A DNA stretch of 64,000 bases from Polaribacter sp. L3A8 (GTDB lineage: Bacteria; Bacteroidota; Bacteroidia; Flavobacteriales; Flavobacteriaceae): NCBI RefSeq assembly GCF_009796785.1, contig NZ_CP047026.1, positions 1,820,001 through 1,884,000 of the forward strand, read 5' to 3'. This document shows positions 1 to 64,000 of this stretch, piece by piece (positions within the stretch are counted from its first letter, which is position 1; each line of letters opens with the position of its first letter). The notes below the pieces were generated by a model, which did not search any database, was not told where the DNA came from, and saw only the letters and a list, made by a program, of their open reading frames with translations. The translations under genes and the position numbers were made by a program.

Positions 1-381
1 GATACAGGCCTAGAAGTAGAAAGTTTAGATGGAAAACCAGGTGTTTATTCTGCTCGTTTTGCTGGAGAACCTTCCAACTCTGATAACAATATGCAAAAAC
101 TTTTAGAAGATCTAAAAGATAAAACCAATAGAAAAGCACAATTTAGAACGGCAGTTGCACTTAATCTAAATAACGAACAATTTATTTTTGAAGGCACTTG
201 TAAAGGTGAAATATTTAAAAAAAAACATGGTGAAAAAGGATTTGGGTATGACCCTATATTTAAACCAGAAGGTTTTGAAGTTTCTTTTGCTGAAATGAGT
301 TCTGAACAAAAAAACAAAATTTCGCACAGAGGAATTGCTATAGATAAATTAGTAAACTTTTTATCAAATTATAAATCTTAA
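1..381 (+). CDS. rdgB: RdgB/HAM1-type non-canonical purine NTP pyrophosphatase, C-terminal part
   Basis: The reading frame is open from the first base, so the gene is cut by the window edge; 126 C-terminal residues remain of a family usually near 190-200. Family knowledge: the enzyme hydrolyses ITP, dITP and XTP to monophosphates, keeping damaged purines out of nucleic acids. Visible family signatures are GVYSARFAG near the start of the fragment, EGTCKGEI, and the FGYDPIF motif followed by SFAEM and a C-terminal SHRG stretch that shapes the nucleotide pocket. The next gene follows on the same strand after 68 bases with no recognisable terminator. I am sure of the family; the exact substrate range is not visible. 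Confidence 0.93.
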
Positions 382-449
382 ACTGGTCTCCTAAAATTAA
401 TTGAGAGGTTTTAAATAGGTTTCGATAGCCATCAACCTGACATTTATCA

Positions 450-1478
450 ATGGAAAAAAAAACGTACAGAAAACACTTTATATTTTTATCTATTTTACTG
501 CTGTTTTTCTTTTTCTTAAACGTCAGCTTAGGATCTGTTTCTATCCCTTTTAAAGATATTTTTAATAGCATTATTGGAGGAAATGTTACTAAAGATAGTT
601 GGGAAACAATAATTATCAATTTTAGAATTCCGAAAGCAATTACAGCTATTTTAGTAGGTTCTGGCTTGTCTATTTGTGGTTTATTAATGCAAACATTATT
701 TAAAAACCCTTTAGCAGGTCCTTTTGTTTTAGGTATTTCTTCTGGAGCAAGTTTAGGAGTTGCTATTTTAATTTTAGGGTCATCTGTCTTTGGTGGCTTT
801 TTTTTAAATGCATCTATATCTAACTGGTCTTTACCTATTGCAGCTAGTTTAGGTGCTTTTTTAGTTTTATCCGCAGTTATTATAGCGGCTAATCGAGTAA
901 AAAACACCATGTCCATTTTAATTATTGGGCTAATGTTTGGTTCTTTAACCTCTGCAGTGATTAGTGTTTTAGCTTACTTTAGTGAAGCTGCTCAAATACA
1001 ACAATACCTGTTTTGGAGTTTTGGAAGTTTGGGTAATTTAACTTGGAATGAGATTACCGTTTTTGTTATTATTTATTCCATCGGAATTTTAGGAACAATT
1101 TCCGTTATAAAACCATTAAACAGTTTTTTATTAGGAGAAAATTATGCAAAAAGCTTAGGAATTAACGTAAAAAAAAGTAGGAACATTATTTTACTAATTA
1201 CTAGTATTTTAACCGGAGTAATCACCGCTTTTTCTGGACCAATTGCCTTTGTGGGATTAGCGGTTCCGCACATTGCAAGAATGTTATTTTCTAGTTCTAA
1301 TCATAAAACATTATTACCAGCTGTTGCCCTTATAGGCGCTATTGTTTTGTTAATTTGCGATATGATTGCGCAATTACCAACAAGCGAGTTTACGCTTCCT
1401 ATAAATGCAATTACATCCTTATTTGGTGCACCTATAGTTATTTGGTTGTTAATTAGAAAAAAGAGGTTATTTGTTTAA
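450..1478 (+). CDS. FecCD/BtuC-family ABC transporter permease
   Basis: A 342-residue polytopic inner-membrane protein with roughly nine to ten hydrophobic segments, the usual length for BtuC/FecCD permeases. It would form the channel through which a ferric siderophore, heme or cobalamin passes in from the periplasm. Family hallmarks seen: FRIPKAITAILVGSGLSICG near residue 60, QTLFKNPLAGPFVLGISSGAS near 80-100, and the cytoplasmic coupling stretch around GPIAFVGLAVPHIARML near 260-280. It lies directly upstream of a matching ATPase gene. No periplasmic binding protein gene is in the window, so the substrate cannot be named. Confidence 0.92.
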   Translation: MEKKTYRKHFIFLSILLLFFFFLNVSLGSVSIPFKDIFNSIIGGNVTKDSWETIIINFRIPKAITAILVGSGLSICGLLMQTLFKNPLAGPFVLGISSGASLGVAILILGSSVFGGFFLNASISNWSLPIAASLGAFLVLSAVIIAANRVKNTMSILIIGLMFGSLTSAVISVLAYFSEAAQIQQYLFWSFGSLGNLTWNEITVFVIIYSIGILGTISVIKPLNSFLLGENYAKSLGINVKKSRNIILLITSILTGVITAFSGPIAFVGLAVPHIARMLFSSSNHKTLLPAVALIGAIVLLICDMIAQLPTSEFTLPINAITSLFGAPIVIWLLIRKKRLFV

Positions 1479-1577
1479 AGTGTGTAGAGTAATAATAAGA
1501 AGTAGCAAAGTAAAAATGAGTAACAAAGCAGTAAGGCTAACAAGCAAAACTTTGAAACTAAATTAAAAAATTACGTC
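1479..1577 (+). repeat. Intergenic spacer with degenerate AGTAAGC/AAACTTTG-type repeat tract
   Basis: The 99 bases between the permease and ATPase genes carry no convincing promoter or terminator. Positions 1531-1560 read GCAGTAAGGCTAACAAGC followed by AAAACTTTGAAAC. These are the same two building blocks (AGTAAGC-like units, then AAACTTTG units) that occur as clean tandem arrays before 33012, 34024 and 61432. I therefore read it as a decayed member of that repeat type; the assignment is by eye. Confidence 0.4.
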
Positions 1578-2375
1578 ATTAAAAAAACAAACGAAAATAT
1601 CATTTTAAGAACTGAAAATCTATCTATAGGTTATCAGCAAAAAAAGAACGCCAAAGTTGTAGCGTCTGATATTAATTTAGAAATTGAAAAAGGAAAACTA
1701 GTAACCGTTTTAGGTAAAAACGGAATCGGAAAATCTACATTATTAAGAACGCTTTCTAAAGTACAAAAACCTATTTCTGGTGATATCTTTATCCATCAGA
1801 AAAAACTAAAAACACTTACAGAAAAAGAATTGTCTACACAATTAAGTTTGGTTTTAACAGAACGTTTGCCAGAAAGTCAATTAACGGTTTACGAGCTAAT
1901 TGCCCTAGGTAGGCAACCATACACAAACTGGATTGACAAACTTTCTCCCAAAGACATTGCAAAGGTAGAAACTGCGATTCAACAAACAGAAATTGAACAC
2001 CTTAAAAACAATCGTTTTTACGAATTAAGTGATGGTCAACTACAAAGAGTTCTTATTGCAAGAGCACTTGCGCAAGATACAGAGATTATTATTTTAGATG
2101 AACCTACTGCGCATTTAGACATGCATCATACCATTAAAATATTTTCGTTATTAAAACGACTTGTAGCAGAAACTCAAAAAACAGTTATTATTTCATCACA
2201 CGAAATTAATTTGTCCATTCAATTGGCAGATGAAATTATCCTTTTAACAGAAAACACGTTTCACGCTGGCACTCCTGCAGAATTAATAGCAGCCAATGCT
2301 TTTGATACTTTATTTCCGAAAGAATTGGTTAATTTTAACAAAACGTTACAACAATTTGTAATTAACAAAAGTTAA
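1578..2375 (+). CDS. ABC transporter ATP-binding protein of the FecE/BtuD type
   Basis: Energises the permease encoded upstream. Walker A GKNGIGKST is at 1713-1739, the signature LSDGQLQRV (a D in place of the usual second G, common in this family) near 2026, and Walker B IIILDEPTAHLD near 2088-2125, followed by a switch His in SSHE. Coding clearly extends upstream of the TTG at 1830, because Walker A is in the same open frame. The frame is open back to 1524 but holds no ATG, GTG or TTG at the expected N-terminus. The best placed initiator is ATT at 1578, giving about 265 residues, the normal family length. Either a rare ATT start is used or the ancestral ATG is lost. Function confident, start uncertain. 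Confidence 0.85.
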   Translation: MKKTNENIILRTENLSIGYQQKKNAKVVASDINLEIEKGKLVTVLGKNGIGKSTLLRTLSKVQKPISGDIFIHQKKLKTLTEKELSTQLSLVLTERLPESQLTVYELIALGRQPYTNWIDKLSPKDIAKVETAIQQTEIEHLKNNRFYELSDGQLQRVLIARALAQDTEIIILDEPTAHLDMHHTIKIFSLLKRLVAETQKTVIISSHEINLSIQLADEIILLTENTFHAGTPAELIAANAFDTLFPKELVNFNKTLQQFVINKS

Positions 2376-2438
2376 TTTTGATCATCTTTTTTTTAAATTT
2401 AAAATCACTTATTTTTTAATATTTACTTAACCAATTCA

Positions 2439-3479
2439 ATGAAAAAATTACTTTATTCTTTTAGTCTTTTATTTTTTATAGCGTGTAGCTCTAGTCAAAA
2501 TGCATCTAAAGAAGATAAAAACACAGATTATTCGGCAAAATATGCCGCAACAATTACAGCAGAAAACTTAAAAACACATTTGTACATTTTTGCTTCGGAT
2601 GAATTTGAAGGAAGAAATACAGGAGAACCTGGACAAAAAAAAGCCATTAAGTATTTAAAAGATTTTTATGTAAGTCAAGGAATTGCATCTCCATTAGGAG
2701 GCGATGATTATTATCAGGAAGTTTCTGTAGAATTTTTAAACAAAAACTCTAGACGCGGTCAATTAAAAGATTCTGAAAATGTTTTAGCGTATATTAAAGG
2801 AACTGAAAAGCCAGATGAAATTGTTGTTATTTCTGCACATTTAGATCATGAAGGTATAAAAAATGGTGAAATTTATAATGGTGCAGATGATGATGGCTCT
2901 GGTTCTATGGCTATTTTAGAAATTGCAGAAGCGTTTCAAAAAGCAGTAAAAGCAGGTAAAGGACCAAAAAGATCTGTATTATTTTTACATGTTACAGGAG
3001 AAGAAAAAGGATTACTCGGATCTAAATACTACACAGAAAACCCTGTTTTTCCATTAGCCAATACAGTATGCGATTTAAATATTGATATGATTGGTAGAGT
3101 TGATAAAGCACATACTATCGATTCTAATTACGTGTATTTAATTGGTGCTGATAAGTTAAGTACAGAGCTTCATCAGATTTCTGAAAATGCAAATACAAAA
3201 TACACCAACATTAATTTAGATTATAAGTATAATGATGAAAATGATCCAAATCGTTTTTACTACAGATCTGATCATTATAACTTTGCAAAACACAATATAC
3301 CTGTTATCTTTTATTTTAACGGAACACATGATGATTACCATAAACCTTCTGATACACCAGACAAAATTGAATATGATTTATTAGCAAAAAGAACACGTTT
3401 GGTATTTCACACTGCTTGGGAAGTTGCCAATAGAGAATCTAGATTAATTGTTGATAAAGTGCAACCAATAAAGAAATAG
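2439..3479 (+). CDS. M28-family zinc aminopeptidase lipoprotein
   Basis: A 346-residue exported peptidase. The N-terminus is a lipoprotein signal with FFIACSSS, lipidated Cys at residue 16, so the enzyme is probably anchored in the outer or inner membrane facing the periplasm or surface. Metal and catalytic residues of M28 peptidases are visible: H134 in SAHLDH with D136, the NGADDDGSG motif (D151 or D152) near 147-155, the GEEKGLLGS glutamates at 188-189, D216 in LNIDMIGR, and a late His in DDYHKPSDT. Family knowledge: removes N-terminal residues from peptides using two zinc ions. It stands alone, ends at a strong terminator, and its physiological substrate is unknown. Confidence 0.92.
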   Translation: MKKLLYSFSLLFFIACSSSQNASKEDKNTDYSAKYAATITAENLKTHLYIFASDEFEGRNTGEPGQKKAIKYLKDFYVSQGIASPLGGDDYYQEVSVEFLNKNSRRGQLKDSENVLAYIKGTEKPDEIVVISAHLDHEGIKNGEIYNGADDDGSGSMAILEIAEAFQKAVKAGKGPKRSVLFLHVTGEEKGLLGSKYYTENPVFPLANTVCDLNIDMIGRVDKAHTIDSNYVYLIGADKLSTELHQISENANTKYTNINLDYKYNDENDPNRFYYRSDHYNFAKHNIPVIFYFNGTHDDYHKPSDTPDKIEYDLLAKRTRLVFHTAWEVANRESRLIVDKVQPIKK

Positions 3480-3508
3480 ATTCAATAAAACTTATTGATC
3501 AAACAGTA

Positions 3509-3538
3509 AAAACCTCACAAATTTGTGAGGTTTTTTTT
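3509..3538. terminator. Bidirectional intrinsic terminator
   Basis: Perfect palindrome AACCTCACAAA/TTTGTGAGGTT at 3511-3532 followed by eight T on the plus strand; the minus strand continues in five T. It separates the convergent peptidase (ends 3479) and TPR gene (ends 3574) and can serve both. Confidence 0.88.
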
Positions 3539-3573
3539 ATATAAAAAGAAGTTTTTAATTCATTCTACAAGCA

Positions 3574-4944
3574 CTACTCCATCGCTTTTTTGTAATTATT
3601 TAAAAGCTTTTGCACTTTTTTATTATCATAAACAATAGGATACAATTCTTTTAAAACAATGTTGTAATTGTAATCTATTTTTAAAGCTGCAATTAAATGA
3701 TTGTAACCATACTTTTCCTTATCCAAAAGAAAAAACAAACCTGCTAATCGATATTCTATTTCAGCTGTATTTTTATATTTTTTTTGTGCTTTAATTAAAA
3801 TGCTAATTGCATCGTTAAATTCGCCCAAGAAAGACAAAACATCCGTTAAACCAATAAAGTTAACTAACGCATCATCATTTAACGCTAAGCACTTTTTAAA
3901 TCCCGTTACTGCTTCTTCATAGAAATTAAGTTTTAAGTTTATTTCTGCATAAAGCTTCCAATACAAAGCATTGTCTTCTTCAATTTTTAATGCTTTAGAG
4001 ATATAATATGCTGCCTTTTCATAATTTTCTTCTATAAAATATAAATTAGTTAATAGCACCCAAGCTTTATCTAACAAAGGATCTTCATGAACTGCTTTTT
4101 TATAAAATGAAATTGCTTTATCAAAATTTAGTAATTTTTCATAACACTCACCCACTCTAGTATATACAAAAGCAGTTGCGTCATCTAACTCTAAAGTAAT
4201 TAGATAATTATCAATAGCTTCATTATAACGCCTTAGCTGTTCTAATGTTTTTGCTTTTTCTAAATAACCACCAATAAAAGACTCGTCAATTATAACAGCA
4301 TAATCAAAAGACGTTAAAGCTTTTTCATAGTTTTCTAAAATAAAATATTGCCTTCCTAATTGATGCCAAGCAACTTCACAATAAGGGTTTATTTCTATAT
4401 AAGTATTTAAATATGTAATGGCTTCTTCATGATCTTGTTCCATATCGAAACAATACACCACGTTATACAACGCCGAATAATCTTCAAAATCTACATTTAC
4501 ACATTTAGAAAACGTTAAACGTGCATTTTTAAAATCATCTAAATACAAATATTCCATCCCTAAAAGAGACCAAACATCTACTTTATCATCTGTAAATGTT
4601 AATGCTTTTTTTAATAAATCTATGGCTCCTTTATGATTTCCTTTTTTAGAACTAATGGTCGCTTTTTGAATAAAAACCTCATCATTATTGGGTTCTAAAC
4701 GCTCAATAATCTTTAGCAACATAGAGGCTTTATCTAACTCATCTTCAAAAACATAAATTTCTACTTGTAGTAATTTTAAATCTACAGAAGCAGGGTGTTG
4801 CTGCAACCCAAGCTTTACAGCCTTTTTAGCCAACGCATGTTTACCTGCATCTAAATAATGTACAATTATTTCTTCAAACTCTACCAAGTCAAAAAAATAA
4901 ACCGCATTGGTTTTAAGCATCGATTCAAACTTTAAGAGGGACAT
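3574..4944 (-). CDS. Tetratricopeptide repeat protein
   Basis: 456 residues made almost wholly of 34-residue helical TPR units; the pattern of W/L-G-Y-A-F-P positions recurs from about residue 30 to the end (for example ALWHQLGRQYF-like and KAWVLLTNLYF-like helices). No signal peptide or membrane segment is present, so it should be cytoplasmic. TPR proteins act as protein-binding scaffolds; no catalytic domain is attached. Closely similar stand-alone TPR proteins occur across Flavobacteriia, but I know no assigned role. It is divergent from pyrR with a 190-base gap, and no functional link to pyrimidine synthesis can be inferred from sequence. Confidence 0.88.
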   Translation of the reverse strand: MSLLKFESMLKTNAVYFFDLVEFEEIIVHYLDAGKHALAKKAVKLGLQQHPASVDLKLLQVEIYVFEDELDKASMLLKIIERLEPNNDEVFIQKATISSKKGNHKGAIDLLKKALTFTDDKVDVWSLLGMEYLYLDDFKNARLTFSKCVNVDFEDYSALYNVVYCFDMEQDHEEAITYLNTYIEINPYCEVAWHQLGRQYFILENYEKALTSFDYAVIIDESFIGGYLEKAKTLEQLRRYNEAIDNYLITLELDDATAFVYTRVGECYEKLLNFDKAISFYKKAVHEDPLLDKAWVLLTNLYFIEENYEKAAYYISKALKIEEDNALYWKLYAEINLKLNFYEEAVTGFKKCLALNDDALVNFIGLTDVLSFLGEFNDAISILIKAQKKYKNTAEIEYRLAGLFFLLDKEKYGYNHLIAALKIDYNYNIVLKELYPIVYDNKKVQKLLNNYKKAME

Positions 4945-5067
4945 AACTATGAGTTTTACATTACTTATTAAAGATACTACAACTCTTACCGCCCTATGTA
5001 TTTAGACAGATTTGTTTTCAACAATTTAATTAACATTGAAGTGTTGCCATTTTAGTAGGTATAAATT

Positions 5068-5097
5068 TTGCACATACATTTATTTACAGTAATTTTG
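5068..5097 (+). promoter_or_regulatory. Bacteroidota-type promoter of pyrR-pyrB
   Basis: TTG at 5068-5070 and TAATTTTG at 5090-5097 match the -33 TTG and -7 TAnnTTTG elements with 19-base spacing. Transcription would begin near 5103. A short hairpin CTATCA/TGATAG (5109-5114 and 5123-5128) then lies just before the pyrR ATG at 5136. No terminator-antiterminator pair of the Bacillus PyrR type is evident. Confidence 0.65.
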
Positions 5098-5135
5098 ATT
5101 TTCAATAACTATCAGGCTAAATTGATAGCTTTCTT

Positions 5136-5675
5136 ATGAGCAAAAAAACCTTACTTAACTCAAAGGATATTGAAATAATTTTACATCGATTAGCGTGTCA
5201 GTTAATCGAAAATCATAACGATTTTTCTAATACCGTTTTAATTGGTCTACAACCAAGAGGTAGTTTTTTAGCTAAAAGATTAGCTGATTTATTAAAAACT
5301 ACTTATCAAGTGGAAGGCTTACAATTAGGGCTTTTAGATATTACCTTTTACAGAGACGATTTTAGACGAAGAGATGCTCCTTTAGCAGCAACCGCAACTG
5401 AAATGGACTTTATTATTGAGGGTAAAAATGTAGTAATTATAGACGATGTTTTGTACTCTGGTAGAAGTGTAAGAGCTGCATTAACGGCAATGCAAGCTTA
5501 CGGAAGACCAGATAATATAGAGTTATTAGTATTAATTGACAGACGTTTTAGTAGACATTTACCTATTCAGCCTAATTATAGAGGTAGGCAAGTAGATGCT
5601 ATTAATAAAGAAAAAGTGTTGGTAACTTGGGCTGAGACCCATAAAAAAGACGCAGTTTATATAGAATTAAAATAA
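5136..5675 (+). CDS. pyrR: PyrR: pyrimidine operon regulator / uracil phosphoribosyltransferase
   Basis: 179 residues, the usual PyrR length. The PRPP-binding fingerprint VVIIDDVLYSGRSVRAA sits at about residues 99-115, with ETLQPRGSFLAKRLA-like early features (GLQPRGSFLAKR at 37-48) typical of type I phosphoribosyltransferases of this family. In Gram-positive bacteria PyrR binds pyr mRNA to attenuate transcription and has weak UPRTase activity. Here it is the first gene of a two-gene unit with pyrB, two bases apart, which supports a pyrimidine role. RNA regulation is not shown by any clear attenuator in the leader, so the regulatory function is inferred from family only. Confidence 0.94.
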   Translation: MSKKTLLNSKDIEIILHRLACQLIENHNDFSNTVLIGLQPRGSFLAKRLADLLKTTYQVEGLQLGLLDITFYRDDFRRRDAPLAATATEMDFIIEGKNVVIIDDVLYSGRSVRAALTAMQAYGRPDNIELLVLIDRRFSRHLPIQPNYRGRQVDAINKEKVLVTWAETHKKDAVYIELK

Positions 5676-5677
5676 TT

Positions 5678-6607
5678 ATGTCAGAATTAAGTGTAGAACA
5701 TTTATTGGGAATAAAGTATCTAAAATCAACTGATATTGATCTTATTTTTAGAACTGCAGATCATTTTAAAGAGGTAATTAATAGACCTATTAAAAAAGTG
5801 CCTTCTTTAAGAGATATTACTATTGCCAACTTGTTTTTTGAAAACAGCACCCGTACAAAGTTAAGTTTCGAATTGGCGGAAAAAAGACTTTCTGCAGATG
5901 TAATTAATTTTTCTGCTGGGCAATCATCAGTAAAAAAAGGAGAAACTTTAATAGATACCGTAAACAACATTTTGGCTATGAAAGTTGATATTGTTGTAAT
6001 GAGACACGCAAGTGTTGGTGCAGGAGTATTTTTATCTAGACATGTAGATGCTAAAATTATCAATGCTGGTGATGGCACGCACGAACACCCAACACAAGCC
6101 TTATTAGACTCTTACTCTATTAGAGAAAAATTAGGAAATGTAAAAGGTAAAAAAATTGTTATTGTAGGTGATATCTTACACTCTAGAGTTGCTTTATCTA
6201 ACATATTTGCATTGCAATTACAAGGTGCAGAAGTAAAGGTTTGTGGACCTACAACGTTAATACCTAAATACATTTCTAGTTTAGGTGTACAAGTAGAAAC
6301 CAACCTAAAAAAAGCACTAGAATGGTGTGATGTTGCCAATGTTTTACGTGTTCAAAATGAAAGAATGGATATTAAATATTTTCCTTCAACTAGAGAATAC
6401 ACGCAACTTTTTGGAATTAACCAAGAGATTTTAGACAACCTTGGTAAAAAAATTGTAATCATGCATCCAGGGCCAATAAATCGTGGTGTAGAAATTACAA
6501 GTGATGTTGCAGATTCTGATCAATCTATTATATTAAATCAAGTAGAAAACGGAGTTGCGGTTAGAATGGCTGTTATTTATTTATTAGCGCAACAAGTTAA
6601 AAGATAA
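5678..6607 (+). CDS. pyrB: Aspartate carbamoyltransferase catalytic subunit
   Basis: Catalyses the committed step of UMP synthesis, carbamoyl phosphate plus aspartate to N-carbamoyl aspartate, in the cytoplasm. 309 residues match the family. Carbamoyl-phosphate binding loop ENSTRTKLSF at residues 55-64 (STRT at 57-60), HEHPTQALLD at 136-144, and the late MHPGPINRG motif near residue 265-273 that contacts aspartate are all intact. It starts two bases after the pyrR stop and is surely cotranscribed. No pyrI regulatory subunit gene is adjacent. Confidence 0.97.
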   Translation: MSELSVEHLLGIKYLKSTDIDLIFRTADHFKEVINRPIKKVPSLRDITIANLFFENSTRTKLSFELAEKRLSADVINFSAGQSSVKKGETLIDTVNNILAMKVDIVVMRHASVGAGVFLSRHVDAKIINAGDGTHEHPTQALLDSYSIREKLGNVKGKKIVIVGDILHSRVALSNIFALQLQGAEVKVCGPTTLIPKYISSLGVQVETNLKKALEWCDVANVLRVQNERMDIKYFPSTREYTQLFGINQEILDNLGKKIVIMHPGPINRGVEITSDVADSDQSIILNQVENGVAVRMAVIYLLAQQVKR

Positions 6608-6647
6608 ATAAATAGACTATTTATAGTGGCTTTAAAAAATCAGTGAA

Positions 6648-6980
6648 ATGAAAATTGAAAAACAAGAAAATTATATACTTTTCACATCCGAAGAAAAGCT
6701 ACTTGGAAAATTACTTCCATTATTTTTAAAATCTGTAGAAGATTATAAAAACTCTAATATTATTCTTCAAATTTCGGATAACATTAACGCTTCAATAACA
6801 GATTTTTCACTATTTTTGAGAATAGCAGAACAAAAAAAGGAAAATGGCACATCATTTGTAATAGTAAATTCTAATGTAAATATAGACGATTTTCCTGACA
6901 ATTTTAATATTACGCCCACTTTACAAGAAGCTATCGATATATTAGACATGGAGGCTATGGAAAGAGAATTAGGATTTTAA
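6648..6980 (+). CDS. Small STAS-like protein upstream of ribonuclease Z
   Basis: 110 residues without signal peptide or membrane segment. Alternating strands and helices (YILFTSEEKLLGKLLP, NIILQISDNIN, GTSFVIVNSNVNIDDFP, TPTLQEAIDILDMEAMEREL) resemble the STAS/anti-sigma-factor-antagonist fold. Similar small proteins in Flavobacteriia are sometimes labelled ribonuclease Z only because they sit beside rnz; it has no metallo-beta-lactamase motif and is not a nuclease by sequence. It lies 40 bases after pyrB and 11 bases before the sorting-domain gene. Its partner and function are unknown. Confidence 0.8.
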   Translation: MKIEKQENYILFTSEEKLLGKLLPLFLKSVEDYKNSNIILQISDNINASITDFSLFLRIAEQKKENGTSFVIVNSNVNIDDFPDNFNITPTLQEAIDILDMEAMERELGF

Positions 6981-6991
6981 ACAAGAAACAA

Positions 6992-7312
6992 ATGATAAAA
7001 AAATTACTTTTAATTTTATTTTTAAGTAGTATTACTTTAGGTTTTTCTCAAGAAAAATCTATTGATGGTTTATCTGCTGCTCCAAATCCTTTTACAAATT
7101 CTACAAAGATTAGTTTTTTATCAGCTACAAACTCAACAGTCTACTTTACGGTTAAAAACGTTTTAGGAAAAACCGTATTCAGAAAAAACATTTTAATAAA
7201 ACCTGGTAAAAATAGCATTCCTTTTTATAAGAATGATTTACCTACAGGAATGTATATTTACAGTATTCAAGATAAAGAGAAAACGATTTCTAAACGACTT
7301 GTTATTAGATGA
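6992..7312 (+). CDS. Minimal T9SS type A sorting-domain protein
   Basis: 106 residues: a signal peptide (MIKKLLLILFLSSITLGFSQ) followed almost at once by a complete type IX secretion C-terminal domain of about 75 residues. Sorting-domain marks are AAPNPFTN with the characteristic N-P-F, the central beta strands with VKNVLGKTVF, LPTGMYIYSI, and the basic KRLVIR end. In other T9SS cargo this domain is a tail on a large exported protein and is removed by PorU. Here there is no cargo. It overlaps the rnz start by four bases (ATGA), so the two are translationally coupled. Role unknown; a possible secreted peptide or decoy. Confidence 0.88.
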   Translation: MIKKLLLILFLSSITLGFSQEKSIDGLSAAPNPFTNSTKISFLSATNSTVYFTVKNVLGKTVFRKNILIKPGKNSIPFYKNDLPTGMYIYSIQDKEKTISKRLVIR

Positions 7313-8223
7313 GTATAACACTAACTATTTTAGGTTGTCATTCTGCAACACCAAGACTAAACGCTTTTCCTACTTCTCAATATTTAGAAATTAACAATCG
7401 TCATTTTTTAATTGATTGTGGTGAGGGTACACAGCGCCAAATGAGAAAATACAAAGTAGGTTTTTCTAAGATTAATCATATTTTTATATCTCATTTACAT
7501 GGAGATCATTTTTATGGTTTGGTTGGCCTATTAGCTACTTTTGGTATTTTAAACAGAGAAAAAGAACTTCATATTTATGGTCCAAAAGGCATTAAAGAAG
7601 TCACTTTATTACAATTAAAAATTTCTCAGTCTCACGCAAAATATACAATGATTTTTCATGAATTGACTTCTAAAAAAAGTGAACTCATTTTTGAAGATGA
7701 TAAAGTTTCTGTACGTACTATTCCTTTAACACATAGAGTGTATACTAACGGATATTTGTTTACCGAAAAAGAAAAATCGAGAAAATTAAACATGCTAAAT
7801 ATTAGCGGATATCCAGAAATTGACAAAGCAGATTATTTAAATATAAAAGCAGGTAGAGATGTTACTTTACCTTCTGGTGAAATTGTGCCAAATGCAGCAT
7901 TAACATTAAACCCGCCTAAACCTTTAAGTTTTGCTTTTTGTAGTGATACTAGCTATAAACCAGATATTGTACCTATTATAGAAAATGCTGATTTATTATA
8001 TCACGAAGCTACTTTTTTAGAAGATAGAGAAGATTTAGCAAAAAAAACAAGGCATTCTACAACAAAACAAGCCGCTGAAATTGCAAAACAAGCAAACGTA
8101 AAAGAATTGATTATTGGTCATTATTCTGGCAGATATAAAGACATCTCTTTGTTTAAAAAAGAAGCGCAAGAAATTTTTGAAAACACAAAATTGGCTGAAC
8201 CTGGAAAATCATTTACGGTATAA
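7309..8223 (+). CDS. rnz: Ribonuclease Z
   Basis: 304-residue metallo-beta-lactamase-fold endonuclease that cuts the 3' trailer from tRNA precursors. The zinc-binding motif SHLHGDHFYG gives H62, H64, D66 and H67; further ligands appear in PLTHRVYTNGY (near 142-152), FCSDTSY (near 209-215) and GHYSGRYKD (near 271-279). The length and the order of motifs are those of the short tRNase Z form. The start ATG overlaps the stop of the T9SS-domain gene. It is convergent with the CoA-binding protein gene and only 22 bases separate their stops. Confidence 0.96.
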   Translation: MSITLTILGCHSATPRLNAFPTSQYLEINNRHFLIDCGEGTQRQMRKYKVGFSKINHIFISHLHGDHFYGLVGLLATFGILNREKELHIYGPKGIKEVTLLQLKISQSHAKYTMIFHELTSKKSELIFEDDKVSVRTIPLTHRVYTNGYLFTEKEKSRKLNMLNISGYPEIDKADYLNIKAGRDVTLPSGEIVPNAALTLNPPKPLSFAFCSDTSYKPDIVPIIENADLLYHEATFLEDREDLAKKTRHSTTKQAAEIAKQANVKELIIGHYSGRYKDISLFKKEAQEIFENTKLAEPGKSFTV

Positions 8224-8245
8224 TTAATCTAATTCAGTTTACTTT

Positions 8246-8608
8246 TTAATATTGATTTGTACTCAATAAAACTAATGTACAAGCAATTTCAGACTCAATA
8301 TTATTCTCGTTTAACAACTTTACAAACTCCATATTTTCTGTTCCTGGGTTAAATATTACCCTTCTTGGTTTTAAACCAATTATATAGTTATAATACTGTT
8401 CTTGTCTTTTTGGGTTTAAATACAAAGTTACCGTATCTATATTTGTATAGGCTTTCTTTTCATCATCAATTACGACTACTAAAACAGTTCCCTTTCTTAA
8501 GCCTAAAGCAGCAACTTTTATTTCTTTATCAACCAATCTTTTAATAGCAATATTAGAATATCTATTTGGGTTTATGGATGCTCCTATAACTAAAGTTACG
8601 TTTTTCAT
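8246..8608 (-). CDS. CoA-binding domain protein (YccU-like)
   Basis: 120-residue single-domain protein with a Rossmann-type CoA-binding fold: N-terminal TLVIGASINPNRYSNIAIKRL nucleotide loop, a mid segment KPRRVIFNPGTENMEFVKLL and the C-terminal ACTLVLL. Family members bind coenzyme A in the cytoplasm; enzymatic activity is not established. The N-P-G-T-E-N segment is the best family landmark. Monocistronic, with an A/T-rich 220-base gap before fabH that contains a terminator for fabH but no further gene. Confidence 0.87.
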   Translation of the reverse strand: MKNVTLVIGASINPNRYSNIAIKRLVDKEIKVAALGLRKGTVLVVVIDDEKKAYTNIDTVTLYLNPKRQEQYYNYIIGLKPRRVIFNPGTENMEFVKLLNENNIESEIACTLVLLSTNQY

Positions 8609-8775
8609 TTCTATAAAAATTTAATTACATCACCAATATAAACAATTAAAAATTTAGTTCAAAGTGAATTGAGCACATTTATTTAAGGAAACAAAAAAAC
8701 AAATATTGTATTTTATTATAGAAGTTCAACACCCCAATTATGCAAACTAAAAAGTAACTGAATAAAATTAAACAA

Positions 8776-8806
8776 AAAAAGATGCTACAAAATATAGCAT
8801 CTTTTT
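8776..8806. terminator. Bidirectional terminator downstream of fabH
   Basis: AAAAAGATGCTA (8776-8787) pairs with TAGCATCTTTTT (8795-8806); on the minus strand the hairpin is followed by seven T. It sits 22 bases past the fabH stop codon. Confidence 0.85.
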
Positions 8807-8827
8807 AATATTATCTAAAAGAAAAAC

Positions 8828-9835
8828 TTACCATCTAATAATAACGCTTCCCCAAGTAAAACCACTACCAAAAGCTGCTAAAACAACTAAGTCGTTCTCT
8901 TTTATTTTACCTTCTTCCCAAGCTTCTGTTAAGGCTATAATTACAGAAGCTGCAGTTGTGTTTCCATATTTTTGAATATTATTAAAAACCTGATCATCAG
9001 ATAACTTAAACTTCTTTTGTATAAATTGAGCAATACGTAAATTTGCTTGATGCGGAATTAACATATCAATATCTTCCTTGTCTAATTTATTAGCTGTTAA
9101 CCCCTCTACAATTGCCTCAGAAAAACGTGTTATTGCATGTTTAAACACAAATTGACCATTCATATAAGGGAAATAAGAAACATCATCTGGATCATTTCTT
9201 TCAATAATTCCAGGAACCCATTTTCCTGTAGACGGACCTTCTAAAACCAATTCTTTAGCATGTTTTCCTTCCGAATGTAAATGAGTAGATAAAATTCCTT
9301 TTCCAGCTTCTTCACTTCTAGAAAGTACCGCTGCCCCTGCTCCATCACCAAAAATAACCGAAATATTTCTTCCTCTTGTAGATTTATCTAATCCACCAGA
9401 ATGATTTTCAGCTCCAATTACCAAAATATTTTTATACATTCCTGTTTTTATAAACTGGTCTGCAACAGACATTGCATATATAAAACCAGAACATTGGTTA
9501 CGTACATCTAATGCAGGAATTGTACCCATATCTAACATTTCTTGCACTTGTACACCACCACCAGGAAAATACATATCCGGACTTAAAGTTGCAAACACAA
9601 TAAAATCGATATCATCTTTAGTTAAACCCGCTCTTTCAATTGCAATTCTAGATGCTTTTGCTCCCATAACTGCTGTAGTATCACCCGATTTAGGATCAAT
9701 CCAACGTCTTTCTTTTATCCCTGTTCTTTCTTGAATCCATTCATCTGAAGTATCCATGAATTCTTTTAAATCGTTATTCGTAACAATATTTTCTGGGACA
9801 TAATATCCAAGTCCGATTATTTTTGAATTATACAT
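8828..9835 (-). CDS. fabH: Beta-ketoacyl-ACP synthase III
   Basis: Initiates fatty acid synthesis by condensing an acyl-CoA with malonyl-ACP. The 335 residues carry the full catalytic triad: C115 in VRNQCSGF, H262 in IPHQANLRIA and N292 in KYGNTTAAS, plus the GDGAGAAVL segment near 163-171. In Bacteroidota more than one FabH-like protein is common and this copy is monocistronic, not beside plsX or acpP, so it may be a specialised paralogue, for example with branched-chain primer preference. That specificity cannot be read from sequence. Divergent from htpG with a 183-base shared upstream region. Confidence 0.93.
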   Translation of the reverse strand: MYNSKIIGLGYYVPENIVTNNDLKEFMDTSDEWIQERTGIKERRWIDPKSGDTTAVMGAKASRIAIERAGLTKDDIDFIVFATLSPDMYFPGGGVQVQEMLDMGTIPALDVRNQCSGFIYAMSVADQFIKTGMYKNILVIGAENHSGGLDKSTRGRNISVIFGDGAGAAVLSRSEEAGKGILSTHLHSEGKHAKELVLEGPSTGKWVPGIIERNDPDDVSYFPYMNGQFVFKHAITRFSEAIVEGLTANKLDKEDIDMLIPHQANLRIAQFIQKKFKLSDDQVFNNIQKYGNTTAASVIIALTEAWEEGKIKENDLVVLAAFGSGFTWGSVIIRW

Positions 9836-9933
9836 ATTTTTATATTGATTATTTGATTATTTGCAACTTTATAGTACATAAAAACACTAATTTATAAAAA
9901 TAAATAAGATACTTGCCATTTAAAATAATAATT

Positions 9934-9975
9934 CTGTCATCTTGTCACAAAAGCATTTTTGGTATTTTTTTTGAC
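9934..9975 (+). promoter_or_regulatory. Candidate sigma-54-like promoter with TGTCA repeats upstream of htpG
   Basis: TTTTTGGTATTTTTTTTGAC at 9956-9975 places GG (9961-9962) ten bases before GA (9973-9974), close to the GG-N10-GC core of sigma-54 promoters but with A for C. Two direct TGTCA copies, CTGTCAT (9934-9940) and TTGTCAC (9942-9948), lie just upstream. No TAnnTTTG element is seen in this gap. Assignment is tentative. Confidence 0.35.
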
Positions 9976-10018
9976 TATTGAACAATATCAATAATAAATT
10001 AAACAAAACGAACATAAA

Positions 10019-11923
10019 ATGGCAAAAGGAAATATTAATGTATCGGTAGAAAACATTTTTCCACTGATTAAAAAATTCTTGTATTCTGATCACGAAATTT
10101 TTTTACGTGAGTTAATTTCTAACGGAACAGATGCAACTTCTAAACTAAAACACTTAATTGCTATTGGTGAAGCAAAAACTGAATTAGGTGATGCTAAGAT
10201 TGAAGTAAGCATCGATAAAGAAGCAAAGACTATTACAATTAAAGATCAAGGTTTAGGAATGACTGCAGATGAGGTTGAAAAATACATCAACCAAATTGCA
10301 TTTTCTGGAGCTGAAGAATTTTTAGATAAATATAAAGACAACGAAGCAGGAATTATCGGTCATTTTGGACTTGGGTTTTACTCTGCATTTATGGTTGCAG
10401 AAAAAGTAGAATTAATTACAAAATCTTTTAAAGACGCACCTGCTGCACATTGGACTTGTGATGGTTCTCCAGAATTTACGTTGGTAGAAAGCGATAAAAA
10501 AGATAGAGGTACAGAAATTGTTTTACACGTTGCAGAAGATTCTTTAGACTTCTTAGAAGACAGTAAAATTGAAGGTTTATTAAACAAATACAATCGTTTT
10601 AACCAAGTGCCAATTAAATTTGGAACAGAAGAAATTAACGATCCAGAGTTTACACCTGCAACTACAAAAGATGCAGATGGTAAAGAAACTACAGAGCCTC
10701 ATAAACAAATTACTGTAGATAAAATTATTAACAATACAGAACCTGCTTGGACAAAAGCCCCTGCAGATTTAAGTGATGAAGATTACGAAAATTTCTACAG
10801 AGAATTGTATCCAATGCAATTTGAAGAGTCTTTATTTCACATTCACTTAAATGTAGATTATCCTTTTAACTTAACAGGAATTTTATTTTTCCCTAAGTTA
10901 TCTCCATCAATGGATGTACAAAAGGATAAAATTCAATTATACCAAAATCAAGTTTTTGTAACGGATAATGTAGAAGGGATTGTACCTGATTTCTTACAGA
11001 TGTTAAAAGGTGTTATCGATTCTCCAGATATTCCTTTAAACGTTTCTCGTTCTGGTTTACAAGCAGACGGAGCCGTAAAGAAAATTTCTGGTTATATTAC
11101 TAAAAAAGTAGGTGATAAATTAGCGTCTCTATTCAAAAAAGACAGAGCCGATTTTGAAACAAAATGGAACGATATTAAAGTAATTATTGAATACGGAATG
11201 TTGTCTGAAGATAAATTCTTTGACAAAGCAAAGAAATTTGCCTTGTACCCAACAGTTGCAAATTCTTATTTTACGTTTGATGAGTTAATTGAAAAAACAA
11301 AAGATTCCCAGACTGATAAAGAAGGAAATCACGTTATTTTATATACCTCAAACAAAGAAGCACAACACAGTTATATTCAAAATGCAACAGCAAAAGGATA
11401 TGAAGTATTGTTATTAGATTCTCCTATTATTTCTCATTTAATGCAGAAATTAGAAGGTGGTGATGCAAAAGTAAAATTCTCTAGAGTTGATGCCGATCAT
11501 GTAGAAAACTTAATTAAGAAAGACGAGAACGTAATTTCTAAATTATCTGATGATGAAATTGCAACTTTAAAACCAATTATTGAAGGTGCAGTAAATTCTA
11601 AAACATATACAGTACAATTAGAAGCAATGGATTCTGATTCTTCTCCGTTTATGATTACAGTACCAGAATTTATGCGTAGAATGAAAGAAATGCAAGCTTC
11701 TGGTGGTGGCGGAATGATGGGTATGGGTAATTTTCCAGACATGTACAACTTAGTGGTAAACACAAACAGCCCATTAGTTTCAGAGATTTTAAATAATAAA
11801 GATGAAGCTACACAGAAAGGTTTAGTTTCTCAGGCTTTTGATTTAGCTAAATTATCTCAAAACCTTTTACATGGAGAAGAGTTAACAAACTTTATAAAAC
11901 GTTCTTACGAGTTGATAAAATAG
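10019..11923 (+). CDS. htpG: Molecular chaperone HtpG (Hsp90)
   Basis: ATP-dependent cytoplasmic chaperone, 634 residues, the usual bacterial size. The N-terminal GHKL ATPase domain shows the ELISNGTDATSKL motif near residue 35-47 (the family norm is ELISNASDA), the DQGLGMT box near 80-86 and GHFGLGFYSAFMVAEKVE near 115-133. The middle domain carries LNVSRSGLQ (family norm NVSREILQ) near 340, and the C-terminal dimerisation domain ends in LLHGEELTNFIKRSYELI. The substitutions are typical of Bacteroidota HtpG and do not suggest loss of function. Monocistronic, ending in a palindromic repeat and a terminator. Confidence 0.97.
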   Translation: MAKGNINVSVENIFPLIKKFLYSDHEIFLRELISNGTDATSKLKHLIAIGEAKTELGDAKIEVSIDKEAKTITIKDQGLGMTADEVEKYINQIAFSGAEEFLDKYKDNEAGIIGHFGLGFYSAFMVAEKVELITKSFKDAPAAHWTCDGSPEFTLVESDKKDRGTEIVLHVAEDSLDFLEDSKIEGLLNKYNRFNQVPIKFGTEEINDPEFTPATTKDADGKETTEPHKQITVDKIINNTEPAWTKAPADLSDEDYENFYRELYPMQFEESLFHIHLNVDYPFNLTGILFFPKLSPSMDVQKDKIQLYQNQVFVTDNVEGIVPDFLQMLKGVIDSPDIPLNVSRSGLQADGAVKKISGYITKKVGDKLASLFKKDRADFETKWNDIKVIIEYGMLSEDKFFDKAKKFALYPTVANSYFTFDELIEKTKDSQTDKEGNHVILYTSNKEAQHSYIQNATAKGYEVLLLDSPIISHLMQKLEGGDAKVKFSRVDADHVENLIKKDENVISKLSDDEIATLKPIIEGAVNSKTYTVQLEAMDSDSSPFMITVPEFMRRMKEMQASGGGGMMGMGNFPDMYNLVVNTNSPLVSEILNNKDEATQKGLVSQAFDLAKLSQNLLHGEELTNFIKRSYELIK

Positions 11924-11930
11924 TAAAAAC

Positions 11931-12004
11931 GTCATTATGAAAGAGGAACCAATGAAATAATCTGTTTCTTTAAATTTACAGATTGCTTCGAACCTCACAA
12001 TGAC
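11931..12004. repeat. Imperfect palindrome with GTCATT/AATGAC ends
   Basis: Begins GTCATT (11931-11936) and ends AATGAC (11999-12004); inner arms ATAATCTGT and ACAGATTGCTTCG pair, as do GAGGAACC-like and GAACCTC segments. It lies between the htpG stop and its terminator. A second element with the same ends is at 35255-35336. The form resembles dispersed REP-like palindromes I remember from other flavobacterial genomes; copy number was not checked. Confidence 0.6.
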
Positions 12005-12016
12005 TTATAATACCAT

Positions 12017-12047
12017 AACCTCTCTGAATATACAGAGAGGTTTTTTT
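12017..12047 (+). terminator. Intrinsic terminator of htpG
   Basis: AACCTCTCTG (12017-12026) pairs with CAGAGAGGTT (12033-12042), followed by a run of T to 12047. Confidence 0.88.
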
Positions 12048-12120
12048 ATTTGCCTTTTTTATCAGAATAAACAGCATCTAACCTCCTTTCTATTAAACTT
12101 AAATATTATATTTTTTTCTT

Positions 12121-12148
12121 TTGATATTTTTAATGTTTTGTACTTTTG
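12121..12148 (+). promoter_or_regulatory. Promoter of the cupin gene
   Basis: TTG at 12121-12123 and TACTTTTG at 12141-12148 with 17-base spacing match the Bacteroidota -33/-7 elements. The ATG follows 22 bases after the -7 box. Confidence 0.6.
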
Positions 12149-12169
12149 GGCTAAGAATTAAACCTCACA

Positions 12170-12517
12170 ATGAAACTAACACATACAAACAGTTTACCAG
12201 AAATAGGTGTAAGCCATAACACAGATATTAAGAAAAAGGTTTTTATAGAAAAAGGAGCCGTACCACAATTAATGATGTTTGGTTCTGCAACTTTTACACC
12301 AGGGCAAACTGTAGAAACACATAAGCATGACACCATGTATGAGGTTTTTTACATACAATCTGGTAAAGCAGAATTTATTGTGAATGATAAAAAAATGATA
12401 TTAATTTCTGGTGATTGTATCACTATAGAACAAGGTGAGTTTCATTCTATGAACAATCCTTTTTTAGAGGATGTAACTTGGGTTTATTTCGGAATTGCAA
12501 CAGACAATCAAGACTAA
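12170..12517 (+). CDS. Cupin-domain protein
   Basis: 115-residue single cupin beta barrel. Cupin motif 1 is seen as VETHKHDTMYEVFYIQSGKAEF (two His and a Glu as metal ligands, near residues 43-64) and motif 2 as GDCITIEQGEFHSMNN near 84-99 with the fourth ligand His. It is cytoplasmic, with no signal peptide. Small cupins of this type bind a divalent metal and act as isomerases, dioxygenases or sensors of small ligands; nothing here decides between them. It has its own promoter and a 101-base gap before the next gene. Confidence 0.87.
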   Translation: MKLTHTNSLPEIGVSHNTDIKKKVFIEKGAVPQLMMFGSATFTPGQTVETHKHDTMYEVFYIQSGKAEFIVNDKKMILISGDCITIEQGEFHSMNNPFLEDVTWVYFGIATDNQD

Positions 12518-12618
12518 ACAGTAAGATTTGTTTGTACTTTTTGATTTTAAAGATAAAAACGAGTAAATTCGTTATATCTATGTTTATAAAGATTATAAAC
12601 TGCTTTTAAATTACTGAA

Positions 12619-13128
12619 ATGAAAAAATACATACTACTTTTAATACTAGGTCTTTTAATATTAAGTTGCAAAGAAGAGAAAGAAGTAAGCTCTATGAATG
12701 TAAAAAATTGGACCAAAAGATATGCGAATATCAATCCAAAAGATTCTTTAGAATACGGAAAATCGTACCTTTCTATATACTCTCAAATCTATAGTGTTTC
12801 AGAACACAAAACACATAGTTTAACCGCTATGGTTAGTTTAAGAAATACAAGTGATACAGATACTATTTACCTATTAAATGCGAAGTATTATGATACCCAT
12901 GGTAAAACGGTACGCACGTATTTTAAAAAACCTATTTATTTAGCGCCATTAGAAACTACAGAAATTATAATAGACGAAGTTGATACTGAAGGAGGAACTG
13001 GCTCTAACTTTATTTTTGAATGGAAAGTACCAAAAGGCTGTCCGGAACCTTTATTTGAAGGCATTATGAACTCTACAAAAGGACAACAAGGTTTGTCTTT
13101 TTCTACACAATCTAAACGAATTAAATAG
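12619..13128 (+). CDS. DUF3124-type lipoprotein
   Basis: 169 residues beginning with a lipoprotein signal, LLILSCKEE, lipidated Cys near residue 17. The mature part matches my memory of DUF3124: a YLSIYSQIYSVSEHKTHSLTA-like strand, MVSLRNTSDTDTIYL, AKYYDTHGKTVRTYF, and a late GGTGSNFIFEW motif. It is predicted to be membrane anchored and periplasmic; the fold suggests an all-beta domain. No biochemical function is known to me. Its neighbours, a cupin and a CarboxypepD_reg protein, give no clear pathway link. Confidence 0.78.
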   Translation: MKKYILLLILGLLILSCKEEKEVSSMNVKNWTKRYANINPKDSLEYGKSYLSIYSQIYSVSEHKTHSLTAMVSLRNTSDTDTIYLLNAKYYDTHGKTVRTYFKKPIYLAPLETTEIIIDEVDTEGGTGSNFIFEWKVPKGCPEPLFEGIMNSTKGQQGLSFSTQSKRIK

Positions 13129-13233
13129 ATATTTTTTAAAATACCTATTTCAGTAAACTAACTCAAAACGATACTTTACCGTTAAAACAAACCTCATTAC
13201 TCAATCTTACTTTTAAACTTCTACGCTATTCAA

Positions 13234-13241
13234 TAGCTTTG
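13234..13241 (+). promoter_or_regulatory. Possible -7 promoter element before the CarboxypepD_reg gene
   Basis: TAGCTTTG matches TAnnTTTG and lies 26 bases before the ATG at 13267. No clear TTG is found at the expected -33 position, so support is partial. Confidence 0.38.
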
Positions 13242-13266
13242 ATATGTAACTATTAAAAAACATATC

Positions 13267-13980
13267 ATGAAAACGCAATTTAACTTATCAATAAAAACAC
13301 CTTGTTCAGAAAAGTTTAACAATTTTACAAAAACGAACAACGGAGGCTTTTGTAATTCTTGTAACAAAGAAGTTATCGACTTTACAAAAATGACTTCTCA
13401 TCAAATTATTCAATATTTTAAGAAACCTAAAAATGACACTTGCGGTGTTTTTAATAAAACGCAATTAACTTCATATCAAGAAAAAACGATTCCTAAAAAT
13501 AGATGGCAATTTAGAACCCTTGCAGGATTCAGTTTATCTATTATTTCTTTGTTTTCTATAAATGAAATAAAAGCACAAGAACAGAAAAACAATACAGAAA
13601 TTCATAAAAATATTCTAACAAATAAAATTGTTTCTACAGAGCAACAGAAACCGCAAATTGTAAAAGGAGTTATTAGCGATGCAGACGGAGTTTTACCTGG
13701 TGCTAGTATTGTTTTAAAAGGAACTACAATTGGTGTTGTTACCAATTTTGATGGCGAATTTACGTTTCCGAAACCTTTACAGAAAGGAGATATACTAATG
13801 GTAAGTTACTTAGGCTACAAAACAGAAAACGTATTTATTAAAGAAAATAAATTAGATATAAAACTAAATTATAACTTAGAGTTAAAACTAGATTCTTGTA
13901 TTATAATGGGTAAAGTTGCTACTAAAGAAGTCTTTAAAACCAAACGTTCTTTATGGAGAAAGTTAACTTCTAAAAATTAA
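13267..13980 (+). CDS. Cysteine-motif membrane protein with CarboxypepD_reg-like domain
   Basis: 237 residues in three parts. The N-terminal 60 residues hold four cysteines, C13, C29, C32 (CNSC) and C59, which could form a zinc site; a GFCNSCNKEVIDFTKMT stretch recurs in flavobacterial proteins of this type. A single hydrophobic segment near 85-104 ends in IKAQ. Residues 131-205 form a carboxypeptidase-regulatory-like beta sandwich (VKGVISDADGVLPGASIVL, TNFDGEFTF, GYKTENVF), the module also found at the N-terminus of SusC/TonB-dependent receptors. The topology implies a cytoplasmic Cys domain and a periplasmic sandwich. The transglutaminase gene starts within 40 bases. Function unknown. Confidence 0.75.
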   Translation: MKTQFNLSIKTPCSEKFNNFTKTNNGGFCNSCNKEVIDFTKMTSHQIIQYFKKPKNDTCGVFNKTQLTSYQEKTIPKNRWQFRTLAGFSLSIISLFSINEIKAQEQKNNTEIHKNILTNKIVSTEQQKPQIVKGVISDADGVLPGASIVLKGTTIGVVTNFDGEFTFPKPLQKGDILMVSYLGYKTENVFIKENKLDIKLNYNLELKLDSCIIMGKVATKEVFKTKRSLWRKLTSKN

Positions 13981-14013
13981 GTATGAAAAAGAGTCTTTTC
14001 TTTCTTTTTTCTG

Positions 14014-14991
14014 ATGATTGCATGTTATTCGAACGCCCAAAAAGATAATTTTAAACACATCAACTTTACAAAGGCAGACAGTATTGCTCATATCTATAAG
14101 GATAAAAGTGTAAATAGTTTGCCCATACTTTCTCTTCTTTTAACATCTAAATTAGATACTGATGTAGAAAAATTTAGAGCTATTTATAGTTGGGTTTCTA
14201 GAAATATAAAAGGCGATCATGCGGCTGTTTCTAAAAACACAAGAAAAAGGAAAAGATTTAAAAATGATAGCACAAAACTTACTCAATGGAACAATTCTTT
14301 TAACAAAGTCCTCTTTAAAAAATTATTAAAAGATAAGAAAACGGTTTGCACAGGTTATGCTTATTTAATTAGAGAATTATGTACACTAGCAAATATAGAA
14401 TCTAAAATTATTGATGGATATGGAAGAAGTGCAGTTGTAAATATTGGTAAATTATCAATTCCGAATCATTCTTGGAATGCTGTAAAATTGAACAATAAAT
14501 GGTATTTAGCAGATGCAACTTGGTCTACTGGTTATACAGATTTAAGTACAAATACTTTTATTTTTGATTATAATGATGGTTATTTTTTAACCGAACCTCA
14601 ATTATTTATTAAAAGTCATTTTCCTTTAGATAAAAAATGGAGCCTTCTACAAAAAGAGACAATATTAACAGATAAATTTGTTAATGCTCCCTTAATTTAC
14701 GGAGCGACTTTTAAACATCAAATAGTGCCCATTTATCCAAAAGAAATGATAAACAACATTTCTAAAAATGGAGAAATTATATTTCAACTTCAGGCAAAAG
14801 AAACTATCGATTTAAATAAGATTGAAATTCAAATAGGAAAAAGTATATCTGCAATAAAACCCTCATTCATTTCAAGAAAAAACCAGTTCATCTTTATCAA
14901 CTATAAATTTAAAATAAAAGGTTTTTATGATGTTCATTTACGCTATAAAAATAATGTAATAGCTACATATACCTTTAAAGTAAATAGCTAA
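14014..14991 (+). CDS. Transglutaminase-like domain protein with probably frameshifted signal peptide
   Basis: 325 residues from this ATG. The papain-like triad of the transglutaminase fold is visible: C112 in TVCTGYAYLIRELC, H152 in NHSWNAVKL and D167 in YLADATWS. Such bacterial domains act as proteases or cross-linkers in the envelope. The ATG at 14014 would begin MIACYSNAQ, only the tail of a signal peptide. An in-frame-looking signal start, ATG at 13983 (MKKSLFFLF), is one base out of frame: removing one T from the six-T run at 14005-14010 would give a perfect signal peptide MKKSLFFLFLMIACYSNAQ. Hence either a sequencing error, slippage-controlled export, or a recent mutation. Two bases separate 13983 from the preceding stop. 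Confidence 0.82.
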   Translation: MIACYSNAQKDNFKHINFTKADSIAHIYKDKSVNSLPILSLLLTSKLDTDVEKFRAIYSWVSRNIKGDHAAVSKNTRKRKRFKNDSTKLTQWNNSFNKVLFKKLLKDKKTVCTGYAYLIRELCTLANIESKIIDGYGRSAVVNIGKLSIPNHSWNAVKLNNKWYLADATWSTGYTDLSTNTFIFDYNDGYFLTEPQLFIKSHFPLDKKWSLLQKETILTDKFVNAPLIYGATFKHQIVPIYPKEMINNISKNGEIIFQLQAKETIDLNKIEIQIGKSISAIKPSFISRKNQFIFINYKFKIKGFYDVHLRYKNNVIATYTFKVNS

Positions 14992-15065
14992 ATCTTACTT
15001 TCTTTAAGATGCAATTATATCAACTAAAAAATAAACAGTAAATTTATCTTTTTAAAGATAATGAT

Positions 15066-15965
15066 ATGAAATGGAAAGGAAATAGAAAAAGTGCTAATGT
15101 AGATGATAGAAGAGGTGCTTCTTCTGGCGGAAGTTCTGGTGGTGGACTAGGTGGTTTAAGTCCTATGTTAATTGGTCTTTTATTAAAGTTGGTTACGTCT
15201 AAAAAAGGACTAATTATTGTAGGTATTGTTTTGGCTGTAATGTATTTTACAGGTAACAATCCTTTAAACTTTTTAACAGGTAATACAAACAACCAAATAC
15301 AGTCGTCTACTACTTATAAAGGAACTGCAAAAGAGAATGAATTGGCAGAATTTAGTGCTACCATTTTAGCAAATACAGAAGATGTTTGGAATAAAATAAT
15401 TCCGAATTACAGAGAGCCTACTTTAGTTCTTTTTACTGGTTCTGTAAGTTCTGCCTGTGGAAACGCATCGAGTGCAACAGGACCTTTTTACTGTCCTGGT
15501 GATGAAAAATTATACATAGATTTAAGTTTTTTTGATGAAATGGAGAAGAAACTAAATGCCCCAGGAGATTTTGCGCAAGCTTATGTAATTGCACATGAAG
15601 TTGGGCATCATATTCAGAATATTACAGGTATGAATAGAAAAGTACAAGCCATGCGAGGTAAAGTAAGTACAACAGAATATAATAAATACTCTGTAATGTT
15701 AGAATTACAAGCAGATTTTTATGCAGGTGTTTGGGCAAATCATTCTCAAAGAATTAATAAAATGATGGAAAGCGGCGATTTAGAAGAAGCATTAAATGCA
15801 GCAAACGCCATTGGAGATGATCGTTTACAAAAAAATGCTACAGGAAGGGTTGTACCCGATTCTTTTACCCACGGAACTTCTGCCCAACGTATGCGTTGGT
15901 TTAAAAAAGGTTTTGAAACAGGCGATGTAAATCAAGGAGATACTTTTAACGCAAGATCTTTGTAA
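15066..15965 (+). CDS. YpfJ-family neutral zinc metallopeptidase
   Basis: 299 residues. The zinc protease motif HEVGHH is at 177-182 with E178 as likely catalytic base; ELQADFYAGVW near 219-229 supplies the further acidic ligand. A short basic N-terminus and Gly/Ser-rich linker precede one membrane helix at about 47-62, so the catalytic domain should face the periplasm. The family (PF04228, E. coli YpfJ) is widespread but its substrates are not known. The late stretch DSFTHGTSAQRMRWFKKGFE is characteristic. Monocistronic with a strong bidirectional terminator downstream. Confidence 0.92.
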   Translation: MKWKGNRKSANVDDRRGASSGGSSGGGLGGLSPMLIGLLLKLVTSKKGLIIVGIVLAVMYFTGNNPLNFLTGNTNNQIQSSTTYKGTAKENELAEFSATILANTEDVWNKIIPNYREPTLVLFTGSVSSACGNASSATGPFYCPGDEKLYIDLSFFDEMEKKLNAPGDFAQAYVIAHEVGHHIQNITGMNRKVQAMRGKVSTTEYNKYSVMLELQADFYAGVWANHSQRINKMMESGDLEEALNAANAIGDDRLQKNATGRVVPDSFTHGTSAQRMRWFKKGFETGDVNQGDTFNARSL

Positions 15966-15991
15966 ATTACAAACCTAAACTTATATAAAAC

Positions 15992-16024
15992 AAAAAAGCT
16001 TCAGATATCTCTGAAGCTTTTTTT
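15992..16024. terminator. Bidirectional terminator between convergent genes
   Basis: AAAAAAGCTTCAG (15992-16004) pairs with CTGAAGCTTTTTT (16011-16023), with A/T tracts on both sides. It separates the zinc peptidase gene and the convergent gene ending at 16044. Confidence 0.9.
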
Positions 16025-16043
16025 ATCCTTATAAATAAAAAGA

Positions 16044-16778
16044 TTATTTCTTAGCCATTGTCATTGTTATTTTCGACTTAAGCTCTTGTCCGCTAACAGA
16101 TAGATCCATATTTATTAACGAATTTTCAGGTATTCCAGACGCTCTATCAACATCCATATTTCCAGAAATTTTTCCTGTAGCCATACCAGTAACATCACCA
16201 GATAAATCTAGTATTACTTTATCACCAGTAATTGATTTAACAGTGTATAAGAAATCCATTTTCATTCCTTTTTCTTCTTTAGTCATCGTCCAAGTACTAC
16301 CAACATTTAATGCTTCTTTAGGGTAAACCACGTTGCTAGATTGTTTTGCCATATCACCTACACCAGGAACGTTTGGCGCTACTGTTACCTCTAAAATTTC
16401 ACCTAAATTATTCCCTTTAGCAGAAATTAAAGTTTTAAGCATTGGTCCCATTTGAGCTTTCATCATTTTACCAGTCTCATCTAATTCCTCATCACTTTTA
16501 GTAGAATCAAAGCTCATTACTTGACCACCCTGTAACATATCCATGGTCATTTTTGTAAATTTCATTTCACAATTATACGTATCATCTTTTACATCTGTCA
16601 CTTTTATTTCCATATCCATAACCATCCCCATAGACATCACAGTACCCATTTCTTGAGAGACATTCATAGAAACACCATAAGTAGCTCCTTTTTCATAATT
16701 TAATCTAAGCAATATAGCTTCTTGCGCAAAGCTTAAGTTTGCTGATACTGCTAGAAATAAGATTAACAATTTTTTCAT
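16044..16778 (-). CDS. Secreted DUF6263-like protein
   Basis: 244 residues with a cleavable signal peptide (MKKLLILFLAVSANLSFAQ). The mature part is rich in Met (MGTVMSMGMVMDMEIKV, MKFTKMTMDMLQGG) and beta strands. The line GSTWTMTKEEKGMKMDFLYTVKSI followed by LDLSGDVTGMATGKISG agrees with the DUF6263 type of secreted Bacteroidota proteins, an assignment from memory. It would be periplasmic or surface exposed; no lipobox is present. Function unknown. It is separated by a terminator from the E2 gene upstream on the same strand and has its own transcription unit. Confidence 0.75.
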   Translation of the reverse strand: MKKLLILFLAVSANLSFAQEAILLRLNYEKGATYGVSMNVSQEMGTVMSMGMVMDMEIKVTDVKDDTYNCEMKFTKMTMDMLQGGQVMSFDSTKSDEELDETGKMMKAQMGPMLKTLISAKGNNLGEILEVTVAPNVPGVGDMAKQSSNVVYPKEALNVGSTWTMTKEEKGMKMDFLYTVKSITGDKVILDLSGDVTGMATGKISGNMDVDRASGIPENSLINMDLSVSGQELKSKITMTMAKK

Positions 16779-16836
16779 TTTTTTTTATTTTTAAATTTAT
16801 GATTATTTATAGGTAACGAATATAATATTTTGTAAC

Positions 16837-16866
16837 AAAAAAACGCTCACAAATTGTGAACGTTTT
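16837..16866 (-). terminator. Intrinsic terminator of the E2 gene
   Basis: On the minus strand AAAACGTTCACAA pairs with TTGTGAGCGTTTT with one mismatch and is followed by seven T. It lies 24 bases past the E2 stop codon. Confidence 0.8.
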
Positions 16867-16889
16867 AGTATAATTATATTTTTAAAAAA

Positions 16890-18212
16890 CTAGAAATCTT
16901 GATTTAAATCCCAAGCTTCTAAAATATCTTTTAAGGTTTTAATAAACATTCCTCCTAAAGCTCCATTTACTACTCTATGGTCGTAAGAATGAGATACAAA
17001 CATTTTTTGTCTAATTCCAATAAAATCGCCATCTGGTGTTTCTATAACTGCAGGTACTTTTCTGATAGCTCCTAAAGCTAAAATAGCTACTTGTGGTTGG
17101 TTTATAATTGGTGTTCCTATTACAGACCCAAAACCACCTACATTTGTAACAGTATAAGTTCCGCCCTGAATTTCGTCTGGCTTTAAAGCATTATTTCTGG
17201 CTCTAGAAGCTAAATCATTTACAGATTTTGTAATACCTACCAAATTTAATTGATCTGCATTTTTAATTACAGGTACAATTAGGTTGCCATCTGGTAATGC
17301 AGCTGCCATTCCTAAATTAATATTTTTCTTTTTAATAATTTTATCACCATCAACTGCAATATTAATTAAAGGGTATTTTCTAATGGTACTTGCAATTGCT
17401 TGCATAAATATTGGTGTAAATGTAAGCTTCTCTCCTTCTCTTTTTAAGAAAGCATCCTTAACCTTATCTCTCCATTTTACAATATTTGTTACATCTATCT
17501 CTATAAACGATTGCACATGAGCAGAAGTCTGTACAGAATCTACCATGTGTTTAGCAATCAGTTTGCCCATTCTACTCATTTCTATAATTTCGTCTCCTCC
17601 ATTTACAGAAATTGGTGTCGCTTTAGCTACCGTTTTTTCAACTTGTTTTACAGCTTCCTTTTTAACAGTAGCAGCAATTGGTGCTTCTTTAGTTAATGTT
17701 CCTCTATTTTCAATATACAAAAGGATATCTTCTTTTGTTACTCTTTCATCTTTACCAGAACCAGAAATTGATTCTAATTCTTGCATAGAAATATTTTCTG
17801 TCTGCGCAATGTTTCTAACTAAAGGTGAGTAAAATTTACCAGAATCTGAATTTTTAGCAATTGGAGTTGATACAACTTCCACAGCCTTTTCTATTGTTTT
17901 TTCAAGTTCTTCTACTTCAACTTTTTCTTCAGCATCCTTAACAACTAATTTCTTATCATCAGAACCTTCACCATCAACCTCAATAATTGCAATTGTTTCT
18001 CCTACAGCTACAACATCATCTTTCTGAAATAAAATTTCTATTAAAGTACCTTCTACTTCAGAAGGAATTTCAGAATCTACTTTATCTGTAGCTATTTCTA
18101 CCACAACCTCATCTAATTCAATGGTATCTCCAACTTCTTTTAACCAAGAAGTTATCGTTGCTTCTGCAACACTTTCTCCCATTTTAGGTAATTTCAATTC
18201 AAATCTTGCCAT
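16890..18212 (-). CDS. 2-oxoacid dehydrogenase complex E2 (dihydrolipoyl acyltransferase)
   Basis: 440 residues with the usual E2 order: lipoyl domain 1-78 with the lipoylated K44 in IATDKVDSEIPS, an acidic/Ala linker, a peripheral subunit-binding domain near 127-163 (SPLVRNIAQTENIS, GSGKDERVTKEDILLYI), and the catalytic domain from about 205. The catalytic motif reads SYDHRVVNGALGG, with H412 and N416 where most E2 proteins have HRxxDG with Asp. Flavobacterial E2 proteins of the branched-chain type appear similar, so Bkd-like is my best guess, but acetyl or succinyl specificity is not excluded. No E1 or E3 gene is adjacent. Confidence 0.88.
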   Translation of the reverse strand: MARFELKLPKMGESVAEATITSWLKEVGDTIELDEVVVEIATDKVDSEIPSEVEGTLIEILFQKDDVVAVGETIAIIEVDGEGSDDKKLVVKDAEEKVEVEELEKTIEKAVEVVSTPIAKNSDSGKFYSPLVRNIAQTENISMQELESISGSGKDERVTKEDILLYIENRGTLTKEAPIAATVKKEAVKQVEKTVAKATPISVNGGDEIIEMSRMGKLIAKHMVDSVQTSAHVQSFIEIDVTNIVKWRDKVKDAFLKREGEKLTFTPIFMQAIASTIRKYPLINIAVDGDKIIKKKNINLGMAAALPDGNLIVPVIKNADQLNLVGITKSVNDLASRARNNALKPDEIQGGTYTVTNVGGFGSVIGTPIINQPQVAILALGAIRKVPAVIETPDGDFIGIRQKMFVSHSYDHRVVNGALGGMFIKTLKDILEAWDLNQDF

Positions 18213-18453
18213 TTTTATCTCTTTTTTCAGAATGCAAAAGTACTAAAATTCGTTGATTTTTTGACATTTTTAATCCTTAAAATAATATTAATTATCAACA
18301 TCATTTTACATTATTCACAACAAAACTATTTTATATCGTATTTATAATAAATAAAATTGAATAAAAAATAGATTATAATACTATTTACATAAAATAACAC
18401 GTTCCTATAACCGTTAAAATTATCAAACTAAAATCTACAACTTCTTTAAGTAG
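18213..18453. other. Gene-free A/T-rich divergent spacer
   Basis: About 240 bases between the divergent E2 and helicase genes. It is almost pure A/T with several TTATTAATAA-like tracts and ATAAAATTGAATAAAAAAT-type runs. I see no open frame, terminator or repeat unit in it; promoter elements for the helicase lie just past its right end. Confidence 0.6.
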
Positions 18454-18480
18454 TTGGCTTTAATTTTTACTTTATATTTG
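18454..18480 (+). promoter_or_regulatory. Promoter of the helicase gene
   Basis: TTG at 18454-18456 and TATATTTG at 18473-18480 fit the -33/-7 elements with 16-base spacing, slightly short. This implies a start of transcription near 18487 and argues that translation begins at the TTG at 18499, not at the TTG at 18454 that belongs to the promoter. Confidence 0.5.
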
Positions 18481-18498
18481 ATTTTAGATTTAAAAAAA

Positions 18499-21138
18499 TT
18501 GAACTCACCACTACATCTACATAATTTAAATTTCATTTTCACTTGGCGACCTTATCAAGCAAAAGTTTTAAAAAACTTTGATAAGTTTATGCACGATAAT
18601 CATTTTCATATTATTGCTCCACCAGGTTCCGGAAAAACTATTTTAGGTCTAGAGTTAATAAAAAGAGTCCATAAAAAAACACTCATATTAACACCTACTT
18701 TAACTATTAGAAATCAGTGGGAAAGCAGATTACAATCTTTTTTTACAAAAGATGCTTCTTTTACTCATTTTTCTTTTGATATAAAAAAACCAGATATACT
18801 TACTTTTTCTACGTATCAATCTTTACATTCTCTCTATAAATCTTTTAAAGATAAAGCTGATTATTTTAAATTTTTCGAAGACCATAATATAGAAGTATTA
18901 GTTTTAGACGAGGCGCATCATCTAAAAAAAGAATGGTGGAATTGCTTATACGAACTAAAAAAACAATATAATAAAACAGTAATTTCTTTAACCGCTACTC
19001 CTCCTTACGACAGTTCAAATGCTGAAATTAAAAAGTATTTTAGTTTATGTGGAAATGTTGATGACGAAATTGTTGTACCAGATTTAATTAAAGAAAAAAA
19101 CCTTTGTCCGCACCAAGACTTTGTTTATTTATCAGAGCCTTTAGATCACGAGATAAATTTTATTGTTGATTATCGTTTTAAAATAGCCAATTTTGTTGAT
19201 GAACTATTGCTTGAAACTGCTTTTATCAATTTTTTAAAACAGCATCGTTTTTATACTGAAACAGAAAAATATATTGACGACATCTATCAAAATATCGAAT
19301 TCTTTTCATCTCTATTAATATTTCTCAATCAAACATCAACACACATTACGCAAGAAAAGTTAAGTGTTTTAGGTTTTGACAAGAATGAAACTATCGAGTT
19401 TCCTAAAATAAATAATAGTTGGATAGAAATTTTATTACAAAACGTATTTGTTATAGATCGATTAAATCTGACTAAAGATGAGAACTACATACTTTTATTA
19501 GAGAAAAAGTTAAGAAGAATTTCTGCTTACAGACATCACAGAGTAAACCTTAAAGGGAATAAAACACTTTATAAATCTTTAACTTCTAGCCCAAGTAAAT
19601 TAAAGAGTATTTGCAAAATTGTACAACACGAACAAGAGAATTTAAGTGATAATTTACGTTGTGTAATTTTGTCTGATTATATTAGAAAAGAATATTTAAA
19701 TGCCAACGATACTGAAATTGAAACCATTAATAAATTAGGAATTCTTCCTATATTTCATAAATTAAGAAAAAGTGTACGTCATAAAAACACCATTGCAGTT
19801 TTAACAGGTTCTTTAGTTATTATACATCAAAGTATTTTGTCTAAATTAAAAGAAAAAGAACCTTTAAACACATACAATGCAACTTCTTTATCTTCGGATA
19901 GAGAGTTTTTAATAATCAATTCTAATAGTTCTAAAAACCATATTGTAAATAGCATAACAGAACTATTTGAATCTGGAGATATAAAAATTTTAATTGGTAC
20001 AAAATCGTTATTAGGTGAAGGTTGGGATGCACCTTCTATTAATTCTTTAATTCTAGCTTCTGTTGTTGGCTCTTTTGTTACTTCTAATCAAATGCGTGGT
20101 AGAGCCATTAGAGTTCAGCAAAATAACCCAAATAAAGTGGGTATTATTTGGCATTTGGCATGTGTAGATTTATCTGATAAACATGGAGGAAAAGACTTAG
20201 AAATTTTATCGAGAAGGTTTACTGCTTTTCTTGGAATTACGTATTCAGAAAAAATAATTATTACCAACGGAGTCGATCGATTGCAAATTCCTACAACATT
20301 AAATTCTGATACAATTAAAACGTATAACCAAGAGAATTTTGAAAAATCAAAAAACAGGAATCAAATAAAAAATAATTGGGAGAAAGCAGTTTCTATAGGT
20401 AAAAGTATTACACAAGAAGTACTTTTATTAAACCAAGAAAAAGAGCTACCAATCACTAAGAAAAAAGTGTTTTACAAAGACTTAGTGAAGCATTTATCCG
20501 TAGAAATAATTATTGGTATTTCTTATTTTTTACCTAATTTTCTTCTAAAGAATTTAAACATCTTCTTAAATAAAGGTCTTTTAGCTTTTTTTTACTCTTT
20601 GTTAAGTGCTTTTGCACTAACCTTCGGCTACAAATTATTTAAAATCATTCAACTATATATTCGCTATGGTTTTATTTATAAGAAAATTCACAAAATGGCC
20701 TTAACTATTCTAGATACTTTAATTGCTCTAAAACTAGTTACAACCGATAAAAATAAAATACACATTTCTACAGAAAAATTAAATAACGGAAACATTTCTT
20801 GTAACATAGAAGGCACCAACAAACTAGAAAGTCAACTTTTTACAACTGCCTTAGACGAGTTATTAAAACCGATTGAAAATTCTAAATACTTAATTGTAAA
20901 AACGAATTGGTTTCGAAAAAAATTAAATATTTCTAACTTTTTTGCAATGCCAGAAATATTTTCTAACAAGAAGAAAACAGCTTTATTGTTTCAAGAAAAT
21001 TGGTTACAGCATTTAGGAAAATCAAAATTAATTTACACCAGAAATAAAACAGGTAGACGCTTATTAATAAAAGCAAGACTCTCTCACATATATAATAAGG
21101 ACAAAGAAATAACGAAAAAGAATGTTATTTGGAAATAA
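18499..21138 (+). CDS. SF2 DEAD/DEAH-type helicase with two C-terminal membrane helices
   Basis: 879 residues from TTG 18499 (TTG 18454 would add 15). Helicase motifs: Q-like WRPYQ 16-20, motif I APPGSGKT 40-47, motif II LDEAHH 136-141, motif III SLTATPP 163-169, a GEGWDAPS motif V near 506-513 and motif VI QMRGRAIR 531-538. About 330 residues lie between motif III and the second RecA domain, an unusually large helical insertion. After the helicase core come two strongly hydrophobic segments near 665-685 and 693-716 and a basic C-terminal domain of about 150 residues. This suggests a membrane-tethered nucleic-acid translocase. No nuclease, methylase or other defence gene is adjacent. Function unknown; a solitary defence or repair protein is a guess. 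Confidence 0.85.
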   Translation: MNSPLHLHNLNFIFTWRPYQAKVLKNFDKFMHDNHFHIIAPPGSGKTILGLELIKRVHKKTLILTPTLTIRNQWESRLQSFFTKDASFTHFSFDIKKPDILTFSTYQSLHSLYKSFKDKADYFKFFEDHNIEVLVLDEAHHLKKEWWNCLYELKKQYNKTVISLTATPPYDSSNAEIKKYFSLCGNVDDEIVVPDLIKEKNLCPHQDFVYLSEPLDHEINFIVDYRFKIANFVDELLLETAFINFLKQHRFYTETEKYIDDIYQNIEFFSSLLIFLNQTSTHITQEKLSVLGFDKNETIEFPKINNSWIEILLQNVFVIDRLNLTKDENYILLLEKKLRRISAYRHHRVNLKGNKTLYKSLTSSPSKLKSICKIVQHEQENLSDNLRCVILSDYIRKEYLNANDTEIETINKLGILPIFHKLRKSVRHKNTIAVLTGSLVIIHQSILSKLKEKEPLNTYNATSLSSDREFLIINSNSSKNHIVNSITELFESGDIKILIGTKSLLGEGWDAPSINSLILASVVGSFVTSNQMRGRAIRVQQNNPNKVGIIWHLACVDLSDKHGGKDLEILSRRFTAFLGITYSEKIIITNGVDRLQIPTTLNSDTIKTYNQENFEKSKNRNQIKNNWEKAVSIGKSITQEVLLLNQEKELPITKKKVFYKDLVKHLSVEIIIGISYFLPNFLLKNLNIFLNKGLLAFFYSLLSAFALTFGYKLFKIIQLYIRYGFIYKKIHKMALTILDTLIALKLVTTDKNKIHISTEKLNNGNISCNIEGTNKLESQLFTTALDELLKPIENSKYLIVKTNWFRKKLNISNFFAMPEIFSNKKKTALLFQENWLQHLGKSKLIYTRNKTGRRLLIKARLSHIYNKDKEITKKNVIWK

Positions 21139-21232
21139 CAAAGTAGTTATACTATTTTGTAATCGTCTATACTTTCTTTTAAATCTTGCGATAAACTATT
21201 ATCAAAACCAATAAAAAAGAGTTCTCATAAAT

Positions 21233-21267
21233 AAAAAAAGCAGCTTATTATAAGCTACTTTTTTTTT
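21233..21267 (+). terminator. Intrinsic terminator after the helicase gene
   Basis: AAAAAAAGCAGCTTA pairs with TAAGCTACTTTTTTT with one C-A mismatch and a three-base loop; a long T run follows to 21267. Confidence 0.82.
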
Positions 21268-21510
21268 ATTGTAAAACCAGTTTTGGAAGATAAAAAAATT
21301 GGGGGATTATTTTATTAAAACTTACTCAAATGTAATTCTTTAAGAAACAGTTGCTCCAAAAAAAAAGGTTACAAAAAGTAACAATATTAAAAAAAACAAG
21401 TAACAATAAGTAACAATAAGTAACAAAAAAAGCATAAACAACTATAAAACAAACAACTAAAAATAAATCATTATTTAGCCATTAAATTTTTAATTAATAA
21501 TAAAAACAAA
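21268..21510 (+). repeat. Spacer with GGGGGATT motif and AAGTAACAAT decamer repeats
   Basis: This 240-base gap holds AAATTGGGGGATT at 21297-21309, repeated exactly in inverse orientation at 45273-45285. It also holds a decamer array AAGTAACAAT at 21376-21385, 21398-21407 and 21408-21417, with a degenerate copy to 21427. No gene of useful length is seen. The LuxR-type gene on the minus strand ends at 21511; no hairpin terminator for it is evident here. Confidence 0.55.
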
Positions 21511-23145
21511 CTACACTCCTAAATTCTGAATAAATACCTCTAAATTTTGATTTTTAGGTATATTCATTTTCTTTCTTATTCTGTAACGAGTAACTTTTAT
21601 AGCATCTGAACTAGAATTTCTAATAGACGCAATTTCTTTAACAGATAAATTTAACCTTAACAAAGCACAAACCTCTCTTTCTGTTTTAGTAAGTTCTTTA
21701 TAAACCGTAAGTAACATATTATCAAAACCGTCATTAACAGAATCTATTTTTTTCTTTAGTAAAGTTAGTTTACTTTCCGTGGTAATTTGTTGTTGAATTT
21801 TAAAAGATAAATCTTTAATATAATTTTTTACTTCAACAGAATTATACGTTTTTCTTTGCTCTTTAAGTTGTGTTAAAAGTTGTTTTAAAAACTCTAATCG
21901 CATTGAGTTATCTGCTACTAAATTTTTTACTTCGATTTCTGATCTTTTAAATTTCTCTAATAAAACTTCTTTTTTAATTTTTTCTTTCTCTAAGTTACCT
22001 TCTATTATTTTGTTTTTATTTATAGAATTTCTATAAAGTAAAACAATCATAGGAATACCTAATAATAATAAAGCTGAAATTATAATTAAATATATTTTTT
22101 TGTCAAAAGCTTGTTTTTGATTTATTATTTGTAAATTTTTTGTTTCTATTTTAAATTTATTTTGCAGCTCTACCTCTTCGATTGTGTTTGATAATTGTGA
22201 CTGAAAAATAGAATCTGAATAGATTTTATGTTTTTCTAGATACTTATAAGATTTTTTATAATTTTTAAGCATATAGTTCAATTTTGCTAAAGAATTATAT
22301 GATTTTGATAAGCGTATCTTAAAATTATTTTCTTTTGCCACTACAATAGCAGAATCTAGATATTTTAAAGCTAAATTATAGGATCCTAACTCGCTATAAG
22401 CAGCTGCTAGGTTATGGTAATTAACGGTTATAAGTAACTTACTATTTTCTTTTTTAGCATAGTTTAAAACCAAGGTTCTAATATCTATTACTTTTTTATA
22501 TTTACCTTGCCTATAATAGGTATTAGACACATTATTATAAACATTATAAATTCTATCGTCTTGGTTGTTTTTTTTAAAAACTTCAAGTGCTTTATCATAA
22601 TAATAAATAGAGGAATCTAACTTTTTAAGTCTGGTATAGTACCTACCTAAATGTAAATAACCTTTCCCCATCAGTTCTTCATCCTTTTCCTTAATGAATT
22701 CTAACCCTTTTTTATAAAATTGAAGTTCTTTCTCTTTTTGATTTTTATAGCGGTACACATAGCCCATATCAAAATGAATAGAAGCAAAACGTACAGAATC
22801 ATTAGTGCTTTTAAAGATATCTTTTGCCTTATTAAAATACCGAAGAGAAGTACTTAAATTTCCTCTGTTTTTTTCAATAAAACCCAGTTTAAGCAAAGCT
22901 TTACCTTCCATAGTATTATTCTTACCTTTTGATAATTGCAAGGCTTCATTAAAAAAATATTCTGATTTAATAACATTTTTTGAATAGAAGAATTCTCCGC
23001 ATTCATATAAAAATTGACACTTATTTTCAGCGGTTTTTATTGATTTCAAAATTTCTTTTTTTGAAAGAAAAATAGAATCTAAGTTCTGAGTATTGGTTTT
23101 TAAAGTAAAAAAGAATAAAAGGGGGACTATAAACTTGTAATACAT
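21511..23145 (-). CDS. TPR-membrane-LuxR-type transcriptional regulator
   Basis: 544 residues. A signal-like N-terminus (MYYKFIVPLLFFFTLKTNTQ) places the first part outside the cytoplasm; residues 40-330 form about seven TPR units (for example GKALLKLGFIEKNRGNLSTSLRYF). A membrane helix lies near 350-373 (IYLIIISALLLLGIPMIVLLY), followed by a coiled coil. The last 60 residues form a LuxR-like helix-turn-helix (TKTEREVCALLRLNLSVKEIASI, then VTRYRIRKKMNI). Such one-component membrane regulators are frequent in Flavobacteriia, often near polysaccharide or TonB systems, but no target genes are adjacent. The C-terminus resembles that of the protein at 45436-46704. Confidence 0.85.
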   Translation of the reverse strand: MYYKFIVPLLFFFTLKTNTQNLDSIFLSKKEILKSIKTAENKCQFLYECGEFFYSKNVIKSEYFFNEALQLSKGKNNTMEGKALLKLGFIEKNRGNLSTSLRYFNKAKDIFKSTNDSVRFASIHFDMGYVYRYKNQKEKELQFYKKGLEFIKEKDEELMGKGYLHLGRYYTRLKKLDSSIYYYDKALEVFKKNNQDDRIYNVYNNVSNTYYRQGKYKKVIDIRTLVLNYAKKENSKLLITVNYHNLAAAYSELGSYNLALKYLDSAIVVAKENNFKIRLSKSYNSLAKLNYMLKNYKKSYKYLEKHKIYSDSIFQSQLSNTIEEVELQNKFKIETKNLQIINQKQAFDKKIYLIIISALLLLGIPMIVLLYRNSINKNKIIEGNLEKEKIKKEVLLEKFKRSEIEVKNLVADNSMRLEFLKQLLTQLKEQRKTYNSVEVKNYIKDLSFKIQQQITTESKLTLLKKKIDSVNDGFDNMLLTVYKELTKTEREVCALLRLNLSVKEIASIRNSSSDAIKVTRYRIRKKMNIPKNQNLEVFIQNLGV

Positions 23146-23269
23146 TTTTTATATCATTAATATTTGTAGATTTATAAAAACAGTATAAATTATTTCAACA
23201 AATATTTGTTAGAATTAATGTTTCTTTAAAATAAAAAAGGCAAAACAAGTTGTTTTACCTTTATAGTTT

Positions 23270-24175
23270 TTACAAAACCCAATCTTTAGGATTTTCTAAA
23301 ATTGAAATCAATCTAGCTTCTTCTGAGTTTTCTTGTGGTTGATGACTGTATTTCCATTGTACAATTGGCGGTAAACTCATTAGAATACTTTCTATTCGTC
23401 CGTTGGTTTTTAAACCAAAAAGAGTGCCTCTATCATGTACTAAATTAAACTCTACATAACGACCTCTTCTAATTTCTTGCCAATCTTTTTGCGCTCTGGT
23501 AAATTCAATTTCTTTTCTTTTTTCTACAATAGGCACATAACTTTCTAAGAAACTATTACCTACTTCGGTTACAAAGTTAAATCTATCTTCTATAGAAAAT
23601 GCTTCTGTTTCTTTTAAATAGTCGAAAAACAAACCACCAATTCCACGTGCTTCATTTCTATGTGCATTCCAAAAATACTCGTCACAAACTTTTTTAAACT
23701 TCGGATAAAATTCTAGATGATGCTTATCGCAGGCTGTTTTACATGTTTGATGAAAATGAGTTGCATCTTCATCAAATAAATAATAGGGCGTTAAATCTTG
23801 TCCGCCACCAAACCATTGTGTTACAATATTACCAGCTTCATCGTACATTTCAAAATAACGCCAATTTGCATGTACAGTTGGTATAAAAGGATTTGTTGGA
23901 TGCAATACTAAACTTAAACCACAAGCAAAGAAGTTTCCTTCTTTAACCTTAAATTGCTTTCTTAATGCTTCTGGCAATTCGCCAAAAACTTTAGAAATAT
24001 TTACACCACCTTTTTCAAAAACACCTCCATTCTCTATAACACGAGTTCTACCTCCACCGCCTTCTTCTCTTACCCAAAGGTCTTCTTGAAATTTAGCTTT
24101 ACCATCTACCTCTTCTAATTTAGAAGTAATTTGGTCTTGTAAGTTTTCTATATATTTATAAAACTGATTTTTCAT
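23270..24175 (-). CDS. hemF: Oxygen-dependent coproporphyrinogen III oxidase
   Basis: Converts coproporphyrinogen III to protoporphyrinogen IX with O2, the aerobic route. The 301 residues include EEGGGGRTRVIENGGVFEKG-type N-terminal substrate motif (near 37-57), PTVHANWRYFEM near 117-128, WFGGGQDLTPYYL near 139-151 and RGRYVEFNLVHDRGT near 244-258, all diagnostic. It overlaps the upstream EI24-type gene by 20 bases and is the last gene of the minus-strand heme cluster. Use of HemF without a HemN in the window points to aerobic heme synthesis. Confidence 0.97.
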   Translation of the reverse strand: MKNQFYKYIENLQDQITSKLEEVDGKAKFQEDLWVREEGGGGRTRVIENGGVFEKGGVNISKVFGELPEALRKQFKVKEGNFFACGLSLVLHPTNPFIPTVHANWRYFEMYDEAGNIVTQWFGGGQDLTPYYLFDEDATHFHQTCKTACDKHHLEFYPKFKKVCDEYFWNAHRNEARGIGGLFFDYLKETEAFSIEDRFNFVTEVGNSFLESYVPIVEKRKEIEFTRAQKDWQEIRRGRYVEFNLVHDRGTLFGLKTNGRIESILMSLPPIVQWKYSHQPQENSEEARLISILENPKDWVL

Positions 24176-24911
24176 TTTCTTTATTTAATAAGGCTACCGT
24201 TCTTAAAGATGCTGCTGTTACAGAAAGTGGTAAAACAATGATAATTCCTAAAACAGGAACTAACAAACACAGCATAAAAACAATTCCGTTCCCTATAGAA
24301 ACGCCTTTATTTTTACCAACAAAATTAATACTCTCCTTATAGTTTAAATGTCTCTCTAAAGTATAATCCATGTTACCAAAACCTGCATAATACGCTTGTA
24401 CCAAAAATAATAGAATCGTAAAAACTAAGCCAATTATTGGTATAAAACTTAATAGTAATAATGGAATTGTAAATAATATTTCTTTTGATAAATTTCTTAA
24501 ACTGATTCTAATCCCTCTAATTAATTGTTCTTGGAAGGTAGTTTTTCTATGGTTATGCTTAAAACTTCCATTAAGATGAGTTTCTATTTTTTCTGAAACA
24601 GGACTCATAAATGGTGCTGATAATGCCATTACAATATGTTTATATAATAGAAAGCCAATAACTAAAACAAAAACGGCTCCTATAAAAGAAGCAATGGTAG
24701 TTACAGTTTCTTTACCCCAATCCCAGATCCAAATTTTAGCTAAGAAAACACCAATATTATCTGATAAACCATACGCAGTAAAACCAATAATGGTTGCGGT
24801 TACAAGGCTAATTACAACTGGAACAATAAAATATTTCCAAAGTTTTAATTGAGAAATTAAACCGAAAGAACCTACGTAAGCTTGTATTCCTGAAAGTATA
24901 TTTTTAATCAT
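24156..24911 (-). CDS. EI24/CysZ-like membrane protein
   Basis: 251 residues with about four to five hydrophobic segments: near 25-50 (FIVPVVISLVTATIIGF), 72-95 (TIASFIGAVFVLVIGFLLY), 140-172 and 205-232. The conserved APFMSPVSEKIE near 98-109 and GNMDYTLERH near 175-184 are typical of the EI24 (PF07264) family, which includes the sulfate transporter CysZ. In this locus it overlaps hemF by 20 bases, so it may be translated together with it. Whether it moves a porphyrin, sulfate or something else is unknown; no cys genes are near. Confidence 0.82.
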   Translation of the reverse strand: MIKNILSGIQAYVGSFGLISQLKLWKYFIVPVVISLVTATIIGFTAYGLSDNIGVFLAKIWIWDWGKETVTTIASFIGAVFVLVIGFLLYKHIVMALSAPFMSPVSEKIETHLNGSFKHNHRKTTFQEQLIRGIRISLRNLSKEILFTIPLLLLSFIPIIGLVFTILLFLVQAYYAGFGNMDYTLERHLNYKESINFVGKNKGVSIGNGIVFMLCLLVPVLGIIIVLPLSVTAASLRTVALLNKENEKSVL

Positions 24912-24912
24912 T

Positions 24913-25020
24913 AGCGTTGGTTTGCGTTAGCGATTGAAGTGACATCCTTTTTGCTTTTTCTGCAAAAAGATATAACGAAAAGCGCGACTTTATGCTGATT
25001 TTTTTCAGCATAAAGTAACG
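24913..25020 (-). repeat. Composite intergenic repeat with strong hairpin, copy 1
   Basis: On the minus strand this gap reads CGTTATATCTTTTT, then CAAAAAGGATGTCACTTCAA (24934-24953), closely matching the 35-kb copy, where CGCTATATCTTTTT and AAAAAAGGATGCCGCTTCAA occur in the same order. In addition ACTTTATGCTGA (24987-24998) and TCAGCATAAAGT (25005-25016) form a perfect 12-base-pair stem with a T6 loop. There is no T run after the hairpin on the minus strand, so it is not a classic terminator and lies inside the operon. Confidence 0.65.
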
Positions 25021-25034
25021 CCCAAATTATGTAC

Positions 25035-25379
25035 CTAAATCATGGTTTTATTACAATATGATGCATTCTCAAACTCTCTAACATTCATAGAAATAACGGG
25101 TACTTTTGGAAACAAGGTAGTTAAAGTTGCTACAATTGCATAAGAAAGATCTGATTTTTGCTCATCTGTTCTTCCTTCCATTATGTTACCAAAAACATGA
25201 ATAAAATCTGCAGCTTCACTTTGTACCAATGAATGTTTAAACGGATTTAAGCGTACTTTAATCTCATCTCTATCAAATAAACCCGTAGAAAAAGCCGTTT
25301 CAAAAACGGCTTCTAATACTTTTCTTGGTTCTCGTAATTCTAAAATGTTTTCTGAACAATCTAAAATAAAATGTGGCAT
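25035..25379 (-). CDS. 5-carboxymethyl-2-hydroxymuconate isomerase-like protein (HpcD/CHMI family)
   Basis: 114 residues of the small tautomerase-superfamily type, with the N-terminal MPHFILDCSENI that exposes Pro2 as the catalytic base after Met removal, and an RTDEQKSDLSYAIVATL segment near 70-86. In homoprotocatechuate degradation this enzyme isomerises the ring-cleavage product. No other genes of that pathway are present: it sits three bases from hemE inside the heme cluster. The real role may therefore differ from its name; a tautomerase acting on another aromatic or unsaturated acid is possible. Confidence 0.82.
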   Translation of the reverse strand: MPHFILDCSENILELREPRKVLEAVFETAFSTGLFDRDEIKVRLNPFKHSLVQSEAADFIHVFGNIMEGRTDEQKSDLSYAIVATLTTLFPKVPVISMNVREFENASYCNKTMI

Positions 25380-25382
25380 TTT

Positions 25383-26411
25383 TTAATTTGCTTTATATTC
25401 TTTTACAGCATCGATAAATGCTTTTGCGTTTTCTAACGGAATGTTTGGTAAAATACCATGCCCAAGGTTTACAACTAATTTGTCTTTACCAAATTCATTA
25501 ATCATTTGGTGCACCATTTTTTTGATAACTGCTGGTGGAGAAAATAATCTTGTTGGATCGAAATTACCTTGTAAAGTAATATTTCCGCCAGATAAATAAC
25601 GTGCATTTCTTGGAGAACACGTCCAATCTACCCCTAAAGCAGAAGCACCCGATTTAGACATCTCGTTTAAAGCAAACCAACATCCTTTACCAAATGCAAT
25701 AACTGGGGTTTCGTCTTTTAAAGCATCGATAATTTGTTGAATATATTGCCAAGAAAATTCTTGATAATCCACAGGTGACAACATGCCTCCCCAAGAATCA
25801 AAAACCTGAACTGCATCTACACCTGCTGCTACTTTTGCTTTTAAATAAGCAATTGTAGTGTCTGTAATTTTTTGTAATAATGAATGTGCAACCACAGGGT
25901 TTGTAAAGCATAATTCTTTTGCTTTGTCAAAATTCTTAGAACCTTGTCCTTGTACACAATAACACAAGATTGTCCAAGGTGAACCTGCAAAACCAATTAA
26001 CGGCACCTCATCATTTAATTTTTCTTTAGTCGCTTTAATTGCTTCCATTACGTAACCTAAAGCTTCGTTTACATCTGGTACAATTACGCTATCTAAATCT
26101 TTTTGCGTACGAATTGGGTTTGGCAAATAAGGACCAAAATCTGGTTTCATTTGCACTTCTATATTCATTGCTTGTGGAATCACCAAAATATCTGAAAACA
26201 GAATTGCAGCATCCATACCATATCTTCTAATTGGTTGCACCGTAATTTCTGAAGCCAATTCTGGAGTTTGACAACGGGTAAAAAAATCGTACTTCTTTTT
26301 TATTTCCTGAAATTCTGGTAAATACCTTCCTGCTTGACGCATCATCCAAACTGGCGGACGGTCTACAGTTTCTCCTTTTAAGGCTCTTAAAAATAAATCG
26401 TTTTTTATCAT
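25383..26411 (-). CDS. hemE: Uroporphyrinogen decarboxylase
   Basis: 342 residues. Removes the four acetate carboxyls of uroporphyrinogen III to give coproporphyrinogen III. Substrate-binding N-terminus [17 protein letters not shown] at about 19-35 with the conserved Arg pair, [12 protein letters not shown] near 71-82 with the catalytic Asp, and GFAGSPWTI near 138-146 are intact; the C-terminal [14 protein letters not shown] loop carries the conserved His. Transcribed with the isomerase gene downstream and preceded on the same strand by hemL, with a 73-base gap that contains a 7-bp tandem array. Confidence 0.97.
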
Positions 26412-26417
26412 GGTTTT

Positions 26418-26445
26418 GCTTTAGGCTTTAGGCTTTAGGCTTTAG
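26418..26445 (-). repeat. Heptanucleotide tandem array, GCTTTAG x4
   Basis: Four exact 7-bp units (plus-strand GCTTTAG) at 26418-26445, immediately 5' of the hemE start at 26411 on the minus strand. The rest of the 73-base hemL-hemE gap is ordinary sequence with AAGC echoes (TTAAAGC, TTAAGGC) that look like decayed units. Confidence 0.85.
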
Positions 26446-26484
26446 GCTACGCAGAGCTTAAAGCATATTGCTTAAGGCATTTAT

Positions 26485-27783
26485 TTATATTGTTTTCATT
26501 TTAGAAACAGCTAACATACCCTTATCTATTGCATTTGCTATTTTTTTAATATCTTTTTCTGATAAAGCAGATGATAAAAACCATGCTTCAAACTGACTTG
26601 GAGGTAAGAAAACTCCGTTTTTGATCATTTCCCAAAAGAAAACAGCAAACTTTTTTGTATCAGACAATTGTGCCTCTACAAAATTAGTTACCTCACTATT
26701 TACAAAGAAAGGATTTAACATAGAACCAAATCTATTTACCGTTAAAGCTACATTGTATTTCTTAGCCGTTTCTAATAAAATAACTTCTATAATAGCCCCT
26801 GTTTCTTGAAACTTTTTATATGGATTTTGCTTTTTCAACTCTGTTAAAGTAGCTATTCCACTTGCCATAGCAATCGGATTTCCGCTTAACGTTCCTGCTT
26901 GATACATTCCGCCTAAAGGCGATACTTCTTGCATAATTTCTTCTCTTGCTCCGTAAGCACCAACAGGGAAACCTCCTCCAATAACTTTACCTAAACACGT
27001 AATATCTGCTTCTACACCTAATAACTCTTGCGCTCCACCAAATTTAGAACGGAAACCAGTCATTACTTCATCAACAATTAATAAGGCTCCTTTAGTTTCT
27101 AAATAGGCTTTTAATTCTACTAAGAAATTATTTTCAGGAACAACAACTCCCATATTACCAGCAATTGGTTCAATAATTACACCCGCAATATTATCGTCGT
27201 TTTCAAAGTGTTTTTTTACACTATCTAAATCGTTAAAATTAGAAATTAACGTGTTTTTTACAGCCCCTTCTGGTACACCTTTAGAACCTGGTAAGCTTAA
27301 TGTTACCAAACCAGAACCTGCTGCTACTAATAAAGCATCTTGGTGCCCATGGTAACAACCTGCAAATTTTATAATTTTGTCTTTTCCGGTAAAAGCTCTT
27401 GCCAAACGAATTCCGCTTAAAACAGCTTCTGTACCAGAATTTACAAAACGAACTTTATCCATTCCTGGAAAAGCATCACAAACTATTTTTGCTAATTTTA
27501 TTTCATTTTCTGTAGATGCACCAAAAGAATAACCATTTTTTAATGCTTTTTCAACTGCTTTTTGAACTTTTTTATGACGATGACCTAAAATCATTGGTCC
27601 GTAAGAAAGTACTAAATCTACATATTTGTTTCCATCAACATCTGTAATTTTAGTTCCTTTTGCTTTTTTGATAAACAACGGATTTCCACCAACTGATGAA
27701 AATGCTCTTACTGGAGAATTTACGGCTCCAACAAGATGTTTTAATCCTTTTTTATATAATTTTTCTGATTTTTTGAATTCCAT
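26485..27783 (-). CDS. hemL: Glutamate-1-semialdehyde 2,1-aminomutase
   Basis: PLP enzyme that turns glutamate-1-semialdehyde into 5-aminolevulinate, the second step of the C5 pathway. 432 residues with LYKKGLKHLVGAVNSPVRAF at the N-terminus, RFVNSGTEAVLSGIRLARA near 115-134, CYHGHQDALL near 142-151, DEVMTGFR near 239-246 and the PLP lysine in TCLGKVIGGGFPVGAYG near 262-278. Pairing with HemA shows that ALA is made from glutamyl-tRNA, as in other Bacteroidota. Lies between hemB and hemE on the minus strand. Confidence 0.97.
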   Translation of the reverse strand: MEFKKSEKLYKKGLKHLVGAVNSPVRAFSSVGGNPLFIKKAKGTKITDVDGNKYVDLVLSYGPMILGHRHKKVQKAVEKALKNGYSFGASTENEIKLAKIVCDAFPGMDKVRFVNSGTEAVLSGIRLARAFTGKDKIIKFAGCYHGHQDALLVAAGSGLVTLSLPGSKGVPEGAVKNTLISNFNDLDSVKKHFENDDNIAGVIIEPIAGNMGVVVPENNFLVELKAYLETKGALLIVDEVMTGFRSKFGGAQELLGVEADITCLGKVIGGGFPVGAYGAREEIMQEVSPLGGMYQAGTLSGNPIAMASGIATLTELKKQNPYKKFQETGAIIEVILLETAKKYNVALTVNRFGSMLNPFFVNSEVTNFVEAQLSDTKKFAVFFWEMIKNGVFLPPSQFEAWFLSSALSEKDIKKIANAIDKGMLAVSKMKTI

Positions 27784-27798
27784 TTTTTTTGGCTTTTT

Positions 27799-27855
27799 GT
27801 CAGTTCGAGCGCAGTCGATAACTAATTAAACCTCTCGACTGCGCTCGAGGAGACA
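27799..27855. repeat. GC-rich palindrome between hemB and hemL
   Basis: TCGAGCGCAGTCGA (27805-27818) is the exact reverse complement of TCGACTGCGCTCGA (27835-27848) with a 16-base A/T loop. The element begins GTCAGT and closes with GAGACA. The GC content stands out sharply from the surroundings. A near copy lies at 28846-28904. Confidence 0.88.
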
Positions 27856-27865
27856 TTTTGATATT

Positions 27866-28831
27866 TTATTTCTTCAACAATACTCTCGCTGCTTCTTTTG
27901 CAAAATACGTAATAATAATATCTGCTCCTGCTCTTTTCATAGACAGTAAGCTTTCCATCATTACTCTTTCACCATCAATCCAACCTTTTTCTGCAGCGGA
28001 TTTTACCATTGCATATTCTCCACTTACATTATAACATGCAATTGGACGATCGAAATTGTTTTTTAAATCTCTAATAATATCTAAGTAAGAAAGTGCTGGT
28101 TTTACCATTAATATGTCTGCTCCTTCTTGATCATCAAAAGTAGCTTCTCGCATTCCTTCATCTCTGTTTGATGGATCCATTTGATATGTTCTTCTGTCTC
28201 CAAATGTTGGGGCAGAATCTGCAGCATCTCTAAAAGGACCATAAAATGCAGATGCATATTTTACAGAATATGCCATTATTGGCAAGTTTGCAAAACCTGT
28301 ATTGTCTAAAGATTCTCTAACCATAGCAATTGTTCCATCCATCATTCCAGATGGCGCAACCATATCTACTCCTGCTTTTGCGTGAGAAATTACTTGTTTT
28401 GCTAAATTAACTAAAGTTGCATCATTATCAACATCATTGTCGTGTATTACTCCGCAATGACCATGAGAAGTGTATTCGCAAAAACAAACATCTGTAATTA
28501 CATATAAACTTGGGTAATTCTTTTTGATAAAACGAATTGCTTGTTGCATAATTCCGTTATCATTCCAAGTTTCTGTTCCTTCTTCATCTTTAGTTGATGG
28601 AATTCCGAACAATAAAACTGCGGGTATATTTAAAGAAACAACCTCCTCTAATTCTTTAGAAATTCTATCTAAAGAAAAACGTTTGATTCCTGGCATAGAA
28701 ACAATTTCTGTTTCTATATTTTCTCCTTCTTCAATAAAAAGTGGATAGACAAAATCATCTACAGATAATTTAGTTTCTCTAACCAATCTTCTAATTCCTT
28801 CTGACTTTCTTAATCTTCTTGTTCTGAACAT
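27866..28831 (-). CDS. hemB: Delta-aminolevulinic acid dehydratase (porphobilinogen synthase)
   Basis: Condenses two 5-aminolevulinate molecules to porphobilinogen. The 321 residues show [16 protein letters not shown] at about 25-40, [16 protein letters not shown] near 118-133 (the cysteines of the Zn-binding type are partly conserved), the Schiff-base lysine in [18 protein letters not shown] near 194-211, and the second active-site lysine in [12 protein letters not shown] near 247-258. Flanked on both sides by near-identical GC-rich palindromes. Confidence 0.97.
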
Positions 28832-28845
28832 AAATTTTAGCTTAT

Positions 28846-28904
28846 GTCAGGTCGAGCGCAGTCGAGACCTAATTTATAAAACCTCTCGACTGCGCTCGAG
28901 GAAA
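28846..28904. repeat. GC-rich palindrome between hemCD and hemB
   Basis: TCGAGCGCAGTCGAGA (28852-28867) pairs perfectly with TCTCGACTGCGCTCGA (28884-28899) over a 16-base A/T loop. It shares its arms with the element at 27799-27855, one gene away. It is intercistronic and has no T run, so it is not a simple terminator; it could act as an mRNA processing or stability hairpin. Confidence 0.88.
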
Positions 28905-28910
28905 CATTCT

Positions 28911-30506
28911 TTATTCTTTAGAGAAATAAGTATTTACCAATTCTAATACACTATCTACACTAGGCATATTGGCAACTTCTACTTTTTCAAAGTACTTTCT
29001 TGCTTCTACGGCCGTAGTTTCTCCAATACAAAAAGCAATTCTATCTGGATTGTTTACTTCTAAATAACTTTCTATACCAGACGGACTATAAAATAAGACA
29101 CCAGAAACTTCATCTTCAATTTTCTCTGGACTTAACATTGTTTTATAAGCCTCTACTTCATTTACAGAAATATCACGTGCCTTTAAGAAAGCAGGTAAAA
29201 CATCTAATCTTAAGTTACTACAAAAATAAGTTACCTTTTTATTCTCTAATTCAGTTGCTAGGTATTCTGCTAATTTCTTTGCATTTTTAGATACATGTGC
29301 AACTTTACCAATTCTATTTTCAATCAGTTTTTTTGTTCTTCTACCAACACAGTAAATGTTCTTAAAATTCATTTCATCTCTTGTGAAAGAATTTAAAAGT
29401 GCTTCTACTCCATTCTGACTAGTGATAACAACGTTTTCTATTTCGTTTTTCATCACTTTAGCAGGAATTCTATTAAAACGGATTTTAATAAAATCGCTAT
29501 CTTTAATTCCGATAGTTTCTGATAAAGATTCCTTCTGAAGCTCTGAAAGTTTTTTAGTAGAAAAGATACTTTGCAAAGGAGCAACAGTTTCTGCCGCATC
29601 TTCTGCAATTAACTCTTTACCACCTTTATTAATAATATAGTCTGCACAATCTTTAGCCAAATAACGATGGCTACCAACTTTTGCCGTTTTAGCAACAGAA
29701 ATCTTTTTAGAACCATCTTTTTTTAATAAAACACCTCTAAAGTTTATTTCTTCTGTTTTTCCATCAATATAAGCTACTGCCCCAATTGGTGCAGTACAAC
29801 CACCTTCTAAAAGATGTAAAAACTCACGTTCTATTGTTGTACAAATCTCTGTTTCTTTGTGATTTAATTGTTCACATGCATCTAAAGAATAATCATCTTT
29901 TTGTAAACAAGTAACCATCATTGTACCTTGTCCTGGTGCAGGAGTCATCCAAGAAAGACTAATAGCATCGTCTGGTTTTTTTCCAATACGATATAAACCT
30001 GCAGCAGCAAAAATAGCGCCATCCCAAGTTTCACTTTCTTCTAACTTCTCTAAACGAGTATTTACATTACCTCTTAAACCTTCTACTTTATGTGTTGGAT
30101 ATCTATCTAACCACATTGCTTTTCTACGCAAACTTCCGGTAGCAATTACCCCACCTGGTTGTCCAAAAAACTCTTCGTTTCCTTTTAGTATTAAAACATC
30201 AGAATAATCATCACGTCTTAAAACAGCCGCTTGTATAATTCCTTCTGGTAAAACTGTAGGTACATCTTTAAGAGAATGTACAGCAATATCAATATCGCCA
30301 TTTAACATAGCAATATCTAAATTTTTAGTAAAGACACCTGTAACACCTAATTCATATAAGGGTTTATCTAAAACAATATCTCCCAAAGATTTTATAGGGA
30401 CAATTACAGACTCATAGCCTAATTCCTTTAATTCTTTGCGCACTTTATTAGCTTGCCAAAGCGCTAATTCGCTATCACGAGTTCCTATTCTTATTATTTT
30501 CTGCAT
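28911..30506 (-). CDS. hemC: HemC-HemD fusion: hydroxymethylbilane synthase / uroporphyrinogen-III synthase
   Basis: 531 residues, far longer than HemC alone (about 310). Residues 1-305 are porphobilinogen deaminase: IGTRDSELALWQAN 7-20, HSLKDVPT 77-84 with catalytic D81, and the dipyrromethane-cofactor cysteine C237 in LEGGCTAPIGA. Residues from about 315 to the end resemble uroporphyrinogen-III synthase: two Rossmann-like lobes with VVITSQNGVEALLN, VGRRTKKLI, VLFYSPSGIESYL and FCIGETTAVEARKYF. Two successive steps of tetrapyrrole assembly, linear bilane formation and ring closure with D-ring inversion, are thus on one chain. It starts 11 bases after the hemA stop. The HemD half is recognised by pattern only. 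Confidence 0.92.
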   Translation of the reverse strand: MQKIIRIGTRDSELALWQANKVRKELKELGYESVIVPIKSLGDIVLDKPLYELGVTGVFTKNLDIAMLNGDIDIAVHSLKDVPTVLPEGIIQAAVLRRDDYSDVLILKGNEEFFGQPGGVIATGSLRRKAMWLDRYPTHKVEGLRGNVNTRLEKLEESETWDGAIFAAAGLYRIGKKPDDAISLSWMTPAPGQGTMMVTCLQKDDYSLDACEQLNHKETEICTTIEREFLHLLEGGCTAPIGAVAYIDGKTEEINFRGVLLKKDGSKKISVAKTAKVGSHRYLAKDCADYIINKGGKELIAEDAAETVAPLQSIFSTKKLSELQKESLSETIGIKDSDFIKIRFNRIPAKVMKNEIENVVITSQNGVEALLNSFTRDEMNFKNIYCVGRRTKKLIENRIGKVAHVSKNAKKLAEYLATELENKKVTYFCSNLRLDVLPAFLKARDISVNEVEAYKTMLSPEKIEDEVSGVLFYSPSGIESYLEVNNPDRIAFCIGETTAVEARKYFEKVEVANMPSVDSVLELVNTYFSKE

Positions 30507-30517
30507 GGAGTTGTTGA

Positions 30518-31753
30518 TTAAGATTTAAAAACCTTATTAATTACTTGTAGGCTTTGTGAAACAGATGTTTCTTCATCTTTTAAATGTTTCACAAATTGTG
30601 TGGTTATTTTCTGTATAAAACGTGAAGTTAAGATTTCTGCTTGACTTTCATCAAAACCAGCAATCTTTTTCTTTTGAAAATTAATTTCGTCGTTTGTAAT
30701 ATTTTCTAATGATTTCTTTAAAGCAGCAATTGCAGGTGTAAATCTTCTATGATTTAACCATTCATTAAACTCTGCTTTATGAGTTTCTATAATTGCTTCT
30801 GCAAACGGCACTTCTTGTTGACGCATCGTTAAAGTTTCATCCGTAATTTTAGAAAGTTCATCAATATTTACAATAGAAACACCTTTAAAATCAGTTACAT
30901 CCTTTGCCACATTTTCTGGCATAGATAAATCTAAAATTAATAAATCTCTATTTTTAGTAATATGTTCTTTTGTAATGGTAGGTTTATCTGCACCTGTAGA
31001 AACAATTAAAACATCTGCTTTTTCAATTTCTTTAGATAAGTTTTCTATTACAGCTTTTCTAATAGTTCTATGCTCCTTAACAAATTCTGATGTTTTTTCT
31101 TCAGTTCTGTTAATTAAACACACCGACTTATTTTGAGTGTATTCTGCTAAATTTTTACAGGTATGTTTTCCCATTTTACCTAAACCAAATACTAAAATAT
31201 TTTTAGTATTGTACCCAGGTAAATTTTTAATAAGATACTGAATAGCTGCATAAGAAACAGAAGTTGTACCCGAACTTAATCTCGTTTCATTCTTAACTCT
31301 TTTACTTGCCTGAAGCACACAGTTTATCAACCTTTCTGAATACGCATTTGTAGTTTTTAAAGATTTTGCCATTTTAAAAGACTGTCTTAATTGACCTACA
31401 ATCTCGTAATCTCCTAAAATCTGACTTTCTAATCCTGTTCCAATTCTAAACAATTGCTGAATAGCTTCTTGGTTTTTATACACATTAGAAACTTTAGAAA
31501 ACTCCTGAATTGTTCCTTCAGAAAACTCACATAACAATTCTATTAATTGACAAGGACGTTCTGCAAAGCCGCTAATTTCTGTTCTGTTACAAGTAGAAAT
31601 GATAAAGACACCTTTATAGCCTCTTTCTTTAGATAGTTTTAACAACAAGGATTGGTTTTCTTTTGATAAAGAAAATTTTCCACGTGTGTTAGCATCCGCT
31701 TTTTTGTAACTAACGCCAATATTATAAAAGTGCTCTTGCCTGTGCTCTTGCAT
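30518..31753 (-). CDS. hemA: Glutamyl-tRNA reductase
   Basis: First committed enzyme of the C5 heme pathway: reduces glutamyl-tRNA to glutamate-1-semialdehyde with NADPH. 411 residues with the catalytic C55 in IISTCNRTEI, the GTGLESQILGDYEIVGQ segment near 107-123, the NADPH-binding VFGLGKMGKHTCKNL near 185-199 and a C-terminal dimerisation helix region. It is the first gene of the minus-strand cluster and faces an AraC-type regulator gene across 204 bases with promoter elements in both directions, so control at this point could set flux through the whole pathway. Confidence 0.96.
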   Translation of the reverse strand: MQEHRQEHFYNIGVSYKKADANTRGKFSLSKENQSLLLKLSKERGYKGVFIISTCNRTEISGFAERPCQLIELLCEFSEGTIQEFSKVSNVYKNQEAIQQLFRIGTGLESQILGDYEIVGQLRQSFKMAKSLKTTNAYSERLINCVLQASKRVKNETRLSSGTTSVSYAAIQYLIKNLPGYNTKNILVFGLGKMGKHTCKNLAEYTQNKSVCLINRTEEKTSEFVKEHRTIRKAVIENLSKEIEKADVLIVSTGADKPTITKEHITKNRDLLILDLSMPENVAKDVTDFKGVSIVNIDELSKITDETLTMRQQEVPFAEAIIETHKAEFNEWLNHRRFTPAIAALKKSLENITNDEINFQKKKIAGFDESQAEILTSRFIQKITTQFVKHLKDEETSVSQSLQVINKVFKS

Positions 31754-31771
31754 ATAAATTTAAAAGTGGGA

Positions 31772-31779
31772 CAAAAGTA
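31772..31779 (-). promoter_or_regulatory. hemA: Candidate -7 element of hemA promoter
   Basis: On the minus strand TACTTTTG matches TAnnTTTG and lies 18 bases before the hemA ATG. No clear -33 TTG is seen at the right distance, so the promoter may depend on an activator. Confidence 0.5.
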
Positions 31780-31874
31780 TAAACTTCAATTAGAAAAAAA
31801 TGTCGCTTAAGGGACTTTTTATAACGTTATATGTTTTTTCATTAATTTTTATTTAGAAAATAACCGAAAAGCAT

Positions 31875-31882
31875 TACTTTTG
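31875..31882 (+). promoter_or_regulatory. Candidate -7 element of the AraC-type regulator gene
   Basis: TACTTTTG matches TAnnTTTG exactly, about 75 bases before the ATG at 31958. The identical octamer occurs in the hemA promoter on the other strand. A -33 TTG is not evident. Confidence 0.48.
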
Positions 31883-31957
31883 CTATAGAATTAAGTTTTT
31901 ACTTGTTTTTATATAGAACCATTCTAAATAAAAAAAATCACAGCAAAAAGATTATTT

Positions 31958-32842
31958 ATGTTCAAAAATGTCGGAGAAAGTACATTTGAAGAAATTACTT
32001 TAGAAAAAGGTTTTTATCTGCTTCATTTTCAGAACGAAAGTAAAGAAATAGATAATTTTGATAGAAAAATTAACAATGCTTTTATTCAAATTCATTTTTG
32101 TTTACGAGGAAAAGCTAAATTTCTATTTAATAATGGTACTTATTCTTTTGATGTTTTAGACAACAGAGCTATTTTATTATACAATCCACAAAGAATTTTA
32201 CCCATCAATTTAGAAATTCAACCTAAAACAACATTGGTTTCCCTTTTAATTTCTATTGAAAAATTTCATTCATTATTCTCTAAAGAATCTAGTTATATCC
32301 CTTTTTTAAGTGATGAGAATAGTAACAAGAAATATTATGACGATTCTGAAATTAAACATGGTGTTGCCATGGTTTTACAAGAAATCATCAACTCTAAAAC
32401 AAATAATTCTATTAGAGACCTATATGTTAGAGGGAAAGTATACGAATTATTAAGTCTTCATTTTCAGAAGGAAGAAAATTTGGAAGGTGAATTTTGTCCT
32501 TTTTTAGTTGATGAACAGAATGTAATCAAAATAAGAAAAGCAAAAGAAATTATTATTTCTAGAATGGCAGAACCACCTAGTTTACAAGAACTAGCAAATG
32601 AAATCGGTCTAAATATTAAAAAATTAAAAGAAGGTTTTAAACAAATTTACGGCGATACCGTTTACAGTTTTTTACTTGACTATAAAATGGAGTATGCAAG
32701 AAAATTACTAGAAAGCAATCAATTTAATGTAAATGAAGTTGGTGTAAAAATTGGTTACAGTACAGCAAGTCATTTTATTGCAGCCTTTAAAAAGAAATTT
32801 GGTACTACACCAAAAAAACATGTATTAAGCACAAACCAGTAA
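31958..32842 (+). CDS. AraC-family transcriptional regulator next to heme genes
   Basis: 294 residues. The C-terminal 100 residues hold the double helix-turn-helix of AraC/XylS proteins: PSLQELANEIGLNIKKLKEGF for the first and NVNEVGVKIGYSTASHFIAAF for the second, followed by KKKFGTTPKKH. The N-terminal 180 residues are a divergent sensory domain of cupin-like strands (for example HFCLRGKAKFLFN near 45-57) without recognised ligand residues. It is divergent from hemA, which makes it a good candidate regulator of heme synthesis, for example in response to iron or heme, but no operator repeats were proven. Its stop codon lies inside the first unit of a 12-copy 7-bp array. Confidence 0.9.
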   Translation: MFKNVGESTFEEITLEKGFYLLHFQNESKEIDNFDRKINNAFIQIHFCLRGKAKFLFNNGTYSFDVLDNRAILLYNPQRILPINLEIQPKTTLVSLLISIEKFHSLFSKESSYIPFLSDENSNKKYYDDSEIKHGVAMVLQEIINSKTNNSIRDLYVRGKVYELLSLHFQKEENLEGEFCPFLVDEQNVIKIRKAKEIIISRMAEPPSLQELANEIGLNIKKLKEGFKQIYGDTVYSFLLDYKMEYARKLLESNQFNVNEVGVKIGYSTASHFIAAFKKKFGTTPKKHVLSTNQ

Positions 32843-32921
32843 GTAGTAAGCAGTAAGCAGTAAGCAGTAAGCAGTAAGCAGTAAGCAGTAAGCAGTAAGC
32901 AGTAAGCAGTAAGCAGTAAGC
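32838..32921 (+). repeat. Heptanucleotide tandem array, AGTAAGC x12
   Basis: Exactly 84 bases: one AGTAAGT unit then eleven AGTAAGC units. The first unit contains the TAA stop codon (32840-32842) of the AraC-type gene. Downstream follows AAAAATAAAAATTTGAAAC, a near match to the tail after the array at 61352. Copy number of such a perfect array is expected to vary between strains. Confidence 0.95.
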
Positions 32922-33011
32922 AAAAATAAAAATTTGAAACTCTGCAACTAAAAAAAATGAAACTTTGTTACTTTAAAACGCTGAACCTTTAAACCTTTTG
33001 AAATAAAAAAT

Positions 33012-33521
33012 TTGGAACAATTAACACATTACGACATAGAGAACGATCAAAAACAGTTTCCAATAACAATTGTTTGCGATGCTATTAGAACACCAGAAAA
33101 TATAGGAATGTGTTTTAGAATTTCTGAAAGTTTTGGGGTGCAAAAAATCTATTTTCACGAGAATTCACCTACCACAGAAAATAGAATTGTTAAAAAGACG
33201 GCAAGAAATACGGTAAATCAAATTCAACATGAGATTTACACCGATTTTAACGAGACTATTCATCAATTAAAAGCAGAAGGCAACACAATTGTTGGAATAG
33301 AAATTACTGATAAAAGTATCGATATTCAAGATTTTAATTTTAAAAATCATGAAAAAATCGTTTTACTTTTGGGCAGTGAAAGAAACGGAATTGAAAATGT
33401 AGATTTATTAGATCACACAATTGCAATACCAATGTTTGGTAGAAACTCTAGTATGAATGTTATACATAGTTTAGCAATAACGCTGTATGAAGTTACTAAT
33501 CAGTTAAAAAACAGATCCTAA
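33012..33521 (+). CDS. SpoU/TrmH-family RNA 2'-O-ribose methyltransferase
   Basis: 169 residues starting at TTG, a start type used repeatedly in this window. SPOUT-fold motifs: motif 1 AIRTPENIGMCFRISESFGV near 24-43 with the catalytic Arg/Asn, motif 2 LLLGSERNGIENV near 117-129, and motif 3 IPMFGRNSSMNVIHSLAITLYEV near 139-161 (S-N-V-x-x-x-x-A family pattern). Methylates a ribose in tRNA or rRNA with S-adenosylmethionine. It lacks the N-terminal L30e-like domain of RlmB. Substrate unknown. Confidence 0.87.
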   Translation: MEQLTHYDIENDQKQFPITIVCDAIRTPENIGMCFRISESFGVQKIYFHENSPTTENRIVKKTARNTVNQIQHEIYTDFNETIHQLKAEGNTIVGIEITDKSIDIQDFNFKNHEKIVLLLGSERNGIENVDLLDHTIAIPMFGRNSSMNVIHSLAITLYEVTNQLKNRS

Positions 33522-33559
33522 CTTTTATTAAACTAAAGATCTTTAAGCGTTGAAGAATA

Positions 33560-33958
33560 ATGAAATTTAACAGAACAGGAATCATTTTATATACAATTAA
33601 TTACAAATCATGTGTAGATTTTTACGAGAACACGCTAGACTTGAATAAAATGTTTGAAGCAGAAAATTTAACTTGTTTTGAATTTGGGGACGCTTATTTA
33701 ATGGTAGAATTAGACGATAGTTATAAAGAAACTGAAAACAAATCAGAAAGATTTAAAACCTGTTTAAGAATGAATGTTCCAAATGTAAAAGAAATTACAG
33801 AAAAATTAATTTTAAAAAAAATAAAAGTAGAATATCAAGAACATTCTTGGGGAACAATCGCTAAATTTAAAGACCCTGATGGCAATTTGTGTGCTTTTAA
33901 GGACAGCGAAAAATTCGAAGAACAGATTAAAAATTATAGATTAACAAAAACTAATTAA
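33560..33958 (+). CDS. VOC/glyoxalase-superfamily protein
   Basis: 132 residues with the two-repeat beta-alpha-beta-beta-beta fold: N-terminal GIILYTINYKSCVDFYENTLDL, a middle FEFGDAYLMVELDD strand and C-terminal WGTIAKFKDPDGNLCAFKDS, the last two typical of metal-site strands (E and C-terminal Glu/His positions; here E50 and no clear final Glu). Such proteins are lyases, dioxygenases or antibiotic-binding proteins. It shares its strand with the methyltransferase and hemH and may be transcribed with them. Substrate unknown. Confidence 0.83.
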   Translation: MKFNRTGIILYTINYKSCVDFYENTLDLNKMFEAENLTCFEFGDAYLMVELDDSYKETENKSERFKTCLRMNVPNVKEITEKLILKKIKVEYQEHSWGTIAKFKDPDGNLCAFKDSEKFEEQIKNYRLTKTN

Positions 33959-33987
33959 AACAACAAAAGTACATTTTTTCAACATTA

Positions 33988-34018
33988 AAACTTTGAAACT
34001 TTGAAACTTTGAAACTTT
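33988..34018 (+). repeat. Octamer array AAACTTTG upstream of hemH
   Basis: Three full AAACTTTG units and most of a fourth, ending five bases before the hemH ATG at 34024. The same unit appears downstream of the 61352 array (positions about 61402-61419) and in the gap at 1548-1560. Confidence 0.85.
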
Positions 34019-34023
34019 TTTAA

Positions 34024-35040
34024 ATGAAAGGAATATTACTTAACAATTTAGGATCACCAGACTCAACAGAAACAGCGGACGTTAAAAAATATCTAGGAGA
34101 ATTTTTAATGGACGAACGCGTAATAGACATTCCGTATTGGAAACGTTGGTTACTTATTAACGGAATTATTTTACAAACGCGCCCTAAAAAAGCAGGAGCA
34201 GCTTACAAGAAAATCTGGTGGAAACAAGGTTCTCCGTTAGTTGTTATTTCTGAAATGTTCACCAAAAAAGTGATCAAAAAAGTAGACCTTCCTGTTGCTT
34301 TGGCAATGCGTTACGGTTCTATGTCGATGGAAAAAGGAATTAAAGAATTGGTAGACAAAGGTGTAACAGAAATCTTTTTAGCGCCCTTATACCCACATTA
34401 CGCAATGTCTTCTTATGAAACTGTTGTTGTAAAAGCAGAAGAAATTTTAGCAGAAAAATATCCTAATGTAAAGCTAGATGTTTTACCCGCTTTTTATAAC
34501 GAACCAGATTATATAAAGGCAATGAGTAACAACCTTGCTAATCATTTAGAAGGTTTCGATTATGATCATATTTTGTTTTCTTACCACGGAATTCCAGAAC
34601 GTCATATTATGAAATCTGATGTAACTAAAAATCATTGTAAAATAGACGGTTCTTGTTGCGAGCGTAATTCTGTTGCACACCACACCTGCTACAGACATCA
34701 ATGTTTTGAGACTACTAAAGAAATAGCAAAGACATTAAATTTAAAAGAAGGCACGTACAGCAACTCTTTTCAATCTCGTTTATTAAAAGATCCTTGGTTA
34801 AAACCATATACAGATTTCGAAATAGAGAAATTCCCATCAGAAGGGAAAAAGAAATTAGCAGTAATTACCCCCGCTTTTGTTGCCGATTGTCTAGAAACTT
34901 TAGAAGAAATTGCCATGGAAGGAAAAGACGAATTCTTAAAGTTTGGAGGTACAGATTACAAACACATTCCTTGTCTTAACGACAATGATGAGTGGGTAGA
35001 TGTTATGGTAAAATGGATTAACAATTGGAAAAATAAATAA
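34024..35040 (+). CDS. hemH: Ferrochelatase
   Basis: Inserts Fe2+ into protoporphyrin IX (or, if the late pathway were coproporphyrin dependent, coproporphyrin). 338 residues with GILLNNLGSPDS at the N-terminus, QGSPL near 60-64, the metal-site His in FSYHGIPERH near 185-194 and the acidic E residue in the ETLEEIAMEGKDEF helix near 290-303. The presence of HemF in the same locus indicates the protoporphyrin route. The start lies just beyond an AAACTTTG octamer array. Four cysteines in KIDGSCCERNSVAHHTC near 207-223 could bind an Fe-S cluster. Confidence 0.97.
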   Translation: MKGILLNNLGSPDSTETADVKKYLGEFLMDERVIDIPYWKRWLLINGIILQTRPKKAGAAYKKIWWKQGSPLVVISEMFTKKVIKKVDLPVALAMRYGSMSMEKGIKELVDKGVTEIFLAPLYPHYAMSSYETVVVKAEEILAEKYPNVKLDVLPAFYNEPDYIKAMSNNLANHLEGFDYDHILFSYHGIPERHIMKSDVTKNHCKIDGSCCERNSVAHHTCYRHQCFETTKEIAKTLNLKEGTYSNSFQSRLLKDPWLKPYTDFEIEKFPSEGKKKLAVITPAFVADCLETLEEIAMEGKDEFLKFGGTDYKHIPCLNDNDEWVDVMVKWINNWKNK

Positions 35041-35047
35041 AATTATA

Positions 35048-35158
35048 AGAAGCTATTTCCTGCTTTCCGCTATATCTTTTTTCTTCTGTTCTCGATACAA
35101 ATTTGCAAAAAAGCAAATTCACTCGAACTGACAGAAAAAAGGATGCCGCTTCAAATGC
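35048..35158 (+). repeat. Composite intergenic repeat, copy 2, with GTTCTCGA/TCGAACTGAC palindrome
   Basis: CGCTATATCTTTTTT (35068-35082) and AAAAAAGGATGCCGCTTCAA (35135-35154) frame a palindrome (ATTTGC 35101-35106 with GCAAAT 35113-35118, outer TCGA pairs) that ends TCGAACTGACAG, related to the hem palindromes. It matches the composite at 24913-25020. The further 35159-35254 is gene free and carries only short AAAC/TTTGCAAAC echoes. Confidence 0.65.
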
Positions 35159-35254
35159 AGAGCATTCAACGACTCAATAAAAATTTTAAAGCGGAGTTAA
35201 TCAGGGCTAAACTTGTTTGCAAACAAATAGCAAAACTTATAACATATTCAATAT

Positions 35255-35336
35255 GTCATTTCGAAATGAGCTTTTTTTAAGCGATTGAGAAATCTTATTA
35301 TAAATAAAACGTAAATCAATCTTCGTTCGTAATGAC
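35255..35336. repeat. Palindromic element with GTCATT/AATGAC ends, copy 2
   Basis: Starts GTCATTTCGAAATGAG and closes with CTTCGTTCGTAATGAC; ends are inverted repeats of GTCATTnCGAA. The pattern matches the element at 11931-12004. It fills the end of the 327-base hemH-hemJ gap, which holds no gene. Confidence 0.6.
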
Positions 35337-35367
35337 ATCAACTAGAAGAAATAAAAATTAAAAAATT

Positions 35368-35961
35368 ATGGATTTTTTATACGTAAAAGCATTACATATT
35401 ATTTTTATTGTTACTTGGTTTGCAGGTTTATTTTACATTGTTCGTATATTTATGTATCATGTAGAAGCAGAAAAAAAAGACGAACCTGCAAAAGAAATTT
35501 TACAAACTCAATACAAATTAATGAGCAAAAGGTTGTGGTATATTATTACATGGCCTTCTGCAATTTTAGCAAGTATATTTGGTTTTTGGATGTTGTATAA
35601 AAACCCATATTATCTAGAAATGCCTTGGATGCACATAAAACTTTCTTTTGTTTTAGCTTTGTATGTTTATCATGGATTTTGCCATAAAATATACAAACAA
35701 TTACAGAATGATGTTATAAAGTACACTGCATTCAAACTAAGAATTATAAACGAAGCACCTACAATTATTTTATTTGCAGTAGTCTTTTTAGTAACACTGC
35801 AATCTGCAATAAATTGGATTTGGGGAGTTGTAGGTATTATCCTTTTTGGAGTACTATTGATGTTAGGCATTAGACTTTACAAAAAAATAAGAGAAAAAAG
35901 ATCTTGGGAAAAAACAGAAAGAGAGGTTTTAGAAGACAGTAAAGAAGATAGTATTCAGTAA
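35368..35961 (+). CDS. hemJ: HemJ/CopD-like membrane protein, candidate protoporphyrinogen IX oxidase
   Basis: 197 residues with about four membrane helices (7-28, 55-80, 88-107, 124-160) and a charged cytoplasmic tail. The first helix carries H10 in KALHIIFIVTWFAGLFYIVRIFMYH; the HIIFIVTWFAGLFY block, the later WP and HIKLSFVL, and a final NEAPTIILFAVVFLVTLQS are the family pattern of HemJ, a heme-dependent protoporphyrinogen oxidase. No HemG or HemY is in the window, so this completes the pathway between hemF and hemH. It is 327 bases from hemH. The C-terminal Ser-Ile-Gln is encoded by a degenerate repeat tract. Assignment by family resemblance and context. Confidence 0.85.
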   Translation: MDFLYVKALHIIFIVTWFAGLFYIVRIFMYHVEAEKKDEPAKEILQTQYKLMSKRLWYIITWPSAILASIFGFWMLYKNPYYLEMPWMHIKLSFVLALYVYHGFCHKIYKQLQNDVIKYTAFKLRIINEAPTIILFAVVFLVTLQSAINWIWGVVGIILFGVLLMLGIRLYKKIREKRSWEKTEREVLEDSKEDSIQ

Positions 35962-36020
35962 ACAGTCACAGTTTTCAGCCTCAGTGATTGTCTGTAAACT
36001 GCTACTGAAAACTGCAATTA
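35950..36020. repeat. Degenerate AGTnnnC heptad tract at the end of hemJ
   Basis: AGTATTC (35950-35956), AGTAAAC (35957-35963), AGTCAC, AGTTTTC (35970-35976) follow in register, then an inverted set (CTGTAAACTGCTACTGAAAACTGC) that on the minus strand reads AGTTTTC-AGTAGC-AGTTTAC. The hemJ stop codon TAA (35959-35961) is at positions 3-5 of the second unit. CAGTTTTCAG and CTGAAAACTG can pair and could also slow transcription between convergent hemJ and recR. Confidence 0.6.
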
Positions 36021-36022
36021 AA

Positions 36023-36640
36023 CTACCCTCTTATACTCTGTTCAAACGGAATTCTATTAACAATAGATCTCCCCAAAGTAACTTCATCTGCGTATTCTAA
36101 TTCATCTCCAACCGATATTCCTCGTGCAATTGTAGACGTTGTAATCTCAAATTTCTCTATTTGCTTAAAAATATAGAAGTTTGTAGTATCCCCTTCCATG
36201 GTAGAACTTAAGGCAAAAATCAACTCTTTTACTTCTCCGCTTTCCACTTTCTTAACTAAACTCTCTATTTTTAAATTTTGAGGACCAATACCCTCAATCG
36301 GAGAAATTTTTCCACCTAAAACATGGTACAACCCATTAAATTGAGATGTACTTTCTATTGCCATAACATCTCTAATATCTTCTACTACACAAACAATCTC
36401 AGGATTTCTTTTTACATTATTGCAAATATCACATAGTTCTGTATCAGAAATATTATGACACTTTTCACAATTCTTTACATCATTTCTTAAATGCAATAAA
36501 GCCTCTGTTAAGAACTTCGTATTATCCGAAGGTTGCTTTAACAAATGTAAAACCAAACGCAACGCAGTTCGTTTTCCAATTCCTGGTAAACGAGATACTT
36601 CGTTCACTGCATTTTCTAAAAGTTTTGATGAAAAATCCAT
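36023..36640 (-). CDS. recR: Recombination mediator RecR
   Basis: Helps load RecA on gapped DNA with RecF/RecO. About 205 residues from ATG 36640; a TTG nine bases upstream (36649) is part of a TAATTTTG promoter-like octamer and is less likely. Features: helix-hairpin-helix region [20 protein letters not shown] near 16-36, a C4 zinc finger [16 protein letters not shown] near 54-69, a Toprim domain with [12 protein letters not shown] near 78-89 and [15 protein letters not shown] near 136-150, and the C-terminal [20 protein letters not shown]. All expected elements are present. Confidence 0.95.
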
Positions 36641-36820
36641 AGCACGCAAAATTACAATTTTAAAGAGAAAAAAAGACGAAACAACTTATATAAAAGGCAT
36701 TCATTTTATAAATAAAAGCATCAATTTTAGACACATTACTTTCTTTACGCCCTTTTCTATATTCTATTCTCTAAAAATCCTATATTCGTACATTATAATA
36801 GAACATTCGTAATTTATCAA

Positions 36821-38251
36821 ATGCAACCACTTTATATCTTATTATTAATAGTCGCTTATTTTTCTGTATTAATCTTAATTTCTTACATCACCGGAAAATC
36901 TGCAGACAACAAAACTTTTTTTAAAGCAAACAATTCTTCACCTTGGTATTTAGTTGCCTTTGGTATGATTGGCGCTTCTCTTTCTGGGGTTACTTTTATC
37001 TCTGTCCCTGGTTGGATAGAAGCCCAAAGCATGAGTTATTTTCAGATGGTTTTAGGCTATGTAGTTGGGTACGCTATTATTGGTTTGGTTTTACTTCCTC
37101 TTTATTACAAACTGAATTTAACCTCAATTTATACGTATTTACAAGATCGTTTCGGAAACTATTCTTACAAAACAGGTGCGAGTTTCTTTTTACTTTCTAG
37201 AGTAATTGGTGCTGCTTTCCGTTTATTTTTAGTCGCAAACGTATTGCAAATAATTTTGTTTGATGCTTACGGAATTCCGTTTTGGGTAACCGTTTCTATC
37301 ACTATTTTATTAATCTGGTTGTACACCTTTAAAGGTGGAATGAAAACTATTGTTTGGACCGATACTTTGCAAACCTTATTTATGTTAGTAGCAGTTGGAG
37401 TTTGTATTTACACTATTTCTGGTGAAATGGAAATAGACAATATATTTACCTACGTTGCAGATAGTAAATTATCTAAAACCTTCTTTTTTGAAGATGTAAA
37501 TGCAGGAAATTATTTTTGGAAACAGTTTTTAGCGGGCGCTTTTATTGCGGTTGTTATGACAGGTTTAGACCAAGATATGATGCAAAAAAACTTAACGTGT
37601 AGAAACTTAAAAGACGCGCAAAAAAACATGTTTTGGTTTACAATTGTGTTAGTAATTGTAAACTTTTTCTTTTTAGCTTTAGGTGTTTTACTAACAGATT
37701 ATGCACAACAAAACGGAATTGACGCACATAAAGATCAATTATTTCCAATAATAGCAACCAAAGGAACTTTAGGTTTAGCCACTGCCCTATTTTTCTTATT
37801 AGGTTTAATTGCCGCAGCCTATTCTAGTGCAGATTCTGCTTTAACTTCTTTAACCACTTCTTTTAGTATCGATATATTAGAAATTGATAAAAAGAAAGAC
37901 AAAAATGAACAAGAAAAAATTAGAAAGAAAATTCATATTATTTTCTCTTTTGTACTAATTGCAACCATTCTAATCTTCAAATATTTTATTACGGATGCAA
38001 GTGTTATTGCAAAAATATTTACGTTCGCTGGTTATACATACGGTCCTTTATTAGGTTTGTATGCTTTTGGAATGTTTACCAAAATGAATGTAAAAGATAA
38101 AATAGTACCTGCAATTTGTTTAATTGCACCAATTCTTACCTTTATAATTAGCTATTACTCTAAAGAAAAATTAGGGTTCGATTTTGGCTTCTTTGTATTG
38201 GTCTTAAATGGAGCATTAACTTTTCTAGGATTGTATTTAATTAAAAAATAA
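36821..38251 (+). CDS. Sodium/solute symporter (SSS family)
   Basis: 476 residues with about 13 membrane helices and the SSS core: GASLSGVTFISVPGWIEAQSMSYFQ near 47-71 (Na+ site 2 region), a VTGLDQDMMQKNLTCRNLKDA-like segment near 241-261 and a late SSADSALTSLTTSFSIDIL near 340-358 with the serine pair that binds sodium. It would couple Na+ entry to uptake of a small organic solute such as a sugar, amino acid or monocarboxylate; the specificity cannot be read. Stand-alone gene upstream of the acyltransferase. Confidence 0.9.
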   Translation: MQPLYILLLIVAYFSVLILISYITGKSADNKTFFKANNSSPWYLVAFGMIGASLSGVTFISVPGWIEAQSMSYFQMVLGYVVGYAIIGLVLLPLYYKLNLTSIYTYLQDRFGNYSYKTGASFFLLSRVIGAAFRLFLVANVLQIILFDAYGIPFWVTVSITILLIWLYTFKGGMKTIVWTDTLQTLFMLVAVGVCIYTISGEMEIDNIFTYVADSKLSKTFFFEDVNAGNYFWKQFLAGAFIAVVMTGLDQDMMQKNLTCRNLKDAQKNMFWFTIVLVIVNFFFLALGVLLTDYAQQNGIDAHKDQLFPIIATKGTLGLATALFFLLGLIAAAYSSADSALTSLTTSFSIDILEIDKKKDKNEQEKIRKKIHIIFSFVLIATILIFKYFITDASVIAKIFTFAGYTYGPLLGLYAFGMFTKMNVKDKIVPAICLIAPILTFIISYYSKEKLGFDFGFFVLVLNGALTFLGLYLIKK

Positions 38252-38319
38252 TTTAAGCTTAGCTAACTTTATATATAAAACGCTGTAAAAACATAATACT
38301 TTTCTGAGTAACGTAGAAA

Positions 38320-39453
38320 ATGAAAAAAAAGAAAATTTATTTCCCAAATTTAAATGGATTAAGGTTTATGGCAGCTTTTTTAGTGATAATTCATCACATA
38401 GAACAATTTAAATCTATAGCTAAAGTTGAAAACTACTGGGGTAAAATTCCTTTTATAAATATTATAGGAAAACTTGGGGTTATTTTATTCTTTGTTCTTA
38501 GCGGTTTTTTAATAACATATTTATTATTAGCAGAAGAAAAAGCATTTAAAAAAATAAGTATCGCTAAGTTTTATATGCGAAGAATATTACGCATTTGGCC
38601 ATTATATTTCTTAATTATCATTTTAGCTTTTTTTGTACTTCCAAATATTGACATTTTCATTTTACCCGGCTATGGTAAAGATGTTATTTACACCAACTTG
38701 TTTTGGAAATTACTTTTATATGCCATATTTTTTCCAAATTTGGTACTTTCTCTACTAGGGGTTGTTCCGTATGCTTCACACACTTGGTCTATAGGTACTG
38801 AAGAACAATATTATTTAGTGTGGCCAGTAATTCTAAAACACATCAAAAAATACCGAATTTTATTAATGTTTGCCATTATTCTTTTTTATCTAAGTTTTAA
38901 ATTCTTTTTAAGAACTTCATTTGCTCATAACATCCCTTACAACAATGTATTAACGGCATTTTGGAATTCATTCCCTATAGATTGTATGGCAATAGGAGCT
39001 TTGTATGCTATTCTTCTTTTTCAAAAAAACAAGTTCTTAAAATATCTAATACGAACCGACCTCTTTTATTTTTCTATTGGTATTATTACTCTTTTGATGC
39101 TAAATGGCGTGTACATTCCTTACATACATTACGAGTTTTATTCAGTATTTTTTGGTCTAATAATTCTTAATTTTGCTGTTAACGATAAAATAAAAATCTC
39201 CTTAGAAAACAAAGTTTTCAATTATTTAGGTAATATCTCTTATGGCTTGTATATGTTTCATCCGATAGGAATTATATTAGCTTTATCAATAATATCATAT
39301 TTTAATTTAAAGACAAACTGGGTTTTATACCCACTTTGTTTCATTTTAACAATAATAATGGCGGGCTTATCCTATAAATATTTTGAATCATTCTTTCTTC
39401 AGTTTAAGGAGAAATTTTCTAAAGTTTTAAGTGGAAATAGAAAAATTGAATAA
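38320..39453 (+). CDS. Acyltransferase family 3 (OafA/NodX-like) membrane protein
   Basis: 377 residues with about 10 membrane helices. The N-terminal motif NLNGLRFMAAFLVIIHHIEQF near 8-28 contains the conserved RxxAA and histidine pair thought to be catalytic; FVLSGFLITYLLLAEE near 58-73 and SHTWSIGTEEQYYLVWPVIL near 151-170 are standard for the family. Members transfer acyl groups to surface sugars such as O-antigen or exopolysaccharide. No glycan cluster is adjacent, so the acceptor is unknown. Stand-alone, 68 bases after the symporter gene. Confidence 0.9.
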   Translation: MKKKKIYFPNLNGLRFMAAFLVIIHHIEQFKSIAKVENYWGKIPFINIIGKLGVILFFVLSGFLITYLLLAEEKAFKKISIAKFYMRRILRIWPLYFLIIILAFFVLPNIDIFILPGYGKDVIYTNLFWKLLLYAIFFPNLVLSLLGVVPYASHTWSIGTEEQYYLVWPVILKHIKKYRILLMFAIILFYLSFKFFLRTSFAHNIPYNNVLTAFWNSFPIDCMAIGALYAILLFQKNKFLKYLIRTDLFYFSIGIITLLMLNGVYIPYIHYEFYSVFFGLIILNFAVNDKIKISLENKVFNYLGNISYGLYMFHPIGIILALSIISYFNLKTNWVLYPLCFILTIIMAGLSYKYFESFFLQFKEKFSKVLSGNRKIE

Positions 39454-39608
39454 CAACAAGTAGGTAACATTACCTTTCAGTAATTACTTTTTCTCTAATA
39501 ATTTTCACCTCAGCATCTATTTGCAAGGTTAATTACTACTTCTAGTAAATAAATACAGAACAAGTATTAGAGAAGAAATAAAAAAAATAAATACTTTTAA
39601 TTGTATAA

Positions 39609-40805
39609 ATGAATACTTTAAAAAAAACAATTTCCATTATTGGAAGCGGACCTTCTTCTCTACTCTTAGCAGCTTTTTTAGATACAAATAAATTTGACGT
39701 TACAATTTATGAAAAAAACAAAGCTGCTGGTAGAAAACTATTGGTTGCCGGAAAAGGTGGTTTTAATTTAACACATTCAGAACCTATTGCTAATTTTATA
39801 GAACGTTACACGCCTACTAATTTTTTAAAGAATGCTTTACTTGGTTTTACCAATGATGATTTTAGAGATTGGTTAAAAGATATTGAAATCCCTACCTATA
39901 TAGGAAGTAGCAAAAGAGTGTATCCCAAAGAAGGCATAAAACCAATTACAGTTTTAAATACTATTTTAAATCATTTAAAAGAAAAAGGAATCATCTTTAA
40001 ATATGAACATACTTTTTCTAATTGGGATTCTGAGAATAATTTAATTTTCAACAACAAAACCATTTCTTCGAATTACACAGTATTCTCTTTAGGTGGAGGA
40101 AGTTGGAAAATAACGGGTTCTGACGGAAGTTGGCTAGATACATTTGAAGAAAAAGGAATTAAAACCATGCCCTTTGAAGCTTCTAACTGTGCCTTTAAAG
40201 TTGATTGGAATTCAAAATTCATCAACCAAAATGAAGGAAATCCTTTAAAAAACATTGCTATTTCTTGTGCTGATAGAACACAAAAAGGAGAAGCCGTCAT
40301 TACAAAATTTGGATTGGAAGGAAATGCCATTTATGGGTTGAGTCCACAAATTAGAGAACAGCTAAAATCAACAGAAAAAGCACGTATTTATATCGACTTT
40401 AAACCGATGTTAAGCTTAGAGAATATCATCTCTAAGGTGATAAATTCAACCTTTAAAAACACCACACAAGTTTTAAAGAAAGAATTAAAACTTAGCAGTT
40501 CTCAAATAGAATTATTAAAAACAACGCTTTCTAAAGAAGACTATTTAGATGCTGTAATTTTATCAGAAAATATTAAAAAATTTCCTTTATATATTACGAG
40601 TTTAGGGGGTCTTGACCAAGCAATATCAACCGTTGGAGGCATAAGCTTAAATGCTGTAGACCTTCATTTTCAGTTACATAAAATTCCGAATCAGTATTGT
40701 ATTGGAGAAATGTTAAATTGGGACGCACCTACTGGCGGGTATTTAATTCAGGCTTGTGCCAGTATTGGAGTTTACCTTGCAAAACATTTTAATAAAATTA
40801 CCTAA
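39609..40805 (+). CDS. HI0933/YhiN-type NAD(P)/FAD-dependent oxidoreductase
   Basis: 398 residues. The FAD dinucleotide-binding motif SIIGSGPSSLLLAAFL spans residues 10-25, followed by E35-KNKAAGRKLLVAGKGGFNLTHSEP (39-60), typical of the HI0933 flavoprotein family. VFSLGGGSWKITGSDGSW near 157-174 is the second nucleotide contact; STVGGISLNAVDLHFQLHKIPNQYCIGEMLNWDAPTGGYLIQACAS near the end is the C-terminal FAD lid. Enzymatic role is not known for the family as a whole. It precedes pdxH by 68 bases. Confidence 0.9.
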   Translation: MNTLKKTISIIGSGPSSLLLAAFLDTNKFDVTIYEKNKAAGRKLLVAGKGGFNLTHSEPIANFIERYTPTNFLKNALLGFTNDDFRDWLKDIEIPTYIGSSKRVYPKEGIKPITVLNTILNHLKEKGIIFKYEHTFSNWDSENNLIFNNKTISSNYTVFSLGGGSWKITGSDGSWLDTFEEKGIKTMPFEASNCAFKVDWNSKFINQNEGNPLKNIAISCADRTQKGEAVITKFGLEGNAIYGLSPQIREQLKSTEKARIYIDFKPMLSLENIISKVINSTFKNTTQVLKKELKLSSSQIELLKTTLSKEDYLDAVILSENIKKFPLYITSLGGLDQAISTVGGISLNAVDLHFQLHKIPNQYCIGEMLNWDAPTGGYLIQACASIGVYLAKHFNKIT

Positions 40806-40873
40806 AAAAGGGGGATTTAGAATGTTTGTACTCTTAAAATATTCTGTATTTTTACTATATACAATTAAAAAGA

Positions 40874-41521
40874 ATGTCTAAAGATTTAAGTAATTATCGA
40901 AAATCCTACGAAAAGCAAGAACTTTTAGAAAGCACTTGTCCAGAAAACCCAATAGAATTATTTCAAACTTGGTTTATAAACGCAGATACTTCTAACATGG
41001 TAGATGAAAGTAATGCCATGACCGTTTCTTCAATGGGTTTAGATGGCTTTCCTAAAAGTAGAGTTGTTTTATTAAAAAAATATACTTGGGAAGGTTTTAT
41101 TTTTTACACCAATTACAATTCGGAAAAAGGAAAAGCCATTGCCGCTAACAATAACATCTGTTTGTCTTTCTTTTGGCCCGCATTAGAACAGCAAATTATT
41201 ATAAAAGGAACCGCAGAAATATTAGCAGAAAATTTATCTGACGGTTATTTTGAATCGAGACCAGACGGAAGTAAATTAGGTGCTTGGGCTTCTAACCAAA
41301 GTACAGTAGTTGCATCTAGAGAAGAATTGGATGGTAATTTAAAAGCCTTTGAACAAAAGTTTGAAGGAGAAGAAATTTTGAGACCAAAACATTGGGGAGG
41401 CTATTTAGTAAAACCAATTTCTATAGAATTTTGGCAAGGGAGACCCAATAGAATGCACGATAGAATAAGATATAGCTTAGAAGAAGATTTTTCTTGGAAA
41501 AAAGAAAGATTAGCGCCATAA
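40874..41521 (+). CDS. pdxH: Pyridoxamine 5'-phosphate oxidase
   Basis: FMN enzyme that oxidises pyridoxine/pyridoxamine 5'-phosphate to pyridoxal 5'-phosphate. 215 residues, the usual length. MTVSSMGLDGFPKSRVVLLKKYTWEGFIFYTNYNSEKGKAI (residues 48-88) is the FMN-contacting core with the conserved R-V-V-L and Y-T-N; the later RPDGSKLGAWASNQS near 134-148, and the C-terminal EFWQGRPNRMHDRIRY near 195-210, carry the substrate contacts. PLP supply fits the PLP-dependent HemL nearby, but there is no direct link. Confidence 0.96.
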   Translation: MSKDLSNYRKSYEKQELLESTCPENPIELFQTWFINADTSNMVDESNAMTVSSMGLDGFPKSRVVLLKKYTWEGFIFYTNYNSEKGKAIAANNNICLSFFWPALEQQIIIKGTAEILAENLSDGYFESRPDGSKLGAWASNQSTVVASREELDGNLKAFEQKFEGEEILRPKHWGGYLVKPISIEFWQGRPNRMHDRIRYSLEEDFSWKKERLAP

Positions 41522-41555
41522 ATTTTTATATTTACAACTCAACAATTAAAATTGA

Positions 41556-42044
41556 ATGAAAACATTATATATTGTTAGACATGCAAAATCTTCTTGGGAG
41601 TACTCAGGAATAGAAGATATAGACAGACCACTTAAAAAACGTGGAATAAAAGACGCCCATTTAATGTCTAAATTCTTAGCAAAAGAAGTTGGCAGACCAG
41701 ACGTTTTTGTATCAAGTAGTGCGAACAGAGCATTGCATACAGCCGTTATATTTTGCGAAAATTTCGAATACCCATTATCTAACCTTAAAATAAAAAAACA
41801 GTTATATAGTTTTAGCGATGGTTATTTAGTAAAAACGGTAAATGCTTTAGATGATGGTTTTAATTCTGCTATTATTTTTAGCCACGATCATGGTATCAAT
41901 ACATTTGTAAATAAGTTTGGTAACAAACCAATTTCTCATGTATCCACTTGTGGGGTTATCGGTATTCAATTTGAAGATAAACATTGGAAAAACATAAAAA
42001 AAGGGAAAACATTTATGATAGACTTCCCTAAAAACCATAAATAG
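41556..42044 (+). CDS. SixA-type histidine phosphatase
   Basis: 162 residues of the histidine phosphatase (RHG) superfamily. The catalytic motif LYIVRHAKSSWEY near 3-15 provides the phospho-accepting His9; VSSSANRALHTAVIF near 52-66 and FSHDHGINTFVNKFG near 107-121 supply the remaining arginine/histidine pocket residues (SixA-like, short with no alpha insert). Family members dephosphorylate phosphohistidine proteins. It is followed after six bases by the Ppx-like gene, so both are cotranscribed. Confidence 0.9.
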   Translation: MKTLYIVRHAKSSWEYSGIEDIDRPLKKRGIKDAHLMSKFLAKEVGRPDVFVSSSANRALHTAVIFCENFEYPLSNLKIKKQLYSFSDGYLVKTVNALDDGFNSAIIFSHDHGINTFVNKFGNKPISHVSTCGVIGIQFEDKHWKNIKKGKTFMIDFPKNHK

Positions 42045-42050
42045 ACTAGT

Positions 42051-42950
42051 TTGTTAGAAATTAAAAAATACGGTGCAATAGATATTGGCTCCAATGCAAT
42101 TAGATTACTCATTGCCAATGTAATTGTATCTGAAGACAAAGAGCCTCAATTTAAAAAATCTTCTTTAGTACGTGTTCCTATTCGTTTAGGAGCAGATGCT
42201 TTTGTTGGTGAAGGAATGATTAGCGAAAAAAATACAACAAGGATGATAAATGCTATGGAAGCATTTAAATTATTAATGGATGTTCACGGCGTAGAAAGGT
42301 ATAAAGCTTGTGCAACTTCTGCAATGAGAGAAGCAGAAAACGGCAAAGAAATTGTAGCAAAAATTCTTAAAGAAACAGGCGTAAAAATTGATATTATTGG
42401 TGGTAAAGAAGAAGCTGCTATCATTTCATCTACCGATCTAAATCAATTAATAGAAGGTGATAATTCTTATTTATATGTTGATGTTGGTGGTGGTAGTACA
42501 GAATTCACCATCTTTTCTGAAGGAAAAATTCTTATTTCAAAGTCCTTTAAAATGGGTACAGTACGTTTGTTAAACAACAAAAAATCTGTTAACAAAGAAA
42601 TTTTTGCCAATGTAGAAAAGTGGATTAAGAAAAATACTAAAAATTTAAAAAAAGTATCCTTAATAGGTTCTGGAGGTAACATTAACAAGTTATTTAAAAT
42701 GTCTGGACGAGCTGAAGGAAAACCAATTTCTTATATTTACCTTAATGCGCAATATCAATTTTTAAAGCAAATGTCTTTTGATGAGCGCGTTTCTGAGCTT
42801 AGTTTAAACCCAGATAGAGCCGATGTAATAATACCGGCAACCAAAATTTACCTCTCTGCAATGAAATGGAGTGGTGCTAGAAAAATTTATGTGCCTAAAA
42901 TTGGTCTTTCAGACGGAATTATTAAAAGCTTATTTTACAATAAGTTATAA
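42051..42950 (+). CDS. ppx: Ppx/GppA-family exopolyphosphatase
   Basis: 299 residues, a short actin/hexokinase-fold phosphatase that starts at TTG. ASKHA motifs: KYGAIDIGSNAIRLLIANV (residues 5-23), a VDVGGGSTEFTIFS phosphate-2 motif near 143-156, and VSLIGSGGNINKLF near 202-215. The catalytic Glu of the Ppx family is expected in KACATSAMREAENG near 85-98 (a conserved segment). It should release phosphate from polyphosphate or hydrolyse pppGpp. A polyphosphate kinase gene is often adjacent in relatives but is not seen here. Confidence 0.9.
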   Translation: MLEIKKYGAIDIGSNAIRLLIANVIVSEDKEPQFKKSSLVRVPIRLGADAFVGEGMISEKNTTRMINAMEAFKLLMDVHGVERYKACATSAMREAENGKEIVAKILKETGVKIDIIGGKEEAAIISSTDLNQLIEGDNSYLYVDVGGGSTEFTIFSEGKILISKSFKMGTVRLLNNKKSVNKEIFANVEKWIKKNTKNLKKVSLIGSGGNINKLFKMSGRAEGKPISYIYLNAQYQFLKQMSFDERVSELSLNPDRADVIIPATKIYLSAMKWSGARKIYVPKIGLSDGIIKSLFYNKL

Positions 42951-42956
42951 AATATT

Positions 42957-42988
42957 TTGTGATTTATTTAACAATTTTTGTATTTTTG
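42957..42988 (+). promoter_or_regulatory. Promoter of the OmpA-family gene
   Basis: TTG (42957-42959) and TATTTTTG (42981-42988), spacing 21 bases, match the Bacteroidota promoter. This predicts a leader of about 65 bases before the ATG at 43061, typical of strongly expressed outer-membrane protein genes. Confidence 0.65.
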
Positions 42989-43060
42989 TTATTCAATGTG
43001 TGACTTCTTAAAAATAGTTGTGTCATAGAATTGAACTAAAAAATCAAAAACAGGTTTATT

Positions 43061-44161
43061 ATGAAAAAAATTTTACTAAGTGCTACGCTATTAATGTTTG
43101 GAGCAACAGCTTTTGCTCAAGACTTACCAACAAACCCAGAACCAGGAAAATGTTACGTTCGTTGTAAAACTCCAGAAGTTTGGAAAAACGAAGATGTAAC
43201 GATAGAAGTTGCTCCTGCTTACAAAAAAATTGTTACGCATCCTGCAGAATACAACACAGTAACAGAAAGAGTTTTAATTAAAGAAGCTGGACAACGTTTA
43301 GTTGTTGTACCTGCTGTATGGGAAGATAAAACAATAAGCTATACTGCAAAAGTAAATGCTAGTAAATTAAGCGTTATTGCTGCTACATTTAACCAAGATT
43401 CTCAAACTATAGAAACCAAAGCAGCTTCTGCAAATTGGGAAATGAGTGAAAAAGCTCCTGATTGTGAATCTAGCGACCCTAACGACTGTAGATATTGGTG
43501 TTATAAGCCAGTACCAGCAAAATATGTAACTATTCCTTTAACTAAATTAGACAGAGACGCAAGTACTGTATCTAACCAAGTTCCTGGATATGATAAAACA
43601 TATACTACAAAAGTAATGGTTAAAGGTCCTACTACAACATCTATAGAGATTCCTGCAGTTTACGGAAGTATCAATAAAACAGTTTTAGTTAAAGATGCAT
43701 GGCAAGAAGAAGTTACTGTTGCAGCTAAATACCAAACAGTTACTAAAGAAATTTTAGTAAACAAAGGTGGTTTAACTACTTGGAAAGAAGTTGAATGTGA
43801 ATTAGTTAACAATACTATCTTACCAATTAACTGGAATTTAGGAAGTGCTACTTTAACTTCTGCTGCAAAAAGCATTATTGATACTAGATTATTACCTGTA
43901 TTAAAAACAGGAGTATCTGTAGCTTTAGAATCTCATACAGACTCTAGAGGAACTAAAGAAAATAACCAAAACTTATCTGAAAGAAGAGCTCAAGCAGTTA
44001 CAAACTACTTAATTTCTAAAGGTGTAAACCCAAGTAAATTAACTGGTAACGGATACGGAGAATCTAAATTAACAAACAGATGTGCTGATGGTGTTTCTTG
44101 TACAGAAGCACAACACAGAGCAAACAGAAGAACTACATTTAGAGTAGTAAACGAAAAATAA
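43061..44161 (+). CDS. OmpA-family outer membrane protein
   Basis: 366 residues with signal peptide MKKILLSATLLMFGATAFAQ. The first two thirds contain two repeats built around KPVPAKYVTIPLTKL- and KTVLVKDAWQEEVTVAAKYQTVTKEILV-like strands, possibly bound to the outer membrane. The C-terminal 120 residues are an OmpA domain: INWNLGSATLTSAAKSIIDTRLLP, LESHTDSRGTKENNQNLSERRAQAVTNYL and GYGESKLTNRC with RANRRTTFRVV, the peptidoglycan-binding signature. It ties outer membrane and cell wall together. Own promoter and terminator suggest high expression. Confidence 0.92.
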   Translation: MKKILLSATLLMFGATAFAQDLPTNPEPGKCYVRCKTPEVWKNEDVTIEVAPAYKKIVTHPAEYNTVTERVLIKEAGQRLVVVPAVWEDKTISYTAKVNASKLSVIAATFNQDSQTIETKAASANWEMSEKAPDCESSDPNDCRYWCYKPVPAKYVTIPLTKLDRDASTVSNQVPGYDKTYTTKVMVKGPTTTSIEIPAVYGSINKTVLVKDAWQEEVTVAAKYQTVTKEILVNKGGLTTWKEVECELVNNTILPINWNLGSATLTSAAKSIIDTRLLPVLKTGVSVALESHTDSRGTKENNQNLSERRAQAVTNYLISKGVNPSKLTGNGYGESKLTNRCADGVSCTEAQHRANRRTTFRVVNEK

Positions 44162-44189
44162 TCTCTTCTAATTTTATTAGAAAGGTAAT

Positions 44190-44222
44190 AAAAACCGAGG
44201 CAATCTGCTTCGGTTTTTTTTT
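44190..44222 (+). terminator. Intrinsic terminator of the OmpA gene
   Basis: AAAACCGAGGC (44191-44201) pairs with GCTTCGGTTTT (44207-44217) with one mismatch; a run of nine T follows. Confidence 0.85.
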
Positions 44223-44554
44223 GTTTTCTAAAACCATATTGTTATCAATCAAATATATTATTAAAATTTTATAAGACTTCTATTTAGATAGAAACTATTT
44301 ATATTATAAAAACAAGTAAATACACCAATAAGAAAACAATAGAAACAAGCATAACACAACAACGCTAGATATTTTTTTCCAATGGTTACGACATAGATCG
44401 CATCTAAAAGAATAAGGGTATATAATAAGGCTAAATTAAGCTTAAACAAATATGTAAGTAGAAAAGTAAATAAAAAATATAAAAGAACCTACAAGAGACA
44501 AAAAACGAACCCTACAAAAGTAAATAACAAAGAAAACAACTTCTTTTAAAACAA
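44223..44554. other. Gene-free spacer
   Basis: About 330 A/T-rich bases between the OmpA terminator and the thioredoxin terminator. One 62-codon hydrophobic minus-strand frame (44261-44449, TTG start) is present but is probably chance composition in T-rich DNA. No repeat, promoter or RNA structure was recognised. Confidence 0.55.
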
Positions 44555-44583
44555 TAAAACCGAAGCTAAAACTTCGGCTTTAT
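44555..44583 (-). terminator. Intrinsic terminator of the thioredoxin-family gene
   Basis: On the minus strand AAGCCGAAG pairs with CTTCGGTTT over a six-base TTTTAG loop, followed by TATTGTTTT. It ends four bases from the stop codon of the thioredoxin-like gene. Confidence 0.75.
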
Positions 44584-44586
44584 TAT

Positions 44587-45060
44587 TTAGTAATTTTCAA
44601 TTACAGATTCTATAAACGGATAATAATACTCCGTTAAGATTAATCCTTTTTTATAACCAATCATTTTTCCTTTATGATCTACAAAAACAAGTGTAGGAAA
44701 TGACCTTATTTTAAATTGCCTCTTTAAATCATTATTTATTTCTAATTTTTCAGGAGAAATTATATCTATATTTCTAGGACTATCTGCCTCATATAATATT
44801 AAGTCCTTTTCAGCAATCGCTTTAAATTTTTCTGTATGAAAAAGCTTTTTATCTAGAACTTTACAAGGACCACACCAATCTGATCCTGTAAAATAAATAA
44901 GTACAGGTTTATTTTCTTTTTTAGATTTTTTTAAAGCACTTTTAAAAGTAGATTCCCAATTTAAAGTAACAGAATCTAACTCTTGCACATTTTGTTCTTG
45001 AGCTACAATATTTGTAATCGTAAAAAAACAAATAGTAAAAAGTAATATAACTTTATTCAT
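44587..45060 (-). CDS. Secreted thioredoxin-family protein
   Basis: 157 residues from ATG 45060, which begins a good signal peptide (MNKVILLFTICFFTITNIVAQ); a longer version from 45117 would put a second hydrophobic tract in front and is less likely. The redox motif is FTGSDWCGPCKVLDKKLF, with active-site cysteines near residues 59 and 62, and the cis-Pro in KIRSFPTLVFVDHKGKMIGYKKG near 112-134. It would act as a periplasmic disulfide reductase or thiol-based stress protein. Stand-alone, opposite to the LuxR-type gene. Candidate TATTTTTG promoter element on the minus strand at 45085-45092. Confidence 0.9.
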   Translation of the reverse strand: MNKVILLFTICFFTITNIVAQEQNVQELDSVTLNWESTFKSALKKSKKENKPVLIYFTGSDWCGPCKVLDKKLFHTEKFKAIAEKDLILYEADSPRNIDIISPEKLEINNDLKRQFKIRSFPTLVFVDHKGKMIGYKKGLILTEYYYPFIESVIENY

Positions 45061-45215
45061 AAGTAGTAATTTCATCAAAAATATCAAAAATAATACCAAA
45101 AAAAAAACACAAAACAAATGTTGTACTAAATAAAAACAAAATTACCCTTTTTTCTAAAAAAAGGGATTATTATTTTAATAAAAAGAAAGTGTTAGTAAAG
45201 TTGTTAAAAAATAAA

Positions 45216-45241
45216 AAGCCGTAATTATAAAATTACGACTT
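45216..45241 (-). terminator. Terminator-like hairpin after the small putative reading frame
   Basis: Minus strand AAGTCGTAATT pairs with AATTACGGCTT with one mismatch and is followed by CTTTTTATTTTTT. The hairpin begins at the stop codon of the 23-codon frame at 45233-45304. Confidence 0.6.
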
Positions 45242-45304
45242 TCTTTTTTTATTCCTAGAATATAATAAATTCAATCCCCCAATTTCATTATTACAAATTT
45301 TCAT
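45233..45304 (-). CDS. Putative 23-residue peptide (speculative)
   Basis: Minus-strand frame MKICNNEIGGLNLLYSRNKKRKS that starts with ATG 45304, has an exact TATATTTG promoter element just upstream (45316-45323) and a terminator hairpin directly at its stop codon. The bases for EIGGL contain the AAATTGGGGGATT motif repeated at 21297-21309. The arrangement would also suit a small non-coding RNA. No homologue is known to me; this is a low-confidence call. Confidence 0.25.
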   Translation of the reverse strand: MKICNNEIGGLNLLYSRNKKRKS

Positions 45305-45315
45305 CAGAATAAGCA

Positions 45316-45323
45316 CAAATATA
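45316..45323 (-). promoter_or_regulatory. -7 element TATATTTG on the minus strand
   Basis: Exact TAnnTTTG octamer 12 bases before the ATG at 45304; no TTG at the -33 position was found. It would drive the small transcript ending near 45216. Confidence 0.4.
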
Positions 45324-45435
45324 CAATACTTTTACATAAAATTTATATTATAAAGCACACTAAGCTACTACACATGTATATTATTAACACAAAAACTACT
45401 ATATTTACACATCAATAAAGAATAATTACATGTAA

Positions 45436-46704
45436 ATGAACAAACTACCTCTTTTAAAGAAAATACTATTCCTTTTATTATTTTTTCGAATCAGTCTCCT
45501 ATTTTCACAAGATTTAATCATCAAAGATCATGATTATTGGTCTTATTATGACAAAGGTGGTTTAGAAAATGATTGGGTAGAACTTGCTGATTTTTCTAAT
45601 TGGAAAAGCGGAAAATCTCCATTAGGATATGGAGATGATAAAATTATCACAAAACTTGATTTTGGCGGAAATAAACAAAGGAAACACGTTACAAAGTACT
45701 TTAAAAAGACACTAAATTTTGACAATAACTATATAGCTTATGAATTTAAAATTCAAAGAGATGATGGTGCTGTTGTTTACGTAAACGGAAAAGAAGTCTT
45801 TAGAGACAATATGCCCAACTCTACTATTAGCAATTCTACTTTTGCTTTAAGTACTATTAAAAGCAAACAAGAGCATTTATTTAAACAACATTTTTTTGAT
45901 AATAGCATATTTAAAAAAGGAAAAAATATTATTAGCGTTTCTATTCATCAATCTTATAGAACCTCTAGTGATTGTATTTTTAGTCTAGAATTAATAGGCC
46001 ACAATAATCCTGATATTTTATCATTTGTTCTAGAAAATAAAGATATAAAAAATCAAGAATTAGAAAGTAAAATTAAAGATTTAAATGCCAAGTTTGAATA
46101 TGAAAAAATAGTACTTCAAAAGCAAAGTTTAGAAAGCACCAACTATAATTTAAAGGTACTTGTTTCTTTAATTAGCCTTTTATTTATTATGGCATTAATT
46201 GGCTATTATTTTATTTTAGAAAACGTTAAAAAAAATAATGTAGAAAAAAATGAAGAAATAGCAATTATTAAAGCTAAAAACACCCAAAAAGATAAAGAGA
46301 TGATTACTTTATCTACAAACTTATTATACCACAAGCAATATTTTAAAGAAATAAAAGCAGATTTAAAAGGCATTAAAACAGAAGATAGAGCTTTAACAAG
46401 AGCAATTATTAATCAGATAGACTATGTTTTAGAAGGAGATGAAGATTGGAAAATCTTAAAAGAACATTTTAATGCCGTTTATAATAACTTTTACGATACA
46501 TTAATTGCAAAACACCCTACAATTACTGAAACAGAACTTAGACATTGTATGTTTATAAAATTGCACCTGCATACTAAAGAAATTGCAAAAATATTATTAA
46601 TTGATCCAAGATCTGTACAAACAGCAAGGTACCGAATTAAAAAGAAAATGAATTTGAGTGAAGAAGAAGATTTAAGAGATTACCTTTTAAACTTAGTTGA
46701 ATAA
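45436..46704 (+). CDS. Membrane LuxR-type regulator with extracytoplasmic jelly-roll-like domain
   Basis: 422 residues. Signal peptide about 1-25, then a beta-rich domain (residues 28-188) with the pattern of jelly-roll carbohydrate or galactose-binding-like modules (WSYYDKGGLENDWVE, SGKSPLGYGD, FKIQRDDGAVVYVNGKEVFRDNMP, NIISVSIHQS). A coiled coil (195-235) leads to a membrane helix 240-261, a second coiled coil and a C-terminal LuxR-like helix-turn-helix (TITETELRHCMFIKLHLHTKEIAKILLIDPRSVQTARYRIKKKM, 362-405). Thus an outside ligand-binding module may signal directly to a DNA-binding module. Target genes unknown. The C-terminus resembles that of 21511-23145. Confidence 0.82.
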   Translation: MNKLPLLKKILFLLLFFRISLLFSQDLIIKDHDYWSYYDKGGLENDWVELADFSNWKSGKSPLGYGDDKIITKLDFGGNKQRKHVTKYFKKTLNFDNNYIAYEFKIQRDDGAVVYVNGKEVFRDNMPNSTISNSTFALSTIKSKQEHLFKQHFFDNSIFKKGKNIISVSIHQSYRTSSDCIFSLELIGHNNPDILSFVLENKDIKNQELESKIKDLNAKFEYEKIVLQKQSLESTNYNLKVLVSLISLLFIMALIGYYFILENVKKNNVEKNEEIAIIKAKNTQKDKEMITLSTNLLYHKQYFKEIKADLKGIKTEDRALTRAIINQIDYVLEGDEDWKILKEHFNAVYNNFYDTLIAKHPTITETELRHCMFIKLHLHTKEIAKILLIDPRSVQTARYRIKKKMNLSEEEDLRDYLLNLVE

Positions 46705-47780
46705 TTAACTAAATCCAACGTTTTTTTTCGTTGGATTTTTTTTGTTGTAGTCTCTACAAATTTATCTACAAAATAAATTTCTTTAGGAATTTCGAATTTA
46801 CCAAGTGTTTTTAATTCTGCTATTTCTAATTTTAAAGACTTACTTATATCACAAGAATCAACTTGTTCTATAAGCAAAACAAGCTTCTCTCCTAGTTGCT
46901 GATCAGGAATTCCTGTTACAAAAAAACGATTACTGATTATTTTCGCTAATTTTTCTTCAATCTTTTCTGGATGCAACTTTACACCACCAGAATTTATTAC
47001 ATTATCTAAACGCCCTAACCATTCAAATTGATGATCAGAAATTAAACGAACAATATCATTTGTAAAAATAACTTCATTAGATACTTTGGGAGCATGAATT
47101 ACCAAACAACTTCTTGAGTCTGTAAAAATCTCTACATCAGGTAAGGTTTGATAAAATTGATTAAAAAGTGGCAGATCACCTTCAAATGATGCATTGTTAT
47201 TCAATTCTTTAACTGCGATATGTGTAATCGTTTCTGTCATACCATAAGTAGCAAAAACGGCACAAGTAGTATCCTTAATTTTATCTTGTAAATTAACAGA
47301 AACAACTCCGCCACCTACTATTAAAGTTTTAATTTGATGTAGTTTCTTTATTGAATTTTCTAGCTGTAACGGAACCATTGCAGAAAAATCGTAGTGTTTT
47401 TTTATCCCACGAAGTGGAAAAGAAGTTGCATTAACAATATCTAGATGCCAACCTAAAGTTAAAGCCCTTATCAACATCATTTTACCCGCAATGTATTCTG
47501 TTGGTAAGCATAATAATGCCGTTGTATTTTCTTTGATATCAAAAAAATTACCGGTAGCTAAGGCAGAATTTATCATCTGTCTTTTCTCTAGTTTAATCTC
47601 TTTTGGCACACCTGTAGAGCCTGATGTTTTTACAACAACACAAGCTTGATCTGAGAACCAAATTGTTAAAAATTGATGAATTTCATCAGAAAAATTACTA
47701 GTATAACCTAGAATTTCATCTACCGAAGAAAATGAAGTACCATTTAATTGAAAATATTTATGAAATTTATCTCGTCTCAA
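46680..47780 (-). CDS. menE: o-Succinylbenzoate-CoA ligase
   Basis: Activates o-succinylbenzoate with CoA and ATP in menaquinone synthesis. 366 residues, a short adenylate-forming enzyme. Acyl-activating signatures: KTSGSTGVPKEIKL near 51-64 (P-loop), YIAGKMMLIRAL near 93-104, ATYGMTETITH near 174-184, GRLDNVINSGGVKLHPEKIE near 254-273 and the catalytic C-terminal lysine motif ETTTKKIQRKKT. Its 3' end overlaps the convergent LuxR-type gene by 25 bases. It overlaps the CPBP gene upstream by four bases. Confidence 0.93.
   Translation of the reverse strand: MRRDKFHKYFQLNGTSFSSVDEILGYTSNFSDEIHQFLTIWFSDQACVVVKTSGSTGVPKEIKLEKRQMINSALATGNFFDIKENTTALLCLPTEYIAGKMMLIRALTLGWHLDIVNATSFPLRGIKKHYDFSAMVPLQLENSIKKLHQIKTLIVGGGVVSVNLQDKIKDTTCAVFATYGMTETITHIAVKELNNNASFEGDLPLFNQFYQTLPDVEIFTDSRSCLVIHAPKVSNEVIFTNDIVRLISDHQFEWLGRLDNVINSGGVKLHPEKIEEKLAKIISNRFFVTGIPDQQLGEKLVLLIEQVDSCDISKSLKLEIAELKTLGKFEIPKEIYFVDKFVETTTKKIQRKKTLDLVNYSTKFKR
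46711..46743 (+). terminator. Intrinsic terminator inside the end of menE
   Basis: AAATCCAACG (46711-46720) pairs with CGTTGGATTT (46729-46738), followed by eight T (46736-46743). It ends the plus-strand LuxR-type gene, while on the other strand the same bases encode the conserved MenE TKKIQRKKT segment. Confidence 0.88.
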
Positions 47781-48742
47781 TCTTCTAAAATTCTATAATT
47801 TTCTTTCAAATTAACAGGTTTATAAATCTTTCCCGTTAATTTTTCTTTCCAATTTTTCCATCCGTATTTTTTAGAAAAAATAAATAGAATTAAAGGATAT
47901 AAAACCAATACAGGAAAAAACATTTCCCATCCTACAGAAGGTTCTGAAGTATCTACGTATAAAGCATCCGTTTGAAAAACAGTCCAATCTGTAGTTACAA
48001 AAAAAGCAGCAACAATATTATTAATAGCATGCAACCCCAATGACAACTCGGTTCCTTCATCCATTAAAGTAGTGATACCATAAAAGAAACCAGTACCTAT
48101 ATAAAAAACCATAGAAATGTAGCCTAGTTTTTCTACTTCCGGATTTGCACCATGTAACAAACCAAAGCATACCGAGGTGAAAATTAATGGAAACCATCTA
48201 TTTTTGGCCAAAATACCCAACCCTTGCATAAAATAGCCTCTAAAAAGTAACTCCTCAAATGACGTTTGAAAAGGTAAAAAAAGAAAAGAAACTGCTAATA
48301 AAGTAAAGAAAGGAACAGGTTTAAAATTCCACACATAGTCTTCTGGAGATAAGAATACACCCAACATAATTACAACAGAAGAGATAACTCCCCAAAGAAT
48401 AAAACCAAACCAAAAACGTTTCCAGTCTATTTTTTTTCTACTTGTAACCAAAGAAGTAACAGTTCTTTTATGAATATATTTTACACCTATAATAAGGCTA
48501 ACTAAACCAAAGAAGAACATTAGAATCATAAAAAAGAGAAAAAGATTGTTATTAATCCCTAAACTCATAAAATTGTCTTGTGCAGCATTTGTAAACTCTG
48601 TCATGTTTTTAGAGTGCATCACAGCCACTGCCATTAAAGGCAATACACCTATAACTTGCCAACCTACAAATACTAAAATAATTGTTAGTACCCAATGAAA
48701 CCACTCATTGTTTCCTTTATATGCTTGTTGTATATAATTCAT
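47777..48742 (-). CDS. CPBP-family intramembrane glutamic endopeptidase
   Basis: 321 residues with about seven membrane helices. CPBP/Abi (Rce1-like) motifs: FEELLFRGYFMQG near 162-174 (catalytic Glu pair), VCFGLLHGANPE near 191-202 and the final HAINNIVAAFF near 238-248. Family members cleave within the membrane; some bacterial ones protect against bacteriocins. Here the gene sits between menC and menE with a four-base overlap to menE, an arrangement I remember from other Flavobacteriia, so cotranscription is near certain but a role in quinone synthesis is not proven. Confidence 0.88.
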   Translation of the reverse strand: MNYIQQAYKGNNEWFHWVLTIILVFVGWQVIGVLPLMAVAVMHSKNMTEFTNAAQDNFMSLGINNNLFLFFMILMFFFGLVSLIIGVKYIHKRTVTSLVTSRKKIDWKRFWFGFILWGVISSVVIMLGVFLSPEDYVWNFKPVPFFTLLAVSFLFLPFQTSFEELLFRGYFMQGLGILAKNRWFPLIFTSVCFGLLHGANPEVEKLGYISMVFYIGTGFFYGITTLMDEGTELSLGLHAINNIVAAFFVTTDWTVFQTDALYVDTSEPSVGWEMFFPVLVLYPLILFIFSKKYGWKNWKEKLTGKIYKPVNLKENYRILED

Positions 48743-48744
48743 AT

Positions 48745-49782
48745 TTATAAATTAAAATGCCAGTTTTGTGCTGGGTTATAGTGTAATGTTCCGTTTTTAA
48801 CTTCTAACGGACTTGTAAAATTATTTGTAAATAAACCACCGGTTCCTAAACCTTGTGGTAAATTGTTTTGTAATGTATGCGTAAATTGAGCAATTGCATT
48901 CAACCCAATATTACTTTCTAAGGCAGAAGTAATCCACCAATCGGCATTTATTTCTTCTGCAAATTCAATCCATTCTAAACTCCCTGCAAAACCGCCAATT
49001 AAACTCGGTTTTAAAATAATATATTGAGGCTGAATTGTTTTTAATAACTGCTTTTTTTCTTCTGCTGCAAAAATGCCAATTAACTCTTCATCTAGTGCAA
49101 TTGGTAAAGGTGTTTTTGCACATAAAGCTGCCATTTCTTCTATTTGACCTTGTTTAATGGGTTGTTCTATAGAATGTATTTCTAATGCTGATAATCTTTC
49201 TAATTTTTCTAATGCGTTTTTAGGATTAAAAGCTCCATTTGCATCTACCCTTAATTCTATTTCATTAGAAGAAAACTCTTTTCTAATGGATGTCAATAAT
49301 TCTATTTCAGCATCAAAATTGATGGCACCAATTTTCATTTTGATACAAGAAAAACCGGTTTCTAATTTCTCTTTGATTTGCTTTTTCATAAACTCTTTTT
49401 CGCCCATCCAAATGAGCCCGTTTATAGCAATAGAGTTATTTCCTTTTGTAAATTCTGATGGAAATAAATGAAACGAATCCTTACTTTTAAGTGATAAAAA
49501 AGCTTGCTCTAAACCAAATTGTATGGATGGAAACAGACGAAGTTCATTTAGTAAAAAAATTAAACCTTTGTTAATATTATTACAAGCCCAAATTAATTTT
49601 TCTTCATAACTTGCTACATCATCAAAGCTTAAACCTCTAAATAAACCAGTTTCTCCCACACCTCTTTTACCATTTTCTTCTAAAATGATAAACCAGGTTT
49701 CTTTTGTTTTTAAAACTCCACGCGATGTTCCACTTGGGTTTTTAAAATTAAGGATGTATTTTTTGTAGGTTGCTTTAATCAA
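48745..49782 (-). CDS. menC: o-Succinylbenzoate synthase
   Basis: Dehydrates SHCHC to o-succinylbenzoate. 345 residues of the enolase superfamily: capping-domain N-terminus, SCIKMKIGA near 144-152 (KxK base), RVDANGAF near 176-183, IEQPI near 205-209, ALDEELIG near 228-235 (three acidic metal ligands D178/E206/D230-like positions), and ILKPSLIGG near 252-260 with the second catalytic lysine. Follows the CPBP gene by two bases. Part of the menaquinone block with menE and menA. Confidence 0.92.
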   Translation of the reverse strand: MIKATYKKYILNFKNPSGTSRGVLKTKETWFIILEENGKRGVGETGLFRGLSFDDVASYEEKLIWACNNINKGLIFLLNELRLFPSIQFGLEQAFLSLKSKDSFHLFPSEFTKGNNSIAINGLIWMGEKEFMKKQIKEKLETGFSCIKMKIGAINFDAEIELLTSIRKEFSSNEIELRVDANGAFNPKNALEKLERLSALEIHSIEQPIKQGQIEEMAALCAKTPLPIALDEELIGIFAAEEKKQLLKTIQPQYIILKPSLIGGFAGSLEWIEFAEEINADWWITSALESNIGLNAIAQFTHTLQNNLPQGLGTGGLFTNNFTSPLEVKNGTLHYNPAQNWHFNL

Positions 49783-49790
49783 AAGTAAAA

Positions 49791-50306
49791 TTATTTTTTT
49801 TCTACAAATTCTTTAAAATTATTCAAGTACGACTGGTCTTGTTCTATAAAAGTTCCTTTAAAATAAGGAAAAACACATGCCATTAAGTAAGTCTCACTTT
49901 GGCAGCTTGCATTTAAAGTAATGGTTGTAACTCCATCATTTTCAGTAAAAGTATAATCATCTTTTTTTAGCATCCCTTCTGCATCAAAAAACAAGGTTAC
50001 TTTTTCATTTGGTACATAGGCCATCACTTTTTCTGTCATGGCAATCTCTTGTCCTTGATTTAGAACAACAATTTTATAGATACTACCCGTTTTACCAGGA
50101 TTGTCATTTAAAACTTCGAAAGACTGTACTTCTGGAATCCAATTTTTTAGGTCTTCTGATTTATTAAAAGCTTCAAAAACGTTTGAAACAGGCTTATTTA
50201 CAGTTACCTGAACCTTATAAGCTGTTTCTTTTACAATTAAACCAGTAAGAAGAAATGCAACTACAATTGCAGAAATGATTCCTAAAATTATTTTTATTGT
50301 TTTCAT
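49791..50306 (-). CDS. SRPBCC-family (polyketide cyclase-like) protein
   Basis: 171 residues with a single N-terminal membrane helix (ILGIISAIVVAFLLTGLIV) and a START/SRPBCC fold: VQVTVNKPVSNVFEAFNKSEDLKNWIPEVQSFEVLN, then KMEVIAY-like strands and the C-terminal ETYLMACVFPYFKGTFIEQDQSYLNNFKEFVEKK. Such domains bind hydrophobic ligands in a deep cavity. In this block of quinone genes a role in handling a hydrophobic intermediate is possible but unproven. Close to menC (eight-base gap). Confidence 0.83.
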   Translation of the reverse strand: MKTIKIILGIISAIVVAFLLTGLIVKETAYKVQVTVNKPVSNVFEAFNKSEDLKNWIPEVQSFEVLNDNPGKTGSIYKIVVLNQGQEIAMTEKVMAYVPNEKVTLFFDAEGMLKKDDYTFTENDGVTTITLNASCQSETYLMACVFPYFKGTFIEQDQSYLNNFKEFVEKK

Positions 50307-50307
50307 T

Positions 50308-50985
50308 TTATATGTTTATATGTTCGCCTATTCCCAATAGGTTTAATTCTTTTCCTTTTGATGCAAATTTAGCTATAGCATTATTAACATCTATTTCTAT
50401 TGGAGGAAAAGTGTTAAAATGACAACCTATTATTTTATTACACTCTACTAAATTACTTGCAATAATTGCATCGTCTATTCCCATTGTAAAAGTATCACCA
50501 ATTGGTAAAATAGCAGCATCCAATTTCGTAAACATTGGTATCAATTGCATATCCATAGTTACAGCAGTATCACCTGCAACATATAAATTTTTATCTTTTG
50601 ATGAAATTACAAAACCTCCAGGTTCTCCTCCATAGGTACCATCTGCAAAAGAGGAAGTATGAATTGCATTTACATATTTAGCAGAAAACACTTCTGACTT
50701 AAAAGTTCCACCATGATTTAAAGCAAACACATTTAAATCTTTTGCGCCATAATACATAGCAATCTCATAGTTAGAAATTATAACAGCCTTTGTTCTTTCT
50801 GCAATTACTTGCGCGTCTAAAACATGATCTTGATGTGCGTGCGTTAACAAAATAAAATCTGCTTTTAAACTAGATATATCTATATGCGCTGCTAATGTAT
50901 TACCCGAAATAAAAGGGTCTATTAAAATATATACTCCATTTATTTCTATAGAAAAACAAGAATGTCCTAAAAATTGAATCTTCAT
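50308..50985 (-). CDS. UPF0173 metal-dependent hydrolase
   Basis: 225 residues of the metallo-beta-lactamase fold. MKIQFLGHSCFSIEINGVYILIDPFIS at the N-terminus and the LLTHAHQDHVLDAQ motif near 46-59 (H-x-H-x-D-H) are the UPF0173 signatures; GDTAVTMDMQLI near 138-149 carries the Asp ligand and GCHFNTFPPIEID near 187-199 the last His. The substrate is not known for the family. Cotranscribed with the SRPBCC gene (two-base gap); menA ends 19 bases from its start. Confidence 0.9.
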   Translation of the reverse strand: MKIQFLGHSCFSIEINGVYILIDPFISGNTLAAHIDISSLKADFILLTHAHQDHVLDAQVIAERTKAVIISNYEIAMYYGAKDLNVFALNHGGTFKSEVFSAKYVNAIHTSSFADGTYGGEPGGFVISSKDKNLYVAGDTAVTMDMQLIPMFTKLDAAILPIGDTFTMGIDDAIIASNLVECNKIIGCHFNTFPPIEIDVNNAIAKFASKGKELNLLGIGEHINI

Positions 50986-51003
50986 ACTAAAACTGTATTT
51001 AAA

Positions 51004-51915
51004 TTATAAAATTTGACCTATTCCAAAAAGAATAGCAAACAAAAACGTACTTAAAGCTACTTTTTTTAACTCGCTATCTAGTTCTGCCGGAATTTTGTTT
51101 TGTGCAACTGTTATTATATTATTAAGTAACGGAACAAATGCAACCAAAAAAATAAGTTGATATATCGTTATAAAATCTAAAAACACATACACTAAAGCAG
51201 AAATTAACGCACCGAAAATTAAAAAGTAATGATATTTTTTTGCTTTTTCATTTCCTAGCTTAACCACTAAGGTGTTTTTATGATTCTTTTTATCTTCTTG
51301 CCTGTCTCTTAAATTATTTAGATTAAGAACAGCAGTACTTAGTAAACCAACAGAAATTGCAGGTAAAAAAACCTCTAAATTAATGTGTTTTGTATATAAG
51401 AAATAACTTCCTAATACACTTAGCAAACCAAAAAACAAAAATACAAAAACATCACCAAACCCACTGTAACCGTAAGCCGAATTACCAACAGTATATTTTA
51501 TTGCTGCAGCTATTGATGCAATTCCTAAGCCAAGGAATAAAATTGAATATCCAAAGTTTTCTTTTCCAAAAGAAACATAAATTAATAACAATGCTATTAT
51601 TAAGGTGATAACAGTAGTAATTATCATTGCCATTTTCATTTGTTTTGGAGTAATTGCGCCAGATGAAACCATACGTGCTTCTCCTGTTCTATTTTTATCA
51701 GAACCTTTTATTCCGTCTCCATAATCGTTGGCAAAATTAGACAATACTTGAAAACCAATTGTGGTTAAAATTGCCAACCAAAAAATTGGCGATTTAAAAA
51801 TACTAACCTCCATCTCTAACGATTCGATACCCAAAGCAGAACCTACTATAATTCCTGAAATAGATAGCGGCAAAGTTCTTAAACGAGCGGCTTTTATATA
51901 ACTCTTTACATCCAT
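51004..51915 (-). CDS. menA: 1,4-Dihydroxy-2-naphthoate polyprenyltransferase
   Basis: Attaches the isoprenoid tail to DHNA at the inner membrane, giving demethylmenaquinone. 303 residues with about nine membrane helices. First Asp-rich motif SNFANDYGDGIKGSDKNRTGEARMVSSGAIT near 62-92 with N-D-x-x-D; second motif NLNNLRDRQEDKKNHKNTLVVKLG near 200-223 with D-x-x-x-D-x-x-x. Both prenyl diphosphate-binding motifs are intact. The start overlaps the YdbT-like gene by 10 bases. Confidence 0.95.
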   Translation of the reverse strand: MDVKSYIKAARLRTLPLSISGIIVGSALGIESLEMEVSIFKSPIFWLAILTTIGFQVLSNFANDYGDGIKGSDKNRTGEARMVSSGAITPKQMKMAMIITTVITLIIALLLIYVSFGKENFGYSILFLGLGIASIAAAIKYTVGNSAYGYSGFGDVFVFLFFGLLSVLGSYFLYTKHINLEVFLPAISVGLLSTAVLNLNNLRDRQEDKKNHKNTLVVKLGNEKAKKYHYFLIFGALISALVYVFLDFITIYQLIFLVAFVPLLNNIITVAQNKIPAELDSELKKVALSTFLFAILFGIGQIL

Positions 51916-53405
51916 GATGTCTTACTGGTTTCTACTTTATATAAAGTATGATTATAAATTTTAATGGCATCTTCTAAACGGATACTCGGAATATTGATTT
52001 TACCTGAAGCAGTTTGTAATATAATATCTGCAACATTGCTCTTTACTTGAAAAAAACTTTGCTCCATTGTTATATTCTGAACCTTAAAAACCTCTAAATA
52101 TGTTAAGTGAGTTTCAATTAAACCGCTACCAACTAACAACATATTATCTGTAATTTTATAAAAACGTTTATTAACTTTTTTGATGATTAAAAAGGAAAAA
52201 AAAGGAAATACTAAAATAGCTGAATATAAAATTTCTAGTTGTAAAAAAATGAAATACAAAGTTGCGTATAAAATAATTGTAAACAAAAAAGTAACACTAA
52301 ATATTCTTCGCTTATAATAGTTGTCTGGACGGTTTTTCTTTCCATTTTCAAGCTCGTAAAAATCAAATAAACTTGATTTTACAATCTCAACTTGTTCTTT
52401 TTTACACCCCACAATACGAATTAACTTTTGTTTTTTAACATTAACTTTACCGCTTACTGCTTGTTTAAAAGTAATAAATGAGATACCAATTAATTGTTTT
52501 AAAGGGTTGGTAGAAATTGTAATACTTTGAACTTTTTGCTTTTTTAATACAATTGATTTTTTTGTAAACAAACCTTGATTTATCTCAAAAGCATCCTCTT
52601 TTAAATAAGCCGTTAAATTAAAATGAACTAAAAATATTTTAACAAACGAAGTCATTAAGGCTGTTATAGTTAAAAAAATCAACAAAATAGTTACTAAGAA
52701 AAAACTTGTAGAAAGCGCATCTGTACTTTCGGCGATTAAACCATCTAAAACTTCTGTTCTTCCTAAAGAATCAATTACCTGCTCTATTTGCTGATAAAAA
52801 CCAATAATAAGCGCTAAAAATAGTATTAAATTTTGAAGATGATTTTCTGTAAGACTAACTTTAAAAAGCTCCTTTATTCCGATTTTAACAAGTGGCTTTT
52901 TATCATCATCAATAATTATTTTTTTATCAAAATTAGCACTTTTAGACACTATTTCTTTTAATGCTTCTGCTTTAAATAAAGGCAAAGCTTTAATTGCTAT
53001 TTCTGTATCTTTAGAGCCGGCCGTTTCTATACTTACTTCGTATACACCAATAATTTGCTGAATAAGATTCTGTTTAAAATTAATATTCTGAATTCTATGA
53101 AAAGGAATGGATGTGTTGGTTTTGTTTAAAATACCTTCTTTTAAAATAAAATGTTCATTTTCTATTTTAAACAAAAAGTTCTTATAAATTAAGTAAGCTC
53201 TAACTAATAAAAAAAGTAAAATAAAGACTAAAATTAAGTAGATATAGTTTGTACTTAAATTAGTGATTTTAGAAAAATCTTTAATACCAAAGAACAATAA
53301 AACCCAAATTGTTTTTATTGTCTTGTAAATTTGATTCATATAAATTACAAAAATCCCTTTCGAAGATTGTTTTGAAAAATTAGAAAAATCAAAAGAGTTA
53401 TTCAT
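51906..53405 (-). CDS. YdbT-like membrane protein with bacterial PH domains
   Basis: 499 residues with repeated bPH2 (PF03703) units, each a beta sheet preceded by paired membrane helices: HFILKEGILNKTNTSIPFHRIQNINFKQNLIQQIIGVYEVSIETAG near 80-125, DAFEINQGLFTKKSIVLKKQKVQSITI near 265-290 and MLLVGSGLIETHLTYLEVFKVQNITM near 435-460. Bacterial relatives (E. coli YdbT) pair with a YdbS partner, here the gene directly upstream (eight-base overlap). Function unknown; likely membrane-associated envelope or stress role. Confidence 0.87.
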   Translation of the reverse strand: MNNSFDFSNFSKQSSKGIFVIYMNQIYKTIKTIWVLLFFGIKDFSKITNLSTNYIYLILVFILLFLLVRAYLIYKNFLFKIENEHFILKEGILNKTNTSIPFHRIQNINFKQNLIQQIIGVYEVSIETAGSKDTEIAIKALPLFKAEALKEIVSKSANFDKKIIIDDDKKPLVKIGIKELFKVSLTENHLQNLILFLALIIGFYQQIEQVIDSLGRTEVLDGLIAESTDALSTSFFLVTILLIFLTITALMTSFVKIFLVHFNLTAYLKEDAFEINQGLFTKKSIVLKKQKVQSITISTNPLKQLIGISFITFKQAVSGKVNVKKQKLIRIVGCKKEQVEIVKSSLFDFYELENGKKNRPDNYYKRRIFSVTFLFTIILYATLYFIFLQLEILYSAILVFPFFSFLIIKKVNKRFYKITDNMLLVGSGLIETHLTYLEVFKVQNITMEQSFFQVKSNVADIILQTASGKINIPSIRLEDAIKIYNHTLYKVETSKTSWM

Positions 53406-53901
53406 TAATTTTAGTACTAATAAATTCTTTAATTTCTAACGCAGTTTCTTTTGCAATCCCCTTAATTACCAAATCGTCTTTACTGTCTCCTGCCGTAAAC
53501 ACACTTATAGATGCTAGTTTAAAAAACCTAGAAAAAAGTCCTTCATCTACTTCTATGTGCTGAATTCTAGAAAACGGAACCGTTGTTAATTTTATAAAAA
53601 AAACACCACTTTTGTAAGTGATATCTTTTTCTCTTACTGCATATTTTCTTTTTTTAAAACTTACATAAAATAAAAGGCTTACAACAAAATAAACAACAAT
53701 AAAAACGATGTAGAAAAGGTAAACATATTTGCTTGTTTTTTCAAAAACATTAAAATAATCTGCTAAAAAAAGACCTATTAAAATTGCTGAAAAAGTTAAA
53801 ATAACATTCAATAAAATAACTTTTAAATATTTTTTATTGATGGGTTTAAAAATTATTTCTGTAATACTTGGAAAGTTAGAAACTGTTTCGTTTACAAACA
53901 T
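53398..53901 (-). CDS. YdbS-like PH-domain membrane protein
   Basis: 167 residues with two membrane helices near 26-50 and 58-83 and one bPH2 domain (KYAVREKDITYKSGVFFIKLTTVPFSRIQHIEVDEGLFSRFFKLASISVFTAG, near 87-139). The V-P-x-x-R-I-Q-x-V/I-E motif is a hallmark of the YdbS family. It overlaps its larger YdbT-like partner by eight bases and is preceded on the same strand by the SPOR lipoprotein gene (seven-base gap). Confidence 0.88.
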   Translation of the reverse strand: MFVNETVSNFPSITEIIFKPINKKYLKVILLNVILTFSAILIGLFLADYFNVFEKTSKYVYLFYIVFIVVYFVVSLLFYVSFKKRKYAVREKDITYKSGVFFIKLTTVPFSRIQHIEVDEGLFSRFFKLASISVFTAGDSKDDLVIKGIAKETALEIKEFISTKINE

Positions 53902-53908
53902 TTAATTG

Positions 53909-54295
53909 TTATAATTTTAAAGCTTCTTTAATATTTATTGGCTTTCCATTTTTTAAAGCTTGTACAAAAGCATCTGGATACTTGTTTAAAATAGAAGTTC
54001 TAAATACGTGTGCTTCTTTGTAAGAAGAAAATGTACCTAATCGATATTTAGTTAAATTATCTTCTTCAAAAAATTGAATATTTTGAAGATTAACAAACTC
54101 AGTATTTTTATACTTTAACGCCGCTATTTGAATAGTAAAAATAATTTCAGGTACTTCTATTATTTCTTCTACAGTTTCTTTAATGGAATCTATTACAATA
54201 GATGGTTCCTCTTTAATTGTTTCTTTTTTTACTTCTTTTTTGTTACAAGCAATAACTATCAAACTAAAAATCAGTAGTAAAAAAAACTTTTTCAT
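53909..54295 (-). CDS. SPOR-domain lipoprotein
   Basis: 128 residues. Lipoprotein signal with LIVIACNKK, lipidated Cys near 17; a Glu/Lys/Ile-rich linker (residues 20-50); then a C-terminal SPOR domain: IFTIQIAALKYKNTEFVN, KYRLGTFSSYKEAHVFRTSILNKYPDAFVQALKNGKPI. SPOR domains bind denuded glycan strands at the division septum, so this is a likely envelope or septal protein. The next upstream gene ends two bases before its ATG, suggesting cotranscription. Confidence 0.85.
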   Translation of the reverse strand: MKKFFLLLIFSLIVIACNKKEVKKETIKEEPSIVIDSIKETVEEIIEVPEIIFTIQIAALKYKNTEFVNLQNIQFFEEDNLTKYRLGTFSSYKEAHVFRTSILNKYPDAFVQALKNGKPINIKEALKL

Positions 54296-54297
54296 AA

Positions 54298-55077
54298 TTA
54301 TAGCTTATTAGCTTCAGCAATTAATTCTGCAATATCTTTAACTTCTACCTCTGCTTCTTTTTCCTTGAATTTTATTCCATCAGTCATCATTGTATTACAA
54401 TACGGACAACCTGTTGCAATAATATTTGGCTTGGTTTCTAAAGCATCTTCGGTTCTTAAAACATTAATTTCTTTATCACCTTTTTCTGCATCCTTAAACA
54501 TTTGTGCTCCTCCGGCTCCACAACATAAAGCTGTAGATTTGTTGCGTTTCATTTCCGTTAAGTTTACTCCTAACCTTTTTATTAACGCTCTTGGTGACTC
54601 ATACACTTCATTTGCTCTTCCTAAATAACAAGGATCATGAAATGTAACTCTTTTACCCTTTAATGAAGTATCATCAATATTTAAGCGTCCTTCAGAAATT
54701 AAGTTCTGAATGAATTGTGTGTGGTGAAAAACTTCATATTTCCCTCCTAAACTCGGATATTCATTTTTTAAGGTATTAAATGAATGCGGATCGCAAGTAA
54801 CAATTTTTTTAACCTCGTAACCATTCAATACTTCAATGTTCATCATTGCTTGCATTTGAAACAAGAACTCATTTCCAGCTCTTTTTGCAGCATCACCTGT
54901 AGATGACTCTTCTGTTCCTAAAACAGCAAAATCTACATTAGCTTGATGTAATATTTTTACAAATGCTCTCGATATTTTTTTGGCTCTATCATCATAACTT
55001 CCTGCTGCACCAACCCAAAATAATACTTCTGGTTGTTTTCCTTGAGCCATCATGTCTGCCATTGTAGGTACTATCAT
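54298..55077 (-). CDS. CCG-domain (HdrB/GlpC-like) Fe-S oxidoreductase
   Basis: 259 residues with two cysteine-rich CCG domains: CDPHSFNTLKNEYP near 104-117 with DPCYLGRANEVY near 154-165 in the first part, then TALCCGAGGAQMF near 191-203 and ATGCPYCNTMM near 226-236 in the second. In heterodisulfide reductase and related enzymes these domains hold an unusual [4Fe-4S] cluster and transfer electrons to a disulfide or quinone. The 4Fe-4S membrane protein gene lies directly upstream. Electron donor and acceptor here are unknown. Confidence 0.9.
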   Translation of the reverse strand: MIVPTMADMMAQGKQPEVLFWVGAAGSYDDRAKKISRAFVKILHQANVDFAVLGTEESSTGDAAKRAGNEFLFQMQAMMNIEVLNGYEVKKIVTCDPHSFNTLKNEYPSLGGKYEVFHHTQFIQNLISEGRLNIDDTSLKGKRVTFHDPCYLGRANEVYESPRALIKRLGVNLTEMKRNKSTALCCGAGGAQMFKDAEKGDKEINVLRTEDALETKPNIIATGCPYCNTMMTDGIKFKEKEAEVEVKDIAELIAEANKL

Positions 55078-55090
55078 AATTTACAAATTT

Positions 55091-55155
55091 TGAATTATGA
55101 ATTATGAATTAAAGTAATTCGTAATTGATAATTATTAATTGAAAAACTGTTTACT
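55091..55155 (-). repeat. Spacer with TGAATTA x3 array and AGTAAAC/AGTTTTTC heptads at a stop codon
   Basis: Three exact TGAATTA units (55091-55111) near the start of the CCG gene and, at the stop codon of the Fe-S gene upstream, minus-strand AGTAAAC-AGTTTTTC (55141-55155) with the TAA stop at positions 3-5 of the first unit. The rest of the 73-base gap is A/T rich. Confidence 0.6.
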
Positions 55156-56467
55156 CTTCATTAGCCCAATTCAACCTATCTTGTTGGTTGTATTGCCAAG
55201 GAGCACCGTTATTTTCGATGTTAGTCATCATCATATTCAACTCTTGCGGAGCTGCACTTTCTTCCATTACTAAATATCTTCTCATATCCATAATAATAGA
55301 TAATGGGTCTATATTTACAGGACACTCTTCTACACAAGCATTACAACTTGTACATGCCCAAAGTTCTTCTGGAGAAATATAATCGTTTAGTAATTGTTTA
55401 CCATCATCAACAAAAGTTCCTTTATTAGCATCAATATTTCTACCAACCTCTTCTAAACGATCACGAGTATCCATCATGATTTTTCTTGGTGATAATTCTT
55501 TTCCGGTAAGATTTGCAGGACAAGATGATGTACATCTACCACACTCAGTACATGTATATGCATTTAGTAACTGAACCCAGTTTAAATCTGTAACATCCGA
55601 AGCACCAAATTTTTCTGGTACCGCTTCTTCTTCTCCTTCTGGTGGCGCTGCATAAGGATCTGCATCTGGATCCATCATTAACTTAACCTCATTAGTAACA
55701 GATTCTAAATTGGTGAATTGTCCTTTAGGATTTAAGTTCGCAAAATAGGTGTTTGGAAATGCTAATAAAATATGTAAATGCTTAGAATAATATAAATAAT
55801 TTAAGAAAGCTAAAATTCCTAAAATATGAATCCACCATGCACTTCTTTCAATAGTATGAACAGATTCTGGTGAAAAACCATCAAAAAATGGTGCAATAAA
55901 CTGACTGATAGGGTTTCCAATTCCTGCTTCTTGAAAATGAATATCTGTAGCATTCATCACCAAAAACAATGTCATTAAAACCATTTCGAAATATAAAATA
56001 ATGTTTCCATCATTTTTAGGCCAACCTTTCATCTCTTTACTTAGAAAACGTTTAATGTTAGATATGTTTCTACGTAACCAGAAAACAACAACGGCTATAA
56101 AAACTAATGCTGCTAAAACTTCGAAAAAACCAATTAAGAATCCATAAAAAGTATCCCCTAAAACACCACTAAAAATCCTATGAGAACCAAAAAGACCATC
56201 AATAATAATTTCTAAAACTTCTATATTAATAATGATAAAACCTACATAAACAACAATATGAAGAAATCCTGATAATGGTCTTTTTACCATTTTAGATTGC
56301 CCTAACGCAATCTTAATCATATTCTTTAATCGTTCTGGTTTTTTATCAGTTCTGTTTACATCTTTACCTAATTTAATGTTTCTTGATAATTTGCGAATAT
56401 TCATCACAAAAAAACCGATTCCTAAAATTAGGACTAAGGCAAAAAGTATGTTTGGTAAATATTGCAT
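55151..56467 (-). CDS. 4Fe-4S dicluster membrane protein
   Basis: 438 residues. About six membrane helices in the N-terminal 260 (start at MQYLPNILFALVLILGIGFFV), with histidines that could bind heme b, followed by a soluble ferredoxin-like domain with two cluster motifs, CTECGRCTSSCPANL near 309-323 and CTSCNACVEECPVNI near 372-386. This layout resembles the fused NarI-HdrE/ferredoxin subunit of quinone-linked oxidoreductases. It is followed by the CCG protein, so the two should form a membrane electron-transfer complex. Physiological partner unknown. Confidence 0.88.
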   Translation of the reverse strand: MQYLPNILFALVLILGIGFFVMNIRKLSRNIKLGKDVNRTDKKPERLKNMIKIALGQSKMVKRPLSGFLHIVVYVGFIIINIEVLEIIIDGLFGSHRIFSGVLGDTFYGFLIGFFEVLAALVFIAVVVFWLRRNISNIKRFLSKEMKGWPKNDGNIILYFEMVLMTLFLVMNATDIHFQEAGIGNPISQFIAPFFDGFSPESVHTIERSAWWIHILGILAFLNYLYYSKHLHILLAFPNTYFANLNPKGQFTNLESVTNEVKLMMDPDADPYAAPPEGEEEAVPEKFGASDVTDLNWVQLLNAYTCTECGRCTSSCPANLTGKELSPRKIMMDTRDRLEEVGRNIDANKGTFVDDGKQLLNDYISPEELWACTSCNACVEECPVNIDPLSIIMDMRRYLVMEESAAPQELNMMMTNIENNGAPWQYNQQDRLNWANEE

Positions 56468-56488
56468 AACAGTTAAATTTTTATAAAA

Positions 56489-57460
56489 TTATTTATTAGC
56501 TTCTTTTTCTAATTCAGCGTCTTTATTAGGTGTATAAGCTTTTGCTTTTTTTCCGAATAATGAAAAATGAACAAATCTTTTTGGGTTTACCTTCATTTCT
56601 CTTAGTAAGTTTTCCAATTCTTTAGACATTGATGTTAAATTGTTATACATAGCATCGTCTGTAACTAATTTACCAATTGTTCCTTCTCCAGAATGAATGC
56701 CGGCCAACATTAAATTAACAGAATTTAATGTAACCTCTGCTTTACTTAAAATTCCACCAATATTAGCATTTGCTAAAGTATCAGAAACTTTTGCAAAATT
56801 TGCTGTAATTACTTTTGTATTTTTAACACTTTCAGTTAAATCATTAGATGTAGATGCAATCATACCATTTACTGATAACATCATTTTTTTAACCTCTGTT
56901 AAAGTATGTTCTAAATTATTAACAGAATTTTTTAAGCTGTTTTGAGTATTTAAATCTAAAACATTATTTACATTTTTAAATAACGAGTCTGCACTAATCA
57001 TCACATTTTCTAACTTTGCTTGAATTGGATCTAAACGTTCTCCAATAGAAGTAAATAAACTTGACTCAATTTGTCCCTTTAGGTAATCTCCAGAAACAGC
57101 ATCTGCCCCTTCATAATTAGGTATAATCGCTAAATTAGACCCACCCAAAGGACTTGGTGAATATATTTTTACAATACTATTTTTAGAAAAATTAAAATCT
57201 TTTTCAATAGCAAAACGAACTACTAACTGACCTTTTTTATCTTCTGATTTATTAAACCCAATACCTACAACTTTACCAACCTTTAGTCCGTTAATTGTAA
57301 CCAAACTAGACTCTGTAAGTCCACCAATATTGGTATATTCTACTTTAAAATAACGTGTATTAGCATCAAACAAGTTCTGACCTTTCAAAAAATTATAGCC
57401 CCATATAAATATGGCTATAATAACAATCGCTACAATTCCTGTTTTTAATTCTTTAGACAT
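56489..57460 (-). CDS. MlaD/MCE-domain protein
   Basis: 323 residues: one N-terminal membrane helix (TGIVAIVIIAIFIWGYNF), then an MCE domain with FKVEYTNIGGLTESSLVTINGLKVGKVVGIGF near 38-69 and ITSPSPLGGSNLAIIPNY-like closing strand near 100-118, followed by a long helical coiled coil. MCE proteins form hexameric rings that move phospholipids between inner and outer membrane together with an MlaEF-type ABC transporter, which is not visible here. Precedes the Fe-S genes by 21 bases on the same strand. Confidence 0.9.
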   Translation of the reverse strand: MSKELKTGIVAIVIIAIFIWGYNFLKGQNLFDANTRYFKVEYTNIGGLTESSLVTINGLKVGKVVGIGFNKSEDKKGQLVVRFAIEKDFNFSKNSIVKIYSPSPLGGSNLAIIPNYEGADAVSGDYLKGQIESSLFTSIGERLDPIQAKLENVMISADSLFKNVNNVLDLNTQNSLKNSVNNLEHTLTEVKKMMLSVNGMIASTSNDLTESVKNTKVITANFAKVSDTLANANIGGILSKAEVTLNSVNLMLAGIHSGEGTIGKLVTDDAMYNNLTSMSKELENLLREMKVNPKRFVHFSLFGKKAKAYTPNKDAELEKEANK

Positions 57461-57514
57461 CCATAAAAATTTAACAACAATATTACTAATAATTTTTGGT
57501 TGAAACCATCAAAA

Positions 57515-58609
57515 CTACTGCATTTTAATAGCTTCTTGAACAGATATCTTTTTACCATTCATAAACGCTACAATAAATGCAGATGTATACCCTTTAGATT
57601 TAGCAACCTTTAAAGATTGCTTTACAGTATTATAATTAGAAGTATTTCCAAAATAATATTTATAGAATTGACCGATAGAAACTCTTTCAACATCTCTTAA
57701 CCCTTTAAAATTATAAGATTTAGTTTGTATTTTATTTCTTCCAGAAGCAATTTGAACTTTATACTCAACACTTTCAAATGCGTTATCTTCTACTACATTA
57801 TTTAAAACCGTGTTTAATTTTAAATTACTAATGTAGTTTAAAACCGCATCTGAAATAGCATCTCCCATTTGATCTTGCCCTTTTTTAGAGTTTAAGAACC
57901 TACCTTCTGTTTTATTTGTTAAAAACCCTAATTCTACCAAGACGCTAGGCATAATGGTTTCTCTTAATACCTGAAAATTATCTTGTTTAACTTTTCTATC
58001 GTGTCTTTTTAATTTAAAGGCAAAGTTATTCTGTATTAAGCTAGCCATCGCTAAACTTCTATCTAAATTTTCTTCTTGTAACAAAGATAATCCAATAACA
58101 GATTCAGCAGAATTAGAATCAAAACCAACATATTTATCTTTATAGTTATCCTCTAAGAAAATTGCTGCATTTTCTCTTTTTGCGATTTCTAAATTTTTTT
58201 TATTTCCTCTTAAACCCAAAACAAAAGTTCCTGCTCCGTAGGCATTTGATGTATGAGAATCGCAATGTATAGAAATAAATAAGTCGGCTTTTGCATGATT
58301 TGCGATATCCCCCCTTTTCCATAAATCAATAAAAACATCTTTGCTACGTGTATAAAGCACTTTTATATCTTTCTTTTTAGATAAGTTCTTACCAACATTT
58401 AAAGCAACTTTTAAGGCGATATTCTTTTCTTTATAGCCATTTCCTAAGTTACCAGGATCTTTACCACCATGGCCTGCATCAATAACTATTACGTATTTTT
58501 TCTGCGCAAACACCGATGATGAATTCATCAAAAAGGAGAATGCAAAGAGAAAAATTAAAAGATTTCTTACTTTGATATTAATTTTGTTATTTTGTTTAAA
58601 ATGCATCAA
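57515..58609 (-). CDS. N-acetylmuramoyl-L-alanine amidase with C-terminal SPOR-like domain
   Basis: 364 residues. A signal region near residues 17-36, then amidase_3 domain: VIDAGHGGKDPGNLGNGYKEKNIALKVALNV near 40-70 (His and Glu zinc ligands), ADLFISIHCDSH near 108-119 and VLVELGFLTNKTEGRFL near 222-238 with the catalytic Glu. The end (about 288-364, VEYKVQIASGRNKIQTKSYNFKGLRDVERV) is a SPOR-like domain with KYYFGNTSNYNTVKQSL. Splits peptide from glycan during cell division. Divergent from the LptD-like gene. Confidence 0.92.
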   Translation of the reverse strand: MMHFKQNNKINIKVRNLLIFLFAFSFLMNSSSVFAQKKYVIVIDAGHGGKDPGNLGNGYKEKNIALKVALNVGKNLSKKKDIKVLYTRSKDVFIDLWKRGDIANHAKADLFISIHCDSHTSNAYGAGTFVLGLRGNKKNLEIAKRENAAIFLEDNYKDKYVGFDSNSAESVIGLSLLQEENLDRSLAMASLIQNNFAFKLKRHDRKVKQDNFQVLRETIMPSVLVELGFLTNKTEGRFLNSKKGQDQMGDAISDAVLNYISNLKLNTVLNNVVEDNAFESVEYKVQIASGRNKIQTKSYNFKGLRDVERVSIGQFYKYYFGNTSNYNTVKQSLKVAKSKGYTSAFIVAFMNGKKISVQEAIKMQ

Positions 58610-58639
58610 TAAAATTTAACTAATTTTGGCTTTTCAAAT

Positions 58640-58670
58640 TTGGTGTTCCAAATATTGAGCCATACTTTTA
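58640..58670 (+). promoter_or_regulatory. Candidate promoter of the LptD-like gene
   Basis: TTG (58640-58642) and TACTTTTA (58663-58670) at 20-base spacing resemble the Bacteroidota promoter, with A for the final G. The gene starts at TTG 58699. A minus-strand TATTTTTG at 58680-58687 could serve the amidase. Confidence 0.4.
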
Positions 58671-58698
58671 CCTTTATACAAAAATAGCATTTAAAGCA

Positions 58699-61353
58699 TT
58701 GCAAACAAACCTATCATACATTCTTTTATTCTGCGCTATATTTTTTATAGAAATAGGCTTTTCTCAAGAGCTAAAATCTAAAAATGTAACAGCACTTTCT
58801 ACTTCTAAGAAAGACTCTATTTTTAATGGTAAAAAAGATTCATTAGCCTTAAGAAAAACGGACACCATTGCGTTAGACTCTTTAAAGCCTAAAGAAACTA
58901 TAGAAGACCTTATTGTACACGTTGCCAAAGATTATACTATTCAGGATGCAAAGAACAAAACAGTTACTCTTTATAATGAAGCGAATATTACGTATACAGA
59001 CATCGATTTAAAGGCAGGTATAATAGTTGTAGATTATAAAAAAAACACGGTTTTTGCTAAAGGAATTATAGATAGCACAGGATATACACAGCGACCTGTT
59101 TTTAAACAAGGTAGCCAAGAATCTGAACAAGATTCTATTATTTATAATTTAAAAAGTAAAAAGGCTTTAATTTATGGTCTAAAAACCAAACAAGGAGAAA
59201 TGTTTACCTATGGTGAAAAAACCAAACGTGTAAATGATTCTACAGTTTACATTAGAAACATACGTTTTACTACTTCAGAAAAGAAAGTACCCGATTATTA
59301 TATTGCAACAGACAAAGCCAAATTAGTTCCCGGAAAAAAAATCATTGTAGGGACAAGTAATTTAGTTTTAGCAGACATACCTACACCAATCTTTTTACCT
59401 TTTGCTTATTTTCCGATAACAGAAACAAGTGTTTCTGGTTTTTTAATTCCGGCTTTTGATACTGGTAGTAGTGATCGTGGTATTGGTTTTCAAAATGGTG
59501 GTTATTATTTTGCAATTAGCGACTATATGGATTTAACCGTTTTGGGTGATGTCTATTCTAACGGAAGTTGGGGTTCTAGAATCTCTTCTAATTACAGAAA
59601 AAGATATCGTTTTAGTGGTTCTTTTAGTTTAAATTTTGAAAATAACATTAACGGAATTAGAGGATTTGATAATTATAGCAAAGCAAACAATTTTAATATC
59701 AGATGGTCTCATAGTCAAGATGCAAAAGCAAGCCCAAACTCTAGATTTACAGCTTCTGTAAACTTAGGTAGTAGTAAGTTCTTTAGAGAATCTCAAAATC
59801 AATTTAATGTTTCTCAGACACAAACAAACACACTTAGTTCTTCTATAAATTACAGTAAAACATTTGTTGGCACGCCTTTTAACATGAACCTTACGGCGAG
59901 TCATCAACAAAATACAAATACAGAAGAAATTACGATGACTTTACCATCGTTAACGGTAAACATGAACAGAGTATACCCATTTGCAGGAAAAGGTGGTGTA
60001 CAAAAAACTCCTATTCAAAAAATGGGTTTTAATTACACCATGCAAGGTCAGTATTTAATTAATACAAATGATGACGAGTTTTTTACCCCTAAAATGTTTG
60101 AAACTGCAAGATCTGGTGTACAACACAAAACAGGAACCAGCACAAACATAAAGGCTTTTAAATACTTTACGTTATCCCCAAGTGCTAATTATGAAGAAAC
60201 TTGGCAATTTGATTATATTCAAAAAAACTACGACATTACAGACAATGTTGTAGTAACCGATACACTTAGAGGTTTTAAAAGTTATAGAGAATACAACGCT
60301 GGTTTAAGTTTATCTACAAATATTTATGGTACATTCAATTTTAAGAAAGGACGCTTAAAAACAATTAGACATACTTTTAGACCTTCCGTTTCTTATTCTT
60401 ACAGACCCGATTTTAAAGATAAATACATACAACAAGTACAACAAAGTGCAGATGCTACTGATTTATTAGACTACACCGTTTATGACCAAGGTATTTACGG
60501 AGCTCCATCTTCTGGCTTAAGTAACTCTATTGGTATTTCATTAAACAACGTAATTGAGGCCAAGGTAGCACCAAAAGACCCCGAAAGCGATGAAGAGGAT
60601 GAAAAAATTACTATTTTAAATAATTTAAATTTTAGTAGTTCATATAATATTGCTGCAGACAGTTTAAGATGGTCTCCTGTAAGTTTTTCTGCAGGAACAC
60701 GTTTATTTAAAGATAAGCTATCTGTTAACTTAAGTGGTTCTATGGATCCTTATAAAGTAAACAGTAATGGAGTAAGAATTAATGAATACAATGCAAACAT
60801 CTTACGTTTAACCAATGCAAGTTTAACAGCTAATTATTCTATCTCTAGTGCTGATTTTGATAAAGACAAGAAAGACAAACAAAAAAACAACAACGCAAAT
60901 AACACTCCTGATGTTATTGGTGCAGATATAAACCCAACAGATCGATTTGGAGAACAAAAAGGCATTAATACTGAAGAAAAAGATAAGAACAAAGAAGCAA
61001 AATTATATAGATCAGACATTCCTTGGTCTATCAATTTAGCATATTCTACAAGTTACACCAATAATGGTATAGATGGTGGAAATATAGGTATACACAGTAT
61101 TATGTTTAGTGGTAATTTAGAGTTATCTCCTAAATGGAAAATGGGTTATTCTTCTGGGTATGATGTTAAAGGAGGTGCATTTACGTTTTCTAGATTTAAT
61201 TTTACCAGAGACTTAGATAGCTGGCAATTTAATTTTAACTGGGTTCCTTTTGGTACAAATTCTTCTTATACCTTTTTTATTGGGGTAAAATCTTCTGTGT
61301 TATCAGATCTTAAGTGGGATAAAAACAAACCAGCAGATAGAAGGTTATTCTAG
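58699..61353 (+). CDS. LptD-like LPS-assembly outer membrane protein
   Basis: 884 residues, TTG start, signal peptide MQTNLSYILLFCAIFFIEIGFSQ. An N-terminal OstA-like domain (residues 60-250; VTLYNEANITYTDIDLKAGIIVVDY, NLKSKKALIYGLKTKQGE, LADIPTPIFLPFAYFPI) is followed by a long barrel of alternating strands ending in WNFNWVPFGTNSSYTFFIGVKSSVLSDLKWD. This is the flavobacterial form of LptD, which inserts lipopolysaccharide in the outer leaflet; its partner LptE is not visible. Its TAG stop lies at the edge of a 6-copy 7-bp array. Confidence 0.87.
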   Translation: MQTNLSYILLFCAIFFIEIGFSQELKSKNVTALSTSKKDSIFNGKKDSLALRKTDTIALDSLKPKETIEDLIVHVAKDYTIQDAKNKTVTLYNEANITYTDIDLKAGIIVVDYKKNTVFAKGIIDSTGYTQRPVFKQGSQESEQDSIIYNLKSKKALIYGLKTKQGEMFTYGEKTKRVNDSTVYIRNIRFTTSEKKVPDYYIATDKAKLVPGKKIIVGTSNLVLADIPTPIFLPFAYFPITETSVSGFLIPAFDTGSSDRGIGFQNGGYYFAISDYMDLTVLGDVYSNGSWGSRISSNYRKRYRFSGSFSLNFENNINGIRGFDNYSKANNFNIRWSHSQDAKASPNSRFTASVNLGSSKFFRESQNQFNVSQTQTNTLSSSINYSKTFVGTPFNMNLTASHQQNTNTEEITMTLPSLTVNMNRVYPFAGKGGVQKTPIQKMGFNYTMQGQYLINTNDDEFFTPKMFETARSGVQHKTGTSTNIKAFKYFTLSPSANYEETWQFDYIQKNYDITDNVVVTDTLRGFKSYREYNAGLSLSTNIYGTFNFKKGRLKTIRHTFRPSVSYSYRPDFKDKYIQQVQQSADATDLLDYTVYDQGIYGAPSSGLSNSIGISLNNVIEAKVAPKDPESDEEDEKITILNNLNFSSSYNIAADSLRWSPVSFSAGTRLFKDKLSVNLSGSMDPYKVNSNGVRINEYNANILRLTNASLTANYSISSADFDKDKKDKQKNNNANNTPDVIGADINPTDRFGEQKGINTEEKDKNKEAKLYRSDIPWSINLAYSTSYTNNGIDGGNIGIHSIMFSGNLELSPKWKMGYSSGYDVKGGAFTFSRFNFTRDLDSWQFNFNWVPFGTNSSYTFFIGVKSSVLSDLKWDKNKPADRRLF

Positions 61354-61393
61354 TTAGCAGTTAGCAGTTAGCAGTTAGCAGTTAGCAGTTAGC
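61352..61393 (+). repeat. Heptanucleotide tandem array, AGTTAGC x6
   Basis: Six exact AGTTAGC units, beginning with the AG of the TAG stop codon (61351-61353) of the LptD-like gene. The array is followed by AAAAATAAAAACTTTGAAAC and further AAACTTTG units up to the ridA start. Confidence 0.95.
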
Positions 61394-61431
61394 AAAAATA
61401 AAAACTTTGAAACTTTGAAACTTTAAGAAAA

Positions 61432-61812
61432 ATGAAAATAATAATAACAACTACAAAAGCACCAGCTCCAATAGGCCCATATAACCAAGCGGTATTAAGT
61501 GGAAACACTTTATATACTTCTGGCCAAATAGCTATTAATCCTGATACAGGAGAACTTGTTTTAGACTCTATTAAAGAAGAAACAACACAAGTTATGGAAA
61601 ATTTAAAAGAAGTGTTAGCTGCCGCTGATATGACTTTCGAAAACGTAATTAAAACATCTATATTTATTTCTGATATGAATAACTTCGGAGAAATAAATGC
61701 TGTTTACGCAGCGTATTTTAATGAAGAAACTGCTCCGGCAAGAGAAACTGTAGAAGTAGCAAACTTACCTAAATTTGTTAATGTAGAAATAAGTGCTATT
61801 GCTGTAAAATAG
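61432..61812 (+). CDS. ridA: RidA-family reactive intermediate deaminase
   Basis: 126 residues; hydrolyses 2-aminoacrylate and related enamine/imine intermediates to keto acids, protecting PLP enzymes. APIGPYNQAVLSGNTLYTSGQIAI near 12-35, ETTQVMENLKEVLAAADMTFENVIKTSIFISDMNNF near 50-85 and the C-terminal ARETVEVANLPKFVNVEISAIAVK with the catalytic Arg in ARETV are family hallmarks. It sits between two 7-bp arrays; its TAG stop overlaps the first unit of the second one. Confidence 0.95.
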   Translation: MKIIITTTKAPAPIGPYNQAVLSGNTLYTSGQIAINPDTGELVLDSIKEETTQVMENLKEVLAAADMTFENVIKTSIFISDMNNFGEINAVYAAYFNEETAPARETVEVANLPKFVNVEISAIAVK

Positions 61813-61894
61813 TATTCAGTATTCAGTATTCAGTATTCAGTATTCAGTATTCAGTATTCAGTATTCAGTATTCAGTATTCAGTATTCAGTATTC
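61811..61894 (+). repeat. Heptanucleotide tandem array, AGTATTC x12
   Basis: Twelve exact AGTATTC units (84 bases), the first starting with the AG of the ridA TAG stop (61810-61812). The array contains no further stop codon in the unit, unlike AGTAAGC. It ends at AAAACTAAAAAAAACC, where the terminator begins. Confidence 0.95.
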
Positions 61895-61901
61895 AAAACT
61901 A

Positions 61902-61939
61902 AAAAAAACCTGATAGAAATTAATCTACCAGGTTTTTTT
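61902..61939. terminator. Bidirectional terminator between ridA and gapA
   Basis: AAAAAAACCTGATAGA pairs with TCTACCAGGTTTTTTT with one mismatch, with A and T tracts on either side. It lies between convergent ridA and gapA. Confidence 0.88.
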
Positions 61940-61958
61940 ATTGAATTTATTTTGAGTT

Positions 61959-62975
<1,017 letters not shown>

Positions 62976-62984
62976 TTAATTATT

Positions 62985-63968
62985 CTATGTTGTTATAATA
63001 TCAGAAATTCTAAGTAATTCATAGTTTATTGAATGACCACCTGAAATTGCTTCTTTAATATCTGTACTAATTACTTTATTATCTTTTAAACCTACCATTA
63101 GATTGGTTTTACCATCTAACAATAACTCTACTGCTTTTACACCTAATCTACTCGCTAAAACCCTATCAAAACAAGAAGGAGATCCTCCTCTTTGCATATG
63201 ACCAAGAATAGAAACTCTTACATCGTATTCTGGTAAGTTTTCTTCTACATATTTAGCTAGTTCGTAAACATTTTTACCAGATTTATCACCTTCTGCCACT
63301 ACAACAATACTAGATGATTTACCTGCTCTTCTACTTTTCTCTAAAGACTCTAATAATCTATCTAAACCTAAGTCCTCTTCTGGAATTAAAATCTCCTCAG
63401 CACCTGCTCCTACACCTGCGTTTAAAGCAATAAAACCGGCATCACGCCCCATAACCTCTACAAAGAAAAGTCTGTTATGTGAAGATGCTGTATCTCTAAT
63501 TTTATCAATTGCCTCTACGGCTGTATTTAAAGCGGTATCATACCCTAGTGTATGTGATGTTCCAAAAATATCATTATCAATAGTTCCTGGAATCCCTATT
63601 ACAGGAAAACCAAATTCTTCGTTAAACAATACTGCTCCGGTAAAAGATCCATCTCCACCAATTACAACCATGGCATCTACTTCACGTTCTACTAAGTTTT
63701 CGTACGCTTTTTGTCTACCTTCTTTAGTTCTAAATCCTTTAGATCTAGCCGATTTTAAAATAGTTCCTCCTTTGTTAATAATATTATGAACGCTTCTTGC
63801 ATTTAAATCTACTAGATCGTCTTCAATTAAACCTTCATATCCTCTATAAATCCCTGCACAACCTAAACTATAATAAGCACAAGCTCTAACTACAGCTCTA
63901 ATTGCGGCGTTCATTCCTGGAGCGTCTCCCCCAGAAGTCATAACTGCTATTTTTTTTATTTTCTTCAT
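62985..63968 (-). CDS. pfkA: ATP-dependent 6-phosphofructokinase
   Basis: Phosphorylates fructose 6-phosphate to fructose 1,6-bisphosphate. 327 residues with the ATP site VMTSGGDAPGMNAAIRA near 9-25 (GGD motif), IGGDGSFTGA near 102-111, the catalytic PGTIDNDIFGT near 127-137 with Asp bases, and VEVMGRDAGFIALNAG near 166-181. The start (ATG 63968) is 32 bases from the window end, so its promoter lies at or beyond the edge; no promoter element is complete in the remaining bases. Confidence 0.96.
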   Translation of the reverse strand: MKKIKKIAVMTSGGDAPGMNAAIRAVVRACAYYSLGCAGIYRGYEGLIEDDLVDLNARSVHNIINKGGTILKSARSKGFRTKEGRQKAYENLVEREVDAMVVIGGDGSFTGAVLFNEEFGFPVIGIPGTIDNDIFGTSHTLGYDTALNTAVEAIDKIRDTASSHNRLFFVEVMGRDAGFIALNAGVGAGAEEILIPEEDLGLDRLLESLEKSRRAGKSSSIVVVAEGDKSGKNVYELAKYVEENLPEYDVRVSILGHMQRGGSPSCFDRVLASRLGVKAVELLLDGKTNLMVGLKDNKVISTDIKEAISGGHSINYELLRISDIITT

Positions 63969-64000
63969 ATATCTGATGTAAATTTACTGCTTTATACCCA

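Follow-up and report, generated by a model that had tools for sequence, protein, structure and literature searches.

Heptanucleotide AGT repeats at gene edges in Polaribacter and their possible origin by lagging-strand slippage

Why should tandem repeats of seven bases begin where a gene ends? The question is raised by a 64,000-nt stretch of Polaribacter sp. L3A8 (the window; bases 1820001-1884000 of G000, a single-contig genome of 4.22 Mb), with a GC content of 29.8%, for which a preliminary description had reported five arrays of AGT-initial units anchored at stop codons. Three of the five are true arrays, and re-reading confirmed the coordinates given for them and for their stops. AGTAAGT-(AGTAAGC)x11 occupies 32838..32921 (+) as 12 units; it is flush with, and contains, the stop of an AraC-type (HTH_18) gene (31958-32842), whose TAA (32840..32842, +) takes up positions 3-5 of unit 1. 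The second array, (AGTTAGC)x6 at 61352..61393 (+), begins on the AG of the TAG (61351-61353) of an LptD-like gene, and the third, (AGTATTC)x12 at 61811..61894 (+), on the AG of the ridA TAG (61810-61812). All three are homogeneous, with perfect or near-perfect tandem 7-nt copies, and thus belong with heptanucleotide tandem repeats of the STRR or long SSR kind. Each is bounded on its 3' side by an A-tract, namely AAAAATAAAAA at 32922..32932 (+), AAAAATAAAAA again at 61394..61404 (+), and AAAACTAAAAAAAA at 61895..61908 (+). An inverted repeat with a T-run at 61909..61939 (+) is probably the intrinsic terminator of ridA.

The remaining two sites did not hold up as arrays. Over the hemJ stop lies a four-word mosaic, AGTATTC-AGTAAAC-AGTCAC-AGTTTTC (35950..35976, +), with the TAA (35959-35961) in its second word, and facing ACT words (AGT on the minus strand) of irregular spacing lie by the convergent recR stop (35994..36022, -). 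The tract over the stop of an Fe-S gene, AGTAAACAGTTTTTC (55141..55155, -), holds two AGT words (AGTAAAC and AGTTTTT) and is too short to be called an array. The names of the five genes are supported by Pfam matches (HTH_18, UPF0093, Fer4, LptD_2 and Ribonuc_L-PSP), of which we take UPF0093 to be HemJ. The window also holds 8-bp arrays of AAACTTTG directly 5' of start codons (33988-34018 and 61402-61424), and runs of the similar GAAACTTT lie ahead of starts in several congeners. Two further heptad arrays lack AGT: GCTTTAG x4.4 between two minus-strand genes (26418-26448) and AATTATG x3.7 downstream of the Fe-S gene (55086-55111).

Tracts were collected with AGT or CAGT patterns as search keys, so that the constancy of AGT among them is partly by construction. 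Our main set comprises 130 tracts of at least four AGT heptads at 101 loci of G000 and five congeners, among the matches listed; its 78 congener regions are likewise those among the matches listed, two listed places in G079 being left out. Genes are ORF calls, not annotation, and because starts were assigned with a preference for upstream ATGs, distances to start edges may come out too short. The tracts are mainly intergenic, with 10 of the 130 inside ORFs and 118 others flanked by an ORF on each side. A 24-unit CAGTTAT array of G000 (L403, ~4.033 Mb) was called inside an ORF. The pattern (CAGTNNN)x4 has 164 overlapping matches in G000 versus 0 for its reversed form; the corresponding counts for four AGT heptads across 24 genomes of the genus are 218 and 47. 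For G000 the list is complete for CAGT arrays of at least 4 units (41 of 62 reverse matches come from collected loci and the other 21 from the 24-unit array at 4033088) and incomplete for other AGT units; an unselected 772-kb census of this genome found two perfect heptad arrays of at least 3 copies, one of AGTGATA and neither of the CAGT type. We rejected the idea that heptads are a feature of all gene ends. AGT pairs after stops at spacings of 6, 7 and 8 number 21, 16 and 8 in unselected DNA of the same genome, a weak signal, and 25, 54 and 27 in array-picked windows of relatives with the arrays masked, where alone it is clear. Beside heptad tracts at L364, L358 and L361 are 6-bp runs of the CAGTCT and CAGTAG type, in which CAGT recurs at period 6.

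The position of the tracts within their gaps is strikingly one-sided. Ninety-seven of the 118 intergenic tracts start within 30 nt of a CDS edge, the median distance of the AGT end being 5.5 nt; at the other end, 8 come as close as 30 nt to the following CDS (median 107 nt). Starts within 15 nt of a CDS edge (93 of 118) compare with 22.7 expected and a maximum of 37 in 5000 random placements. The earlier suspicion that chance would hardly place arrays at stops is therefore borne out against random placement, both in this genus sample and in the cross-phylum sample below. After a co-oriented stop there are 78 tracts, of which 30 overlap the stop and 36 start 0-10 nt downstream; 3 more start 11-21 nt away, the range of 22-32 nt is empty, and the last 9 lie beyond it. 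Another 40 lie beside an opposite gene, and in 26 of these the first unit begins 5-12 nt outside the start codon of that gene. A larger set of 151 tracts, counting all AGT units, has 96 with a co-oriented left gene and 55 with an opposite one; 28 of these 55 antisense tracts start within 10 nt of the start codon (null 6.1). The stop codon itself is thus not the anchor that it had been supposed to be, and what the tracts keep to is the edge of the gap, because they also moor antisense at start edges. The reverse polarity is rare: of 74 tracts that have a facing stop, 1 brings its 3' end to within 10 nt of it, and so does 1 of the 77 that have a facing start (7 of 77 within 30 nt). Arrays with in-frame stops can themselves end an ORF; however, 8 of 9 stop-free sense tracts start within 10 nt of a stop, and where a tract starts after the stop, the stop is not part of it.

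The same geometry extends beyond the genus. A search through the contigs of GTDB for the four-heptad CAGT pattern, which gives no rates and some of whose mosaic matches may be chance, returned at least 119 stretches with, among the matches listed, 150 tracts, 110 of them intergenic with neighbours. Among these listed matches, 54 of the 110 have a CDS edge no more than 10 nt from their start, 41 of them following a co-oriented stop, where 17.2 ± 2.8 are expected with a maximum of 28 in 5000 placements; 20 of the 110 come equally close to the next CDS at their other end. These counts cover all 119 listed stretches without labels, and phylum labels were assigned from titles for 80 of the at least 119. 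Among those 80, a Lacinutrix MAG gives the window its closest protein matches (66.9 and 66.6% over 344 and 290 aa), which suggests a relative of the Flavobacteriaceae. The labelled stretches hold 70 tracts, of which 34 start within 10 nt of an edge (26 after a stop) and 15 lie so at the 3' end. Among the matches listed, the 26 after-stop tracts come from Cyanobacteria (12), Bacteroidota (5), Chloroflexi (3), Acidobacteria (3) and one each from a deltaproteobacterium, a planctomycete and a kiritimatiellate; once the Bacteroidota are set aside, 27 of 56 listed tracts have their start, and 13 their end, within 10 nt of an edge. Stop-free tracts lie near a stop in 2 of 7 cases (null 0.5), a weak test. 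C-rich units (CAGTCCC and CAGTCCT) lean the opposite way: by eye, and among the matches listed, the distance to a CDS is at most 13 nt at the 3' end in five of nine and at the 5' end in one, which means that the AGT-first polarity is not universal. Within the phylum of the window, the CAGT heptad pattern has matches in 99 of 296 genomes. In three genomes (G377, G188 and G265) the reversed control (TGAC at period 7) matches many times and CAGT not at all, and it follows that other heptad families exist.

We also classed the tracts of 100 gaps by their composition, finding 28 homogeneous and 72 mosaic. An opposing arm of at least two units is present in 38 of the 72 mosaic gaps versus 1.6 expected, and in 2 of the 28 homogeneous gaps versus 0.5 expected. 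Mosaics favour ATT, TGG, TTT, CTT, AGG and TTG as NNN, and the seventh base of their words, ahead of the next AGT, is C in 271, T in 50, A in 34 and G in 23. The NNN of facing arms match less often than those of re-paired arms (170 vs 204.7 ± 12.7 in 38 gaps; an earlier count in which some gaps appeared twice gave 236 vs 246.8 ± 10.3), so a perfect stem is not being maintained. The longest perfect stem is close to that with random NNN (mean 9.84 vs 9.57; at least 12 bp in 24% vs 18%). We therefore rejected a perfect hairpin or intrinsic terminator as the identity of the tracts, since the facing NNN mismatch and the arms are not complementary. Homogeneous arrays have a boundary of their own. 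Within a window of the last 6 nt of the run and the next 17 nt, 31 of 61 homogeneous arrays have AAANTRAAA at their 3' boundary, versus 7 of 346 windows after stops; it is absent there from the other 30, occurs further downstream in 2 of 61 and on the 5' flank in 0 of 61. In a second list it accompanies 18 of 40 homogeneous tracts, none of the 11 three-run tracts and none of the 104 mosaics. An A-tract with a single AGT word was tried as the common seed and was not clearly enriched (17 vs 13 for the control word). Divergent units lie on the 5' side in 13 and on the 3' side in 23 of the 61 homogeneous arrays, and polar growth is not established because they occupy both ends.

Orthologous sites show how the arrays change. 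Orthologs of the LptD-ridA region were fetched by coding-DNA homology and are free of the AGT search bias. At the ridA stop, 7 of 29 orthologs, G000 included, carry a perfect array of at least 3 copies and the other 22 do not; the seven have four different units depending on the species: AGTATTC (in 12, 9, 8 or 4 copies), AGTAGGC, AGTTTTT or the 8-mer AGACTTTT. One further genome has three AGTTGTT-like words, and the remaining orthologs have none. The LptD stop bears a perfect AGT array of at least 3 copies in 3 of 29 orthologs, of AGTTAGC (G000), AGTTTGA (L269) and AGTTAGT (L294). At the end of the AraC gene, AGTAAGC of G000 is replaced by AGTAATC and AGTTAGA in the orthologous gaps of G088 and G068, and one gap (L034) has AGTATTC, AGTAAGC, AGTTATC, AGTTGGA or a mosaic in five species; regions at these two sites were partly chosen for carrying arrays and are thus partly AGT-biased. 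That one gene end carries different AGT-sharing words by species points to copying slips rather than one conserved message. The distance from the ridA stop to the terminator is 103, 82, 74 and 53 nt for 12, 9, 8 and 4 units and 19-41 nt in the six array-free orthologs measured, so that length varies between species by whole units. Growth by overwriting was rejected at ridA, where arrays add length. A CCTGA.A terminator stem lies downstream of ridA in 13 of 13 orthologs measured, with or without an array, and the A-rich stretch is already present in orthologs with 0-2 words (L266, L272, L274 and L275).

To assign arrays to replication strands, the origin of G000 has to be placed. The sign of the GC3 skew switches at 2.86-2.96 Mb and again at 0.44-0.55 Mb, a pattern broken by one of 41 stretches, and the 16S matches, two of them full-length (1.75 and 2.46 Mb) and the others partial (1.20 and 2.46 Mb), all lie on the minus strand. 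As skew change and rRNA strands agree, the origin is probably near 2.9 Mb. The dnaA gene is at base 514, ~1.3 Mb away from the origin suggested by these features. Strands were called from 20-kb skew windows, seven period-7 arrays and one period-8 array with AGT on neither or both strands being set aside. AGT is on the nascent lagging strand in 15 of the 16 known G000 arrays of at least 4 perfect copies and in 32 of 41 arrays of eight congeners, together 47 of 57 (p 7.5e-7), or 45 of 55 without two ridA orthologs (p 2.1e-6); arrays with |skew| of at least 0.03 give 29 of 36. The bias is confined to part of the genus: G068, G088, G072, G080 and G074 have 29 of 32 and G079, G061 and G087 have 3 of 9, a split into two groups made after seeing the result. 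By sequence identity, G079 is no more distant than G068. Local skew over 3-4 kb was discarded as too noisy for strand calls (21 of 37 for runs of at least 4), and for mosaics it is this noisy measure that gives 37 vs 50 among single-run tracts. The 8-mer arrays with AGT on one strand, four of four and each of a different unit, are all opposite in strand.

The reading that we favour, tentatively, is that homogeneous arrays arise by lagging-strand slippage from AGTNNNC seeds beside an A-tract. Homogeneous tracts would be AGTNNNC (often CAGTNNN) heptanucleotide tandem repeats growing by insertion of whole 7-nt units, from a seed of one or two AGTNNNC words between the gene end and the A-tract. 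Having copied AGTNNNC, the nascent lagging strand would meet the weakly paired A-tract, where its end may fray and re-pair one unit back, each such re-pairing adding a unit. Growth at the 3' end would push the A-tract away, and the 5' end would stay at the CDS, entry into which selection presumably forbids. Arrays would then be held at the gene end because the seed lies there and growth cannot pass, and the unit would turn over while AGT and the place remain because new variants spread by slippage. The model is based on the flush 5' ends, the whole-unit steps and the differing units at the same orthologous stop, and further on the A-tract 3' boundary in half of the arrays and the lagging-strand AGT in most G000 arrays and part of the genus. 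Against it count the 3 of 9 in G079, G061 and G087, the 30 of 61 arrays without the A-tract motif, the near-control frequency of single words ahead of an A-tract, the divergent units at both ends, the 22 of 29 ridA orthologs lacking a perfect array and the Xanthomonas heptamers without leading/lagging preference (PMC4692102). Slippage alone also leaves unexplained why AGT is kept rather than NNN, as well as the facing mosaics. The mosaic, often facing tracts form a second class that may represent old diverged arrays or the substrate for expansion.

Seeding by the stop codon itself, as suggested in the preliminary description, would have TAG, or AGTAA/AGTAG around the stop, supply the first AG of the unit; we consider this possible, if rather doubtful. 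TAG stops are indeed in excess ahead of sense tracts (32 of 78 vs 52 of 209 in the same regions; Fisher p 0.009), and 9 of 78 sense tracts begin on the AG of TAG, at -2, with another 12 of 78 beginning at -5. The TAG excess and the starts on its AG are what the suggestion would predict. However, a stop codon is not needed, as tracts moor likewise in antisense at start edges (28 of 55 within 10 nt), 36 of the 78 sense tracts start 0-10 nt past the stop and not in it, and some of the overlapping stops may be made by the array itself. It is also unlikely, in our judgement, that the tracts are selected, with AGU words after stops, ACU words before starts or a facing-arm hairpin acting in termination, mRNA stability or translation. 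A match of facing NNN below the re-paired control and a longest stem near random speak against a maintained hairpin, homogeneous arrays seldom have a facing arm (2 of 28), and array-free orthologs retain the terminator stem. What selection would account for is the recurrence of AGT while NNN varies (AGT being the search key), the opposing arms of at least two units in 38 of 72 mosaic gaps versus 1.6 expected, the 5 of 118 tracts in divergent gaps (a raw count) and the tracts at the same gene pairs in several species, in regions largely picked for tracts.

A link to priming appears improbable to us. In several bacteria DnaG primers begin AG, which follows from pairing opposite 5'-CTG or 5'-CTA, and arrays could come from abortive or repeated lagging-strand priming. 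CTG and CTA are the start sites of several bacterial primases (PMC5204125). On the copied strand C or T would precede AG and units would begin there. In favour, the AGT strand is nascent lagging in 47 of 57 arrays, and the base before the next AGT in mosaics is mostly C (C 271, T 50, A 34, G 23). However, the C preference comes partly from the CAGT search keys, the T after AG is unexplained, homogeneous AAGT arrays (AGTTGGA, AGTTTGA, AGTTAGA) are common, three congeners lack the strand bias, and primases differ. Very improbable is a discrete inserted element, in which a transposase or reverse transcriptase would have set down a repeat body with an A-rich tail next to genes. The defined 3' boundary in half of the homogeneous arrays and their rare facing arms would suit such an element, but the A-rich stretch pre-exists in the orthologs with 0-2 words (L266, L272, L274, L275) and the unit differs between loci and species.

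How do the AGT tracts compare with repeats already described? The closest relatives are the G-rich heptamers of Rehm et al. 2015, GGGNATC in Xanthomonas and GGGGA(C/T)T in Nostoc, and stop anchoring, which the preliminary description had believed undescribed, was reported for them (PMC4692102). Their preferred places are the 50 bp next to a stop, when on the sense strand, or next to a start, when on the antisense strand; some overlap the stop codon, and those of Xanthomonas average 28 nt from the 5' neighbouring ORF versus 160 nt downstream (PMC4692102). Convergent pairs occur in Xanthomonas, the heptamers are under-represented between divergent ORFs, and two species have them mostly at the same gene pairs with varying length and sequence (PMC4692102). 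In common with them, the AGT tracts have period 7, heterogeneous or perfect units and mooring to the edge of the 5' neighbouring ORF, in either orientation; the opposite polarity of the C-rich CAGT units also agrees with that study, in which the G-rich strand faces away from the ORF (PMC4692102). In contrast, the AGT tracts consist of AGTNNNC units without G-tracts. AGTAAGC, AGTTAGC and AGTATTC have no quadruplex-capable runs of three or four G, so the edge geometry does not need a G-quadruplex, and its recurrence in AT-rich units means that it cannot rest on quadruplexes alone. The AGT tracts also have a strand bias in part of the genus and an A-tract boundary, whereas that study reports no leading/lagging preference for the Xanthomonas heptamers (PMC4692102).

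MacGregor 2015 described TAACTGA direct repeats, in the main species mostly just upstream of start codons, and read them as a translational signal or a horizontal import, with other arrangements in Microcystis (PMC4679880). TAACTGA is the reverse complement of TCAGTTA, that is, of the CAGTTAT unit, and the CAGTTAT arrays of G000 at 1956468 and 4033088 are thus repeats of this kind; the presence of other units makes the class wider than TAACTGA repeats. AGTTATC arrays with neighbours lie at start edges in L231 and L400 and at stops in L395 and, twice, in L402. One Flexibacter TAACTGA set lies right after a stop in reverse orientation, which is the geometry of the AGT tracts (PMC4679880). The stem P6b of the Nostoc trnL intron is built of degenerate heptanucleotide repeats pairing as a hairpin (PMC3488679). 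Cyanobacterial STRR or P6b heptads and AGT tracts are both degenerate heptads, but P6b folds within an intron (PMC3488679) whereas facing AGT arms mismatch in NNN. Mrazek et al. 2007, as cited in PMC4679880, found heptamers to be the most abundant class of long SSRs in most genomes and proposed polymerase slippage for them; the heptamer excess is common to both, and the citing passages mention no edge mooring, strand bias or unit turnover.

That all these repeats are local dialects (G-rich, TAACTGA, AGTNNNC) of one replication-driven heptad process at bacterial gene edges, a fork-orientated, motif-phased polymerase or primase event repeatedly inserting 7-nt units, we regard as doubtful. If it is true, gene ends carry arrays stable in position that turn over in sequence. 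Different units at one orthologous stop provide a natural experiment on tandem-repeat renewal, and the strand bias and A-tract boundary, if upheld, would make the heptamer dominance of bacterial simple repeats testable in a cultivable relative. In the open-access literature searched, no description came up of such repeats changing their unit at a fixed stop, ending at an A-tract or favouring a replication strand. The edge geometry is already known for G-rich units (PMC4692102), and the TAACTGA work covers one heptamer (PMC4679880), whereas the AGT tracts vary freely in NNN and exchange their units at a given site. As far as searched, what the AGT tracts add is that their units are AT-rich and lack G-tracts, that these turn over at a stop which stays in place, and that the arrays show the strand bias and the A-tract boundary.
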